49,025 bases of DNA, taken from positions 1-49,025 of the forward strand of contig JAUQOZ010000111.1 in NCBI GenBank assembly GCA_030550625.1, read 5' to 3'. Under the pieces are notes generated by a model, which saw only the letters and a program-made list of their open reading frames with translations, did not search any database and was not told where the DNA came from. Position 1 is the stretch's first letter; every line of letters starts with the position of its first letter. This DNA comes from Chloroflexota bacterium (GTDB taxonomy: Bacteria; Chloroflexota; Chloroflexia; Chloroflexales; Chloroflexaceae). The translations under genes and the position numbers were made by a program. Below, one piece after another: positions 1 to 49,025 of the stretch.

Positions 1-300
1 TACGAGGAGCGGGAGCAGGTTTGCCCCCACCCCTTGCCCCTCCCCCGTTGGGGGAGGGTGGACAGAACATCTGCACCGGCCCCCGGCCCTGAAGGGTTGG
101 GCTAGGGGTACGAAGCCCGCTGCGCGGGCTGATGCCCCTACCCCTTGCCCCTCCCCCGCTGGGGGAGGGGTGGACAGAACATCTGCACCGGCCCCCGGCC
201 CTGAAGGGCTGGGCTAGGGGTACGAAGCCCGCTGCGCGGGCTGATGCCCCCACCCCTTGCCCCTCCCCCGCTGAGGGAGGGGTGGACAGAACATCTGAAC
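1..300. repeat. Tandem ~110-bp GC-rich repeat, about 2.5 copies
   Basis: Units begin near 23, 133 and 246 (periods of about 110 and 113). Each contains a run of CCCCACCCCTTGCCCC type, an inverted pair CCTCCCCC/GGGGGAGG, the text GGACAGAACATCTG, and a block GGGGTACGAAGCCCGCTGCG with its own GCCCGC/GCGGGC hairpin. The last block recurs near 8150-8188. The window starts inside or beside the array, so its left end is not seen. No coding sequence is believable here. Confidence 0.85.
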
Positions 301-432
301 CGGGGCTTGACGGCATCGCCCAGCGATCAACCGTTGTGCTTGATCCAAATGTGCTGTCCGCGCCTCAACCCTAGTGGCCTTGGCTGAGCGGTACGAACCT
401 AGCCATACGCGGCTCTAGCGGTGTGCGACGCC

Positions 433-492
433 ACGGGCACAGCAATGCTGTACCCGTACCGGTGTCAAGGAGGGCACAGCGCCGCTGTGCCC
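433..492. terminator. Two consecutive hairpins downstream of the minus-strand gene at 519
   Basis: ACGGGCACAGC (433-443) pairs imperfectly with GCTGTACCCGT (447-457). GGGCACAGC (472-480) pairs perfectly with GCTGTGCCC (484-492) across a 3-nt loop. They lie just past the stop codon of the minus-strand gene that ends at 519, where a terminator is expected. Neither has a strong T run, so they may instead be repeat elements. Confidence 0.5.
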
Positions 493-518
493 GTACCGGA
501 GAAGGCGATGCGTTGGCG

Positions 519-1178
519 CTATCCGCTGCGTTTGTTTGCGGCGCTGGCGCGTTGGCGCGCTTGCCATTCGCTGATCAAGGTGGCTGCCTGCTCGTTGGTA
601 AGCTGATCAACAGCAGCGTTGAACCGGCGTTGGGCTTCGGCGTCGGCGTCGAGCGTGAGTTCGCGTGCCAATGATAAGATAGCGTTGCGCTGTTTGTCTG
701 ACGCCGGTTGGTTTGCATAGCGAGCGCGCTCTTCGGCGACCGCCAATCGCTGCTGTTCTTCTTGCACGCGCCGCAATTCGTCAATAAATGCCGAGGCTTG
801 GCCTTTGTTGAGGGCAACCAGATCGTAGCCGTGCTCTTGGGCGAAGGCGGCTAACTTTTCGCCCGACCAACCCAGCGCTTGTTGGAGCGAGGCAATAAAG
901 TTGCGTTGCCGTTCGCTGGCCGGTGCGTCGGGGTCGCGCACGGTAATGGCGGTGGCTGCGGCATGTTGCTCGCGAATCTGCGCAATCTGCTGCTCAACCG
1001 CCTCGCGCTGGCTGCGGAAAATGCGCCAGCCGAGATCAACCGCTTGCTGTACCGTCTGGTCGTCGGCATCAATCGGCAGGGTGATGGTCTCTTCGATGGT
1101 GATAAAATCGTCGCCAAGTTTGATCGCGGTGCGATACGTGCGGGTGACGCTCCGTTCGCTCTGGGGTTTGGCCGGCAT
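519..1178 (-). CDS. Hypothetical protein with two C-terminal 'ASxKQRxxI..L' repeats
   Basis: 219 residues, soluble, charged and mostly helical. The N-terminal third (to about residue 55) looks like beta strands. A helical stretch at 55-85 follows, then two related modules: about 105-157, beginning ASERQRNFIASL, and about 175-215, beginning ASDKQRNAILSL and ending with LTNEQAATLI. This pattern (A-S-x-K-Q-x-x-x-I-x-x-L followed by a L-T/N-K-x-x-A-S-x-x-I-D-E-L half) is a small helical module seen at the ends of various bacterial and phage DNA-related proteins. No enzyme motif is visible, so no function is assigned. A convincing promoter lies upstream on the minus strand (1262-1290), divergent from the deaminase gene. 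Confidence 0.75.
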   Translation of the reverse strand: MPAKPQSERSVTRTYRTAIKLGDDFITIEETITLPIDADDQTVQQAVDLGWRIFRSQREAVEQQIAQIREQHAAATAITVRDPDAPASERQRNFIASLQQALGWSGEKLAAFAQEHGYDLVALNKGQASAFIDELRRVQEEQQRLAVAEERARYANQPASDKQRNAILSLARELTLDADAEAQRRFNAAVDQLTNEQAATLISEWQARQRASAANKRSG

Positions 1179-1261
1179 AATGTCCCTCCTCCGACTCTCC
1201 GTACTGCATTCTTCCCGACGCGCCCGATTCCTGTCGTTTCTACAACGCCGGCGCTAAAATG

Positions 1262-1290
1262 AGTATAGCACAAATGTTCACCTTTGACAA
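1262..1290 (-). promoter_or_regulatory. Sigma-70-type promoter for the 519-1178 gene
   Basis: Read on the minus strand, TTGTCA (1290-1285) and TATACT (1267-1262) are separated by exactly 17 nt. A TGC before the -10 makes it an extended -10. The start codon at 1178 lies about 75 nt downstream. Confidence 0.6.
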
Positions 1291-1311
1291 GCAGTTGTCA
1301 GAAGTTAGTAT
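1284..1311 (+). promoter_or_regulatory. Sigma-70-type promoter for the deaminase gene
   Basis: TTGACA (1284-1289) and TAGTAT (1306-1311) have a 16-nt spacer. The predicted start is about 50 nt before the ATG at 1368. The -35 box overlaps the -35 box of the divergent minus-strand promoter. Confidence 0.5.
1285..1300. promoter_or_regulatory. Perfect inverted repeat TGACAA-gcag-TTGTCA over both -35 boxes
   Basis: A 6+6 perfect inverted repeat with a 4-nt spacer sits on the -35 boxes of the two divergent promoters. One bound dimer here could shut off both genes. The regulator is unknown, and the repeat could partly arise because two -35 boxes face each other. Confidence 0.4.
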
Positions 1312-1367
1312 TCCGCTTACAATAGACTATACGATCCGCTATGCAATAAGTTTAATTGTGAAGCGCA

Positions 1368-2705
1368 ATGTACGATCTACTCATTCAGCGCGTTGATGTC
1401 CTTCAGATCGCCAATGGTACGCCTACGATCTTGCCGCAGCATGATATTGCTATCACCGGGCAGCGCATCGTCGCGATCGCCCCGGCCATCAGCCCCGGTC
1501 TTGCCCATGAGACGCTGGATGGCGCGGGCCAGTTAGCCATTCCCGGCCTGATCAATAGCCATGCCCACATTGCGATGAGCTTGTTTCGCGGCGTGGCCGA
1601 AGATGTGCCGATCGAAGAGTGGTTTAATGGCTTTATCTGGCCGCTGGAAACGAATCTGACGCCGGAAGATGTCTATTGGGGGGCCTTGCTGGGAATCGCC
1701 GAGATGATCGAAGCCGGCGTAACCTGCGTGGCCGATCATTACTTTGCCGCCGACGCGATCGCGCAAGCGGTGCAAGAGTCGGGCATGCGCGCGCTGCTGG
1801 CGTGGACGCTCTTCTCTGGCGCTGATGAGCACGATCAATTGGCTCGCGCCCGCCAGTTTACCGAACAGTGGCACGGCGCCGCTGGTGATCGGATCCGGGT
1901 CTGGATGGGGCCGCACGCACCGTATACTTGCACGCCATCGTTCTTGCGCCGGGTGGGGCAGACGGCGCGTGAGCTTGGCGTTGGCATTCACATTCACCTT
2001 GCCGAAACGGCGGCGCAAGTCGCTCAGAGTATGGCGGCGCACGGCCAATCGCCGGTGCAGCTCGCGCGTGATACCGGCCTGTTTGAGGTGCCAGCGATTG
2101 CTGCCCACGTCGCCCATGTCTCGTCGGACGATATTGCGACGCTGGCTGCCCATGGGGTGGCAGTGGCGGTCACGCCAAAGACCGAGATGAAGCTGGGGAT
2201 TGGGGTGGCGCCGGTGACGGCCATGCGGGCCGCTGGGGTGACGGTGGCAATCGGCAGCGATGGCGCGGCCAGCAACAATACCTATGATGTGCTTGAGTCG
2301 GCGCGTCTGTTGGCCCTGCTCGAAAAGCTGCGCAACAGCGATGCGCGCGTTTTGCCGATCGGCGCGACGCTCGAGTTGGCGACCGCCGCTGGCGCGCGCG
2401 CCTTGCGATGGGATGATATTGGCGGGTTACAGGTGGGGGCGCGCGCCGATCTGGCGCTGGTGCAATGCGCGACCGCACATACCCAGCCGCTCCATGATCC
2501 GGCGGCAGCCTTGCTCTATAGCTCCCAACCCGCCGATGTCAGTACGGTGATCATTGATGGCCGGATCGTGATGCGTGATCGAGTGTTGCTGACGATTGAT
2601 AAGCCACGAGTGTTGCGTGAGGTGGCGGCACGGATCGAACGCCTGACCCAACGCCAAACCACGCAACGGATGGCCGTTTATCCTGAGCTGGCGGCTGGCG
2701 AATAG
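1368..2705 (+). CDS. mtaD: Amidohydrolase, 5-methylthioadenosine/S-adenosylhomocysteine deaminase type
   Basis: 445 residues, the usual length for the TrzA/AtzB/MtaD branch of metal-dependent amidohydrolases. The N-terminal beta domain leads into the metal site NSHAHIAMS (about residue 65). Further landmarks are SLFRGVAED, HIHLAETAAQ (around 205), AAHVAHVSSDD (around 240) and GSDGAASNN (around 300), which together give the HxH, H, H and D ligands of the TIM barrel. Enzymes of this branch deaminate methylthioadenosine or S-adenosylhomocysteine to the inosyl compounds and act in the cytoplasm in methionine salvage. Related 8-oxoguanine deaminases and chlorohydrolases cannot be excluded by eye. 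No ribosome site is obvious before the ATG. Confidence 0.85.
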   Translation: MYDLLIQRVDVLQIANGTPTILPQHDIAITGQRIVAIAPAISPGLAHETLDGAGQLAIPGLINSHAHIAMSLFRGVAEDVPIEEWFNGFIWPLETNLTPEDVYWGALLGIAEMIEAGVTCVADHYFAADAIAQAVQESGMRALLAWTLFSGADEHDQLARARQFTEQWHGAAGDRIRVWMGPHAPYTCTPSFLRRVGQTARELGVGIHIHLAETAAQVAQSMAAHGQSPVQLARDTGLFEVPAIAAHVAHVSSDDIATLAAHGVAVAVTPKTEMKLGIGVAPVTAMRAAGVTVAIGSDGAASNNTYDVLESARLLALLEKLRNSDARVLPIGATLELATAAGARALRWDDIGGLQVGARADLALVQCATAHTQPLHDPAAALLYSSQPADVSTVIIDGRIVMRDRVLLTIDKPRVLREVAARIERLTQRQTTQRMAVYPELAAGE

Positions 2706-2736
2706 GGCATCGTCAGCCCTTGACCCTGATGATGCC

Positions 2737-2901
2737 CTATTTGAACAAGGTTGCTAATCCGCACAAGAGGCTTCCCGCTGCAACGATGGCGAGCGCGTGC
2801 ATCCACAGCGGCCCGCTGGCGAGGGCAACGTCAATGATGATGGCCGTTACCCCAATTGCACTGCCGATGATGATCGCTTCTCGTTCGCGCTGGCTAAGCA
2901 T
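2737..2901 (-). CDS. Small membrane protein, unknown function
   Basis: 54 residues from an ATG at 2901, preceded by AGAGGAAG at suitable spacing. A longer reading frame upstream is less likely because it would cover the neighbouring gene. After a charged N terminus (MLSQREREA) there are two hydrophobic helices, about residues 9-27 and 30-52. It is the second of a two-gene unit, starting 10 nt after the stop of the 63-residue membrane protein. No family is recognised. Confidence 0.6.
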   Translation of the reverse strand: MLSQREREAIIIGSAIGVTAIIIDVALASGPLWMHALAIVAAGSLLCGLATLFK

Positions 2902-2911
2902 CGGCTTCCTC

Positions 2912-3103
2912 TTAACGCTCGCGCTCGCTGATATCACGCCCTTGATCAAGCGAATAGCTGCCGTAGTCTTGGGCCGGCGGTTCAGCCGCTTTTTGCACAA
3001 TCACGCCGATCTGCACCAAAAACCAGAAAATGCCCGATCCGATCAGGGCTACCACGATGAGACCCACGACGATCATCACAATAATAAACATGGTACTCAT
3101 CAT
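2912..3103 (-). CDS. Small single-pass membrane protein, unknown function
   Basis: 63 residues from the ATG pair at 3103/3100, with AAAGGA about 7 nt upstream on the minus strand. Residues 4-30 form a long hydrophobic helix (FIIVMIVVGLIVVALIGSG), followed by a polar tail rich in D, R and E (SLDQGRDISERER). It probably anchors in the cytoplasmic membrane and is co-transcribed with the 54-residue protein downstream. No homologue is recognised. Confidence 0.6.
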   Translation of the reverse strand: MMSTMFIIVMIVVGLIVVALIGSGIFWFLVQIGVIVQKAAEPPAQDYGSYSLDQGRDISERER

Positions 3104-3277
3104 AAGCGTTCCTTTCATCTTATGGCTATAACTGCGCCTGCGCGCATTGGACAAGGCTGCAGCCGGCTCGCGTGGTCGTTTGCTACGTTCCATGATACGA
3201 ACGATAGCGGCATGGCGTTTCGCTTACGCTGGCGGTGATTGCTTTGTCAAACGGTTGCCGCTGAAGGGTTGCGGGTA

Positions 3278-3286
3278 TGGTATACT
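3278..3286 (+). promoter_or_regulatory. Extended -10 promoter element TGGTATACT
   Basis: TGG precedes TATACT (3281-3286), about 80 nt before the ATG of the RodZ-like gene. No good -35 lies at 17 nt, as expected for an extended -10. The same nonamer is found upstream of the MoxR and photolyase genes in this window. Confidence 0.5.
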
Positions 3287-3368
3287 GCCGGCAGGACAAA
3301 AGGCATCTAATAGGCGATACCATAGGGAGGGTGGTAGAACGCCACTGGTGCGGCGGAAGGGTAGTGTT

Positions 3369-4181
3369 ATGAGCGAGTTGGGCGCGCGTCTCCGGCGAGC
3401 GCGAGAGGCAAATGGCATTTCATTGGCGCAGGCGGCGGCCGACACTCGTATTTTGTTGCAATCGTTGCAGGCATTGGAAGAGGGCGCGTTTGAGCGATTG
3501 CCGAGTGATGTGGTTGCCCGCGGCTTTGTGCGGAATTATGCGCAATACCTCGGCTTGCCCGTTGATGAGATGATCGAACTCTACCGGCGCGAGCGCGGTG
3601 CAACCGATAAAATCCGCATTGTTCCAGCAACCAATCCGCCTCGCACCCGGATGTATGTCCTCCCCGGTTTTTTTGCTATCTTCTTCATCACCTTAACGTT
3701 GATCGGGCTCGCGTATGTAGGTCTCAGCGCCCTTGGCCGCATTGGCGAACGCGCGACGCCGTCGGCGGGGGTGGCAGTTTCTCCCACCATTGTGCCGCCC
3801 TCGCCATTGCCGACGCCAAGCCCGCCGCCGACCGAGATCAGCCTCATCGCAACGGCTACCCCGTCGCCAGTGACGATCACACCCTTCGTGATGGCGACGC
3901 CAGAGCCAAGCCCAACCCCGGCGGCGCCGATTGTGATCGAGGTGCGTGTGCCTAATGTGCGTGGCAACGAGAATTCATGGGTGCGCGTGCAGGTTGACGG
4001 TGCGACCGTCTTTGAGGCGATCATGCGCGCTGGTGAACAACGAGTCTTCACCGCACAGCGCCGGGTCTTTATCCGCGCCGGTAATCCGACCGATGTCGAG
4101 GTTACGGTGAACGGGTTGCAGCAAGGGCCGCTCGGCGCCGTGCCCGGCCAGCCGGTGAACTGGTCGTGGCCGCCGAATTGA
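3369..4181 (+). CDS. RodZ-like membrane protein with N-terminal helix-turn-helix
   Basis: 270 residues from the ATG at 3369, preceded by GGAAGGG; a longer frame back to 3147 has no fitting start. Residues 1-75 are a Xre-type helix-turn-helix (LGARLRRAREANGISLAQAA, then LEEGAFERLPSDVVARGFVR-like text), which is the RodZ signature. A transmembrane helix lies at about 95-117, followed by a Pro/Thr/Ser-rich linker (about 128-185) and a C-terminal beta domain (about 190-270) like the DUF4115 end of RodZ. RodZ links the MreB cytoskeleton to cell-wall synthesis. The role here is inferred; mreB is not in this window. Confidence 0.8.
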   Translation: MSELGARLRRAREANGISLAQAAADTRILLQSLQALEEGAFERLPSDVVARGFVRNYAQYLGLPVDEMIELYRRERGATDKIRIVPATNPPRTRMYVLPGFFAIFFITLTLIGLAYVGLSALGRIGERATPSAGVAVSPTIVPPSPLPTPSPPPTEISLIATATPSPVTITPFVMATPEPSPTPAAPIVIEVRVPNVRGNENSWVRVQVDGATVFEAIMRAGEQRVFTAQRRVFIRAGNPTDVEVTVNGLQQGPLGAVPGQPVNWSWPPN

Positions 4182-4220
4182 TCGGTCAAACCCGCCTTTC
4201 TCTGGTTATGGGAGGTGCCA

Positions 4221-4718
4221 ATGCCGAGCGAAAACAGCTTTGATATTGTTTCAGATTTTGATCAGCAAGAGTTGGTGAATGCGGTTGATCAGACGTTGCG
4301 CGAAGTGCAGACGCGCTACGATCTGAAAGATGCAGGTGTGACCATCACCTTGAGCAAGACCGAATTGGTGATCGAAGCTGATAGCGAGCTGTCATTGCGC
4401 AGTGTGCGTGATGTGCTAGAGACGAAAGCTTTGCGCCGGAAACTGTCGTTGAAGATTTTTGATTACGGCAAACCGGCTGATGCGAGTGGCGGACGAGTGC
4501 GGCAGGTAGTGACGTTGCGCCGCGGGATCGATAGCGAACTGGCGAAGAAGCTGAGCAAGATGATCCGCGATCGCTTTCCCAAAGTACAGCCGCGCATTCA
4601 AGGTGATACGCTGCGCGTGGTGGGCAAGAGCCGCGATGAGTTGCAGGCGGTGATCGCGTTTCTGCGCGAACGCGAGGGTGAGATTCCGGTGCCGCTGCAA
4701 ATGACCAATTATCGCTAA
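4221..4718 (+). CDS. yajQ: YajQ family nucleotide-binding protein
   Basis: 165 residues, matching the family length of about 163. It begins MPSENSFDIVSDFD, and the motif VTLRRGIDSELAKKLSK lies at about 92-110. The family folds as two RNA-binding-like alpha/beta halves. Members bind c-di-GMP in some Gammaproteobacteria and have been linked to tRNA or nucleotide binding elsewhere. The ATG at 4221 is chosen because GGAGG lies at 4211-4215; a GTG at 4215 would overlap that site. It lies 39 nt after the RodZ-like gene, so probably in the same transcript, and is followed by a strong terminator. Confidence 0.88.
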   Translation: MPSENSFDIVSDFDQQELVNAVDQTLREVQTRYDLKDAGVTITLSKTELVIEADSELSLRSVRDVLETKALRRKLSLKIFDYGKPADASGGRVRQVVTLRRGIDSELAKKLSKMIRDRFPKVQPRIQGDTLRVVGKSRDELQAVIAFLREREGEIPVPLQMTNYR

Positions 4719-4740
4719 GAAATCCTCTTTGGGTCAAGCG

Positions 4741-4777
4741 AGGACGGCGCTCGCCATGAGCGCTGTCCTTTCTTTTT
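4741..4777 (+). terminator. Rho-independent terminator after yajQ
   Basis: AGGACGGCGCT (4741-4751) pairs with AGCGCTGTCCT (4759-4769), with one G-T pair and a 7-nt loop, followed by TTCTTTTT. This is the clearest classical terminator in the window. Confidence 0.85.
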
Positions 4778-4843
4778 GGCATCGCCGCAACGGGACGCAA
4801 AAACCAATCAACGCGCTTCACCGTGGTGATGCCCAACTCGATC

Positions 4844-4849
4844 TATAAT
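4844..4849 (+). promoter_or_regulatory. -10 box TATAAT upstream of rimO
   Basis: A perfect TATAAT lies 60 nt before the ATG at 4909 and downstream of the yajQ terminator. No clear -35 box is seen. Confidence 0.45.
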
Positions 4850-4908
4850 GCAGAGAGATCGCTGATTGGCTGGATAGACAAAACGAAGGAATCACGAGTA
4901 CATCACCA

Positions 4909-6276
4909 ATGAAATACCATATCGTAACGCTGGGCTGTCCGAAAAATGCGGTTGACAGTGAAGGAATGGACGGCCTGCTCAGCGCGCAGGGGCACCAAGC
5001 TGTGGCTGCGGCTGAGGATGCTGATGTGATTATCGTCAACACATGTAGTTTTATTGCCGCAGCGCGGGCCGAGACGCTCGGCGTGCTGAAGGAATTGGGT
5101 GAGCGCAAACGGCCCGGCCAGCGCCTGATCGCCGCCGGCTGCATGGCCCAGAGCCATCCGGGTGAGGTGGCGAAGGTGCAAGGCGTTGATGCGACGCTCG
5201 GTACCCAACAGTGGACGCAGATCGGCGCGGTGGTTGGTCAACTGGCGCAGCCGGTGATCCCGTTGGCGCCGGCGCCGTCGGCTACGATTCCCCTGATCCC
5301 GACCGCTGCTACTGAGCAACCGGTCTCGTATGCCGATTGGCGCACGACTCAAATCCGGCGCACGCGCCACACCCCTTCCGCCTATCTCAAGATTTCGGAT
5401 GGCTGTAACTTGCGCTGCGCCTTCTGCACCATTCCCAGCTTCAAGGGTGATATGCGCTCGAAGCCGGTTGGGGCCGTGTTGGCCGAGGCGCAAGAATTGG
5501 TGGCCCAAGGCGCGCGTGAGATCGTGCTGGTTGCCCAGCATCTGACCGATTATGGCCGTGATCTCGGCTTGCAAGATGGCTTGGCGATTCTGCTCGAAGA
5601 GCTGTGCCAAGTCACGCCGCCCGATATCTGGATCCGGCTGATGTACGCTTATCCGCACGGCATCAGCGAGCGCCTGATCGCAACGATGGCCGCGCATCCG
5701 CAGATTTGCCATTATCTCGATATGCCCTTGCAACACGCCCATCCGGCTACGCTCCGCCGTATGCGGCGCCCGCCGGATACCGATCGCACGTTGCGTCTCA
5801 TCGCCGAATTGCGCGCTGCGATGCCCGATATTGCCATCCGCTCGACGTTTATTGTCGGCTATCCCGGTGAAACCACTGCCGAGTTTAACGCGCTGCTCGA
5901 ATTTTTGCAGACCGCGCAGCTTGATCGGGTGGGAGTCTTCCGCTATTCACGCGAACCGGGCACGCCGGCCGCCGAATTGCCCGATCAAGTGCGCCCACAG
6001 GTGATCGAGCGGCGTTGGCATGAAGTGATGCGCTTGCAGCAAGCGATTTCGCATGCGCGCAACCAACGCTGGATTGGCCGCACCTTAATGGTCTTGATCG
6101 AGGGCAATGGGGCGACCGATGATGGCAGCCCGCTCAGCGTGGGCCGTTCGTTCCGCGACGCGCCCGAAATTGATGGTCAGGTCTTTGTGTGGGGGTCGCA
6201 TCCGGCAGGAAGCATGGTGCCGGTGCGGGTGACGCAGGCGACCGCCTATGATTTATGGGGAGAGGCAGCCGGGTAA
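4909..6276 (+). CDS. rimO: Ribosomal protein S12 methylthiotransferase RimO
   Basis: 455 residues, typical of RimO. The N-terminal UPF0004 domain carries its three cluster cysteines in TLGCPKNAVDSEGMDG, NTCSFI and GCMAQ. The radical SAM domain has the CxxxCxxC motif in DGCNLRCAFCTIPSFKG (about residue 165), and a C-terminal TRAM-like domain covers about 385-450. RimO adds a methylthio group to an aspartate of S12 using two iron-sulfur clusters and SAM. RimO rather than MiaB is favoured by LGCPKN, the PSFKGDMRSK text and the LVAQ...YGRDLG stretch. The usual LVAQDTT is LVAQHLT here. Confidence 0.9.
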   Translation: MKYHIVTLGCPKNAVDSEGMDGLLSAQGHQAVAAAEDADVIIVNTCSFIAAARAETLGVLKELGERKRPGQRLIAAGCMAQSHPGEVAKVQGVDATLGTQQWTQIGAVVGQLAQPVIPLAPAPSATIPLIPTAATEQPVSYADWRTTQIRRTRHTPSAYLKISDGCNLRCAFCTIPSFKGDMRSKPVGAVLAEAQELVAQGAREIVLVAQHLTDYGRDLGLQDGLAILLEELCQVTPPDIWIRLMYAYPHGISERLIATMAAHPQICHYLDMPLQHAHPATLRRMRRPPDTDRTLRLIAELRAAMPDIAIRSTFIVGYPGETTAEFNALLEFLQTAQLDRVGVFRYSREPGTPAAELPDQVRPQVIERRWHEVMRLQQAISHARNQRWIGRTLMVLIEGNGATDDGSPLSVGRSFRDAPEIDGQVFVWGSHPAGSMVPVRVTQATAYDLWGEAAG

Positions 6277-6283
6277 ATGAGCG

Positions 6284-6322
6284 CCAACCTGCGGGTTGCT
6301 CGGGTGGCTGCCCGCAGGTTGG
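6284..6322. terminator. Hairpin between the convergent rimO and blaI-type genes
   Basis: CCAACCTGCGGG (6284-6295) and CCCGCAGGTTGG (6311-6322) are perfectly complementary with a 15-nt loop. The hairpin starts 8 nt after the rimO stop and ends 14 nt before the stop of the minus-strand repressor gene. It could terminate both transcripts, although T runs are missing. Confidence 0.6.
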
Positions 6323-6336
6323 CCAAGCGAGGCGGT

Positions 6337-6756
6337 TTAGGCATTCAAGCGCTGGGCAATTTCACGTTGCAGACGGCGGAGTTCCGAGGGATTGTTGTGG
6401 GCGAGATAATCGACCATGTACGAGATGGCGGTGTCACTATAATCATCGAGCAACCCGTCGAGCACTTGCCGTACCACCAGATTGACAAACTCGTCTTCGC
6501 TGATGACCGGGGTATAGACGTAGGCTAACCCATCACGCTCGCGGTTGAGCACACCTTTATCGGCCAGCCGGCTCATCGTCGTCATGACGGTGGTGTAGGC
6601 AATATCGCGCTGCTGAGACAATTTGCGATGCACTTTCTTGACGGTGCTTGACCCTTCTTGCCAGAGGATCTGCATGATCTCGGTCTCGAGCGGGCCTAAT
6701 ACCTTGACGAGACCATCTTTAGTTGGGCTAAAGCGAAAGCGCAGGTTGAATGCCAT
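6337..6756 (-). CDS. BlaI/MecI/CopY family transcriptional repressor
   Basis: 139 residues. The winged helix runs from about 18 to 90, with LGPLETEIMQILWQ, AYTTVMTTMSRLADKGVL and the wing RDGLAYVYTP, as in BlaI and MecI. The C-terminal helical part (about 95-139) gives dimerisation. In BlaI-type proteins it contains the cleavage site for the sensor protease BlaR1. No BlaR/M56 peptidase gene lies next to it, so the inducing signal is unknown. GAGGTG precedes the ATG at 6756. The divergent region 6757-7000 holds a candidate operator (6868-6886). Confidence 0.85.
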   Translation of the reverse strand: MAFNLRFRFSPTKDGLVKVLGPLETEIMQILWQEGSSTVKKVHRKLSQQRDIAYTTVMTTMSRLADKGVLNRERDGLAYVYTPVISEDEFVNLVVRQVLDGLLDDYSDTAISYMVDYLAHNNPSELRRLQREIAQRLNA

Positions 6757-6867
6757 AACAACACCTCGTTCGTTTGCGTCAATGAAACGTGGTAATCGTT
6801 CAGTTCTTACATAGCGAGTGTACGCTGCGCAGCACGATTAGAGAAGAGATTAACATTACACGATGAT

Positions 6868-6886
6868 GACATGTAGTACTATTGTC
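6868..6886. promoter_or_regulatory. Candidate operator GACA-N11-TGTC in the blaI upstream region
   Basis: GACATGTAGTACTATTGTC is an imperfect inverted repeat (GACA...TGTC) with an ACATGT core. BlaI/CopY operators are built on TACA/TGTA half sites, and CTACATGT on the minus strand resembles one. It lies 112 nt from the repressor start and 115 nt from the prenyl synthase gene, so it could serve either gene. Confidence 0.3.
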
Positions 6887-7000
6887 TAAACATCTATACG
6901 ATGTTTTGTCGTAAAAGGGGAATAAATCTGTAAGAGACCTTATTTTTGTTGTTTTTAGTAACTAATTGACAAGGTTATCGCGAATTGTAATGGAATTGTA

Positions 7001-8038
7001 ATGCTTATGGCGCTAGAACATGACGTTAGATCACAGATTCAAGCGGAAATGCGGGCAGTGTTTCCGGTGGTCGAAGGGCGGTTGCAGCGGTTTTACGCCA
7101 TGCAGGAGTATCATCTCGGCTGGCGGAACGAGGATCTGACCCCGGCGGAGGCCGATCCGGGCAAGCTGATCCGTCCGCAGTTGGTGTTATTGGCGTGCGC
7201 GGCTGCCGGCGGCGATCCGCAGCAAGCCTTGCCCTTGGCCGCCGGCATCCAGCTCTTGCATGACTTCTCGCTGATCCACGACGACATCGAAGATGACAGC
7301 GCGATGCGACGGGGCCGGCGCACACTCTGGAACATCTGGGGTCTAGCCCATGGCATCAATGCCGGCGATGCGATGTTTGTGCTGGCTCACCTCGCCATTC
7401 ACCGGCTGGCCGAGGCTGGCTTGCCGGCTGAGCGCGTGTTGGCCATTCTGCGCCGGTTTGATGAGGTCATTCTGCGCATCTGCGAAGGGCAGTACCTCGA
7501 TCTGAGCTTCGAGGGCGAGCTGAGCATCACGCCGGAGGATTACCTCGCTATGATCGGTGGGAAGACGGCGGCGCTGATTGCCGGCGCCGCCGAATTGGGT
7601 GCGCGGGCGGCAGGCGCTCCTGACGCGACGGTGGCGGCGCTGGCCGATTTTGGCCGCGCGTTGGGGTTAGGGTTCCAAATCGAAGATGATATTCTGGGGA
7701 TTTGGGGGGCGCCGGAACAGACGGGCAAGCCGTTTGCCGCCGATCTCTACCGGCGCAAGGTGAGCTTGCCGGTGGTGCATGCCCTGACCCATAGCCCGGA
7801 TCGGGCGCGGCTGGCCGAACTCTATCGCCAACCGGCGCTCGATGACGCCGCCGTTGCCGAGGTGTTGGCGATCCTCGACGCTGCCGGTTCACGCGCCTAT
7901 TGTGCGGCTATCGCGAACGACCACCATCAAGCTGCGTTTGCCGCGCTGGAGGCAGTGCAACCGCCGACAGCAACCGCGGCGGTCGCGTGCGACCGCTTGC
8001 GCGCGCTTACCCAAAGCTTGATCGGGCGACAGTATTAA
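7001..8038 (+). CDS. Polyprenyl diphosphate synthase (farnesyl/geranylgeranyl type)
   Basis: 345 residues, an all-helical trans-isoprenyl diphosphate synthase. The first aspartate-rich motif is LIHDDIEDDSAMRRG (about residues 92-106). The second is FQIEDDILGIWG (about 225-236), with glycine in place of the last aspartate of DDxxD, as in many bacterial C15/C20 synthases. LIRPQLVLLA corresponds to the GKxxRP region, and GKTAALI follows. It condenses isopentenyl diphosphate with allylic diphosphates for carotenoids, quinones or (bacterio)chlorophyll side chains; chain length cannot be read reliably. ATGs at 7001 and 7007 are both possible. TGTAAT at 6986 lies so close that the mRNA may be leaderless. 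Confidence 0.9.
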   Translation: MLMALEHDVRSQIQAEMRAVFPVVEGRLQRFYAMQEYHLGWRNEDLTPAEADPGKLIRPQLVLLACAAAGGDPQQALPLAAGIQLLHDFSLIHDDIEDDSAMRRGRRTLWNIWGLAHGINAGDAMFVLAHLAIHRLAEAGLPAERVLAILRRFDEVILRICEGQYLDLSFEGELSITPEDYLAMIGGKTAALIAGAAELGARAAGAPDATVAALADFGRALGLGFQIEDDILGIWGAPEQTGKPFAADLYRRKVSLPVVHALTHSPDRARLAELYRQPALDDAAVAEVLAILDAAGSRAYCAAIANDHHQAAFAALEAVQPPTATAAVACDRLRALTQSLIGRQY

Positions 8039-8830
8039 AGGGCTGGCGCGGGAGCGGGGAGTGGTGAGAAATGTCCACAAAAAGACGCAAAACTATCATG
8101 TTCTTCGTGTCTTTTGCGCCTTTTCGTGGTGATGCTTCGGCCTAGCCCTAAAGGGCCGGGCTAGGGGTACGAAGCCCGCTGCGCGGGCGGAATAGCCACG
8201 AAAAGGCACAAAAGGCGCCAAAATCATCAGATGTTTTGCATCGTTTGGGAATCTTTGTGGCTTGGCTGCGCGGTGGCCCTCACCCCCCGCCCCTCTCCCA
8301 TGGCGCGGGAGAGGGGAGTGTAGCACCGGGCTTTGCGGCATCGCACAGCGATCTACGGTTGTGTTCAACCACATGTTCTATCCGCTCCTCAACTGATGCG
8401 GGAGAGGGGAACGGAGTGCCGAGCGTTGAGGCATCGCACTGCGATCAACGATTGTGATCGACCGAATGCTCTGTCCGTCCTTCAACCCACGCCAGTGGGA
8501 GCGGGGAGCGCAGCGCCGGACTTTCCAGCATCGCACAGCGATCAACGGTTGTGTTCGCCGGGGGGTGGTGTGTTTCTAGGGCATCGCACCGCGATGACTC
8601 GTACGGCGAAGCAATCCCTCGCGCCAGCGGATGGCGTCTGCTCAGGCAGCTCTCCCGTTCGAGCGAGAGAGTGCTTCGGGGGCGCAGGCAGCGCGCCGCG
8701 CTGCCTCTACGCCCCCTCGCAATGACAGGAAGAGGTTCAGAGATGGTGGGTGCGCAAGCGGGAGGTTGTGCCAGCGCAATGCCAACAAGGGGAAGACAAG
8801 AATTTCCGTAACTATCTATTAACTGAAACT
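8039..8830. repeat. Gene-free region of dispersed repeats
   Basis: No believable gene. It contains: an inverted repeat at 8075-8129 (CCACAAAAAGACGCAAAA against TTTTGCGCCTTTTCGTGG); a copy of the window-start repeat near 8150-8188; a second inverted repeat at about 8195-8261 (GCCACGAAAAGGCA...CTTTGTGGC); the left part of the CCCTCACCCC element near 8279; and three tandem units of about 90 bp at roughly 8320-8555, each with GGCATCGCACAGCGATC- and GGTTGTG-like text. After 8560 there is one more degenerate GGCATCGCAC copy. Confidence 0.75.
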
Positions 8831-8839
8831 TCAAAGGTC

Positions 8840-8868
8840 TTTTCATCTCGCGGCGGATGTGCTACACT
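8840..8868 (+). promoter_or_regulatory. Candidate promoter for the RRM gene, giving a long leader
   Basis: TTTTCA (8840-8845) and TACACT (8863-8868) are 17 nt apart. Transcription from here would leave an untranslated leader of about 220 nt before the ATG at 9097. Confidence 0.35.
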
Positions 8869-8879
8869 ATAGCCGTTAC

Positions 8880-9096
8880 ACAGCGTCACGTCGCCGCGAG
8901 AGTCTGTTCGTCCGTCTGGGCCCGATCGACTCCCCTGTCCGCATGACCTCCACGCCCGAGGATCAGCACGCGGCGCTGTGGACCGCTACCCGCTGTGAGG
9001 CGAAGTGAGTAGCGTGCAGTTTCGGAGGCGTGGTTTGTGGGCGCAAGCCCCGTGAGTGACTGCGTTGGGCAAGCAACGCGGAGGGAGTGGGACCGG
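8880..9096 (+). promoter_or_regulatory. Structured 5' leader of the RRM RNA-binding protein gene
   Basis: About 215 nt without a gene. Visible hairpins are GGGC-gcaa-GCCC at 9039-9050, which has a GNRA tetraloop, and GCGTTG-ggcaag-CAACGC at 9062-9079, which ends just before the ribosome site GAGGGAG at 9081. Long leaders are common on cold-shock and RNA-binding protein genes, where they time translation to temperature or self-binding. That role is inference here. Confidence 0.35.
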
Positions 9097-9408
9097 ATGT
9101 ACGTGAAGCTCTTTGTTGGCAATTTGGCGTGGAGCGTTGATGATGCAACGCTCGAGTCCTTCTTTCAGGCTTATGGCGATGTGCGCAGCGCGCGGGTGAT
9201 CAATGATCGTGAGACGGGCCGGTCGCGCGGGTTTGGTTTTGTCGAGATGGAAGTCGCCGATGTGGCGAAGGTGATTAGCCAAACCAACGGTCAGCCAATC
9301 AACGGTCGTGAGATTCGGGTCAATGAAGCCGAGGATAAGGGTTCGCGCGGCCCTCGTTCCGGCGGTGATCGCGGTGATCGCGGCGGCTTCGGCGGTCGGC
9401 GTTATTAA
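9097..9408 (+). CDS. RRM-domain RNA-binding protein with glycine-arginine tail
   Basis: 103 residues. A single RNA recognition motif covers residues 3-78, with RNP2 (LFVGNL, 5-10) and RNP1 (RGFGFVEM, about 44-51). The tail (about 82-103) is Gly/Arg/Asp rich (GGDRGDRGGFGGRRY). This matches the cold-induced Rbp proteins of cyanobacteria and other bacteria, which bind RNA and act in post-transcriptional control. The ATG at 9097 follows GAGGGAG at 9081 by about 9 nt and begins the canonical MYVKLFVGNL. Confidence 0.92.
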   Translation: MYVKLFVGNLAWSVDDATLESFFQAYGDVRSARVINDRETGRSRGFGFVEMEVADVAKVISQTNGQPINGREIRVNEAEDKGSRGPRSGGDRGDRGGFGGRRY

Positions 9409-9460
9409 CGCTTCCCTTCGAGCCGGTCGCGCCTCAACTGGCTCGTGCGCGGGATTCCTC

Positions 9461-9485
9461 CGCCCCCTGTCATTGACAGGGGGCG
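9461..9485. terminator. Perfect 11-bp hairpin after the RRM gene
   Basis: CGCCCCCTGTC (9461-9471) and GACAGGGGGCG (9475-9485) pair perfectly across ATT. Only a weak TTGTGTT follows. It separates the RRM gene from the antiporter gene 20 nt downstream. Confidence 0.6.
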
Positions 9486-9505
9486 CGTTGTGTTAGGAAG
9501 GACGT

Positions 9506-10588
9506 ATGGTCATCGCTCTCTTTGTGGCCGGGATCGTGTTGTTGGTGTTCGGCGCCGATTTGCTCGTGCGCGGCGCTGCAAGCTTTGCCGCCGGCCTTGG
9601 CGTTTCGCCTCTGATTATTGGCTTGACGGTAGTAGCGGTGGGGACGAGTTCACCCGAAATTGCCGTGAGTCTGCAAGCAGCATTTAATGGGCAAGGCGCG
9701 ATTACCTTGGGCAATATTGTCGGCAGCAATATCGCTAATATCATGTTGATTTTAGGCGTAGCGGCAATGTTTGGCCCGCTGCCGGTCGATCGCCAGATCT
9801 TTCGCCGCGATTTGCCGGTTATGATTGGCGCGTCGATCTTGACCTTGCTGTTGGCGCTTGATCGATCGCTATCGCGGGTTGACGGCGCGATTATGCTGCT
9901 CGGCTTGATCGCGTATCTGTGGGTGATCTGGCCGCGTGGCATGCATCCTAACCAGCCCCATCCGCAACGCGCCCATCACCATCACTGGCGGGTGCGGGTG
10001 TTGCAGGTGGCGATGATGGCGGGTGGTTTGGCGCTGTTGGTGGTAGGGGCGAATTGGCTGGTGGATGGCGCAGTGACTTTTGCGACGTGGTTTGGCGTCA
10101 GCGAGCTGATCATCGGCCTGACGATCGTGGCTATCGGCACCTCGTTGCCCGAAATTGCCACCTCGGTGATTGCCGGTTTGCGCGGCGAGCGCGATATTGC
10201 GGTGGGGAATGTGATTGGCAGCAATGTGCTCAACCTGCTCTTTGTGCTGGCGCTGACTATAGTGCTCTCGCCTCAGCCGATTGAGGTGCCCGCCGAGACA
10301 ATCCGGCTCGATCTGCCGGTGATGGTTGGGGCGGCCTTGATCTGCGTTCCCATTTTTATCAGCCGGCGCATAGTTTCGCAGCGCGAGGGTAGCTTGTTGC
10401 TGGTCTATTACCTTAGCTATACGCTGTACCTCATCCTTAGCGCGAACGGCAGCGATGAATTACCCGTCTACAGTGCGGTGGTCGGGTTGTTGTTGGTGCC
10501 ATTGACGGTCGTGCTGCTGGTAGTGCGGGCATTGCGCTGGTTGGGTGAAGAGCGCCGGCAACAAACGATTGTGCGTGCGGGTGAATAG
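9506..10588 (+). CDS. Calcium/sodium antiporter-like membrane protein (CaCA family, YrbG-like)
   Basis: 360 residues with about ten membrane helices in two related halves, as usual for the Ca2+/cation antiporters. Both halves carry the alpha-repeat motif: GTSSPEIAVS with GNIVGSNIANI (about residues 50-75), and GTSLPEIATS with GNVIGSNVLNL (about 212-245). These glutamates form the ion site in the family. A histidine-rich cytoplasmic loop (HPNQPHPQRAHHHHW, about 150-164) between the halves may sense or bind metal. It ends exactly where the HDAC-like gene begins (TAGATG), so the two are probably co-translated. The exact ion is not known. Confidence 0.87.
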   Translation: MVIALFVAGIVLLVFGADLLVRGAASFAAGLGVSPLIIGLTVVAVGTSSPEIAVSLQAAFNGQGAITLGNIVGSNIANIMLILGVAAMFGPLPVDRQIFRRDLPVMIGASILTLLLALDRSLSRVDGAIMLLGLIAYLWVIWPRGMHPNQPHPQRAHHHHWRVRVLQVAMMAGGLALLVVGANWLVDGAVTFATWFGVSELIIGLTIVAIGTSLPEIATSVIAGLRGERDIAVGNVIGSNVLNLLFVLALTIVLSPQPIEVPAETIRLDLPVMVGAALICVPIFISRRIVSQREGSLLLVYYLSYTLYLILSANGSDELPVYSAVVGLLLVPLTVVLLVVRALRWLGEERRQQTIVRAGE

Positions 10589-11479
10589 ATGCGCGTCTTT
10601 TATTCTGATACCTTTGTCTTGCCGTTGCCGCCGGGCCATCGCTTTCCAATGGAGAAATACGCGCTGTTGCGCGAGCGGGTGTTGGCAGAGGGAATCGTAT
10701 CGCCTGAACGGTTGCACGTGCCTGAACCGGCGAGTGTCGCCGAGCTAGCGCGCGCCCATACACCAGCCTACATCGAACGGGTGTTGCAGGGGGCACTGAG
10801 CAGCGCCGAGCAGCGCCGGATCGGATTTCCGTGGTCGCCGCAGATGGTCGAGCGTTCGCGCCGGTCAGCGGGGGCGACGATCGCGGCCTGCCGGGTGGCG
10901 CTTAGCGAGGGAGTTGGGGTCAATTTGGCCGGCGGCACGCACCATGCCTTTGCCGATGCCGGCGCCGGCTATTGCGTCTTTAACGATGCAGCGGTAGCGG
11001 CGCGCGCGATGCAGGCCGAAGGCCGCGCACACCGGATCGCGATCGTTGATTGCGATGTCCATCAAGGTGATGGCACGGCCGCGATTCTGGCCGGCGATCC
11101 AACCATCTTTACCTTCTCGATCCATGGCGCGCATAATTTCCCCTTCCGTAAACAGCAGAGCGATCTCGACATCGCCTTGCCCGACGCTACCGGTGATGCT
11201 GCCTATCTCGATGCGCTGGAATGGGGCTTGCGACAAACCTTCGCCGCTGCCAAGCCCGATCTGGTGATTTATCTGGCCGGCGCCGATCCTTACTACGATG
11301 ACCGGTTAGGCCGGCTCAGCCTTACCAAGGCCGGGTTGGCCGAGCGTGACCGGGTGGTCTTTGCTGCCTGTCGATCAGCGGGTGTACCGGTGGCGGTGAC
11401 GATGGCGGGCGGCTATGCGCGCCAGATTAGCGATACTGTTGATATTCACGCGCAAACGGTAGCATTGGCGGCGGAATGA
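10589..11479 (+). CDS. Histone deacetylase family protein (acetyl-amide hydrolase)
   Basis: 296 residues of the HDAC/AcuC/acetylpolyamine amidohydrolase fold. Visible motifs are GGTHHAFAD (the two active-site histidines, about 113-121), IVDCDVHQGDGT (zinc ligands Asp and His, about 152-163), YLAGADPYYDDRLG (third ligand Asp, about 228-241) and a late TMAGGY. Bacterial members deacetylate acetyl-CoA synthetase, polyamines or other small amides; the substrate cannot be read from the sequence. The start codon follows the antiporter stop directly with no independent ribosome site, implying translational coupling. Confidence 0.9.
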   Translation: MRVFYSDTFVLPLPPGHRFPMEKYALLRERVLAEGIVSPERLHVPEPASVAELARAHTPAYIERVLQGALSSAEQRRIGFPWSPQMVERSRRSAGATIAACRVALSEGVGVNLAGGTHHAFADAGAGYCVFNDAAVAARAMQAEGRAHRIAIVDCDVHQGDGTAAILAGDPTIFTFSIHGAHNFPFRKQQSDLDIALPDATGDAAYLDALEWGLRQTFAAAKPDLVIYLAGADPYYDDRLGRLSLTKAGLAERDRVVFAACRSAGVPVAVTMAGGYARQISDTVDIHAQTVALAAE

Positions 11480-11630
11480 GGATGGCATAGGGATATGCGA
11501 GTGTTGATAGCGAGTTGTCACAGGTTTGACGGCTGATACATCCGATGAGCGTAACGCCTTCGCATAGATGTTATGAGAGGCGCATGCAAGGGCATACGTC
11601 AGCGGAACTTTTATCAGCGGAGGAACAACA

Positions 11631-12365
11631 GTGACAACAGAGCACACGCAGCAAGGCACTTTTTCTCGCCGGAGCCTTATGAAAGGGATAGCTGGACTGG
11701 GAGGCGGATTAATGGCAGCAAGTTTTGCCAATCTGTTTGGCATTCGTGCTGCATCAGCCGACCATGATCGTAAAGACGATCCGCAGCTTATTCTGAATCT
11801 GGCCGCTACAGCCGAGACATTAGCGACAACTTTCTACTATGCTGCATTAACCGCAGCCAAGTTCAAGCTCCCTGAGGATGATGTGCTCTATCTCAAGCTA
11901 GCTCTTGATGCTGAGAAATATCATCTAGATTTCTTAGTGTCGAATGGCGGCCAAGCCCTCACCAATCAATTTTACGTACCAGCCAATCTGCTTAGCGATC
12001 CAGCGCTTTTCGTGCAGGTTGGCGCTGATGCCGAGACAGCGTTTGTTGGCGCTTATCTTGCAGCGACTCGCCGCTTTGCTGAGTTAGGTTTGGATCGCAT
12101 TGCCGGCACCACTGCGCAGCATGCGTGCAGTGAGGCACAGCATTTGGCGCTGGTTCGCGAGATTGGCGGGTTCGCGCCGAATAATCTTGCATTGCCGTTG
12201 CCAATCTATTACAACGTCTCTGATGCTGTACCGACGTTGGCGCCATTCTTGAAGGGCGGGCAGGGATTTATTGGGCCGGTAGCCGCTCCCTCGGCGACCC
12301 AGATTGCGACCGTATTGGGTGGCGTCAAGTCTGATCCGACTCAACCATATACCAAGGTTTTCTAA
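11631..12365 (+). CDS. Tat-exported ferritin-like domain protein
   Basis: 244 residues from a GTG at 11631 with CGGAGGA upstream. The twin-arginine signal SRRSLMKGIAG (residues 12-22) plus a hydrophobic stretch ends near AASA (about 39-43), so the protein is exported folded. The rest is a helical bundle with ferritin-like helices: AATAETLATTFYYAAL (about 56-71), LALDAEKYHLDFL (about 84-97) and ACSEAQHLALVREIGG (about 165-180). These provide E, E-xx-H and E-xx-H type metal ligands, as in the ferritin_2/Rds1 family. Function is unknown; iron storage or oxidative protection is a guess. It sits before an ECF sigma/anti-sigma pair and may be its target. Confidence 0.82.
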   Translation: MTTEHTQQGTFSRRSLMKGIAGLGGGLMAASFANLFGIRAASADHDRKDDPQLILNLAATAETLATTFYYAALTAAKFKLPEDDVLYLKLALDAEKYHLDFLVSNGGQALTNQFYVPANLLSDPALFVQVGADAETAFVGAYLAATRRFAELGLDRIAGTTAQHACSEAQHLALVREIGGFAPNNLALPLPIYYNVSDAVPTLAPFLKGGQGFIGPVAAPSATQIATVLGGVKSDPTQPYTKVF

Positions 12366-12390
12366 GGGAGGCGAGGATTACTACGATTGC

Positions 12391-12425
12391 AGGCCTGTCA
12401 GAGCGTGTGCATGCTCGGCAGGCCT
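12391..12425 (+). terminator. Hairpin after the ferritin-like gene
   Basis: AGGCCTG (12391-12397) pairs with CAGGCCT (12419-12425), with an inner GAGC/GCTC pair. There is no T run. It probably ends or attenuates the ferritin-like transcript before the sigma factor gene. Confidence 0.5.
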
Positions 12426-12518
12426 ACTAGATATTGCCATAGCACTGGTGCGATGCGCTCATAAGGAGGCGCTGGTGAGTGAACGAGGTCACTCCGCTCG
12501 TGAGCCGGCCAATTCAGC

Positions 12519-12524
12519 TATAAT
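12519..12524 (+). promoter_or_regulatory. -10 box TATAAT upstream of the ECF sigma gene
   Basis: A perfect TATAAT lies 44 nt before the ATG at 12568. No good -35 is seen. A small hairpin GAGTGA-acgagg-TCACTC (12477-12494) lies just upstream, near the usual -35 position, and could bind a regulator. Confidence 0.45.
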
Positions 12525-12567
12525 ACGGCAATTCGATAGCGTGTCTCGACAAAAGGTCTCATATCCA

Positions 12568-13158
12568 ATGTCGCTTCAACACCCAGAAGAGGCCGGTTTG
12601 GACGATCTGGCCGATGAGTTGCTGATCGATCTGATAGTGCAGCGTGAAGAAGCTGCTTTGGGTGTATTGTATGATCGATATGCTGCGCTTGTCTATGCAA
12701 TTGCGTTGCGGGTCACCGGTGATCGCCAGACTGCCGAAGAGGTTATGCAAGACGTATTTCAGAATATCTGGCAAACTGCGGGCGGCTTTCGGCAGCAAGC
12801 TGGGGTCGTTGTGGGATGGATTATCGGCATTGCGCGTCACCGGGCTATAGACGTTCTGCGTAGCAAGCGCGAACGTGGGCGCAATCGCGAAGTGACTGGC
12901 ATTGAGCTTCGTATGGTGTCGCCGTCTGCAGGCGGGGTTGAAGCTGATGTCGAGCAGCACGCGCTGCGCGAGACCGTGCGCGCTGCGCTAGCGGAATTGC
13001 CACCGGTACAGCGCCAAGCGATTGAACTGGCCTATTACGGTGGTTATACCCAAACGGAGATCGCTGAACGGCTTGGTGAACCGCTCGGCACTATCAAGAC
13101 CAGATTACGGCTCGGCTTGATGAAATTGCGGGATGTCTTGCGTTCGTTGGCGGAGTGA
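12568..13158 (+). CDS. ECF sigma factor (SigK-like)
   Basis: 196 residues. Region 2 covers about 27-95 (LYDRYAALVYAIALRVTGD, AEEVMQDVFQNIWQ, then the -10-binding helix with RHRAIDVLRSKR). Region 4 covers about 137-192 (LPPVQRQAIELAYYGGYTQ with IAERLGEPLGTIKTRLRLG, a clear helix-turn-helix). It directs RNA polymerase to a small stress regulon once released from its anti-sigma. The ATG at 12568 is chosen because a frame reaching back to 12304 would run through the previous gene's terminator. The stop overlaps the region just before the anti-sigma start, so the two are coupled. Confidence 0.92.
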   Translation: MSLQHPEEAGLDDLADELLIDLIVQREEAALGVLYDRYAALVYAIALRVTGDRQTAEEVMQDVFQNIWQTAGGFRQQAGVVVGWIIGIARHRAIDVLRSKRERGRNREVTGIELRMVSPSAGGVEADVEQHALRETVRAALAELPPVQRQAIELAYYGGYTQTEIAERLGEPLGTIKTRLRLGLMKLRDVLRSLAE

Positions 13159-13163
13159 TAAGC

Positions 13164-13949
13164 ATGGATTCATCGCCGGAACAACCTGATGAGATAATTG
13201 AACTGTTAGCAGCGTATGCGCTCGATGCGTTAACGCCGGATGAACGAGCGCGGGTGCAGCGTTTGTTGGTCGAACAGCCAGCCTTTCGACAGTCTCTTAA
13301 TGAATTGCGTGCATCTGCCGATTTATTGCCCTACGGGCTAGATCGACCTACCTTACCGCCAGAATGGCGCCAGCGTACGCTTGATTATGCTCTAGGCCGG
13401 CGCTCGCGAACAGCGGTGCAACCGCTTTCGCAGCAACCAACACGTCGTTGGCAAGCATGGTTTATGGCGCTCAGCAGTGTAGCAACGGTCTTGTTTATTG
13501 CCGTGTTGGTTTTGCTGAGCTTCGTCAACCATGTACGCGGCGAATTGGCAATAGTGACTCAACAACGCGATCAGGCACAATCGTTGGCGGCCACCGCGCA
13601 GGCTTCAGCGCAGCAAGTGGCATCGGTGTTGGCTAATCCAGCTCCTCTAGCGACCCTGTCTGGCGAGGCGGGTCAGGGAGCCGTCTTTCGTGATGCAGCG
13701 GGAAATGTGGTCTTGATCGCTGCTTTGCCATCGTTGGCGGACAATCAAGTGTACCAGCTTTGGTTGATTGAAGATGGTGCAGCTCCGGTGAGTGGCGGAG
13801 TCTTTACGGTTGATGCGAGAGGTTATGGTGTTTTGGCATTGCCGGACGAAAGTGTTCGTCGTGGCACGACCTTGGCGATTACGGCTGAACCGGCGCCCGG
13901 AAGTCCTGTGCCTACTGGCGCAATATTGATAGCCGGTCAAGCCTCATAG
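13164..13949 (+). CDS. RskA-type membrane anti-sigma factor
   Basis: 261 residues from the ATG at 13164, with CGGAG 8 nt upstream. A GTG at 13155 overlapping the sigma gene is less likely because its ribosome site would have no spacer. Residues 8-70 form the sigma-binding domain (LLAAYALDALTPDERARV). There is no HxxxCxxC zinc site, as in RskA. A transmembrane helix lies at about 102-122, then a short Gln/Ala coiled stretch, then an extracellular beta domain (about 160-258) containing VYQLWLIEDG, the RskA C-terminal signature. Regulated proteolysis of such proteins frees the sigma factor. Confidence 0.92.
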   Translation: MDSSPEQPDEIIELLAAYALDALTPDERARVQRLLVEQPAFRQSLNELRASADLLPYGLDRPTLPPEWRQRTLDYALGRRSRTAVQPLSQQPTRRWQAWFMALSSVATVLFIAVLVLLSFVNHVRGELAIVTQQRDQAQSLAATAQASAQQVASVLANPAPLATLSGEAGQGAVFRDAAGNVVLIAALPSLADNQVYQLWLIEDGAAPVSGGVFTVDARGYGVLALPDESVRRGTTLAITAEPAPGSPVPTGAILIAGQAS

Positions 13950-13989
13950 CGCGACGCTGCACCATTTTCGGCGACAATCTTCCCGGACA

Positions 13990-13998
13990 TGCTATACT
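13990..13998 (+). promoter_or_regulatory. Extended -10 TGCTATACT before the cyclase regulator gene
   Basis: TGC plus TATACT lies 35 nt before the ATG at 14033, with GGGAGG at 14023-14028 as ribosome site. No -35 is needed for this promoter form. Confidence 0.5.
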
Positions 13999-14032
13999 AA
14001 CGTGGAGGCATGCAATGTGTCCGGGAGGGTTT

Positions 14033-16975
14033 ATGCCCGAGCCAGCCCACATCTTGGTGGTCGAAGACGATCCTGATATTCGCCGGATTTTTCAGGCGGT
14101 GCTGTCGCGCGATGGGTTTCGCGTCTCGGTGGCGGTTTCGGGTGAAGAGGCGTTAAGCTTCCTGCAATTAATCACTCCCGATCTCATCCTGCTCGATCTG
14201 GCGTTGCCGGGTGTTGATGGCGCCGAAGTGACCCGGCGGATCAAAGCCGATCGTTCCAAACCCTTCATCCCGATCATTATCGTTTCAGCCCACGCTGATC
14301 TCAACACGAGCGTCAGCAACCTCGACGCTGGCGCCGATGATGTGCTGGTCAAGCCGGTTGATTTCAACCTCTTGCTGGCGCGGGTGCGGGCGCTCTTGCG
14401 GTTGCAACGGGCGCAGCGCAGTTTGCAGCAAGAGCAGCGCAAAACCGAGCTGCTCTTGCATCTCTCGCGTGATCTCGGCTCGAGCATAGATCTCGATGTG
14501 TTGTTGACCGGCTTTCTCAACCACCTCGCCGATGCGGTGGGTGCGATTCGGGCCAGCATTATTCTGACCGGTTTTGTCGAAGAGAAGGTGCTCCTCTATT
14601 CCAGCAGCCGCCATCCGGCGACCGCCGAATTGCAAGATATCTTGCGGTATGGAGTGGCTGGGTTGGCGCTGCGCGAGCGAGGCCCGATCTTGATCACTGA
14701 TACCCGGCTCGATTCACGCTGGCTGGTGACTTCTGATCTGCACAATGATGTGCGATCGGTGGCAGCAATGCCAATTATCCGCGATAACCGCGCGTGGGGT
14801 GTGATTACGCTCGTGCATCATACGCCGGGATATTTCACAGCAGAACATCTGGAATTGTTGGCCTCGGTTGCAGCGCAGAGTGCAGTGGCATTGGAAAGTG
14901 CCCGCCTCTACCGGCTCAGCGAACAACAAAAAGAGTTGCTGGCGCGGCGCGCGGAGGAATTGCGCCGGATTAACGATATTAACCGGCTGTTGTCAGAATT
15001 GATGCAGATGGATCAACTGGGCCGGCTGTTGGTACAGATGATCCATTTCCAGTTTGGCTACCCGCTGGTCGCACTTGTTATTCGCCAGCATGATCGCCTT
15101 GTAGTGCAGGCGGTTGCCGGCGTATACCGGTCAGATGCTCACCCTATTTCGTTTAGGATCGATCAAGGGATCAGCGGGTGGGTATGCCGCCACCGCGAGC
15201 CATTGCGGATTGATGATTTGGCCCAAGACGTGCGGTTTGTACCGGTGCTGCCTGACGAAGATCACATGCGCTCGGCGCTCAGCGTGCCGGTGTTGTTGCC
15301 GCGTGAAGTGTTAGGCACGATTGAGGTGCGCAGTCCGCATCCAGCCGCTTTTAGCGCCAACGATGAAGCGATCTTGCTGGCGATTGCGAACCAACTCGCG
15401 ATTGCGATCGGCAATGCTCGCCTGTTTGAGAGTGAGCAGCGCCGGATTGATCAATTGAGTGAGATCAATCGCCTATCATTGGCATTGACGGCTCAATTTG
15501 CCGCCCCAGAGAATCTGCACCATACGATCGAGACAGTGGCGCACATCTTTCGCGTCGAGCAGGCCGCCATCTTGCTCTTTGGCCCACAACCCAGCGATAC
15601 AGTGGTCGCGTTGAGCGGGATGGCAGCGCTGCATGATGCTGATCTAGCCAAGTTTGTCCAACAACATCCATTTCTAGCTGCGCAAGTGGCCGCGTTACAG
15701 CAGCCGCAGCAGATTGAGAATCTGCCCGAACGAGCCGATTTGGCGCCATTACAGGCATTTCTGGCGAGTCGCGGCGTGCGTGACGTGTTGCTGGTGCCGC
15801 TCGTGGTCAATGGCCAAACGCAGGGCGTGCTCTGTCTTGACACGACGAAGCGCGGGCCGTTTGAAAAGACCGAATTGGAGATGGCGTCTACCGTTGCGAG
15901 TCTGATCGTGCAGATTCTTGAGAATGCCCGTCTGTATCGGGTGGTGAATGATGAGCGATCGACCCTCGATGCGGTGTTGCGCAGCGCAACCGATCCAATC
16001 GTGCTGATCGACCCTAATGCTCGCTTGCTGCTGGCGAATCCGGCGGCGCGCGAGCGCTTGCAGATTGATCCGGCGTTGCATCACGGGCAGGGGTTGGATG
16101 TCTGCCCGGCGCTACGCTCAATAGCGCCGCTCCTTGAACGCAACGCGCCGACCACAGTGGAAATTGAGCCGCAACCAAACTTGCACTATAGCGTCAGTAT
16201 TGCGCCGGTGTGCAGCAGTGACGCGAAAGAGTTGGGACGGGTGGTCGTGTTCCGCGACATTAGCGCGATCAAGCAGCTCGAAAAACAAGAGCGCGAGCGA
16301 GTGCGCAGCGTCTTTCGCCGCTATGTCTCGCCGCAAGTCGCGGAACGGCTGCTCAGCGCTGGCAGTGACTTTGGTACGCCGACCGAGCGCACAGTGGCGG
16401 TGCTCTTTGCCGATATGCGCGGTTTTACCACCTTGACTGAGCAGATTGACGCGCGGGTGTTAGTTGAGCGCATTCTCAACCGTTATTTCACCGCGATGAC
16501 CGATGCGCTCTATGCCTACGACGGCACGATTGATAAGTTCCTTGGCGATGGTTTAATTGGGGTGTTTGGCTCGCCAATCGCGCACCCTGACGATCCGCAA
16601 CGAGTGGTATTGGCTGCCGTAGCGATGCAGCAAGCCTTTGCGCGCTTGGCCAAGGTGTGGCAAGAAGAGTTGAATCTACAGATCGGGATGGGGATTGGGA
16701 TTAGCTATGGGCCGGCAGTGGTTGGCAATATTGGTTCCGAACAACGCCAAGACTATACGTTGATCGGTGATGTGGTCAACACTGCCTCACGCTTGTGCGG
16801 GATTGCGCGAGCTGGCCAGATAATCGTCTCGTCGCATCTGGTCAACGCGCTCGGCGGCCAGTCGCCGTACCCGCTGCATGAATTGGGGGCGACCCGCCTC
16901 AAAGGCAAACAGGAAGAACACCTCATTTATGAGGTGGTGATCGAGCAGCCGGCGCCGGTCGCGCAACAGGTGTAG
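14033..16975 (+). CDS. Response regulator-GAF-GAF-GAF-PAS-adenylate cyclase
   Basis: 980 residues from the ATG at 14033. The N-terminal receiver domain (about 4-120) shows VVEDDPDIRR, LILLDLALPG (the phospho-acceptor Asp) and VKPVD. Three GAF-like domains follow at about 140-300, 315-465 and 475-630, joined by helical linkers. A PAS domain lies at about 640-745, and a class III nucleotide cyclase domain at about 775-960. The cyclase has both metal aspartates (LFADMRGFT and DKFLGDGLIG) and the transition-state Asn/Arg in NTASRL. The Lys in DKFLGD and the Thr in DYTLIGD favour ATP over GTP. It should make cAMP in response to phosphorylation and ligands. No cognate kinase is adjacent. Confidence 0.88.
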   Translation: MPEPAHILVVEDDPDIRRIFQAVLSRDGFRVSVAVSGEEALSFLQLITPDLILLDLALPGVDGAEVTRRIKADRSKPFIPIIIVSAHADLNTSVSNLDAGADDVLVKPVDFNLLLARVRALLRLQRAQRSLQQEQRKTELLLHLSRDLGSSIDLDVLLTGFLNHLADAVGAIRASIILTGFVEEKVLLYSSSRHPATAELQDILRYGVAGLALRERGPILITDTRLDSRWLVTSDLHNDVRSVAAMPIIRDNRAWGVITLVHHTPGYFTAEHLELLASVAAQSAVALESARLYRLSEQQKELLARRAEELRRINDINRLLSELMQMDQLGRLLVQMIHFQFGYPLVALVIRQHDRLVVQAVAGVYRSDAHPISFRIDQGISGWVCRHREPLRIDDLAQDVRFVPVLPDEDHMRSALSVPVLLPREVLGTIEVRSPHPAAFSANDEAILLAIANQLAIAIGNARLFESEQRRIDQLSEINRLSLALTAQFAAPENLHHTIETVAHIFRVEQAAILLFGPQPSDTVVALSGMAALHDADLAKFVQQHPFLAAQVAALQQPQQIENLPERADLAPLQAFLASRGVRDVLLVPLVVNGQTQGVLCLDTTKRGPFEKTELEMASTVASLIVQILENARLYRVVNDERSTLDAVLRSATDPIVLIDPNARLLLANPAARERLQIDPALHHGQGLDVCPALRSIAPLLERNAPTTVEIEPQPNLHYSVSIAPVCSSDAKELGRVVVFRDISAIKQLEKQERERVRSVFRRYVSPQVAERLLSAGSDFGTPTERTVAVLFADMRGFTTLTEQIDARVLVERILNRYFTAMTDALYAYDGTIDKFLGDGLIGVFGSPIAHPDDPQRVVLAAVAMQQAFARLAKVWQEELNLQIGMGIGISYGPAVVGNIGSEQRQDYTLIGDVVNTASRLCGIARAGQIIVSSHLVNALGGQSPYPLHELGATRLKGKQEEHLIYEVVIEQPAPVAQQV

Positions 16976-17012
16976 CGTGGTAATGCGTTTCATGACTCAA
17001 CTGTTCCAACGT

Positions 17013-17041
17013 TTGACATTCGCTCATCAACCTTTTAAGAT
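17013..17041 (+). promoter_or_regulatory. Sigma-70 promoter for the DUF4015 lipoprotein gene
   Basis: TTGACA (17013-17018) and TAAGAT (17036-17041) have the ideal 17-nt spacer, 59 nt before the ATG at 17100. GAGGAG at about 17083-17088 is the ribosome site. Confidence 0.7.
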
Positions 17042-17099
17042 ACCCCTAACCGGTGAGAACCGGCACCCGGCCCATTCCACCTAGAGGAGTCTGGCAACC

Positions 17100-19178
17100 A
17101 TGGCGTTGTTAACGCGGCGCATTGTGCGCTTTTCGATTCTCTGCGCGCTGATAGTCGCAGTGTTGGCTGGATGTGCTGCCCAGCCTGTTGTCTTGACCGG
17201 CGTTGTGACCGATGCCTACACCGGCGCGCCCCTGTCTGGCGTAACGGTGGCGATTGGCGATCAGATGCTGACCACCGATGAGCAAGGCCGATTCCAAACC
17301 GAACGCTGGCGGCCTGAAGATACCTTGGCGCTGCAGGCCCCCGCTTACGAGCCGCTCAACCTGCCGCTCGCCGATCAACCCGGCGTGGGCCAGAGCGGTG
17401 TCTTGACCGTGACTATCACGACGGCATTGCGTCCGAATGTGCTCAGCGGCGTGGTGACTGATCTCTATACCGGCCAGCCGATCAGCGGCGCGCAAGTGCG
17501 GTTGGATGGCAATGAGGCTACGCAAGCGGTGACTGACAGTTCCGGCGCGTATACCCTTTCCGGGGTGCCGGAATCGTTTACGGTCACGGTGAGCGCGCCT
17601 GATTACGCGCCGGCGACGGAGACCATAGCGCGGGCGACGGCGCTCGATGTCAGCTTGCGCCCGAATACGCTGCGCGGCGTGGTGACGAATGTCTACACTG
17701 GCCAGCCGGTGGCCGGGGCGAAGGTGAAGCTGGGTGAACTGAGCGCAACGACTGGCGTTGATGGCAGCTATCTGTTGCGCGAGATACCTGAACGGGGTGA
17801 ACTTACTGTTGAGGCGGAAGGCTTTGCCGCAGTCACGCAGCCGTTTGCCCGGACGACTGCGCTTGATGTGGCGCTCCGGCCTGATACCCTCTTTGGCCGG
17901 TTGGTTGATGCCACGACCGGTAAGCCGGTGCCGAATGCGGCCATTATCGCAACGGAAACGCTGACCTCGACGGCAGTCGCTTTTGTGCGGATCAACGACA
18001 GTCGGGAAGGGCGATTCCGCTTACCTAACATGCCTGAACGCGGCTTTGTGCAAGTGCTGGCGCCGGGGTACGCCAAGAAGGTCATCCCGATTGAGCCGGG
18101 CAACATGCCGGAGCAGATCGAGCTAGAACCCTTCTACGTGCGTGGTATCTATATCACGGCGGCGGTAGCGTCGGTGCCGCGCTTGGTTGATCGCTTCCTC
18201 GACCTGATCGATCGCACCGAGCTGAACACGATCGTGATCGATATCAAGAGCGATCTGCGCGATGATCTCGGCATGGTTTACTACGACTCACAGGTGCCGT
18301 TGGCCCGCGAGCTGGGGTTGAGCATCCCGAAGGTGGATTTTGCTTCAATCTTGGCGAAAGCCAAAGAGCGTGGCATTTACACGATTGCCCGCGTGCAGCT
18401 CTTCTCACACGATAATGCGCTGTCGGATGCGCGGCCCGAATGGTCGATCCGGCTGCGTTCGACCGGCGAAGTCTACGCCGACTATCCGGGGCCGGGCATT
18501 CGTTACGCCTACCTCGACCCGACCAATCAGAATGTCTGGGATTACAACATTGCGTTGGCGGTGGAAGCGGCCCAGATGGGGTTTGATGAGATCAACTTTG
18601 ACTACATTCGCTTCCCGGATTGGTTTGGGCCATACACCGAGTTTAGCGAAAAGCTGCTCTTTAGCGAGCCAATCGATCCGGTAACGGATCCGGGCCGGAT
18701 GTATGAAGTGATTCTCGAGTTTATGCAGCGCGCACATTATGCGGTCAACGCTGCCGGTGCGTTTATGTCGGTCGATGTGTTTGGGCGCGTGGTCAATGGC
18801 CCTTCGCTGACGATCGCGCAAGACATGACGCGCATGGGTGAGTTTGCCGACTACGTATGCCCGATGCCGTACCCATCGTTGTGGTGGAGCGGCTTGGAGA
18901 ACATCGCGGTGCCGGTGAAATTTCCCTACGAGACACTGAAGATCGCGGTGCGTAACGGTGGACGCCAGATGACGGCGAGCTATGGCAAACAGCGGCCATG
19001 GCTGCAAGACCACACCGACCCGTGGGCGCCAGTGGTAGTCGAGTATGGTCCGGCTGAGGTACGGGCGCAGATTGATGCCACCGAAGAGCAGCCGGAAGCG
19101 GCGGCAGGATGGTTGTTGTACGACTCGGCCAATATTTACAAAGGCGCATTTAATGGCGCGGTGCGGCCCGCACCATAA
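17100..19178 (+). CDS. Lipoprotein with four carboxypeptidase-regulatory-like repeats and a DUF4015 glycosidase-like domain
   Basis: 692 residues. A lipoprotein signal with lipobox LAGC puts the lipidated cysteine at residue 25. Four related beta-sandwich repeats follow, starting near 30, 113, 191 and 263, each opening with text like GVVTDxYTGxPxSGAxV, the CarboxypepD_reg/PEGA-like fold. From about residue 345 to the end is the DUF4015 domain (putative glycoside hydrolase, TIM barrel): RGIYITAAVASVPRL, NTIVIDIKSDLRDDLG, YAYLDPTNQNVWDYN and GFDEINFDYIRFPDW. Acidic residues of the last motif are likely catalytic. It is probably anchored on the cell surface and acts on polysaccharide. Substrate unknown. 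Confidence 0.85.
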   Translation: MALLTRRIVRFSILCALIVAVLAGCAAQPVVLTGVVTDAYTGAPLSGVTVAIGDQMLTTDEQGRFQTERWRPEDTLALQAPAYEPLNLPLADQPGVGQSGVLTVTITTALRPNVLSGVVTDLYTGQPISGAQVRLDGNEATQAVTDSSGAYTLSGVPESFTVTVSAPDYAPATETIARATALDVSLRPNTLRGVVTNVYTGQPVAGAKVKLGELSATTGVDGSYLLREIPERGELTVEAEGFAAVTQPFARTTALDVALRPDTLFGRLVDATTGKPVPNAAIIATETLTSTAVAFVRINDSREGRFRLPNMPERGFVQVLAPGYAKKVIPIEPGNMPEQIELEPFYVRGIYITAAVASVPRLVDRFLDLIDRTELNTIVIDIKSDLRDDLGMVYYDSQVPLARELGLSIPKVDFASILAKAKERGIYTIARVQLFSHDNALSDARPEWSIRLRSTGEVYADYPGPGIRYAYLDPTNQNVWDYNIALAVEAAQMGFDEINFDYIRFPDWFGPYTEFSEKLLFSEPIDPVTDPGRMYEVILEFMQRAHYAVNAAGAFMSVDVFGRVVNGPSLTIAQDMTRMGEFADYVCPMPYPSLWWSGLENIAVPVKFPYETLKIAVRNGGRQMTASYGKQRPWLQDHTDPWAPVVVEYGPAEVRAQIDATEEQPEAAAGWLLYDSANIYKGAFNGAVRPAP

Positions 19179-19212
19179 ACTAACCGCTACGAAGGTGTAG
19201 GCCTTACGATTG

Positions 19213-19241
19213 GAAGAGACGGCCTCGCGGGCCGTCTCTTC
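19213..19241 (+). terminator. Perfect 12-bp terminator-like hairpin
   Basis: GAAGAGACGGCC (19213-19224) and GGCCGTCTCTTC (19230-19241) pair perfectly around TCGCG. Nearly the same stem occurs after the glycosyltransferase gene (35945-35969), so it is a reused terminator or repeat. Confidence 0.7.
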
Positions 19242-19274
19242 AGTGTGATTGTCATTCATTTTAGCGAAAAAAAG

Positions 19275-19304
19275 TGGACGAAATCGCGTCGCTACCAGTA
19301 TAAT
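19275..19304 (+). promoter_or_regulatory. Promoter before the amidase-like surface protein
   Basis: TGGACG (19275-19280) and TATAAT (19299-19304) are 18 nt apart, 86 nt before the chosen start at 19390. Confidence 0.5.
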
Positions 19305-19389
19305 TATTTGCACAAATCACATGTATGGGTGACAACAGCCTGATCTGGGCCGAGTGGCAGTGGTCGCTCTGGCAGCGGGGCACAAGGTT

Positions 19390-21786
19390 ATGATCCGACA
19401 AGTAGCGCTGAGGATGGGTCTGCTGATCGCGCTTGCAGCGATGGTAGCGGCGACGTATCCGGTGGCGGCGCGACCGAGCAGTCTAGCGGCGCAAGTATCG
19501 AGTTGGCGGTTGAGCAGTGTGCGCGATTGGCAGGCTGGTGCTATCACTGGCTTGCTGGTGACGAATAATGCCGGCGGTGAATTGCGGCTCGATGCCGAAG
19601 CGCGCGAAGGCAGCTTCATCTCGGCGCCGTTTGAAACGGCGTTTGCCACAAATGCTGCTGGCGCTATCTGGCGTGCTGAACGGGTTGAGGGCACCGAACT
19701 CCGGTTGGAGCTACGGGCGCGGGCGACGCCGCCAGCCGATGGTGACGAGGGATGGGGACCGTGGCAGCCGTTGGTGGTGGCCGATGAACCGCCCGCTGCC
19801 GATCCCGATGCGCTTACCACAGCCGTGCCGCTGGCCTTGCCGGAAGATACCCGCTATTTGCAACTGCGGGCGACGTTTACCAGCCAGATTCCACGTGCTT
19901 CGGCGGTGCTGAATGATGTGACCGTCTCGTATTTGGCGACGCAGATCACGCCGCCAATCTTTGCTGCCGGCCTGCCGCAACGCCCGATTATGTTCGGCCT
20001 GCCGGTACTGACGCCGCGCCCGTTGCAGATTGCGCGCACCGATTGGGCGGAACCGGCGGCGGCCCGGCCTGACCGGCGCGATCCGCAGGGGGTTGTGATT
20101 CACCAAGTGCCGGTTGATGTGTCGCCGGGGGCAACGCTCGCCTACCTGCGCGCCTTGCTAGTTTATCAGACCAAGGTGCTCGATTGGGACGATCTGATTT
20201 ACCATTACATTATTGATAGCGAAGGCAATCTATTTGAGGGGCGCTTGGGCGGGCCGACCTCGCTGGTACGGCGGGTAGCTGGCAGTGCGGCGGATGTGCA
20301 GATTGCCTTGCTCACCCCGGCTGATCAACCGCCAACCCCGGCGGCTCAAGCGCGTCTCGTGGCGCTGCTGGCATGGCTCACTCAGACCTACAACATTGCG
20401 CCAAACGGGCAGCAACCAGCGGCGAGTGGCGGGTTGCGCCCAACGATTGCCGGCCATTATGAGGTGTATGCTGCTGCGCCTGACCCCTATCCAGCCTTCC
20501 GTGCGCTCTTGCCTGCGTTGCGCGCGCAAGCCGATAACACTACAGTGCGCGCGCGCTGGTATTTCGCCGAGGGGAATACTGCCGGCTATAGCCAACGCCT
20601 CAGCCTGTACAATCCGGCGTCACGGCCTGCTACCGCGCGTATCACCTTCTTCCCGCCCACTGGCCAGCCGGTGGTGCGCGACGTGCAAGTGCCGGGCGGC
20701 GGTAGAGCTGATTTGAATGCGAACGAGGTTGTGCCCGGCGCGAATGCGTTGCCAGCCATCGTTGAAGCGAACGAGCCAATCTTAGCCGAGCGCTCGATGG
20801 CGCTGGTCAGTGATATTGACAGCGGGCCGGGCATCGACCGGCTCTCGCGGGTGTGGTATTTTGCCGAGGGCAGCACCACCGAGCAGACGCAGACCTACTT
20901 GATCATCTTTAACCCGCAGTCGAGCGACACCCGCGCTCAAATCACTTATATGCAGCGCGACGGGACGGTCTTTGAGCAAGAGGTGCAGATCGGGGCGCGC
21001 AACCGCTTGGTGGTCGCGGTGCATGATATTACCTTGCCCGACGGCACGCGCCCGTTGGCCGATGCTAGCTTTGGCATCCGGGTGATCGCCGGCCAACCGG
21101 TCGCCGTCGAGCGCACGATGCGGTTTGGCCCCGGCGGGAGCGGGTTGCATACCGGGCGAGGCATTGATACGCTCTCGCGACGCTGGTTGTTCGCCGAGGG
21201 TACCACTGAAGGCGGGTTTCGCACCCAGTTGGTGGTGTTGAATCCCAATAACCAACCGGCCAATGTCGAGGCCATCTTCCGCGGCCCGCAAGGGGTGGCG
21301 GCGACGCGGCGCTACGCCATTCCGCCGCGGGCGCAATTGGCCATTGACGCCAACGAAGTCGTGCCTGATCTTGGCTTTGCGACTGAAGTGGTTGCCGACC
21401 GGCCAGTCGCGGTTGAACGAGCGATGCGCTTTGCTGGTGGCGCGGTGGGGACGATTGGCGCTGGAGCGTATGCGCCGGCCTATCGGTGGGCCTTTATCGA
21501 TGGCCGCACCAGCGATGCAGCGTATTACCTTTGCCTCAGCAATGTGAGTCCGTTGACGGCAATTGTGACGGTGGAAGCGATCTTCGGTGACGGCACCAAG
21601 ACCGAGCTGAGCGTGCGGATTCCGGCGGGAGCGCGGTATACGCTAGCGATGCACGAAGCCTTCCCGAACGAAACTGCGGTAGCCGCGATCGTGCGCAGCA
21701 ACCAACCGATTGTGGCCGAGCGGTCGATCTTCCCCGGCGGCGGCGCGCGCGGCGGCAGCACAACGCTTGGCATACCGTTGCCGTGA
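19390..21786 (+). CDS. Secreted amidase_2/PGRP-like protein with four WYFAEG-type repeats
   Basis: 798 residues. A signal peptide covers about 1-28 (VALRMGLLIALAAMVAATYPVAARP is hydrophobic, ending in an A-x-A site). A beta domain lies at about 35-190. An N-acetylmuramoyl-L-alanine amidase/PGRP-like domain lies at about 225-385, with VVIHQV, WDDLIYHYIIDSEGNLFEGR and AGHYEVYAAAPDPYP. The two His plus the later Asp could form an AmpD-like zinc site. Four repeats of about 95 residues follow, opening RWYFAEGNT, VWYFAEGST, RWLFAEGTT and RWAFIDGRT, with a NPxxxxA...G pattern. The protein likely acts at the cell wall. Start choice is uncertain: ATG at 19390 with a weak AAGG, or 19414. Confidence 0.75.
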   Translation: MIRQVALRMGLLIALAAMVAATYPVAARPSSLAAQVSSWRLSSVRDWQAGAITGLLVTNNAGGELRLDAEAREGSFISAPFETAFATNAAGAIWRAERVEGTELRLELRARATPPADGDEGWGPWQPLVVADEPPAADPDALTTAVPLALPEDTRYLQLRATFTSQIPRASAVLNDVTVSYLATQITPPIFAAGLPQRPIMFGLPVLTPRPLQIARTDWAEPAAARPDRRDPQGVVIHQVPVDVSPGATLAYLRALLVYQTKVLDWDDLIYHYIIDSEGNLFEGRLGGPTSLVRRVAGSAADVQIALLTPADQPPTPAAQARLVALLAWLTQTYNIAPNGQQPAASGGLRPTIAGHYEVYAAAPDPYPAFRALLPALRAQADNTTVRARWYFAEGNTAGYSQRLSLYNPASRPATARITFFPPTGQPVVRDVQVPGGGRADLNANEVVPGANALPAIVEANEPILAERSMALVSDIDSGPGIDRLSRVWYFAEGSTTEQTQTYLIIFNPQSSDTRAQITYMQRDGTVFEQEVQIGARNRLVVAVHDITLPDGTRPLADASFGIRVIAGQPVAVERTMRFGPGGSGLHTGRGIDTLSRRWLFAEGTTEGGFRTQLVVLNPNNQPANVEAIFRGPQGVAATRRYAIPPRAQLAIDANEVVPDLGFATEVVADRPVAVERAMRFAGGAVGTIGAGAYAPAYRWAFIDGRTSDAAYYLCLSNVSPLTAIVTVEAIFGDGTKTELSVRIPAGARYTLAMHEAFPNETAVAAIVRSNQPIVAERSIFPGGGARGGSTTLGIPLP

Positions 21787-22044
21787 TCGAAAGGCGCAAA
21801 GGGGGCAGAGACGCAAAGGGTTTAAACGCAAAGACGCAAAGGACGCCAAGAGCGCGAAGTTTTTGGATCATCTCACAAGTGTGCGTGTGGCATATCTTTC
21901 AGACGTATTTGCGGTCATGTTTACACTATGAAATAGTCTCCCAGTACACTTGGGAGACCACCTCAAAAACCTTTGCGGGCTTTGCGACCTTCGCGCCTTT
22001 GCGTTTAGATACTTAGTGTCCTTTGCGTTCTCTGCGCCTCGACG
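21787..22044. repeat. Long imperfect inverted repeat of GACGCAAAGG-type units
   Basis: The left side (about 21790-21862) has repeated CGCAAAG units (AAACGCAAAGACGCAAAGGA). The right side (about 21965-22040) has their complement (CCTTTGCG, CGCCTTTGCGTTTAG, TCCTTTGCGTTCTCTGCG). The centre holds a hairpin GTCTCCCA (21936-21943) / TGGGAGAC (21951-21958). It lies between convergent genes and may terminate both. Confidence 0.65.
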
Positions 22045-22662
22045 TTAGTGTGGGTTGCGGCGGCGAAGGGCGAGGATGCCGGCGACGGCGGCGACCACCG
22101 CCGCAACCATCGTCGCACCGGGAACGATCAGCGGCGGCAACATCGCAGTCAGTTCAGCCGGCGGCTCGGTGATCACACGCACATCGTCAGGCGGCGGCGC
22201 ATTGACCATGCGGGCCAGATTATCGAGCGTCGGGAGCATCGAATTGGCGTAGCCTTTGGCCATCTTCTTGCGCAGCAACGAGAATGGGAAGAAGGTCGGC
22301 AGCGCGTAAATCAGGGCAACGCCATTTGTGACGCGGGTGCCATTAGCTTCCGGTTGGAGCGCAAACATCCAGATTTGGGCAATGCCGGGTGCGCTCGGCA
22401 GGCCAACGCGCCACGCAAAACGGTACGGCGGCTCCCAGATCACGATCCGGTTAGCAGTGACATAATGGATACCACGCATAAATTGTTGTGACTCAAACAC
22501 TGCGCCAACCTCGAGCGGTCGCCCATCGCGGATAGTCACGGCCTGCACTTCGCCGCTGCCGGCGATCTGCGGATGGCGCTCGACATCGCTGACCAGTTCC
22601 CAAATGGCCTCGACCGGAGCGTTAATCCGCCCACTTACCGAAGCGCCTGTGTAACGAATCAT
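22045..22662 (-). CDS. SRPBCC (START/Bet v1-like) protein with C-terminal membrane anchor
   Basis: 205 residues from the ATG at 22662, with AAGGAGA about 9 nt upstream. Residues 5-145 have the polyketide-cyclase/SRPBCC pattern: SGRINAPVEAIWELVSDVERH, then ESQQF, ITVWEPPYRFAWRVG-like strands, and a long C-terminal helix. A Pro-rich linker leads to a transmembrane helix at about 178-198 and a short RRRNPH tail, so the domain is tethered to the membrane. The family binds hydrophobic ligands in a cavity; no ligand can be named. Confidence 0.8.
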   Translation of the reverse strand: MIRYTGASVSGRINAPVEAIWELVSDVERHPQIAGSGEVQAVTIRDGRPLEVGAVFESQQFMRGIHYVTANRIVIWEPPYRFAWRVGLPSAPGIAQIWMFALQPEANGTRVTNGVALIYALPTFFPFSLLRKKMAKGYANSMLPTLDNLARMVNAPPPDDVRVITEPPAELTAMLPPLIVPGATMVAAVVAAVAGILALRRRNPH

Positions 22663-22741
22663 ACCTCGTCTTCTCCTTATGCCCTCTCCACTATGCTTGT
22701 AGTGTAACGCATCTCGCGCCGTTGAGCGGAATCGGCGCACC

Positions 22742-23572
22742 TTATGAGCGACGCAAACGGGCGACTAATTGAGTGTAAAACTGATTGCTTGGGCGTAGGC
22801 GCACAAAGGTGCAGACCTGCGGACTGCGGCGCACTACCACTTCGTCGCCTTCGATCAGATCAATATTCTCGCGGCCATCGACTGCCAATAACGCATGATG
22901 GCGCGAACGGAGCTGCATCGTCACCACGGCGTCCTCGTGCAATACCATTGAAGGAATGTTCGTAAGGTGAGCCGCGATTGGCACCAATACCAGCGCCTGC
23001 GAACGCGGGTCAACAATCGGGCCGCCAGCGGCGAGCGCATACGCCGTCGAGCCAGTGGCCGTCGCGACAATCACCCCATCGGCGTGGTAGGTGGTCAGCG
23101 GGCTATCATCGATCGTTACATGCACATTGACGATCCGGCTGAGATCGCTGCGCGAGATGACTACCTCGTTCAGGGCGGTATGCTGGCCGAGTTTTTGCCC
23201 GTTGCGCCAATGTTGCGCGCGCACGAGGGCGCGCTCGTCGAACCAGCCGCCGCCATTGATAATCTGTTCGCAGCCGCTATAAATCTCGTCGGGGCCGATC
23301 TCAGCCATAAAACTGAGATGACCGAGCGCGACGGGCAAGACAGGAATGTTATGGGGAAAGCAGAGCCGGGCGGCGCGCAAGACGGTGCCGTCGCCACCAA
23401 GGGCGATCATCAAGTCGCAATCGGCGACCAGTTGCGGCTGATCGCGAAACTCTTGCGAGACACCTCGAGTTGCGCTAATGCCGCGAGCGGTTAACCAATC
23501 AACCACCTCGCGCGAAAGCTGAATAGAGGCATCACTCAATGGATTGTAGAGAACCGCCACGCGCTCAAGCAT
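22742..23572 (-). CDS. nadK: NAD kinase
   Basis: 276 residues. Key motifs are LYNPLSDAS, the GGDGT signature in DLMIALGGDGTVLRAAR (about 57-73), GHLSFMAEI (about 86-94), and the conserved TGSTAYALAAGGPIVDP (about 160-176) with its NAD-binding residues. The enzyme phosphorylates NAD+ to NADP+ using ATP or polyphosphate. The ATG at 23572 is preferred over a TTG at 23578 because GGAGG lies 8 nt upstream of it. An extended -10 lies at 23605-23613. It is followed 79 nt later by the SRPBCC gene, probably in the same transcript. Confidence 0.93.
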   Translation of the reverse strand: MLERVAVLYNPLSDASIQLSREVVDWLTARGISATRGVSQEFRDQPQLVADCDLMIALGGDGTVLRAARLCFPHNIPVLPVALGHLSFMAEIGPDEIYSGCEQIINGGGWFDERALVRAQHWRNGQKLGQHTALNEVVISRSDLSRIVNVHVTIDDSPLTTYHADGVIVATATGSTAYALAAGGPIVDPRSQALVLVPIAAHLTNIPSMVLHEDAVVTMQLRSRHHALLAVDGRENIDLIEGDEVVVRRSPQVCTFVRLRPSNQFYTQLVARLRRS

Positions 23573-23604
23573 TGCCAAAACCTCCGTGTCATGCTGTTTG
23601 CATC

Positions 23605-23613
23605 AGAATACCA
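23605..23613 (-). promoter_or_regulatory. Extended -10 TGGTATTCT before nadK
   Basis: On the minus strand TGGTATTCT (23613-23605) lies about 33 nt before the nadK start. This is the same extended -10 style as elsewhere in the window. Confidence 0.45.
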
Positions 23614-23618
23614 TAGGA

Positions 23619-23690
23619 ATGGGGAGTAGAGAGTGGGGAAATAGGGAATAGGGAGTAGAGGGTGGGGAAGTAGGTAAATAGGTGTTGGGA
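23619..23690. repeat. Short purine-rich direct repeats (GGGGAGTAGAG / GGGAATAGGG)
   Basis: Units such as GGGGAGTAGAGAGTGGGG and AATAGGGAGTAGAGGGTGGG repeat with small changes. A similar piece forms the 3' end of mutM near 32080-32100. Confidence 0.6.
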
Positions 23691-23750
23691 TGGATCAAGT
23701 GTTAGTCGTTAGAGCAATCTGGTTAATGTCCGCCTTGCGATCAGTGATCG

Positions 23751-23759
23751 TGGTATACT
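23751..23759 (+). promoter_or_regulatory. Extended -10 TGGTATACT before the MoxR gene
   Basis: The same nonamer as upstream of the RodZ-like and photolyase genes. It would start transcription near 23766, which supports the GTG at 23801 as start codon. Confidence 0.5.
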
Positions 23760-23800
23760 GCTTGTGCATCAAGATGACAATACTCCGAATTGAGGTGCAT

Positions 23801-24775
23801 GTGGAACATGTTCAGCAAGTAGCTGCGCGCATTGTGGCGAATGTCGAACAAGTGATTATCGGCAAGCGCCGGATTGTCGAGCTCGTGCTGGTAGCCTTAT
23901 TGTGCCGCGGCCATGTGTTAATCGAAGACGTGCCCGGCACCGGTAAGACGATGTTGGCCAAGAGTATTGCTCGTTCGATCGGTTCGAGTTTCAAACGGAT
24001 TCAATGTACACCCGATCTGTTACCCGGTGATGTCACCGGTGTCTCGATTTTCAACCAGCAAACCCGCGAATTTGAGTTTCGGCCCGGCCCGATCATGGCC
24101 CAGATTGTGCTGGCCGATGAGATCAACCGCGCTACCCCCAAAACGCAGTCGGCGTTGTTGGAAGCGATGGAGGAGCGCCAAATCACGGTTGATGGCATCA
24201 CGCATCCGTTGCCGCAACCGTTTGTGGTGCTGGCGACGCAAAACCCGATCGAGTACGAAGGCACCTTTCCGTTGCCGGAAGCGCAACTCGATCGCTTCTT
24301 GCTGCGGGTGCATCTCGGTTACGCCGATCGGCTCGACGAGATTGCAATTCTCAAACGGCAGCGCGAAGGTCACCCGCTGGAAACGTTGCCAAAGGTGGTT
24401 GAAATCGACGAGTTGCTGGCCCTCCAAGACGAGATTAAGCAGGTTCACGTTGATGATCTGATCGTCGAGTATATTGTGGCGTTGACGACGGCTACCCGCA
24501 CCCATGCCGACATCTACCTTGGCGCGAGCACCCGTGGCGCGTTGGCGCTGTACCGGTCGGCGCAAGCATGGGCGGCGTTAAACGGGCGCGATTATGTGAC
24601 GCCTGATGATGTGAAGGCGCTGGCGCAGCCGGTGCTCGGCCATCGCCTGATCGTCAGCCCGGCGGCGCGGGTGCGCAATGTGACTGCAAACGCGGTGATT
24701 GATGAAGTGCTGGCATCGACGCCGGTGCCGGGAGCGCGGGCCGGACGGCGGTTTGAGCGGATGGTAGCCAATTGA
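23801..24775 (+). CDS. MoxR family AAA+ ATPase
   Basis: 324 residues from a GTG at 23801 (GAGG at 23792-23795); an ATG at 23774 would add nine residues but has no ribosome site. Walker A is [12 protein letters not shown], Walker B is [14 protein letters not shown], sensor 1 lies in [12 protein letters not shown], and [12 protein letters not shown] is the MoxR signature. The C-terminal lid contains [19 protein letters not shown] and [11 protein letters not shown]. MoxR ATPases act as chaperones for VWA-domain or membrane complexes. Here the usual DUF58/VWA partner is absent. The gene is followed by a 69-residue helical protein and a sigma/anti-sigma-like fusion, an unusual setting. Confidence 0.92.
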
Positions 24776-24790
24776 TGTGATGGTATCGCT

Positions 24791-25000
24791 ATGGCGACCG
24801 ATGATTCTGATGAACTGATAGCGCAACGGCGCGCTCTGTTGCGTACCGCCTTGCAACGGATTGTCTTGTTGCGCGAGACTGGCCCCAAGAGTGCGGCGTG
24901 GCATCGAGCGCGGGTCAAGACGATGTGGCGGTTGCAGCAACAACTGGCAGATGATGCCGCTGCGTTGCGGCACTCTGAGCAAACCCATGATCGAAGCTAA
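24791..25000 (+). CDS. Small helical protein between MoxR and the membrane fusion protein
   Basis: 69 residues, almost entirely helical and rich in Arg, Gln, Ala and Leu (ELIAQRRALLRTALQRIVLL, then WRLQQQLADDAAALRHSEQ). It starts 15 nt after the MoxR stop. Its 3' end overlaps the start of the next gene by 14 nt, a sign of translational coupling. It could be a coiled-coil adaptor. No family is recognised. Confidence 0.55.
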   Translation: MATDDSDELIAQRRALLRTALQRIVLLRETGPKSAAWHRARVKTMWRLQQQLADDAAALRHSEQTHDRS

Positions 25001-26993
25001 TCTGGCGCGTTGGTTGGCGCAAACTGGTGATACGCTGTACAGCATCGCCTTGGCGCTGGCGCCGGACGAACGGGCAGCGCAGCGGTTGTTACGGCAATGG
25101 GTAGCCGATCTTAGCCGGTGTCCGCCTGCGAGCTGGCAATCTGATGAACTGGCGGCCCGTCTCTACCGGGTGGCAGTCGCCAACTATACCGATCGCCCGT
25201 TGGAACGGCGACCGGCGCCGGCAGCCGCGCCAGTGCTGGGGCCATTGCGGGCGATGCCGTTGCCGCAGCGGATGGCTGTGTTAGCGTATGGCGTGTTGGG
25301 GATGGATAGCGCCCGCTTGGCTAAGATCCTCGGCCAAGAGCCGGCGGATGCGATCCGGACTCTTGAGCAAGCCGTGCAAGCGTTAGCTCCTATCTCGCGC
25401 CATTCGCTGCCGGCGGAGGTGAGCAGTGATGAGTGCGCACCGGTGCGGCAAGCGTTGATTGATCCGGCCCAGCATCTCCGCGCGTTTGAACAGGTGCGGC
25501 GGCATCTGGCCGGGTGCGCGCATTGCCGAATCTTTGAGCGCGAATGGCAAGCGGCGACGCGCGAGCTAACGCTCGTTCTGCGCCGCTATGCGCAAGCTTT
25601 CCCAATGCCTGCGAAGCTGGCCGATCGGTTGCTACACGCAGCAGTGACGCCGCGTCAGCGCATCGCGACAGTTGCGCTGGCAGCGCCGGTGGTGGTGCTG
25701 GCGGCGTTTGTTGTAATCCTCATAGTGCCCGGTATGTTCAGAAATCCGGTGACAGTCGTGGCCACCGGTGCAAACGAACCGGTCGTGCGGGCAGACGATT
25801 TAGTGGCGCGGGCCTTGGCCCATGGCGGCATCCCTGAACCGGAAGGCCCGCCCGTGTGGCAGGCGCGTTACCAAACCCTCTGGTATTTTAACAACCGCAC
25901 CGTCGCCCCGTTGTATGCCGAAATCTGGCACGACCGCGACAATCCGGCCCGCCACCGCTTGCAATTGCGCCACGTTGACGGCGGCGCGCCGTATGAGTTT
26001 CAGCTCGGCGACGGCGAGCGCCGCTTGTATTACGCCCTTGACGGCGCGTATGCACCGGTGCTGTACGGCGACCTGCCGGTGCCGGCGCTGCCAAACGAAC
26101 CGGCGCTGATGGTGAGTGCGGCTGATCCCAGCCAACAGCAAGCCGCATTTGTGGCCCGTCTTACCAGCGGGCCATGGCATATCCCGCCAAATTACTTGCA
26201 CCAAGCTGCGGCAGCGTCTGATCTCCGCTTGCTGGGCCGGCAACGGATCGGTGAGCGGTTGGCGTATATCGTCAGCTTTCGCGGGATCAGTCCGGTTGAT
26301 GTTCCCGCAGATGTTGCCGAACCGGTAACGGTGCTGATGGCGATTGGCGAGACCGATGGTCACGTGCTGAATATCACCGAGTTAATTGGGCCTCCCGGCG
26401 GAACCCAAACCAGCCGGGTGGTGTGGCGGTTGGTCGAATTTAATTGGCTTGTCACCGGCGAGCAGATCCGCGATGCCTTCACCTTCGAGCGAGCATGGAA
26501 CGGGCGGGCGGAAATATCTGGCATGCCGGTGCAGCCGCTCGTCGATCCGGCATGGCCGCTGGTGCGGTTGGGCAACGTGATCGCACCAAGCGAGATCGGG
26601 CGAGTCAGCGACTCGCTCGTATTGCCGGCGACTATCCCTGATGGGATCGAACGGGCGGTCTTCTTAAGCTGGCGTGGTGCACGCATCAATGGCGCCATCT
26701 ATACTGGCGCCGGCAAGCAATTGATTTTCACCTTTGACCGGCTGCCGGGTATCGATAGCGCCATTCCAACCGACGTGATCGGCCCATGGCGGGTACGGAT
26801 CGAGCCAGTGCGCGGGCAACGGTATCGGGTCGCGATTGAGACGAATGCCAACCGGCGGGGGAGTAATGTGCGGCTTGCGCTCGAAGCCACCGGTTTCACC
26901 CTTGCTGAGGTGCGTGCGATCATAGAGTCGTTGCGCCCGCTCTACAGCATTGATTTGCGTGCGCAGGCGGCATGGTTTATCCCCAGACGTTAA
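24987..26993 (+). CDS. Membrane protein fusing a sigma-like region to a zinc anti-sigma domain and a large outer domain
   Basis: 668 residues from the ATG at 24987. Residues 10-65 resemble ECF region 2 (TGDTLYSIALALAPDERAAQ, like LYRLALRLTGD). Residues 88-132 resemble region 4 (MPLPQRMAVLAYGVLGMDSA, then RLAKILGQEPADAIRTLEQA), though degenerate. Residues 173-180 are HLAGCAHC, the HxxxCxxC zinc motif of ZAS anti-sigma factors. A transmembrane helix lies at about 228-249. About 420 residues outside are beta rich with paired-strand motifs (RYQTLWYFNNRTVAPLYAEI). The fusion reading is by motif pattern, not alignment. It probably senses the envelope state. Confidence 0.65.
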   Translation: MIEANLARWLAQTGDTLYSIALALAPDERAAQRLLRQWVADLSRCPPASWQSDELAARLYRVAVANYTDRPLERRPAPAAAPVLGPLRAMPLPQRMAVLAYGVLGMDSARLAKILGQEPADAIRTLEQAVQALAPISRHSLPAEVSSDECAPVRQALIDPAQHLRAFEQVRRHLAGCAHCRIFEREWQAATRELTLVLRRYAQAFPMPAKLADRLLHAAVTPRQRIATVALAAPVVVLAAFVVILIVPGMFRNPVTVVATGANEPVVRADDLVARALAHGGIPEPEGPPVWQARYQTLWYFNNRTVAPLYAEIWHDRDNPARHRLQLRHVDGGAPYEFQLGDGERRLYYALDGAYAPVLYGDLPVPALPNEPALMVSAADPSQQQAAFVARLTSGPWHIPPNYLHQAAAASDLRLLGRQRIGERLAYIVSFRGISPVDVPADVAEPVTVLMAIGETDGHVLNITELIGPPGGTQTSRVVWRLVEFNWLVTGEQIRDAFTFERAWNGRAEISGMPVQPLVDPAWPLVRLGNVIAPSEIGRVSDSLVLPATIPDGIERAVFLSWRGARINGAIYTGAGKQLIFTFDRLPGIDSAIPTDVIGPWRVRIEPVRGQRYRVAIETNANRRGSNVRLALEATGFTLAEVRAIIESLRPLYSIDLRAQAAWFIPRR

Positions 26994-27012
26994 CAATCTG
27001 GACAAATGTAGA

Positions 27013-27024
27013 ACAAACGTTTGT
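27013..27024. promoter_or_regulatory. Perfect palindrome ACAAACGTTTGT, near-LexA box, upstream of the DarT-macro gene
   Basis: With its left flank this reads GAACAAACGTTTGT. It matches the Gram-positive LexA box pattern CGAACRNRYGTTYC except at the two outermost positions. It overlaps the -35 box of the candidate promoter, where a repressor would block polymerase. LexA control is inference; no lexA gene is in the window. Confidence 0.4.
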
Positions 27025-27049
27025 ATTTTGTAGTTGCTCGTGTTATGAT
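27021..27049 (+). promoter_or_regulatory. Candidate promoter of the DarT-macro gene
   Basis: TTGTAT (27021-27026) and TATGAT (27044-27049) are 17 nt apart, 44 nt before the ATG at 27093. The palindrome at 27013-27024 covers the -35 box. Confidence 0.45.
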
Positions 27050-27092
27050 TGAGACGAGTGCATAAGGCGGAAGCATAGCAGCGGATCGGACG

Positions 27093-28274
27093 ATGGCCAA
27101 AACCAAGCTGAACATACGCAGCCTCTTTTATATCACCCATTGCGACAATCTTCCTTCGATCATACAGCGCGGTATCTTGTCACATGCTCAAGTCGAGGCT
27201 AACGGACTGTCACCGAAACCGGTTTATGATAAGAACATTGTTTTGCGCCGGCGCGACCGACGCACGCCTGACGGTCGCAGCTTGTGGGAATTTGCCAATC
27301 TCTACTTTCAGCCGCGGAATCCGATGCTGTATCGTGTCGTTCAGGAAGCGGGCATCAGGAACGTTGTTGTGATTGGCGTTGATCCAAAAGTGATGGAAAT
27401 ACCGGGATGCTTTGTTTCTGATGGTAATGCCGCTCATTCATTGTCAAACATTTGGCCGTTGGCCGAGGGATTGCAACATCTGGCTGCATTGAGAAAGATT
27501 TGGGATAAGGAATGGTGGCGAGAAGCTGATGGATCAAAGCGCCAGATCATGGCTGAATTGTTAGTGCCGGATGGTATACCACCAGCGTATTTGCAAACAA
27601 TCTATACCGCTGACCACAAAACAGTTGACTACGTTCGCCAACTATTGCCTGATGCGCCAATTGATGTTGTTCCTGAGCCAAATATGTTTTTTCAACCGGA
27701 TTCCTCAAAGCGACTTACCGATACGATCACGTTGGTGGATGGCGATCTGTTCTTTTCTCGTCAGCAAACTCTGACCATTAGCGTCAATACGGTGGGAGTG
27801 ATGGGCAAAGGGTTAGCGTCGCGGGCCAAGTATCAATTTCCTGATGTGTATGTGGTGTATCAAGATGCTTGCCGGAGCAAGCAGTTGCAATTGGGCAAAC
27901 CATATCTCTACCGGCGAGAAGCCTTCATCGATGAAGAGTTAGCTGATGAGCCGGCTTCGCTTGCCAATCCCAACGCCAACAAGTGGTTTTTGCTATTTGC
28001 CACAAAACGGCATTGGCGCGAACCGTCCGATCTTAAAGGCATCGAGCAGGGCTTGCAATGGTTGCAAGATCACTATCAGTCAGAAGGTATTCGCTCATTA
28101 GCGATGCCGGCGCTTGGCTGCGGCTTGGGCGGATTGGATTGGCGTGATGTGGGGCCGCTGATGTGCCGTTATCTTGCCCCGCTGTCGATTCCAGTCGCGA
28201 TCTATTTGCCAAGAGAGAAACCGATTGCCCCAGAGTTGCTAACCCCAGAATTTTTACTTGACAAAGCTATGTAG
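27093..28274 (+). CDS. DarT-type DNA ADP-ribosyltransferase fused to a DarG-like macrodomain
   Basis: 393 residues. Residues 5-205 match DarT (DUF4433): FYITHCDNLPSIIQRGIL with His16, an Arg-rich loop at 52-57, ANLYFQPRNPMLYRV (68-82), SDGNAAH (109-115), and RQIMAELLVPDGIPP with the likely catalytic Glu155. DarT ADP-ribosylates thymidine in single-stranded DNA and blocks replication. Residues 211-375 are a macrodomain of the DarG/TARG1 class: VDGDLFFS, SVNTVGVMGKGLASRAK, FATKRHWREPSDL with the probable catalytic Lys305, and PALGCGLGGLDW. DarG removes the modification. Normally toxin and antitoxin are separate genes; here they are one chain without DarG's C-terminal domain. Both active sites look intact. 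Confidence 0.85.
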   Translation: MAKTKLNIRSLFYITHCDNLPSIIQRGILSHAQVEANGLSPKPVYDKNIVLRRRDRRTPDGRSLWEFANLYFQPRNPMLYRVVQEAGIRNVVVIGVDPKVMEIPGCFVSDGNAAHSLSNIWPLAEGLQHLAALRKIWDKEWWREADGSKRQIMAELLVPDGIPPAYLQTIYTADHKTVDYVRQLLPDAPIDVVPEPNMFFQPDSSKRLTDTITLVDGDLFFSRQQTLTISVNTVGVMGKGLASRAKYQFPDVYVVYQDACRSKQLQLGKPYLYRREAFIDEELADEPASLANPNANKWFLLFATKRHWREPSDLKGIEQGLQWLQDHYQSEGIRSLAMPALGCGLGGLDWRDVGPLMCRYLAPLSIPVAIYLPREKPIAPELLTPEFLLDKAM

Positions 28275-28282
28275 GCTTTGTC
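28260..28282 (+). terminator. Hairpin enclosing the stop codon of the DarT-macro gene
   Basis: GACAAAGC (28260-28267) and GCTTTGTC (28275-28282) pair perfectly. The 7-nt loop TATGTAG contains the TAG stop. No T run follows. Confidence 0.5.
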
Positions 28283-28356
28283 ATTGGGGTAAGCAAATGA
28301 GTGAAAATAGCGGTTTATCGCCACCACTGCCTGCATGTACGCGCGTTCCCAACTCG

Positions 28357-28365
28357 TGGTATACT
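28357..28365 (+). promoter_or_regulatory. Extended -10 TGGTATACT before the photolyase operon
   Basis: Identical to the elements at 3278 and 23751, 30 nt before the ATG at 28395. It probably drives the whole run of genes to mutM. Confidence 0.5.
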
Positions 28366-28394
28366 CGAAAGAGAATCTTAACGACGAACCTACA

Positions 28395-29210
28395 ATGCAG
28401 CTTCGTACCGATCTAACAACTCGCGCTGAGCAGGTGGCGTATCTCGCCGGCGCGCTCGACGGCTTGTACGCTGGCCCGGCGACGCCTTCGCCAATCCGCG
28501 GCGGGAGGCGGGCAGCGTTACGCCGGCTGCGCGCGTTTGATGCGCGCGGCTATGCCCGCACCCGGAACGATGTCGCGAAACGCGGCGTTTCCGCCCTCTC
28601 GCCATACCTGCGCCACGGGGTGCTCACGCTGGCCGAGGTGCGCGATTCGATCCTGACCCGGTTTGGCTATACGCCTGATACCGAAAAATTCGTCAATGAG
28701 CTGGCATGGCGTGCATTCTGGCAACTGGTGTATGCCCAGCTCGGCGACCGGATCCAGCACGATCTTGAGCCGGCCAAGCATCGTTCCCGCGCGCCGCGCC
28801 GCCAGTTGCCGCCAGAGGTGGCAGCGGCCAGCACTGGTCTCGTGTGTATCGACGAGGCGTTGCGCGAGCTGTACACGACCGGCTATATGCACAACCATGC
28901 CCGCATGTGGGTGGCCGCCTATCTGCAACACTGGCTCGGCGTGGATTGGCGCGAGGGAGCTGACCTCTTCTACCGCCACCTGCTCGATGGTGATCCGGCC
29001 TCGAACAGCTTGTCGTGGCAGTGGGTCGGCAGCACCTTCAGTCACAAACCGTATATCTTTAACCGCCAAAATGTCGAACGGTTCAGCGGGGGCGCGTTTT
29101 GTGCGCGTTGTCCCCTTGCCGCCGGCGGTTGCCCGTTCGACGATAGCTACGAGAATCTGGCGCTGCGCCTGTTTGGCGTGTCACTAGCGGAACTTGAGGG
29201 GCGGCGATGA
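28395..29210 (+). CDS. Photolyase/cryptochrome FAD-binding half, stand-alone
   Basis: 271 residues that align by eye with only the C-terminal FAD domain of photolyases. GVSALSPYLRHGVL (64-77) and NELAWRAFWQ (101-110, like NELIWREFY) are present. So are TGYMHNHARMWVAAYLQHWL (162-181), DWREG (184-188) and DGDPASNSLSWQWVGST (198-214), which holds the FAD-binding Asp/Asn and electron-transfer Trp region. The TGYPIVD DNA/FAD motif is altered to TGLVCIDEA. Cys151, Cys236, Cys239 and Cys246 (CARCPLAAGGCPF) resemble the four-cysteine [4Fe-4S] pattern of bacterial FeS-photolyases, with a shorter last gap. The missing antenna domain is encoded by the next gene, which overlaps by ATGA. Confidence 0.82.
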   Translation: MQLRTDLTTRAEQVAYLAGALDGLYAGPATPSPIRGGRRAALRRLRAFDARGYARTRNDVAKRGVSALSPYLRHGVLTLAEVRDSILTRFGYTPDTEKFVNELAWRAFWQLVYAQLGDRIQHDLEPAKHRSRAPRRQLPPEVAAASTGLVCIDEALRELYTTGYMHNHARMWVAAYLQHWLGVDWREGADLFYRHLLDGDPASNSLSWQWVGSTFSHKPYIFNRQNVERFSGGAFCARCPLAAGGCPFDDSYENLALRLFGVSLAELEGRR

Positions 29211-29680
29211 GCGGCGCGATCGTGTGGCTCCACGGCGATAGTCTTAGCCCAACCGATCCAGCGCTGCTGGCCAACCCGGTTGCACCGGCGATCTTCGTGT
29301 TTGACGAGCCGTTCTTGGCGGCGGCCCAACTCAGCTTCAAGCGGCTCTTCTTTCTGTACGAATGCGCGCTGGAGGCGATCGCCGGGAGGACGGGCAGCAT
29401 CCGGCGCGGGGTGGTGGTGGAGGAAGTGCGGGCATTTGCCGCCGAGCAGCAGGCGATGGCGGTGCATGTGACGGCGAGCGTGGCGCCGCGTTTCCGGCAG
29501 TATGTGGCCGAATTGCGCGCCGCCGGGCTGCAGGTGGTGGTTCATGAACCGCCAGCGTTTGTGACGTGGCGCGGCGAGCCGCCGCGCCGGTTTAGCGCCT
29601 TCTGGCGGCGGGTCGCCGCTGAGGCGCTGCGCCCAACCGGAACTGGGCCGGTCTTGCCTGCTGAGCACGATGTGGAGTAG
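29207..29680 (+). CDS. Photolyase-like N-terminal alpha/beta domain, stand-alone
   Basis: 157 residues, starting inside the stop of the FAD-domain gene (ATGA). The opening AIVWLHGDSLSPTDPALL matches the start of photolyases (xxVWFRRDLRLxDNPAL) and is followed by AIFVFDEPFL, SFKRLFFLYECALEAI, a VVVEEV strand and QVVVHEPPAF. The Rossmann-like domain normally binds the antenna chromophore at the N terminus of one polypeptide. Here it is a separate protein encoded after the FAD domain. It lacks motifs for a named chromophore. The two products probably assemble into one enzyme, which is inference. Confidence 0.72.
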   Translation: MSGAIVWLHGDSLSPTDPALLANPVAPAIFVFDEPFLAAAQLSFKRLFFLYECALEAIAGRTGSIRRGVVVEEVRAFAAEQQAMAVHVTASVAPRFRQYVAELRAAGLQVVVHEPPAFVTWRGEPPRRFSAFWRRVAAEALRPTGTGPVLPAEHDVE

Positions 29681-29685
29681 GTCGT

Positions 29686-30456
29686 ATGGAATTTCAAGGC
29701 AAAGTCGCCATTGTCACCGGCGGCGCGCAGGGGATCGGGCGGGCAACGGCGTTGGCATTGGCCCGCGAAGGCGCAGCGGTGGCTATTGCCGACCGCGACG
29801 AAGCGGCGACGGCGGCGCTGGTCGCGGGGATCAATGCGTGGGGTGGCCGCGCGCTCGCCGTGATCGCCGATGTCAGCGATGAGGCCGATGCAGCGCGCAT
29901 TGCCAACGAGACGGTGCTGGCGTTTGGCGGGATTGATCTGCTTGTGAATAACGCCGGCATTCAGCAGCCGGGCACGATCGAAAGCACCACCTTGCAATTG
30001 TGGCAAGAGATTATCAACGTCAATCTGACCGGCGTCTTTTTAGTGTCGCGCTTTGTCATGCCGGAACTGCGCCGGCGCGGTGGCGGCGCGATTGTCAATG
30101 TGGCGTCGGTGTACGGCCTGCGCGCCGAAGCGGGTTGGGCTGCGTATGCGGCTTCCAAAGGCGGCGTGATTGCGTTGACGCGAGCGATGGCGCTTGATGG
30201 CGCGCCTGACGGGATTCGGGTCAACTGTGTCTGTCCCGGCTTGATCGATACCTCCCTCTTGCGGGCCAACGCCACTCTCGTTAATGCCCAACGTCCTGAC
30301 GAGGCCTTGCGGGCTTTTGCCCGTCGCACGCCGCTGGGCCGGCTTGGCACTCCCGAAGAGGTGGCCGGGGTCATTTTGTGCCTGCTTAGCCCGACTGCTG
30401 GCTATCTGACTGGGGCGGTGATTACTGCCGATGGCGGCATGGAAGCGCGGTTGTAA
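29686..30456 (+). CDS. Short-chain dehydrogenase/reductase (SDR)
   Basis: 256 residues of the classical SDR family. The NAD(P)-binding motif TGGAQGIG lies at residues 11-18, Asp35 in AIADRD suggests preference for NAD(H), and NNAGI lies at about 87-91. The catalytic Ser is in NVASVYG, and the Tyr and Lys are in YAASK (about 151-155). The PG motif is in NCVCPGLIDT. Substrate is unknown. It lies 5 nt after the photolyase-like gene and 14 nt before moaD, so it belongs to the same transcript. Confidence 0.9.
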   Translation: MEFQGKVAIVTGGAQGIGRATALALAREGAAVAIADRDEAATAALVAGINAWGGRALAVIADVSDEADAARIANETVLAFGGIDLLVNNAGIQQPGTIESTTLQLWQEIINVNLTGVFLVSRFVMPELRRRGGGAIVNVASVYGLRAEAGWAAYAASKGGVIALTRAMALDGAPDGIRVNCVCPGLIDTSLLRANATLVNAQRPDEALRAFARRTPLGRLGTPEEVAGVILCLLSPTAGYLTGAVITADGGMEARL

Positions 30457-30470
30457 CGAGGAGGTGGAGG

Positions 30471-30719
30471 ATGATCACCGTCACCGTGCGGTTTTTTGCC
30501 GGGCATCGCGATATTGTCGGGAAGGCGACCGCGCAGTACACGCTGGCTGAGGGCGCTACCCTCGGCCAGTTGTGGGAGCAGTTGGTGGCTGAATATCCGC
30601 GGCTGGCCGGGTATACCGGACGGCTGCTGTTTGCCGTGAATCAGCAGTTTGGCCAGCCAACCACGGTGTTGGCCGATGGCGATGAGGTCGCCTTCATCCC
30701 GCCGGTCAGCGGTGGGTGA
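30471..30719 (+). CDS. moaD: MoaD/ThiS family sulfur carrier (molybdopterin synthase small subunit)
   Basis: 82 residues with a ubiquitin-like fold. It begins MITVTVRFFAGHRDIVG and ends PPVSGG; the C-terminal Gly-Gly is adenylated and then thiocarboxylated to carry sulfur. Its pairing with moaE 77 nt downstream makes it MoaD rather than ThiS. GAGGAGG precedes the ATG. No other molybdenum cofactor genes are in the window. Confidence 0.9.
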   Translation: MITVTVRFFAGHRDIVGKATAQYTLAEGATLGQLWEQLVAEYPRLAGYTGRLLFAVNQQFGQPTTVLADGDEVAFIPPVSGG

Positions 30720-30796
30720 GGTCTACCGCGGAAGCAACAACGTGCGCATCAATCCGTGTCCGCTGCGTCTCTGCGGTAACACGAGGAGGTCTCAGG

Positions 30797-31210
30797 ATGG
30801 TCGAACCCTTTGTCATCACCACCGAACCGCTCGATCCGGCGCCACTGGTTGCGGCGGTGCAAACGCCAGATGACGGCGCGGTGGTGACGTTTAGCGGCGT
30901 CGTGCGCAATCACTTCGGCGGACGCCCGACGGCGTTTTTGGTCTACGAAGCCTATACCGAGATGGCCGTGCCGGTGTTGCGCCAGATCGCCGATGAGGCA
31001 CGGGCGCGTTGGCCGATCGGGAAGGTGTGCGTCCATCACCGGGTGGGCAAGCTAGAAATCGGCGAGACGGCGGTGCTGGTAGTGGTGGCGGCGCCGCACC
31101 GCGATGCGGCCTTTGCCGCGGCTGCCTACATTATGGATCGGATCAAAGAGATTGCGCCGATTTGGAAGCAGGAACATTGGGCCGACGGCGCGGCTGAGTG
31201 GCGTGAATAG
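30797..31210 (+). CDS. moaE: Molybdopterin synthase catalytic subunit MoaE
   Basis: 137 residues, typical of MoaE. Markers are GAVVTFSGVVRNHFGGR, VYEAYTEMA, VCVHHRVGKLEIGE and MDRIKEIAPIWKQEHW, with the conserved lysines of the active site. Together with MoaD it converts cyclic pyranopterin monophosphate to molybdopterin. The ATG at 30797 follows GAGGAGGTCT. It sits between moaD and mutM in the same orientation. Confidence 0.93.
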   Translation: MVEPFVITTEPLDPAPLVAAVQTPDDGAVVTFSGVVRNHFGGRPTAFLVYEAYTEMAVPVLRQIADEARARWPIGKVCVHHRVGKLEIGETAVLVVVAAPHRDAAFAAAAYIMDRIKEIAPIWKQEHWADGAAEWRE

Positions 31211-31221
31211 GTGAGACAGCG

Positions 31222-32100
31222 ATGCCCGAGTTACCTGAAGTCGAGACGGTGGCCCGTTCGCTGGAAGCGCAATTAGTGGGCCGCACCATTATCGGGCTAG
31301 CAAAGCTAGATTGGCCGCGGATGCTCACGCCGCCGGCGCCGGATTTTGCCGCCTTGGTATCAGGGCGCAGGATCGAAGCGATCGGGAGGCGGGCAAAGTG
31401 GCTGTTGCTGACGCTCGATGGCGGGTGGACGCTGGCAATTCATCTGCGCATGTCTGGCCATCTGCTAGTGGCCGAACCGGCCGCCGCCGATGCGCCGCAC
31501 GTCCATTTTGCCCTCGACCTCGACAATGGCCGGCGCTTGATCTTTGATGACCAGCGCAAGTTTGGCCGGGTTCATCTGCTCGACCCGCAGGGGTTGGCGA
31601 TGCTTGACGCAGCCCATGGCCCTGAACCATTGGCAGATGAGTTTACGCCAGAGGTGCTGGCCGAGCGGCTCCGCGACCGACGTGCGCCGATTAAAGCGCT
31701 CTTGCTCGATCAACGTCTGATCGCTGGTATCGGCAATATCTACGCCAACGAAGCGCTCTGGTTGGCCCGCATCCATCCGCTCACGCCGGGAGGGACGTTG
31801 GCGGCAGAACACATCGCTGCCTTACACCGTGCGATTCGAGTAGTGTTGGCTGAAGCAATTGCCAATCAAGGCAGCTCATTGCGCAACTATCGGGATGGTT
31901 ACGGTCGCCGCGGCAGCCAACAAGAGCATTTTAATGTTTACGATCGCGAGGGCGAACCGTGCCCGCGTTGCCAGACGCCAGTTGAGCGAATTGTTGTGGC
32001 GCAAAGAAGTACCTATTTTTGCCCAACGTGCCAAATATGGATGCATGATCCCTCTCCAATAAGTACAATAGAGAAGCAGGAAGTGGGGAATAGGGGATAG
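31222..32100 (+). CDS. mutM: Formamidopyrimidine-DNA glycosylase
   Basis: 292 residues. The N terminus PELPEVETV supplies the catalytic Pro and Glu after removal of Met. RRAKWLL carries the DNA-contacting Lys, FDDQRKFGRV follows, and helix-two-turn-helix text is in LIAGIGNIYANEALW. A zinc finger CPRC...CPTC lies at about 249-272. The enzyme excises 8-oxoguanine and formamidopyrimidines. After the finger the protein continues for about 20 residues (ISTIEKQEVGNRG). That end is encoded by a GGGGAATAGGGGATAG-type intergenic repeat, so the tail was probably acquired by insertion. Confidence 0.95.
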   Translation: MPELPEVETVARSLEAQLVGRTIIGLAKLDWPRMLTPPAPDFAALVSGRRIEAIGRRAKWLLLTLDGGWTLAIHLRMSGHLLVAEPAAADAPHVHFALDLDNGRRLIFDDQRKFGRVHLLDPQGLAMLDAAHGPEPLADEFTPEVLAERLRDRRAPIKALLLDQRLIAGIGNIYANEALWLARIHPLTPGGTLAAEHIAALHRAIRVVLAEAIANQGSSLRNYRDGYGRRGSQQEHFNVYDREGEPCPRCQTPVERIVVAQRSTYFCPTCQIWMHDPSPISTIEKQEVGNRG

Positions 32101-32168
32101 AGCATAAGCGTTGTTTCTTCATTTCAATTGAATTGACGGCTAATACCATTGTTAGAGAGGTTCATCCG

Positions 32169-32822
32169 GTGCAAGAACCAATTTTGCTCGTCGAAGACGA
32201 CCACATTCTGCAACTATCGCTCACCACGATGTTGCGGCGTGACGGATATGCGGTTGACACAGCGCGCAACGTAACCGAAGCGCGACTAGCGATTTTGGCC
32301 CGCCGCCCGCGGATTATTTTGCTCGATCTCGGTTTGCCTGACGGCAGTGGCTTCGATATTTTGAATTGGATGGCGATGGAGCCAGATCGACCGCTGATTA
32401 TTGTCACTACCGCCAATGATTCGCCTAAGGCTGCCCTTGAGGCGTTATCGCTGGGAGCATTTGATTATCTCACGAAACCCATTAATCACGATACCTTGCG
32501 CCATACCTTACGGCGGGCCGTGAGTTATGACCAGCTCCGGTTGCAGGTGCGCGAATATGAACGGCTCAAAACCGAAGTAGACGAGGCGCGGATAGCGGTG
32601 CGCGCAGTGGCTCATCATATCAGTCAGGCGTTGACCGTTATGATGGGGGAGGCGCAACTCGTGCGCGAAGAGGTGAATGATATGTCGTTGCGCGCCAGTC
32701 TTGATCGGATTGTGCGGATGACGGAAGATGCGGCGCAGATGATTGCTACCTTGCGCGCTGTGCGTCTCTTTGCGCCGCGTGAGAGCAGCGTCGATCCGTC
32801 GTCTGAGACAGCGCATGATTAG
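32169..32822 (+). CDS. Response regulator with a HisKA-like helical domain but no ATPase
   Basis: 217 residues from a GTG at 32169, with AGAGAGG 8 nt upstream; a TTG at 32133 is possible. The receiver domain (about 3-120) has ILLVEDDH, IILLDLGLPDGSG with the phospho-acceptor Asp, TTAND and LTKPI. From about 128 a coiled helix leads into VRAVAHHISQALTVMMGEAQ (about 145-164), which looks like the H-box of histidine kinases. A second helix follows (LDRIVRMTEDAAQMIATL). No HATPase domain follows. It may be a phosphotransfer or scaffold protein. Confidence 0.8.
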   Translation: MQEPILLVEDDHILQLSLTTMLRRDGYAVDTARNVTEARLAILARRPRIILLDLGLPDGSGFDILNWMAMEPDRPLIIVTTANDSPKAALEALSLGAFDYLTKPINHDTLRHTLRRAVSYDQLRLQVREYERLKTEVDEARIAVRAVAHHISQALTVMMGEAQLVREEVNDMSLRASLDRIVRMTEDAAQMIATLRAVRLFAPRESSVDPSSETAHD

Positions 32823-32884
32823 GGCGCGGTTGCGGTTGTGGCGCTGTGCTAGCGGTTTGTGGTCTGAGATCCGAAGGAAGAAGC

Positions 32885-33442
32885 ATGGATCAGCCCGATC
32901 TGAGCGCCTTGATCCCGCGTCTGCTATCGTTGAAGCTCTTGCCGCGCACCGGTTGGCTGCAACGAGGCGTGCGCGATGTCGAGAGCATTGCCGAGCATTC
33001 GTATGGCGTGGCGGTGCTTTGCCTGCTGATCGGCGATCAAATAGCGGGCATAGATCGGGGGAAGGTATTAGCCATCGCGCTGTTGCACGATCTGGCCGAA
33101 TCGCTGCTCGGCGATCTGCCCGCTTCGGCGACCCGATTGTTGGGCAAAGAAGCGAAGCGCCGGGCCGAGCGGGATGGGCTAGAGAGCCTGATCGGGCATT
33201 TGCCCCGCGCTGCCGAATATATCGCCCTGTGGGATGAATACGCTGATGGCGCCTCGCGAGAGGCGCGGCTAGTTAAAGCGATTGATCGCCTTGAACTGAT
33301 GGCGCAGGCGCTCGCCTACGAACGAGCCGGCGCGCGGGGCCTCGATTCGTTCTGGCCGGCCAACGATGATTGGGCAGCCGAGTTTCCGCCGGTTGAGGCG
33401 CTGGCTGCCCATCTGCGAGCCGAACGAGCGCGGTTGGGTTAA
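32885..33442 (+). CDS. HD-domain phosphohydrolase (YfbR/HDDC2-like 5'-nucleotidase)
   Basis: 185 residues. The metal-binding set is visible: His in ESIAEHSYGVAVL (about 37), His-Asp in ALLHDLAESLLGDLP (about 68-82), and a late Asp in LVKAIDRLELMAQ. This pattern and the length fit YfbR/HDDC2 enzymes that dephosphorylate deoxynucleoside 5'-monophosphates. GAAGGAAG precedes the ATG at 32885. Its stop overlaps the stop of the convergent PLP gene by 4 nt. Confidence 0.85.
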   Translation: MDQPDLSALIPRLLSLKLLPRTGWLQRGVRDVESIAEHSYGVAVLCLLIGDQIAGIDRGKVLAIALLHDLAESLLGDLPASATRLLGKEAKRRAERDGLESLIGHLPRAAEYIALWDEYADGASREARLVKAIDRLELMAQALAYERAGARGLDSFWPANDDWAAEFPPVEALAAHLRAERARLG

Positions 33443-34560
33443 TTCGCCGCCGCTCGAATGGCGGTGTCTAGGTCTGCCCACAAATCATCGACATCCTCGA
33501 TCCCTACACTCAAGCGCAACAAGGTCGGCGGCAGGTGTTCTTGACCAGCAATGGCTGCCCTGCGCTCCATCGTTGACTCGACTGCGCCGAGGCTGGTGGC
33601 ATGCCGGATGAGGCGGACGTTGCGGCAGACCGCATCGGCGACAGCAGCGTCGCCACGTACATCGAACGAGATAATCGTGCCGAAGCCTTTGAGCACGCGC
33701 TTGGCAACCTCGTGGGTGGGGTGCGAGGGCAGGCCGGGGTAGCGCACGCGGGTCACGAGCGGGTGCTGTTCTAGCCGTTGGGCCAATTCCAGCGCATTGC
33801 GCTGCGCTCGTTCGAGCCGGATAGCCAGCGTGCGCGCGCCGCGCACCGCCAAAAAAGCCTCTAGCGTCCCGGGAGTAGCGCCGGCTAAGGCGCGGGTGTG
33901 TTGCAGTTGCCGCCAGAGCGTCTCGTCGCGGGTAGTGACGATTCCCGCTAGCAGATCGGAGTGGCCGCCGATAAACTTGGTGGCCGACTGCACCGACACT
34001 GTGGCCCCAAAGGCGAGCGGTTGCTGATTGAGCGGGGTCGCGAACGTGTTATCAACCGCCACGATTGCGCCGGGTTTGCGTGGCGCAGCGCAGATCGCCG
34101 CCAGATCAGCGACGGTCAGCAGCGGGTTTGAAGGCGACTCCAGCCAGATCAAATCGGCTTCGGCGCAGGCCTGCTGCCAACCGGCGGTATCGGTCAGCGC
34201 AATGCGCCGCACCGACCAGCGCCCGCGGGCAGCGCCGGCCATCGCTAAACCGGCCACGCCTTGGTAACAATCGTCAGGGATGGCAACCAACGCACCGGCG
34301 GCAAGCTGGTCAAACACCGCGGCCACGGCTGCCATCCCGGAAGCGAAGGCGATGGCGTACCCGCCTTCAAGCCCACCCACGATCGCTTCGAGCGCTTCCC
34401 ACGTTGGCGTCGAATCGGTGCGCGAATACGAACGTCCTTGCCCAAGGATGAAATTGGAGGCCGGGATCGGCGGCACATTGAGCGGAGCGCCGGGATCGGC
34501 GGAACGTCCGGCGGCGACGAGCCATGATTCGAGTTTGAGGTCGGAAGAATGGTTCTGCAT
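33439..34560 (-). CDS. PLP-dependent trans-sulfuration family enzyme (cystathionine gamma-synthase/lyase type)
   Basis: 373 residues of the Cys/Met metabolism PLP family. Markers are YSRTDSTPTWEALEAIVGGL, FASGMAAVAA, WLESPSNPLL, VDNTFATPLNQQPL and the PLP lysine in SVQSATKFIGGHSDLLAG (about residue 195). The C-terminal RLSVGIEDVDDLWADLD is standard. It could make or cleave cystathionine or act as methionine gamma-lyase; the substrate is not readable. The family's usual N-terminal Tyr/Arg pair is represented by YSRT. Confidence 0.88.
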   Translation of the reverse strand: MQNHSSDLKLESWLVAAGRSADPGAPLNVPPIPASNFILGQGRSYSRTDSTPTWEALEAIVGGLEGGYAIAFASGMAAVAAVFDQLAAGALVAIPDDCYQGVAGLAMAGAARGRWSVRRIALTDTAGWQQACAEADLIWLESPSNPLLTVADLAAICAAPRKPGAIVAVDNTFATPLNQQPLAFGATVSVQSATKFIGGHSDLLAGIVTTRDETLWRQLQHTRALAGATPGTLEAFLAVRGARTLAIRLERAQRNALELAQRLEQHPLVTRVRYPGLPSHPTHEVAKRVLKGFGTIISFDVRGDAAVADAVCRNVRLIRHATSLGAVESTMERRAAIAGQEHLPPTLLRLSVGIEDVDDLWADLDTAIRAAAN

Positions 34561-34651
34561 ATGCGAGCTGCCTTTCTGCCAACAAGTGCTGTGGCGTAGC
34601 GGCGATTATCACATCGGTGATCGGCTGTGTCAAACGTTGCGTACGGAGCGG

Positions 34652-34669
34652 TTGCCACAACTCTGGCAA
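34652..34669. promoter_or_regulatory. Inverted repeat TTGCCA-caactc-TGGCAA before the glycosyltransferase gene
   Basis: A perfect 6+6 repeat with a 6-nt spacer in the divergent region 34561-34741. Its left half could act as the -35 of a TATTAT at 34677-34682. It may be an operator for either neighbour. Confidence 0.35.
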
Positions 34670-34741
34670 AATCGGCTATTATTACAGTAAGACACCGCCA
34701 TCACAATCTCCCCGTCCTCGCGTATGGTTGAGGAGTCCGGC

Positions 34742-35911
34742 GTGCAGATCGTCATTAATGGCAGCTTTTGGCCCCAGCCATTAGTAGGCATTGGCCAATA
34801 CCTGCATAATTTGTTGCCATGGTTGCACCGCCTTGCCCCGCAGCATCGCTATGCCATGCTGCTGCCGGCTGGCGTGGCGCTGCCGCCGGTTCCGGTTGGG
34901 ATCGAGGCTATCACGGTCAAGATTGGCGGCCCGCGCCAAATTGCGAAAGTGATCTTCGAGCAGATTGCCGTGCCGGCCATTGCTGGGCGGCTCGCGCGCA
35001 ACGGCCAGTCAACCGTGATATTTGTGCCGTACTTTGCGCCGCCATTGCGATCGCGGTTGCCGGTGGTGACAACAATTGGCGATCTGATCCCGCTGCTGTT
35101 ACCGGCCTATCGCGGCAATTGGCTCGTGCGCGCCTATATGGCGCTGGCCCGCCGCGCGGCTCTGCGCAGCACGCATGTCTTGACCTTCTCGAACTTTAGC
35201 CGCAGCGCCATTCTCAACTATCTTGGTCTGCCGCCGGAACGAGTTACCGTTGCGTATCTGGCTGCCGGCGAGCAGTACCATCCGGCGGCGGATCGGGCGG
35301 CGGCGCAGGCGTTAGTAGCTGCCCGGTACGGCGTCCAACCGCCCTTTATCTATTATGTCGGCGGGCTTGACGAACGCAAAAATCTGCAAACCCTGTTGCG
35401 GGCATTCGCGCTGGTACGGAATCGCCATAAGCAAGTAACGTTGGCCATCGCTGGGCGGGCGCTAGGGCGCGATCCGCGCCTCTTCCCCGACATTGACGCC
35501 CTGATCGCCGATCTTGACCTTGGCGCGGCGGTGTGCCGGATTGACGTACCGGTGGATGATGGGCCGTTGCTGTATCAGGCATGCACCATCTTTGCCTATC
35601 CATCACGTTATGAAGGGTTTGGGCTACCGCCGCTGGAAGCGATGGCGTGCGGCGCGCCGGTGATTGTCAGCGATGCGAGTTCGTTGCCGGAAGTGGTGGG
35701 GGGAGCGGCAATCCGGATCGCGCCCGATGACGTTGCTGGGTGGGCGACGGCGATCAACCGGTTATTGGACGACGAAGCGTTGCGCGCTGATCTCAGCGCG
35801 CGCGGGTTGGCGCAGGCGGCTAGCTTTTCGTATCAGCGCACCGCAGCAACAACGCTCGAAGTATTAGAACAGGCGGCGAGGGAACGCCAGCACATGCGGA
35901 AGGCAGTGTAA
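34742..35911 (+). CDS. GT4-family glycosyltransferase
   Basis: 389 residues from a GTG at 34742 with GAGGAG 7 nt upstream; an ATG at 34724 lacks a ribosome site. GT-B fold. The N-terminal domain has VQIVINGSFW and the glycine loop PLVGIGQYLHNLLPWL. The C-terminal domain has YYVGGLDERKNLQTLL and PSRYEGFGLPPLEAMACGAPV, the E-x7-E donor-binding motif. It resembles bacterial mannosyltransferases that use GDP-mannose or UDP sugars. Acceptor unknown; cell-surface glycan or glycolipid is likely. Confidence 0.9.
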   Translation: MQIVINGSFWPQPLVGIGQYLHNLLPWLHRLAPQHRYAMLLPAGVALPPVPVGIEAITVKIGGPRQIAKVIFEQIAVPAIAGRLARNGQSTVIFVPYFAPPLRSRLPVVTTIGDLIPLLLPAYRGNWLVRAYMALARRAALRSTHVLTFSNFSRSAILNYLGLPPERVTVAYLAAGEQYHPAADRAAAQALVAARYGVQPPFIYYVGGLDERKNLQTLLRAFALVRNRHKQVTLAIAGRALGRDPRLFPDIDALIADLDLGAAVCRIDVPVDDGPLLYQACTIFAYPSRYEGFGLPPLEAMACGAPVIVSDASSLPEVVGGAAIRIAPDDVAGWATAINRLLDDEALRADLSARGLAQAASFSYQRTAATTLEVLEQAARERQHMRKAV

Positions 35912-35944
35912 TCTTGCCAAAGCTTACTCACAGCGCTGGTCGAA

Positions 35945-35969
35945 AGAGACGGCCCAGTGGGCCGTCTCT
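35945..35969 (+). terminator. Hairpin after the glycosyltransferase gene
   Basis: AGAGACGGCC (35945-35954) and GGCCGTCTCT (35960-35969) pair perfectly around CAGTG. The stem is nearly identical to the one at 19213-19241. It ends 23 nt before the methyltransferase start. Confidence 0.7.
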
Positions 35970-35992
35970 CATGTAAAAACGGTGTACTCTGT

Positions 35993-37081
35993 ATGACTCT
36001 TTCGTCATTGCCAATCGATCAGATTATTTGCGGAAATTGTCTTGATATATTACCACGATTGCCGGCGCAATCGGTCGATCTGATCTTTGCCGATCCACCC
36101 TACAACTTACAATTGCGCAACGAGTTACGCCGGCCTAATCAGACGATTGTTGATGGGGTGGATGATGAATGGGATAAGTTTAGCGATTTCCAAGCATACG
36201 ATACCTTTACGCGGGCATGGCTCACCGAATGCCGGCGGGTCTTAAAAGCGAGCGGCACAATCTGGGTGATCGGCTCGTACCACAACATCTTTCGGGTTGG
36301 GGCACTGATGATGGATCTCGGCTTTTGGATCTTGAATGACGTGATCTGGCACAAGACCAACCCGATGCCCAACTTTCGCGGCACCCGCTTTCAGAACGCC
36401 ACTGAGACGCTCATCTGGGCCAAAACCTCAGCCGATCAGAAGACCTACACCTTCAACTATCATGCTATGAAGCATCTGAACGACGATAAACAGATGCAAA
36501 ACGTCTGGCGCATTCCCATTTGCACCGGAGCGGAACGAATCAAGCTGAACGGCCAGAAAGCGCATGCAACCCAAAAACCGGAAGCGTTGCTCTACCGGGT
36601 GATCTTAGCTTCATCGCAGCCGGGTGACGTGGTGCTCGATCCATTTTTCGGTTCCGGCACAACCGGGGCGGTGGCGAAAAAGCTGGGCCGGCACTTTATC
36701 GGCATTGAACAAGACCCGGCGTATGTTGCGATTGCGCGCGAGCGGATCGATGCCATTCCCGCGCCAGCGAGCGCGGCGCTGCTGATGACACCCTCGCGTC
36801 GGGAGGCGCCGCGAGTGGCGTTTGGCGAGTTGGTAGCCGCCGGTTATGTGCAAGTTGGCGAGCAGCTCTATTCGCGGGATCGGGCAGTGGTAGCGGTCGT
36901 CAAAGCCGATGGCCATGTGGTATGGAACGGAGTCAGCGGGTCGATCCATGCCATTGCCGCCAGAGCGCAGGGTAAACCGGCGTATAACGGGTGGGAATAT
37001 TGGTATATTGAAGACGATGCTGGCCGGCTGGCCAGCATCGACGAATTGCGGGAACGGTACCGGGCGGAACGGTTGGGGTAA
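35993..37081 (+). CDS. CcrM-like adenine-N6 DNA methyltransferase with RAMA-like C-terminal domain
   Basis: 362 residues, the size of CcrM. Beta-class order: motif IV DPPY in [19 protein letters not shown] (about 30-48) precedes motif I in [20 protein letters not shown] (about 211-230), with [20 protein letters not shown] between. The C-terminal part (about 272-355) has the CcrM tail pattern: [17 protein letters not shown], then [20 protein letters not shown] and WYIE. CcrM methylates GANTC; the same target is likely here but not proved. No restriction enzyme gene is adjacent, so it is an orphan, possibly regulatory, methyltransferase. Confidence 0.88.
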
Positions 37082-37100
37082 AGACGCACGGCCGTAAACA

Positions 37101-37130
37101 TGTAGAGACGCACGGCCGTGCGTCTCTACA
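37101..37130. repeat. 30-nt perfect palindrome with a degenerate half copy beside it
   Basis: TGTAGAGACGCACGG (37101-37115) is followed directly by its exact complement to 37130. A partial copy (AAGACGCACGGCCGT, 37081-37095) lies upstream. It is a spacer repeat between the convergent methyltransferase and sdhB genes and may act as a bidirectional terminator. The GAGACG core resembles the hairpins at 19213 and 35945. Confidence 0.85.
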
Positions 37131-37154
37131 ATAATAACGATAATGAATTACACA

Positions 37155-37946
37155 TCACCGCGCGGTGGCCGGTGCGATTGGCGTATTCGGTTCGATCCCG
37201 CGCAACGCCGCCCCGACCAAATCGCGGTTGAGCTGGGCAATCGTGTCGAGGCTGATCTCCTTGGGGCAAACGGCGGCGCATTCACCGATATTGGTGCAAT
37301 TGCCGAAACCCTCGAAATCGGCTTGCGCCACCATATTCACCACGCGCTGGTAGCGTTCGGGTTGGCCCTGCGGCAAGAGGGCAAGATGCGTCACCTTCGC
37401 AGCGGTGAAGAGCATCGCCGAGCCGTTAGGGCAGGCGGCCACGCACGCGCCGCAGCCAATGCAAGCCGCTGCATCCATCGCCCGATCGGCAGCGGTCTTG
37501 GGTACCGGAATAGTATTGGCATCAGGGGCCGAGCCAGTGCTGACGCTGATATAACCGCCGGCTTGAATGATGCGGTCGAAGGCGCTGCGGTCAACCACCA
37601 AATCCTTGAGGATCGGGAACGCCGCCGCGCGCCACGGCTCAACCGTAATCGTATCGCCATCGTTGAAACTGCGCATGTGCAACTGGCAGGTGGTAATGGC
37701 ATTCTTGGGGCCGTGGGCGATGCCATTAATCATCAGCGAGCACATCCCGCAGATACCCTCGCGGCAATCGTGATCAAACGCCACCGGCTCTTCACCCCGC
37801 GACATCAGCTCCTCGTTGAGCACATCGAGCATCTCGAGGAACGACATATCGGGGTTGACATTATCCATCACATACGTCTTGAACTCGCCGGGGGTCGAGC
37901 GGTTCTTCTGCCGCCAAATCTTGAGCGTGATCTTCATCTTCTTCAT
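37155..37946 (-). CDS. sdhB: Succinate dehydrogenase/fumarate reductase iron-sulfur subunit
   Basis: 263 residues. The [2Fe-2S] cluster ligands are in [17 protein letters not shown] with a later Cys in TTCQLH. The [4Fe-4S] and [3Fe-4S] ligands are in [21 protein letters not shown] and CAAVCPKEI. It carries electrons from the flavin to the quinone site in the membrane. Last gene of sdhCAB; it starts 48 nt after the sdhA stop with GGAGA upstream. Confidence 0.95.
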
Positions 37947-37994
37947 AGCTTATCTCCAACCGCCGGCTGGCAAGCCAACCGGCGGCAGTTAGGC

Positions 37995-39968
<1,974 letters not shown>

Positions 39969-40005
39969 GCGGAATTCCTCGCTCTTCTAGCGTTGGGGCG
40001 GCTCG

Positions 40006-40725
40006 TTAGGCGACAAAGCCGAAATAGACCGCCAACGGGAAGGAGACGTTACCGATAAAGACGGCTGCCGCCACTAAGATGGCCAAGCCGCGCAACAGCC
40101 GATCGTAGGTGCGGTTATTCCAACCCAACGTTTGGAACATGCTCCAGACGCCGTGGTAGAGGTGCAAGCCAAGGAAGACCATCGTCAGCAGGTAGAAGCC
40201 GACGATGAAAGGATTCTGGAAACCGAAGACGACGTTTTGATACGTCTCGTAGACATCGCCGTGGGGATGGACGAATTGGCCCGGTTCGTAGCCGACGACG
40301 CCAAAGGTCAGATGGAGAATATGATAAATGATGAAGAAGAAGATCAACACGCCGCCAAACCGCATCGTATAGTCGGCATAGCCGGATTGGCGCTTGTGCT
40401 GGCCATAGCGGCGCACGGTGGAAATGCTGCTGGCGCGCAGACTGCGCTGGCTTTGCAAGGTCAAGCTGGTGGCTGCCCAGATGTGAAGAAAGACCGACGC
40501 GATCAAAATAAAGCGCGCGATCCAGAGCAGGTGTTCGTGGCCGAAGACGGGGTAGCCGAGTTCGCGCAGCCCGGCGGCATACGCATTGTAGACTTCAGGC
40601 CCTTGATACATCTTGAGATTGCCGTACATGTGAAACACGACGAAGCCGACCAAAACAAAGCCGGTCAGCGCCATAATCACCTTCTTGCCGACCGACGTGC
40701 GGGTGAGGGTGAGCACTCCTGTCAT
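40006..40725 (-). CDS. sdhC: Succinate dehydrogenase cytochrome b subunit (type B, five helices)
   Basis: 239 residues from the ATG at 40725 (AAGGATGG upstream). Five membrane helices carry the histidines expected for two hemes: VVFHMYGNLKMY, HLLWIARFILIASVFLHIWA, FIIYHILHLTFG and LGLHLYHGVWSMFQTLG. This is the single large anchor of type-B succinate:quinone reductases, which replaces separate SdhC and SdhD. It transfers electrons to (mena)quinone. First gene of the operon, with a good promoter at 40848-40876. Confidence 0.93.
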   Translation of the reverse strand: MTGVLTLTRTSVGKKVIMALTGFVLVGFVVFHMYGNLKMYQGPEVYNAYAAGLRELGYPVFGHEHLLWIARFILIASVFLHIWAATSLTLQSQRSLRASSISTVRRYGQHKRQSGYADYTMRFGGVLIFFFIIYHILHLTFGVVGYEPGQFVHPHGDVYETYQNVVFGFQNPFIVGFYLLTMVFLGLHLYHGVWSMFQTLGWNNRTYDRLLRGLAILVAAAVFIGNVSFPLAVYFGFVA

Positions 40726-40847
40726 CGTTCCATCCTTCCCCAAACCAACATCTGCGCAATATAAAGAGATGACAATCAACTGCCGGCGCAGGCCGGCAGC
40801 AGTGAAATATCCGTGACTTACCCCACAAAGTATTGTACCGCTTCAGA

Positions 40848-40876
40848 ATTATAACGGAATTACGATCAATTGTCTA
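40848..40876 (-). promoter_or_regulatory. Promoter of the sdhCAB operon
   Basis: On the minus strand TAGACA (40876-40871) and TATAAT (40853-40848) are 17 nt apart. The start codon of sdhC lies about 120 nt downstream. The rest of 40877-41091 shows no further gene or clear element. Confidence 0.65.
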
Positions 40877-41091
40877 CCGATTGCAACTATGAGCTTGTTC
40901 TTTGTGAATAAAGACGCGAGGCATTAGGAAGCCATCCAGCTTGATCAGGGCTGGGGTGATCATGCGTGAAAAGAACCTATTGATCTTGAATCAATAGCAA
41001 AATGGTCTGTTACCGGCGGCGTATTATGGCGCAATGTCCGGTGGGTGGCTAGAGGTGTTGGGCATAGTCGGGGGTGATGAGCGGTGCGGCG

Positions 41092-41139
41092 AAACCAATA
41101 GCGGCGCACAACCGTGCGCCGCTGCCATACCATTGGTTT
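41092..41139 (-). terminator. Two-part hairpin after the AAA+ ATPase gene
   Basis: The outer arms AAACCAAT (41092-41099) and ATTGGTTT (41132-41139) enclose AGCGGCGCAC (41100-41109) and GTGCGCCGCT (41114-41123). It lies 12 nt past the stop of the minus-strand ATPase gene. Confidence 0.7.
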
Positions 41140-41151
41140 GGCGCGGTACGA

Positions 41152-42768
41152 TCATAAATCCAGCCGCACCTTGGCGCCGAAGTTCTTCTTTTCCTTGCTG
41201 GGGAAATACGACAGGCACGCCGCATCAAGCAGATCAGGGCTCAGAGTCGGCGTTTCCATATTGTAGCGGGCGATTGCTATTAACTGATCGAGAATATCGC
41301 GCGGCTGGCACATACGGAATGGCCGTTGATCAGGCTTAAACCACTTCGCGATCAGATAATCGATGCTGCGATCATCGTATGGTACCTTGCGCACTTTACA
41401 CATAATCTTCCAAATCTCGCGCCACTGCTCTTCGGTGGGGTCAATCACCTCAATCTTAAACTTAATCCGGCGCAAGAGCGCATCATCACCCAAATCCTTG
41501 GGGTCAAGGTTGGTACTGAACATAATCAACTGGTCAAACGGAATCTGGATCTTTTGCCCAGAGACCGTATTGAGAAAGTCATACCGCTTTTCAAGCGGCA
41601 CGATCCAGCGGTTGAGCAGGTCAAACACCCGCACCTGCTGGCGGCCAAAGTCGTCGATCAGGAAGATGCCGCAGTTGGCTTTCATCTGGAACGGCGCTTC
41701 ATAGACCTTTGAGGTCGGGTTGTAGACCAGATTAAGCTGTTCGAGCGTCAACTCACCGCCAACGATGACCACCGGGCGGCTAATCCGGATCCAGCGCCGG
41801 TCGTACTCGATCTCTTCGGGCAATGGGCGGCGGGGTGGTTCGTGAATGACCGAGTCATACATCTTGATCACCGCGCCATCGGCGTAGACGGCGTAGGGAA
41901 TGAAGATGTCATCACCCATCAGATAGGTAATCCGCTCAGCGATGGTGGTTTTGCCGTTGCCGGGATAGCCAAAGAGCATCACCGACGAACCGGAGTTGAC
42001 GGCGGGGCCGACCATATTCAAGATCGACTCGTCCATCACCAGTCCTTCAAAGGCATCGCGGATATTGCGGCGGGTGACTTTGACATTCTTCACCGTCTGC
42101 GCCTTGACCGACTCGATCCACTTGTCGAGCGGCACCGGGCAGACGCCGACATATTGCACTTTTTCCATCGCCGCTTGGGCGGCGGTTTGGCCGCGCGGTG
42201 TCAAAACATATTCGTAGTTAATATCGCCAAACCCGCGCTGGCCGACAATATCGATCTGTTCGACATTGCGCAGATCGATGATAATCTGCTCAATCACGCG
42301 ATAAAACAACCCCATCGCCTCAGCCAGCTCCATGCCGGTCGCGCGGCCTTTGTTGTAGAGAATGCGCAAAAATTGCTCGGTAAGGAAGGTGCGGTTAAGG
42401 CCGGTCTCATCAATCGTGGCCGGCTGCGGCGGCAGAAACGCATTATTCAGTTGGGGCCGGGCTTCATCATCAGAGGGCGGCGGGTCGCCGAGCATGCGCA
42501 GCGCAGCCACATTCTCGCCGCGAGCGCGTGCTTCGCTAATCAAGCGTTCGAGGTCGGTCACATGCATCTGCAAGTGCAGCAGCGCGTCAATGTCATTTTT
42601 GGCTTGCGCTTCTTTCAAGCAGGCATAGACAGCGCGGGCGACCGTGTATTTGACGCCATCGATATAGAGGTGGTGGCAATACTCTTGATTGCGCACGTAA
42701 CAATCACGGGGATGGCTCTTGCGGGCCAACATTTCCTCGTATGAGCGTTGATCAAGCAGATACCGCAT
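41152..42768 (-). CDS. AAA+ ATPase with N-terminal winged-helix-like region, unknown role
   Basis: 538 residues from the ATG at 42768 with AAGGAG upstream. Residues 1-115 are helical and charged, with a Cys/His/Tyr-rich start (RDCYVRNQEYCHHLY). About 125-225 looks like a winged helix (TEQFLRILYNKGRATGMELA, VLTPRG). The ATPase core (about 245-450) has Walker A GYPGNGKTTIAERI, Walker B GIFLIDDFGRQ, sensor 1 IMFSTNLDP and RRIKF as likely arginine finger. A C-terminal lid (RMCQPRDILDQLI) completes it. It resembles MoxR-like ATPases but has no recognised partner. It diverges from the cell-wall gene cluster. Confidence 0.8.
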   Translation of the reverse strand: MRYLLDQRSYEEMLARKSHPRDCYVRNQEYCHHLYIDGVKYTVARAVYACLKEAQAKNDIDALLHLQMHVTDLERLISEARARGENVAALRMLGDPPPSDDEARPQLNNAFLPPQPATIDETGLNRTFLTEQFLRILYNKGRATGMELAEAMGLFYRVIEQIIIDLRNVEQIDIVGQRGFGDINYEYVLTPRGQTAAQAAMEKVQYVGVCPVPLDKWIESVKAQTVKNVKVTRRNIRDAFEGLVMDESILNMVGPAVNSGSSVMLFGYPGNGKTTIAERITYLMGDDIFIPYAVYADGAVIKMYDSVIHEPPRRPLPEEIEYDRRWIRISRPVVIVGGELTLEQLNLVYNPTSKVYEAPFQMKANCGIFLIDDFGRQQVRVFDLLNRWIVPLEKRYDFLNTVSGQKIQIPFDQLIMFSTNLDPKDLGDDALLRRIKFKIEVIDPTEEQWREIWKIMCKVRKVPYDDRSIDYLIAKWFKPDQRPFRMCQPRDILDQLIAIARYNMETPTLSPDLLDAACLSYFPSKEKKNFGAKVRLDL

Positions 42769-42951
42769 AGCACTCCTTATCGATGAAAATAACTTATGGG
42801 AAACTGCCGTTGCGCGGGTGGAGACAAGCGCCGGCGCTGGCGCGAGCACGCAATTACTAATTGTTCATATTGTACCTGCCCGGCGAACCATCGTACTACC
42901 AGCGTTCAGTCTCTATAGCGGATTTTCTCGATCACAATGCAAAAAAAACGC

Positions 42952-42980
42952 TTGACGACCGGCGTGTTTCTTGCTACAAT
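42952..42980 (+). promoter_or_regulatory. Sigma-70 promoter of the cell-wall cluster
   Basis: TTGACG (42952-42957) and TACAAT (42975-42980) have an ideal 17-nt spacer, 127 nt before the ATG at 43107. Confidence 0.65.
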
Positions 42981-42982
42981 TA

Positions 42983-42994
42983 GAACACTTGTTC
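42983..42994. promoter_or_regulatory. LexA-like palindrome GAACACTTGTTC at the transcription start
   Basis: The form is GAAC-N4-GTTC, the core of Gram-positive LexA boxes, placed right after the -10 box, a classical repressor position. A direct repeat TGTTCGA...TGTTCGA (42990-43004) overlaps it. A regulatory role is inferred. Confidence 0.4.
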
Positions 42995-43106
42995 GACCTG
43001 TTCGAGAAAAAAGAGTTCATTAAACCGGTCATCACCGATCGGCGCCACGGGAAGAGCAGCGCGGCAGGGCAGGTCGCAATGTGACTATCGTGAAAGGAGG
43101 GCTGGC

Positions 43107-43613
43107 ATGGCGACCACCAGTCGGGAATTGCAACCGGCGCGGCGCGTAGATGCGGCTGGTCGTATCATCAAAGGGATAGTGACGGTGTTGGCAGTAGCAG
43201 CCTTGGTTGTCGTTGTGGGAACTGTCGCCGAGTTTGGCCGTATCATGATCGACGATTGGCGGTATGGGCGTCCGCGCACCACGCATCTCACCGGCTACGC
43301 GGGCTTGCCGGCGGAGCGAGCTGGCCAGCCATCGCGCTTCATTGCGATGAATCTCGACCGGCAAGTGGTGATCGTTGCCTTGCCCGGCGGCGATCCGGCC
43401 CAAGCGCAGACGTGGCAAGGCCCCTATCTGTTTGGGTTACACGAAGATCTGACGCCTGTGGTATTATCATTGGAGGATATCGATGGTGACGGTCTGGCCG
43501 ATCTGTTGGTCACCATCCACCACGAACAACTGGTCTATCTCAACCGTGATGGTACGTTTCGTTTGCCTACCCCGGAAGAGTGGCACCGGCTGGCGCAGGA
43601 GCGGAGCAAGTGA
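43107..43613 (+). CDS. Membrane-anchored protein with a DxDGDGxxD motif
   Basis: 168 residues. A single transmembrane helix lies at about 25-47 after a basic N terminus. Outside there is a beta-rich domain ending with VLSLEDIDGDGLADLLVTIH, a calcium-binding-type loop as in FG-GAP/VCBS propeller blades. Only one blade is visible, so it is not a full propeller. GAAAGGAGG precedes the ATG. Its stop overlaps the next start (GTGA), so they are coupled. Function unknown. Confidence 0.75.
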   Translation: MATTSRELQPARRVDAAGRIIKGIVTVLAVAALVVVVGTVAEFGRIMIDDWRYGRPRTTHLTGYAGLPAERAGQPSRFIAMNLDRQVVIVALPGGDPAQAQTWQGPYLFGLHEDLTPVVLSLEDIDGDGLADLLVTIHHEQLVYLNRDGTFRLPTPEEWHRLAQERSK

Positions 43614-44911
43614 GCGCGTTCCCTCACCGTAAGCGGCCCCGGAAATTGGGTCAACCGCTCTTCCCAATCGAAGACCCAGCCCCTGAGCGCGCGCCGTCGC
43701 AGCCGCTGGCCGATCTGACCGCCGATCTCGATGCGGCGCTGGCTGATCGACCCCGGTACGAGCGCGCACCTGAGGTGCTGCCCGGTCTGCGGGTGCCAGA
43801 CGATGTACGGTCTGTCTACGAGCGGGTTCAGCGGCCGGCGCGGGCGGCCAGCGCATCTCAACCGCGCCGCACCGTGCCAGAGCGCACATCGGCGCGTGGC
43901 GGGGCCGAGCGAGCGGTTGGGCCAAGCGTGCCCACTGGCGGTACACGGCCAGCATCCACACTGGGCGGACGTGCGTTCCCAGCGGATACGGCCAGCGTCC
44001 CTCGCGCGCCGATGAGAGGCGGGGTTGGTGGGTACAGGGCAGCGCAGCCTCTTGAGGCACGTGCGCCATTAACGCCAGCCCAACCCGCACTATCCCCTAC
44101 CCGCATCACAGCGGGGGTGGCTGAAGCCGAACGGTCTGCACGATACGCTCGATCTGCTCCTGTCACGGTCGCTAAACCGTTGCCGGCCGAGGTGTTTGCG
44201 TATGAGGCGGAATTGCCGTTACCGGCGCGGCGAATCGAGCCGCCGCCGGTTGCTGGTTGGTTCAACCAACCGCTGGTCATGGCCGTGATCGGGGTGATCA
44301 GCGTGGTAGTGATCGCCCTTGCGTGGATAGCATCGCCCGCATCGCCGATCTTGAGTTTTCAATACGCTAACGCTGGCGCCGGCAGCCGTGATACAACCGC
44401 TAATGTCTCCTTGGCACTGGCTGCCGTTCCGTCGCCGGGTGATCACCGGTTGCGCGTTGCTCCTAGCCTCTCGCCGGCGCAGATCGACCAAATCCTGCGC
44501 AGCTACGGCTCGCCGGCGGCTGGTACTGGCGAAATCTGGTACCGGCTCGGCGTTGAATATAACATCGATCCGGCCTACGCCGTCGCGTTCTTCATCCACG
44601 AGAGCAGTGCCGGCACCAACCCCAATTGGGCTGGGCGCAAGCCTGATGGCAGCACGACGCACAACGTTGGCAACATCATCTGCGCCGGCTATCCAACCTG
44701 CTATGGCCGGTTCCGCGACTATCCTAATTGGGAGACCGGCATTGCCGATTGGTATCGCCTGATCGACGTGGAATACATCCGCGGGCGCGGATTGCAGACG
44801 GTGGCCGAGGTGATCCCGATCTATGCGCCGGCGTTTGAGAATGATGTGCAAGGCTATATTAACGTGGTGACGAGCCTTGTTGACCGGTGGCGCGCCGGGC
44901 AGGTGCCGTGA
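43610..44911 (+). CDS. Membrane protein with C-terminal glucosaminidase/lysozyme-like domain
   Basis: 433 residues from a GTG at 43610 (AGGAG upstream). Residues 1-220 are disordered, rich in Pro, Arg, Ala and Ser. A transmembrane helix lies at about 223-243 (PLVMAVIGVISVVVIALAWI). The outer domain (about 290-430) has LSPAQIDQILRSYGSP, YNIDPAYAVAFFIHESSAGT with the likely catalytic Glu, THNVGNI, and FRDYPNWETGIADWY. These match the GH73-type N-acetylglucosaminidase or lysozyme fold that cuts peptidoglycan glycan chains. The GTGA overlap with the preceding gene suggests joint function. Confidence 0.8.
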   Translation: MSAFPHRKRPRKLGQPLFPIEDPAPERAPSQPLADLTADLDAALADRPRYERAPEVLPGLRVPDDVRSVYERVQRPARAASASQPRRTVPERTSARGGAERAVGPSVPTGGTRPASTLGGRAFPADTASVPRAPMRGGVGGYRAAQPLEARAPLTPAQPALSPTRITAGVAEAERSARYARSAPVTVAKPLPAEVFAYEAELPLPARRIEPPPVAGWFNQPLVMAVIGVISVVVIALAWIASPASPILSFQYANAGAGSRDTTANVSLALAAVPSPGDHRLRVAPSLSPAQIDQILRSYGSPAAGTGEIWYRLGVEYNIDPAYAVAFFIHESSAGTNPNWAGRKPDGSTTHNVGNIICAGYPTCYGRFRDYPNWETGIADWYRLIDVEYIRGRGLQTVAEVIPIYAPAFENDVQGYINVVTSLVDRWRAGQVP

Positions 44912-45137
44912 GGTCACGGGGCAGCGGTGGGACAGTGCGCTGGCAGTGCTGTTAACGGCGTGATGCGGCAGTTGTACTGCTGCACTCCATAATCGTCATA
45001 GATGGGCAAGGCCATATCAATGCCTCGCAAGCTTTGTTGACCGGTGGCGCGCCGGGCAGGTGCCGTGAGGTCACGGGGCAGTGATGGTACTGTAACGGTT
45101 TGATGCGGCAGTTGGACTGCCGCACTCCATAATCCAA
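44874..45137. repeat. Direct duplication covering the 3' end of the glucosaminidase gene
   Basis: Text from about 44874 to 44993 recurs at about 45032 to 45137. Both copies hold TTGACCGGTGGCGCGCCGGG, GTGAGGTCACGGGGCAG, and a hairpin: TGCGGCAGT...ACTGCTGCA at 44964-44984 (imperfect) and TGCGGCAGT...ACTGCCGCA at 45104-45124 (perfect). The second copy includes the last codons and stop of the gene as a non-coding relic. The hairpins may terminate transcription. Confidence 0.85.
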
Positions 45138-45159
45138 CAACCTTTCACCCAGAAGCTCT

Positions 45160-45813
45160 ATGCGGCAATCCTCAACCATTTTCATCATCGGTATCATTGC
45201 ACTGGCCGCCTTTGTCTTACTCGGCATGGCCAACAGCGACCGGCGCGTGCTGAGCGGCTGGCGCGGCCCGGCGGGCGCTGGCGAGGCGTGGGTTGCCAAT
45301 GCGGCAGCAGCGCCAGCCAATGCGTTAGTTGGTGTGGCCCAGCCGCAAGGGCGTGGCCTCGATGCGGCGCTCGTGCCAAGCGGCAACCCGTTGCGGGCGG
45401 CTAATACGGTGATCACGCAAGGGTATGGGGTGGGGACGCACGCGCCGGCGAGCGTGTGGGGGGCGATTGACCTCGCCCTTGATGGTGATGGCGACGGTAA
45501 AGCTGATCCCGAAGGGACGTGGAACCAGCCGGTGTATGCGACTCATGCCGGGCGCGTGACGCTGACGCGCGATAGCTGGCCAGCCGGCAATCATATTTGG
45601 GTGACGAATGAACAGTATCGCACCGGCTACTCTCACCTTGCCGGCTTTGCGGTCAGCGATGGGCAGTGGGTCAATCCCGGCGATCTGATTGGGTATATCG
45701 GCTCGACCGGCATGTCGAGCGGGCCGCATCTCGATTATCAGGTGTGGGTCTGGCGTGATGGCCAGTGGGTGAATCAGAACCCGCTCGATTACGTACAACG
45801 AATAAACGAATGA
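45160..45813 (+). CDS. M23 (LytM-like) family protein with altered zinc ligands
   Basis: 217 residues. A signal anchor covers about 6-23. The M23 domain lies at about 85-200. Landmarks are VWGAIDLAL (99-107), YATHAGRVT, YSHLAGFAV with His159, VNPGDLIGYIGSTGMSSGPH (171-190) and LDYQV. In active M23 enzymes HxxxD and HxH bind zinc. Here the first His is Trp100 (Asp104 kept) and the last His is Asp192 (His190 kept). So it may be inactive, an EnvC-like regulator, or bind metal differently. An insert DGDGDGKAD (108-116) is a calcium-type loop. Confidence 0.85.
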   Translation: MRQSSTIFIIGIIALAAFVLLGMANSDRRVLSGWRGPAGAGEAWVANAAAAPANALVGVAQPQGRGLDAALVPSGNPLRAANTVITQGYGVGTHAPASVWGAIDLALDGDGDGKADPEGTWNQPVYATHAGRVTLTRDSWPAGNHIWVTNEQYRTGYSHLAGFAVSDGQWVNPGDLIGYIGSTGMSSGPHLDYQVWVWRDGQWVNQNPLDYVQRINE

Positions 45814-45878
45814 GGGAACGAATAGTTAGCGGGGAGCCAACGAGGAAGCGAATGCAATTCGCTCCTTGTTGGCTCTAC

Positions 45879-46260
45879 GATTCGGTGAATGAGCGCGTGA
45901 TTGGCGTTACGGATCAGGGTCTGTGGACGGGTGCGATCGCTCCGCTGCGATTCGGCGAATGAGCGCGTGATGGGTTACGGATCGTCGCCTGCGGACGGAT
46001 TCGATAGCCCCACTGCGTTTCGGCGTATGAGGGCGTGATGGATGGGTATGGATCAGACAGCGCCTGCGGACGGGTGCGATCGCTCTCGCTGTGATTCGGC
46101 TGATGAGCGTGGGATGGGTGGTGCGGACAGCGCCTGCGGACGGGTGCGATCGTTCTCGCTGCGATTCGGCTGATGAGCGTGGGATGGGTGGTGCGGACAG
46201 CGCCTGCGGACGGGTGCGATCGCTCGACTGTGATTCAGCGAATGAGGGCGTGATTGCCGG
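45879..46260. repeat. Tandem repeat array, about five and a half units of ~70 bp
   Basis: Units start at 45879, 45949, 46017, 46093, 46163 and 46232 (lengths 70, 68, 76, 70, 69 and a partial). Each begins GATTCGGnnnATGAGnGnG and includes GCCTGCGGACGGGTGCGATCG-like text. Units 4 and 5 are almost identical, so recent expansion is likely. Possible reading frames through it are low quality. It follows the M23 gene directly. Confidence 0.9.
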
Positions 46261-46317
46261 TATAGCAATACGCCCTGCTGCCTTACCATTATCAGTTGAC
46301 TGAGCCGATCACCCGCG

Positions 46318-47274
46318 CTACGCCGAGTGTGAAACCTTCTCCTGTTCCGGTGCTAACTCAATCACTTTGCCGGTTGCTGTTGGTTGTTCGCGAGCCTGCG
46401 TCTCTGATAGGTTGGTAAGGCCAAGCGCCGCTGCGCGCCATGCTTTGGCAGCATACAGGCCTTGCGGGTCAACCTTCAGGCTAGCGCGGAATTGCTCGTA
46501 GGCCATTTCGGTTTCGCCGCACTGCCAGAGCAGCACACCAAGCTGGTAGTGCAACGAGCCGCGCGTGGCAGGCGGGCATGCCGGGGCCCACCGTATTGCT
46601 TGGGCAAGGTAGGAGACCGCTTCGGTGCGTCTCCCAGTCTTGAGCAAGTGATCGGCGAGCGCGCAGTAGATGACAGCGCGATCGGATAGGCGGCGGGCAT
46701 AGGGGATCGCAGCACGCAAATAGTGCTCGATCTGCTGATCGCTAGTAGCGCAATCACTCATCACCATAGTGGCCTCAAACATGTTTGATTGCAAATAGCG
46801 GGCATACTGGGCACAGCGGATGGCTGCGTCCGGTTCTTCGGCTAAAACGTGCGCAGCAGCCAGCGCAGCGTAGAGCTTAGGGTTATCCGCATCAAGCCGG
46901 CAAGCCTGCTGGAGATACTTAACAGCTAGTGCGGGGCGATTGCGTTGTAACGCGCTGATGCCCAACAGCCAATACGCATCGGCGGCATAGGGGTTCATAC
47001 GGCGCGCGGTACAGGCCCGTGCAGTGGCATCGTGATAGCGTCCGTGCTGAAAGTGTTGCCGGGCGCGCCACAGCAGCAGATAGCGAGCCAGAAACCAAAG
47101 GCCGCTCAATGCGCCAAACGTTAACGCTACCGGTGACCAGCCGATAGCTTTAATCCACACCATACAGGGCAGCAAGACAACAAGTTCCGGCGTCCGCAAG
47201 AGGACACGTCCGAGCTGGTGCGTGGCGAGACGATAGGGAGGGATAGGGGGAGAGCCGGGTGGTTGGGTGGCCAT
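46318..47274 (-). CDS. TPR-repeat membrane protein
   Basis: 318 residues. Two hydrophobic segments near the N terminus (about 27-47 and 48-68) are followed by 5-6 tetratricopeptide-like helical hairpins (about 75-290). These include AYWLLGISALQRNRPALAVK, LYAALAAAHVLAEEPDAAIR and LHYQLGVLLWQCGETEMAYE. TPRs mediate protein contacts; the partner is unknown. The C-terminal 30 residues are polar. A clear ribosome site GAGC is weak but the start is unique. Confidence 0.8.
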   Translation of the reverse strand: MATQPPGSPPIPPYRLATHQLGRVLLRTPELVVLLPCMVWIKAIGWSPVALTFGALSGLWFLARYLLLWRARQHFQHGRYHDATARACTARRMNPYAADAYWLLGISALQRNRPALAVKYLQQACRLDADNPKLYAALAAAHVLAEEPDAAIRCAQYARYLQSNMFEATMVMSDCATSDQQIEHYLRAAIPYARRLSDRAVIYCALADHLLKTGRRTEAVSYLAQAIRWAPACPPATRGSLHYQLGVLLWQCGETEMAYEQFRASLKVDPQGLYAAKAWRAAALGLTNLSETQAREQPTATGKVIELAPEQEKVSHSA

Positions 47275-47460
47275 ACAAGCTCCTTTACGAGATGCTGATG
47301 GTCACAGGCAGCGCACCGCTGTTGTCGTCAGCATACCTGACCGCAGGGTTGCCGCCTAGTTCTAAAATTACGATAGATCGTCGTGCGATGCTGCTACGAA
47401 CAGGATAGCAGGGGGTTGTGACATGTACGGTCACATGGATGGGGGAATTTGGGTTGTTGG
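47275..47460. other. Intergenic stretch without recognised features
   Basis: Upstream region of the TPR gene on the minus strand. No gene, clear promoter or repeat is visible before the repeat element starts at 47461. Confidence 0.5.
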
Positions 47461-47596
47461 CCCTCACCCCCCGGCCCCCTCTCCCACCTGACGGTAGGAG
47501 AGGGGGAGCTGCGTAGTAGGCGGGTGAGGCATCGTGGAACGAGAGACAGCAGCGCCCCTCTCCCGCGCCAGCGGGAGAGGGGGGGGGGGTGAGGGT
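47461..47596. mobile_element. 136-bp MITE-like element, copy 1
   Basis: Begins CCCTCACCCCCC and ends GGGGGTGAGGGT, giving inverted termini of at least 10 bp. The interior has CTCTCCCACCTGACGGTAGG and GAGAGACAGCAGCGCCCCTC. The same element, same length and orientation, lies at 48674-48809, and a third begins at 49002. No coding capacity, so movement would need a transposase elsewhere. Confidence 0.7.
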
Positions 47597-47646
47597 AATC
47601 ACTACCAAGCTACAGCGGCGGCAAAGCGCTTGCCAACGCAACGGCA

Positions 47647-47655
47647 TGGTACAAT
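47647..47655 (+). promoter_or_regulatory. Extended -10 TGGTACAAT of the vapBC pair
   Basis: TGG plus TACAAT lies 23 nt before the antitoxin ATG at 47678. AAGGAG at 47667-47672 is the ribosome site. Confidence 0.5.
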
Positions 47656-47677
47656 CAATGGCAAGTAAGGAGCAGCT

Positions 47678-47995
47678 ATGGCTACAGTCACCCTTCACCT
47701 GCCAGATGAGATCTACCGCCGTTTGCACGCCGAGGCACTGCGCCGGGGGCAGCCGGTTGAGACGGTCGCCACCGAGTTGTTAAGTGCGCAGTTGCCGGCG
47801 GCGCCGCTCAGCGAGCGCGAACAGGTGACCGCTCTTCTTCGCGCCGCCGGGTTGCTCGTTGAACCTAGCGCTGAAATGCGTCAATTAGCGGCAGAGTCAA
47901 CACTCACACTAGAAGAGGCGCGCGCAATTCTTGATCGCGCCGGTGGGAAACCCCTCAGTGAAGTCATCTTGGAAATGCGCGGGCCAAAGGAATGA
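47678..47995 (+). CDS. Antitoxin of a VapBC-type pair
   Basis: 105 residues. The N terminus MATVTLHLPDEIYRRLHAEA is a ribbon-helix-helix domain that binds DNA as a dimer and autoregulates the operon. The long helical C terminus (LTLEEARAILDRAGGKPLSE) would wrap the toxin. It overlaps the toxin gene by 4 nt (ATGA), as is usual for these pairs. Confidence 0.82.
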   Translation: MATVTLHLPDEIYRRLHAEALRRGQPVETVATELLSAQLPAAPLSEREQVTALLRAAGLLVEPSAEMRQLAAESTLTLEEARAILDRAGGKPLSEVILEMRGPKE

Positions 47996-48459
47996 GCGTT
48001 CTCTTCTGTGACTCAAGCGCTTTGGTGAAGCGTTATTTGCATGAGACCGGCAGTGCATGGATCGCGAGCTTGCTGGATCCTTCCAGCGGGCATACGGTGA
48101 TCATCGCCGAAATCACCCGCGTGGAAGTAGCTGCTGCCTTTGCAGCTCGCCAACGGGCGAAGAATGGTATTTCCCTCGCGGAACGCGATCGATTATTCAA
48201 GTTGTTAGTACGGCATAGTACCGACGAGTATCGCGTAGCGCCAGTTAGTGTGGCTGTAGTTGATCAAGCAATGCTGCTAACCCAGCGTCACCGGCTGCGC
48301 GGCTACGATGCGGTGCAACTCGCGGCGGCGCTGCTCGCTAATCAACCGCTGATTGCCGCTGGTCTGCCGGCGCTGACGTTCATTGCTGCCGATGAAGACC
48401 TGATTGCCGCTGCGCGCACTGAAGGCCTGCCGGCTGAGAATCCGAACGCTTATTCCTGA
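47992..48459 (+). CDS. vapC: PIN-domain toxin, VapC type
   Basis: 155 residues. PIN-domain acidic residues are visible: Asp in LFCDSSALVKRYL, Glu in EITRVEVAAAFAARQ, Asp in RLRGYDAVQLAAALL and Asp in FIAADEDLIAAA. VapC toxins cut tRNA or rRNA with Mg2+. It starts within the antitoxin stop. The pair is enclosed by direct copies of a 136-bp element. Confidence 0.9.
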   Translation: MSVLFCDSSALVKRYLHETGSAWIASLLDPSSGHTVIIAEITRVEVAAAFAARQRAKNGISLAERDRLFKLLVRHSTDEYRVAPVSVAVVDQAMLLTQRHRLRGYDAVQLAAALLANQPLIAAGLPALTFIAADEDLIAAARTEGLPAENPNAYS

Positions 48460-48506
48460 TCGCTGATCTGCTTTGTCCCCTTTCCCCCTGACGGCGAGAG
48501 AGTAGG

Positions 48507-49025
48507 TTTTTACCGCCGAGGGCGCGGCGGAAGAATAGCCACAAAGAGACGCAAAAGGCACGAAAAAGAAACTAGTGTTACGACGTGCGCGGTGGAGACG
48601 ACGCCTTCCCAACCCTTTGCGCCCTCTGCGGAGCCGGACAGCCGTCCGGCTCTACGGCGCCTTTGCGTTGATGCCCTCACCCCCCGGCCCCCTCTCCCAC
48701 CTGACGGTAGGAGAGGGGGAGCCGCGTGGTTGGCGGGAACGGCTTTGTGGAGCGAGAGACAGCAGCGCCCCTCGCCCGCGCCAGCGAGAGAGGGGGTGGG
48801 GGTGAGGGTCTGTTTACCGCCGAGGGCGCGGCGGGAATAGCCACAAAGAGACGCAAAAGGCACGAAAAATAAAGGGGAGCGGGCTAAGTTTTTTACCGCA
48901 GAGAACGCCGAGGACGCGGAGGATGATCGCCATCCCAAACCCCTTTGCGTCCTCGCCGGAGCCGGGCAGCCGTCCGGCTCTATGGCGCCTTTGCGTTGAT
49001 GCCCTCACCCCCCCGGCCCCCTCTC
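48507..49025. repeat. ~305-bp tandem duplication reaching the window end
   Basis: Copy 1 runs from about 48507 (TTTTACCGCCGAGGGCGCGG) to about 48812. Copy 2 starts at about 48813 and runs off the window. Each includes GCCACAAAGAGACGCAAAAG, a hairpin of GAGCCGGAC/GTCCGGCTC type (48631-48652 in copy 1), GGCGCCTTTGCGTTGATG, and then the CCCTCACCCCC element. No gene is seen in 48460-49025. Confidence 0.85.
48674..48809. mobile_element. 136-bp MITE-like element, copy 2 (a third starts at 49002)
   Basis: Same length, orientation and termini (CCCTCACCCC...GGGGTGAGGG) as the element at 47461-47596, with about 10 percent differences. It lies within the 305-bp tandem unit. Confidence 0.7.

Follow-up and report, generated by a model that had tools for sequence, protein, structure and literature searches.

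The fused gene and its product

The window, as the whole stretch of DNA analysed is called here, covers 49,025 nucleotides from a Chloroflexota bacterium and holds, at 27093-28274 of the forward strand, an open reading frame that reads through without an internal stop and is a genuine gene. Its coding features are as follows.

27093..28274, + strand, fused darT-darG gene (393 aa, ATG start, stop codon included)
27126..27692, + strand, DarT ADP-ribosyltransferase domain, residues 12-200 (PF14487; same span in the genome search)
27555..27557, + strand, codon of the DarT catalytic Glu155 (invariant in 22 fused proteins; Ala in the 7OMU chain)
27726..28223, + strand, DarG/TARG1-type macrodomain, residues 212-377, with no C-terminal DarG domain after it (PADLOC DarG)
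28005..28007, + strand, codon of Lys305, the predicted macrodomain catalytic lysine (aligned with Thermus aquaticus DarG Lys80)

An initial annotation, made from the sequence alone, took the product to be a DarT toxin and a DarG macrodomain joined in one chain, and profile searches with Pfam and PADLOC confirm this. The first ~205 residues match DarT strongly, residues 12-200 covering the whole of PF14487 (positions 1-201 of 201, E 1.9e-43), and the PADLOC DarT profile matches at E 2e-33. Further on, residues 304-354 match PF01661 (Macro, E 7.2e-07) and residues 212-377 match the PADLOC DarG profile (E 5.8e-48). Of the 329 positions in the DarG profile, this last match covers 2-149 only; the C-terminal half of DarG is thus absent from the window protein, as had been claimed. 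The active-site motifs named in that annotation are likewise in place: FYITH (residues 12-16), NLYFQPRN (69-76) and Glu155 in DarT, and NTVGVMGKG (232-240) and TKRHW (304-308), with Lys305, in the macrodomain. TKRHW aligns with TKKHW of T. aquaticus DarG, whose Lys80 has a catalytic role (PMC8501950). In the alignment of 22 intact fused proteins, window included, R53, E155, N232, G235, M237, G238 and K305 are invariant. A profile search of the window's genome (4.74 Mb in 395 contigs, of which C279 carries the window) found no second DarT.

Correspondence to a solved fusion and to other systems

The joining of DarT and DarG is not new, and the earlier treatment of the architecture as something unfamiliar was overstated, because the structure of a fused DarTG has been available since 2021 (PDB 7OMU, released that year under the title "Thermosipho africanus DarTG in complex with ADP-ribose"). 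Like the window protein, the Thermosipho protein consists of DarT and then a macrodomain in a single chain, without the C-terminal DarG domain; these statements are drawn from the PDB title and the sequence. The structure is presumably the one described by Schuller et al. (2021, Nature), and no discussion of the fused form was found in the literature searched. With phmmer, window residues 8-390 align to residues 23-405 of 7OMU (E 1.4e-143). An AF2 model of the full chain, a check suggested along with the initial annotation (pLDDT 90.9, pTM 0.87), superposes on 7OMU as a single unit, with 375 of 376 residues aligned, rmsd 1.6, Z 47.9 and 55% of the structurally aligned residues identical; the two proteins therefore arrange their domains alike. 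In place of the catalytic Glu155, the 7OMU chain has Ala, probably through engineering, since Glu occupies this position in the Thermosipho protein found in nature (L008).

The two-gene DarTG2 systems of T. aquaticus, M. tuberculosis and EPEC share with the window the DarT fold, the DarG macrodomain, and the catalytic Glu and Lys (window DarT half against Thermus DarT 7OMV, Z 22.9; macrodomain against T. aquaticus DarG 5M3E, Z 23.4). They are, however, encoded by separate genes, and the C-terminal domain of their DarG additionally sequesters DarT, neither of which holds for the window protein. DarTG1 (E. coli C7 DarT1 and the NADAR antitoxin DarG1) has the DarT fold in common with the window (8BAQ, Z 16.9), but its antitoxin is a NADAR domain acting on guanine instead of a macrodomain. 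Human TARG1 (C6orf130) resembles the second half in macrodomain fold and catalytic lysine (Z about 17.5), although it is a stand-alone eukaryotic hydrolase. In CapRel-type phage sensors, toxin and antitoxin are also fused in one chain, but their domains and target are unrelated to those of the window, and the likeness is one of principle only.

The fused lineage

Apart from the window protein, the 21 other distinct intact fused proteins in the alignment are 50-77% identical to it, and the homologues come mostly from Chloroflexota and also from Thermotogota, Acidobacteriota, Cyanobacteriota, and Candidatus Sumerlaeota. By sequence comparison, the single-chain architecture recurs in five phyla, far above chance. 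The relatives are single chains themselves rather than pairs of genes split by a frameshift, and their recurrence across many independent genomes rules out a frameshift or assembly artefact. In the order to which the window's genome belongs, 9 of 82 genomes carry an intact fused gene and two (G012 and G024) a broken one. All fused homologues stop soon after the macrodomain, the C-terminal DarG domain being absent throughout; in two-gene systems of Chloroflexota, a DarT of about 215 aa is directly followed by a DarG of about 355 aa that has this domain.

The trees of the two halves keep the fused proteins together. The fused DarT halves form one clade (support 99/99) in a tree that includes two-gene DarT, the fused macrodomains form another (95/97), and each half of the window protein falls inside the fused lineage, apart from two-gene DarTG. 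The only row labelled 'split' within the fused DarT clade is L013, whose chain is cut by a contig end. An AU test against a single fused clade (p 0.005) was discarded as an artefact, given that the truncated L013 carried the label 'split' yet nests among the fused proteins. The fusion probably arose once, with the C-terminal domain lost or lacking, and later spread between phyla.

Several variants were seen along the way. In an Acidobacteria MAG (L005), a stand-alone DarT (653-1291, PADLOC E 7e-34) immediately precedes a fused DarTG (1359-2525), which might serve as antitoxin for its free neighbour. L064 (2612-3220, genome G049) is a stand-alone macrodomain that lacks the C-terminal domain and groups in the tree as sister to the fused ones; its 4.2-kb contig has no DarT. 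It could be a remnant or an intermediate, or else a free hydrolase that acts against DarT. The fused DarTs of L021, L006 and L013 have YIAP where most others have YITH, so that the motif histidine (His16 in the window) is lost; L021 and L006 retain the catalytic Glu, and substrate use is possibly altered in proteins of this type.

Selection, turnover, and genomic setting

In close pairs with unsaturated dS, dN/dS ranges from 0.06 to 0.15 in DarT and from 0.06 to 0.09 in the macrodomain, values indicating that both halves are maintained by purifying selection; the macrodomain half is the more conserved of the two. The gene and its promoter come or go as a unit, as seen in the following stretch.

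26974..28347, + strand, stretch replaced by about 49 bp in G008, holding promoter and gene

G008 is the closest genome, its flanks being 92-94% similar; the 1374 bp of the window correspond there to about 49 bp. G012 and G010, both more distant, retain the gene at the same site, and the simplest reading of the empty site is loss. The G012 copy has a TAG at Trp65 and a Cys at Gly235, a position otherwise invariant in the macrodomain, and the G024 copy is frameshifted. Two further genomes of the genus, G007 and G009, have copies at other loci that are 57-59% identical, which suggests separate acquisition. The pattern of gain and loss is that of a dispensable cassette.

This record bears on two other explanations. 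The first is that the protein is a regulatory or housekeeping DNA modification enzyme, neither defence nor toxin, which controls replication through reversible ADP-ribosylation. Writer and eraser do sit in one chain, and replication origins have been given as the site of action of M. tuberculosis DarT (PMC8501950, PMC10789625), but an enzyme of this kind is hard to reconcile with close relatives that lack an intact gene (the empty site of G008, the nonsense codon and G235C of G012, the frameshifts of G024) or with a patchy distribution over five phyla and different loci within one genus, and we regard it as quite improbable. The second, an addiction module of the classical kind that happens to be fused, would account for toxin and antitoxin domains occurring together and for the cassette-like presence and absence. 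It is extremely improbable, given that the two domains are made and lost jointly, so that differential decay cannot drive post-segregational killing, and that the clean empty site of G008 shows loss to be tolerated. Moreover, no close copy of the fused gene was found in plasmid, phage or viral-contig collections; among the best matches listed, plasmid, phage and viral relatives are 26-42% identical and, where annotated, two-gene or macrodomain-only.

Stand-alone DarG-like macrodomains, about 38% identical to that of the window, are encoded by E. coli phages (phiEco32, SU10, and others), where a role in counter-defence against DarT is plausible. No defence genes were found among the neighbours of the fused gene in the window. 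At 28335-29680, two adjoining genes encode a photolyase FAD-binding domain and a weakly matching photolyase N-terminal domain in reversed order, a pair resembling a split photolyase/cryptochrome. In L004 (3310-6708), the fused darTG lies between genes for MmeI-type and Eco57I-type methyltransferases, as if inserted into a restriction-modification operon, and the neighbours in L051, judged by sequence, are similar to those of L004.

A LexA-like box in the promoter

The promoter of the window's gene contains an element that is new here, the fusion itself being known.

27009..27024, + strand, LexA-like box TAGAACAAACGTTTGT, 68 bases upstream of the start codon (genus lexA/recA operator matrix)
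27021..27026, + strand, weak -35 TTGTAT, overlapping the LexA-like box, 17 nt before TATGAT (read by eye, tentative)
27044..27049, + strand, possible -10 TATGAT (read by eye, tentative)

A sigma-70 consensus scan of the darTG promoter gave nothing above threshold. The scoring matrix for the box was built solely from lexA and recA operators of the genus: in the 8 genomes searched, lexA promoters hold GAACAAACGTAC-type and GAACACTTGTTT boxes (one genome yielded just one), and recA promoters hold conserved GTACACTTGTGC and GCACATATGTAC boxes. With this matrix, the window's darTG box scores 14.8 and ranks 3 of about 49,000 window positions, and the boxes in the orthologous promoters score 12.2 (G010), 19.2 (G012) and 12.5 (G069, of another family). 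Against an unbiased background, in which 94,279 positions yielded 5 sites (one being the darTG box of G010), a 200-nt promoter should hold about 0.01 sites scoring at least 12.2; this background was used because those containing motif-selected loci are biased upward. Among the four orthologous promoters (window, G010, G012, and G069), the 12-bp core of the box is 9-11/12 identical, against 24-44% for the flanks. The lexA promoter of G069 holds AAGAACAAGCGTG, close to the darTG box AAGAACAGACGTTC of the same genome.

The generic SOS-box pattern GAACRNRYGTTY proved too weak as a genome-wide predictor (23 hits, against 15 for the reversed control), its other genome hits not being obvious SOS genes; the weight therefore lies only with the operator matrix and the conservation among orthologues. 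The best LexA-like site in the window is TAGAACACTTGTTCGA at 42981-42996 (score 20.3), between an ATPase-like gene (41152-42849, - strand) and a gene for a 168-aa putative membrane protein (43107-43613, + strand), and marks a candidate SOS-regulated gene.

It is likely, from these predicted operators, that darTG is under LexA control in the window's clade. Checks of other fused homologues and of about 30 darT promoters from two-gene systems gave no LexA-like box scoring at least 12, and none was found upstream of the Thermosipho fused gene, unlike in the window; SOS control would thus be confined to this clade. That the box is missing from most fused homologues could also be taken to mean that it is incidental or secondary, and that the protein works in the manner of CapRel, the tethered antitoxin keeping DarT inactive and letting go of it only once a phage protein or a DNA structure is bound. 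There is precedent for toxin-antitoxins on a single chain that respond to a phage protein (see the discussion in PMC11481870), and some relatives of the window protein sit among restriction-modification genes. We nevertheless judge such a sensor unlikely: the antitoxin half is an intact hydrolase that is better conserved than the toxin half, which suggests catalysis rather than mere occlusion, and the whole chain superposes on 7OMU with no extra sensor domain.

Proposed mode of action

The reading that we favour, and consider reasonably probable, is that the gene encodes a self-limiting ssDNA ADP-ribosylation enzyme of the fused DarTG type, which in this Chloroflexus clade is switched on through LexA and the SOS response. 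The DarT domain would use NAD+ and Glu155 to transfer ADP-ribose onto ssDNA bases, most likely thymine, a specificity deduced from the antitoxin partner being a macrodomain; the tethered macrodomain would remove the modification by means of Lys305. Precedents come from EPEC, whose DarT is an ssDNA-modifying enzyme that stalls replication and increases RecA levels (PMC7003065). There, the DarG macrodomain by itself strips ADP-ribose from ssDNA and can rescue cells, which a catalytic Lys mutant fails to do, while the C-terminal domain of DarG acts separately, by sequestration (PMC7003065). On its predicted domain content, the fused lineage is left with the macrodomain mode of de-modification only. 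Because the C-terminal domain that mimics ssDNA and blocks DarT is missing, control in cis must be through hydrolysis, possibly with a contribution from domain packing.

As the initial annotation correctly held, differential decay of the antitoxin is impossible when it shares a chain with the toxin; the ratio of toxin to eraser is fixed at 1:1, and activation by antitoxin decay is thereby excluded. The switch would most likely be transcriptional, with LexA bound at 27009-27024 repressing darTG until DNA damage or phage attack leads to RecA-driven LexA cleavage and release of the gene. The ensuing burst of DarTG would mark exposed ssDNA at forks and reversibly stall replication, including that of phage, and the tethered macrodomain would limit how long the modification persists. 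A damage-triggered switch had been no more than a guess in the initial annotation, and it now gains independent support from the conserved, predicted operator. The role is probably phage defence or replication arrest, the former being suggested by two-gene DarTG (PMC11481870, PMC10789625) and by the methylase-gene neighbours in L004. More tentatively, the SOS repressor may take the place of antitoxin decay as the on/off switch within a loop in which DNA modified by DarT itself induces SOS, a positive feedback that the tethered hydrolase would keep bounded.

How DarTG is activated is an open question even in two-gene systems, and the fate of the balance between DarT and DarG during infection has not been determined (PMC11481870). 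The fused chain eliminates differential antitoxin decay from the possible answers, and the conserved LexA-like operator offers a directly testable alternative. Given that no member found has the domain that sequesters DarT, the fused lineage also constitutes a natural test of whether the macrodomain suffices as an antitoxin. If the proposal is true, LexA-gated DarTG would amount to a DNA modification response that limits itself and is gated at the level of transcription.
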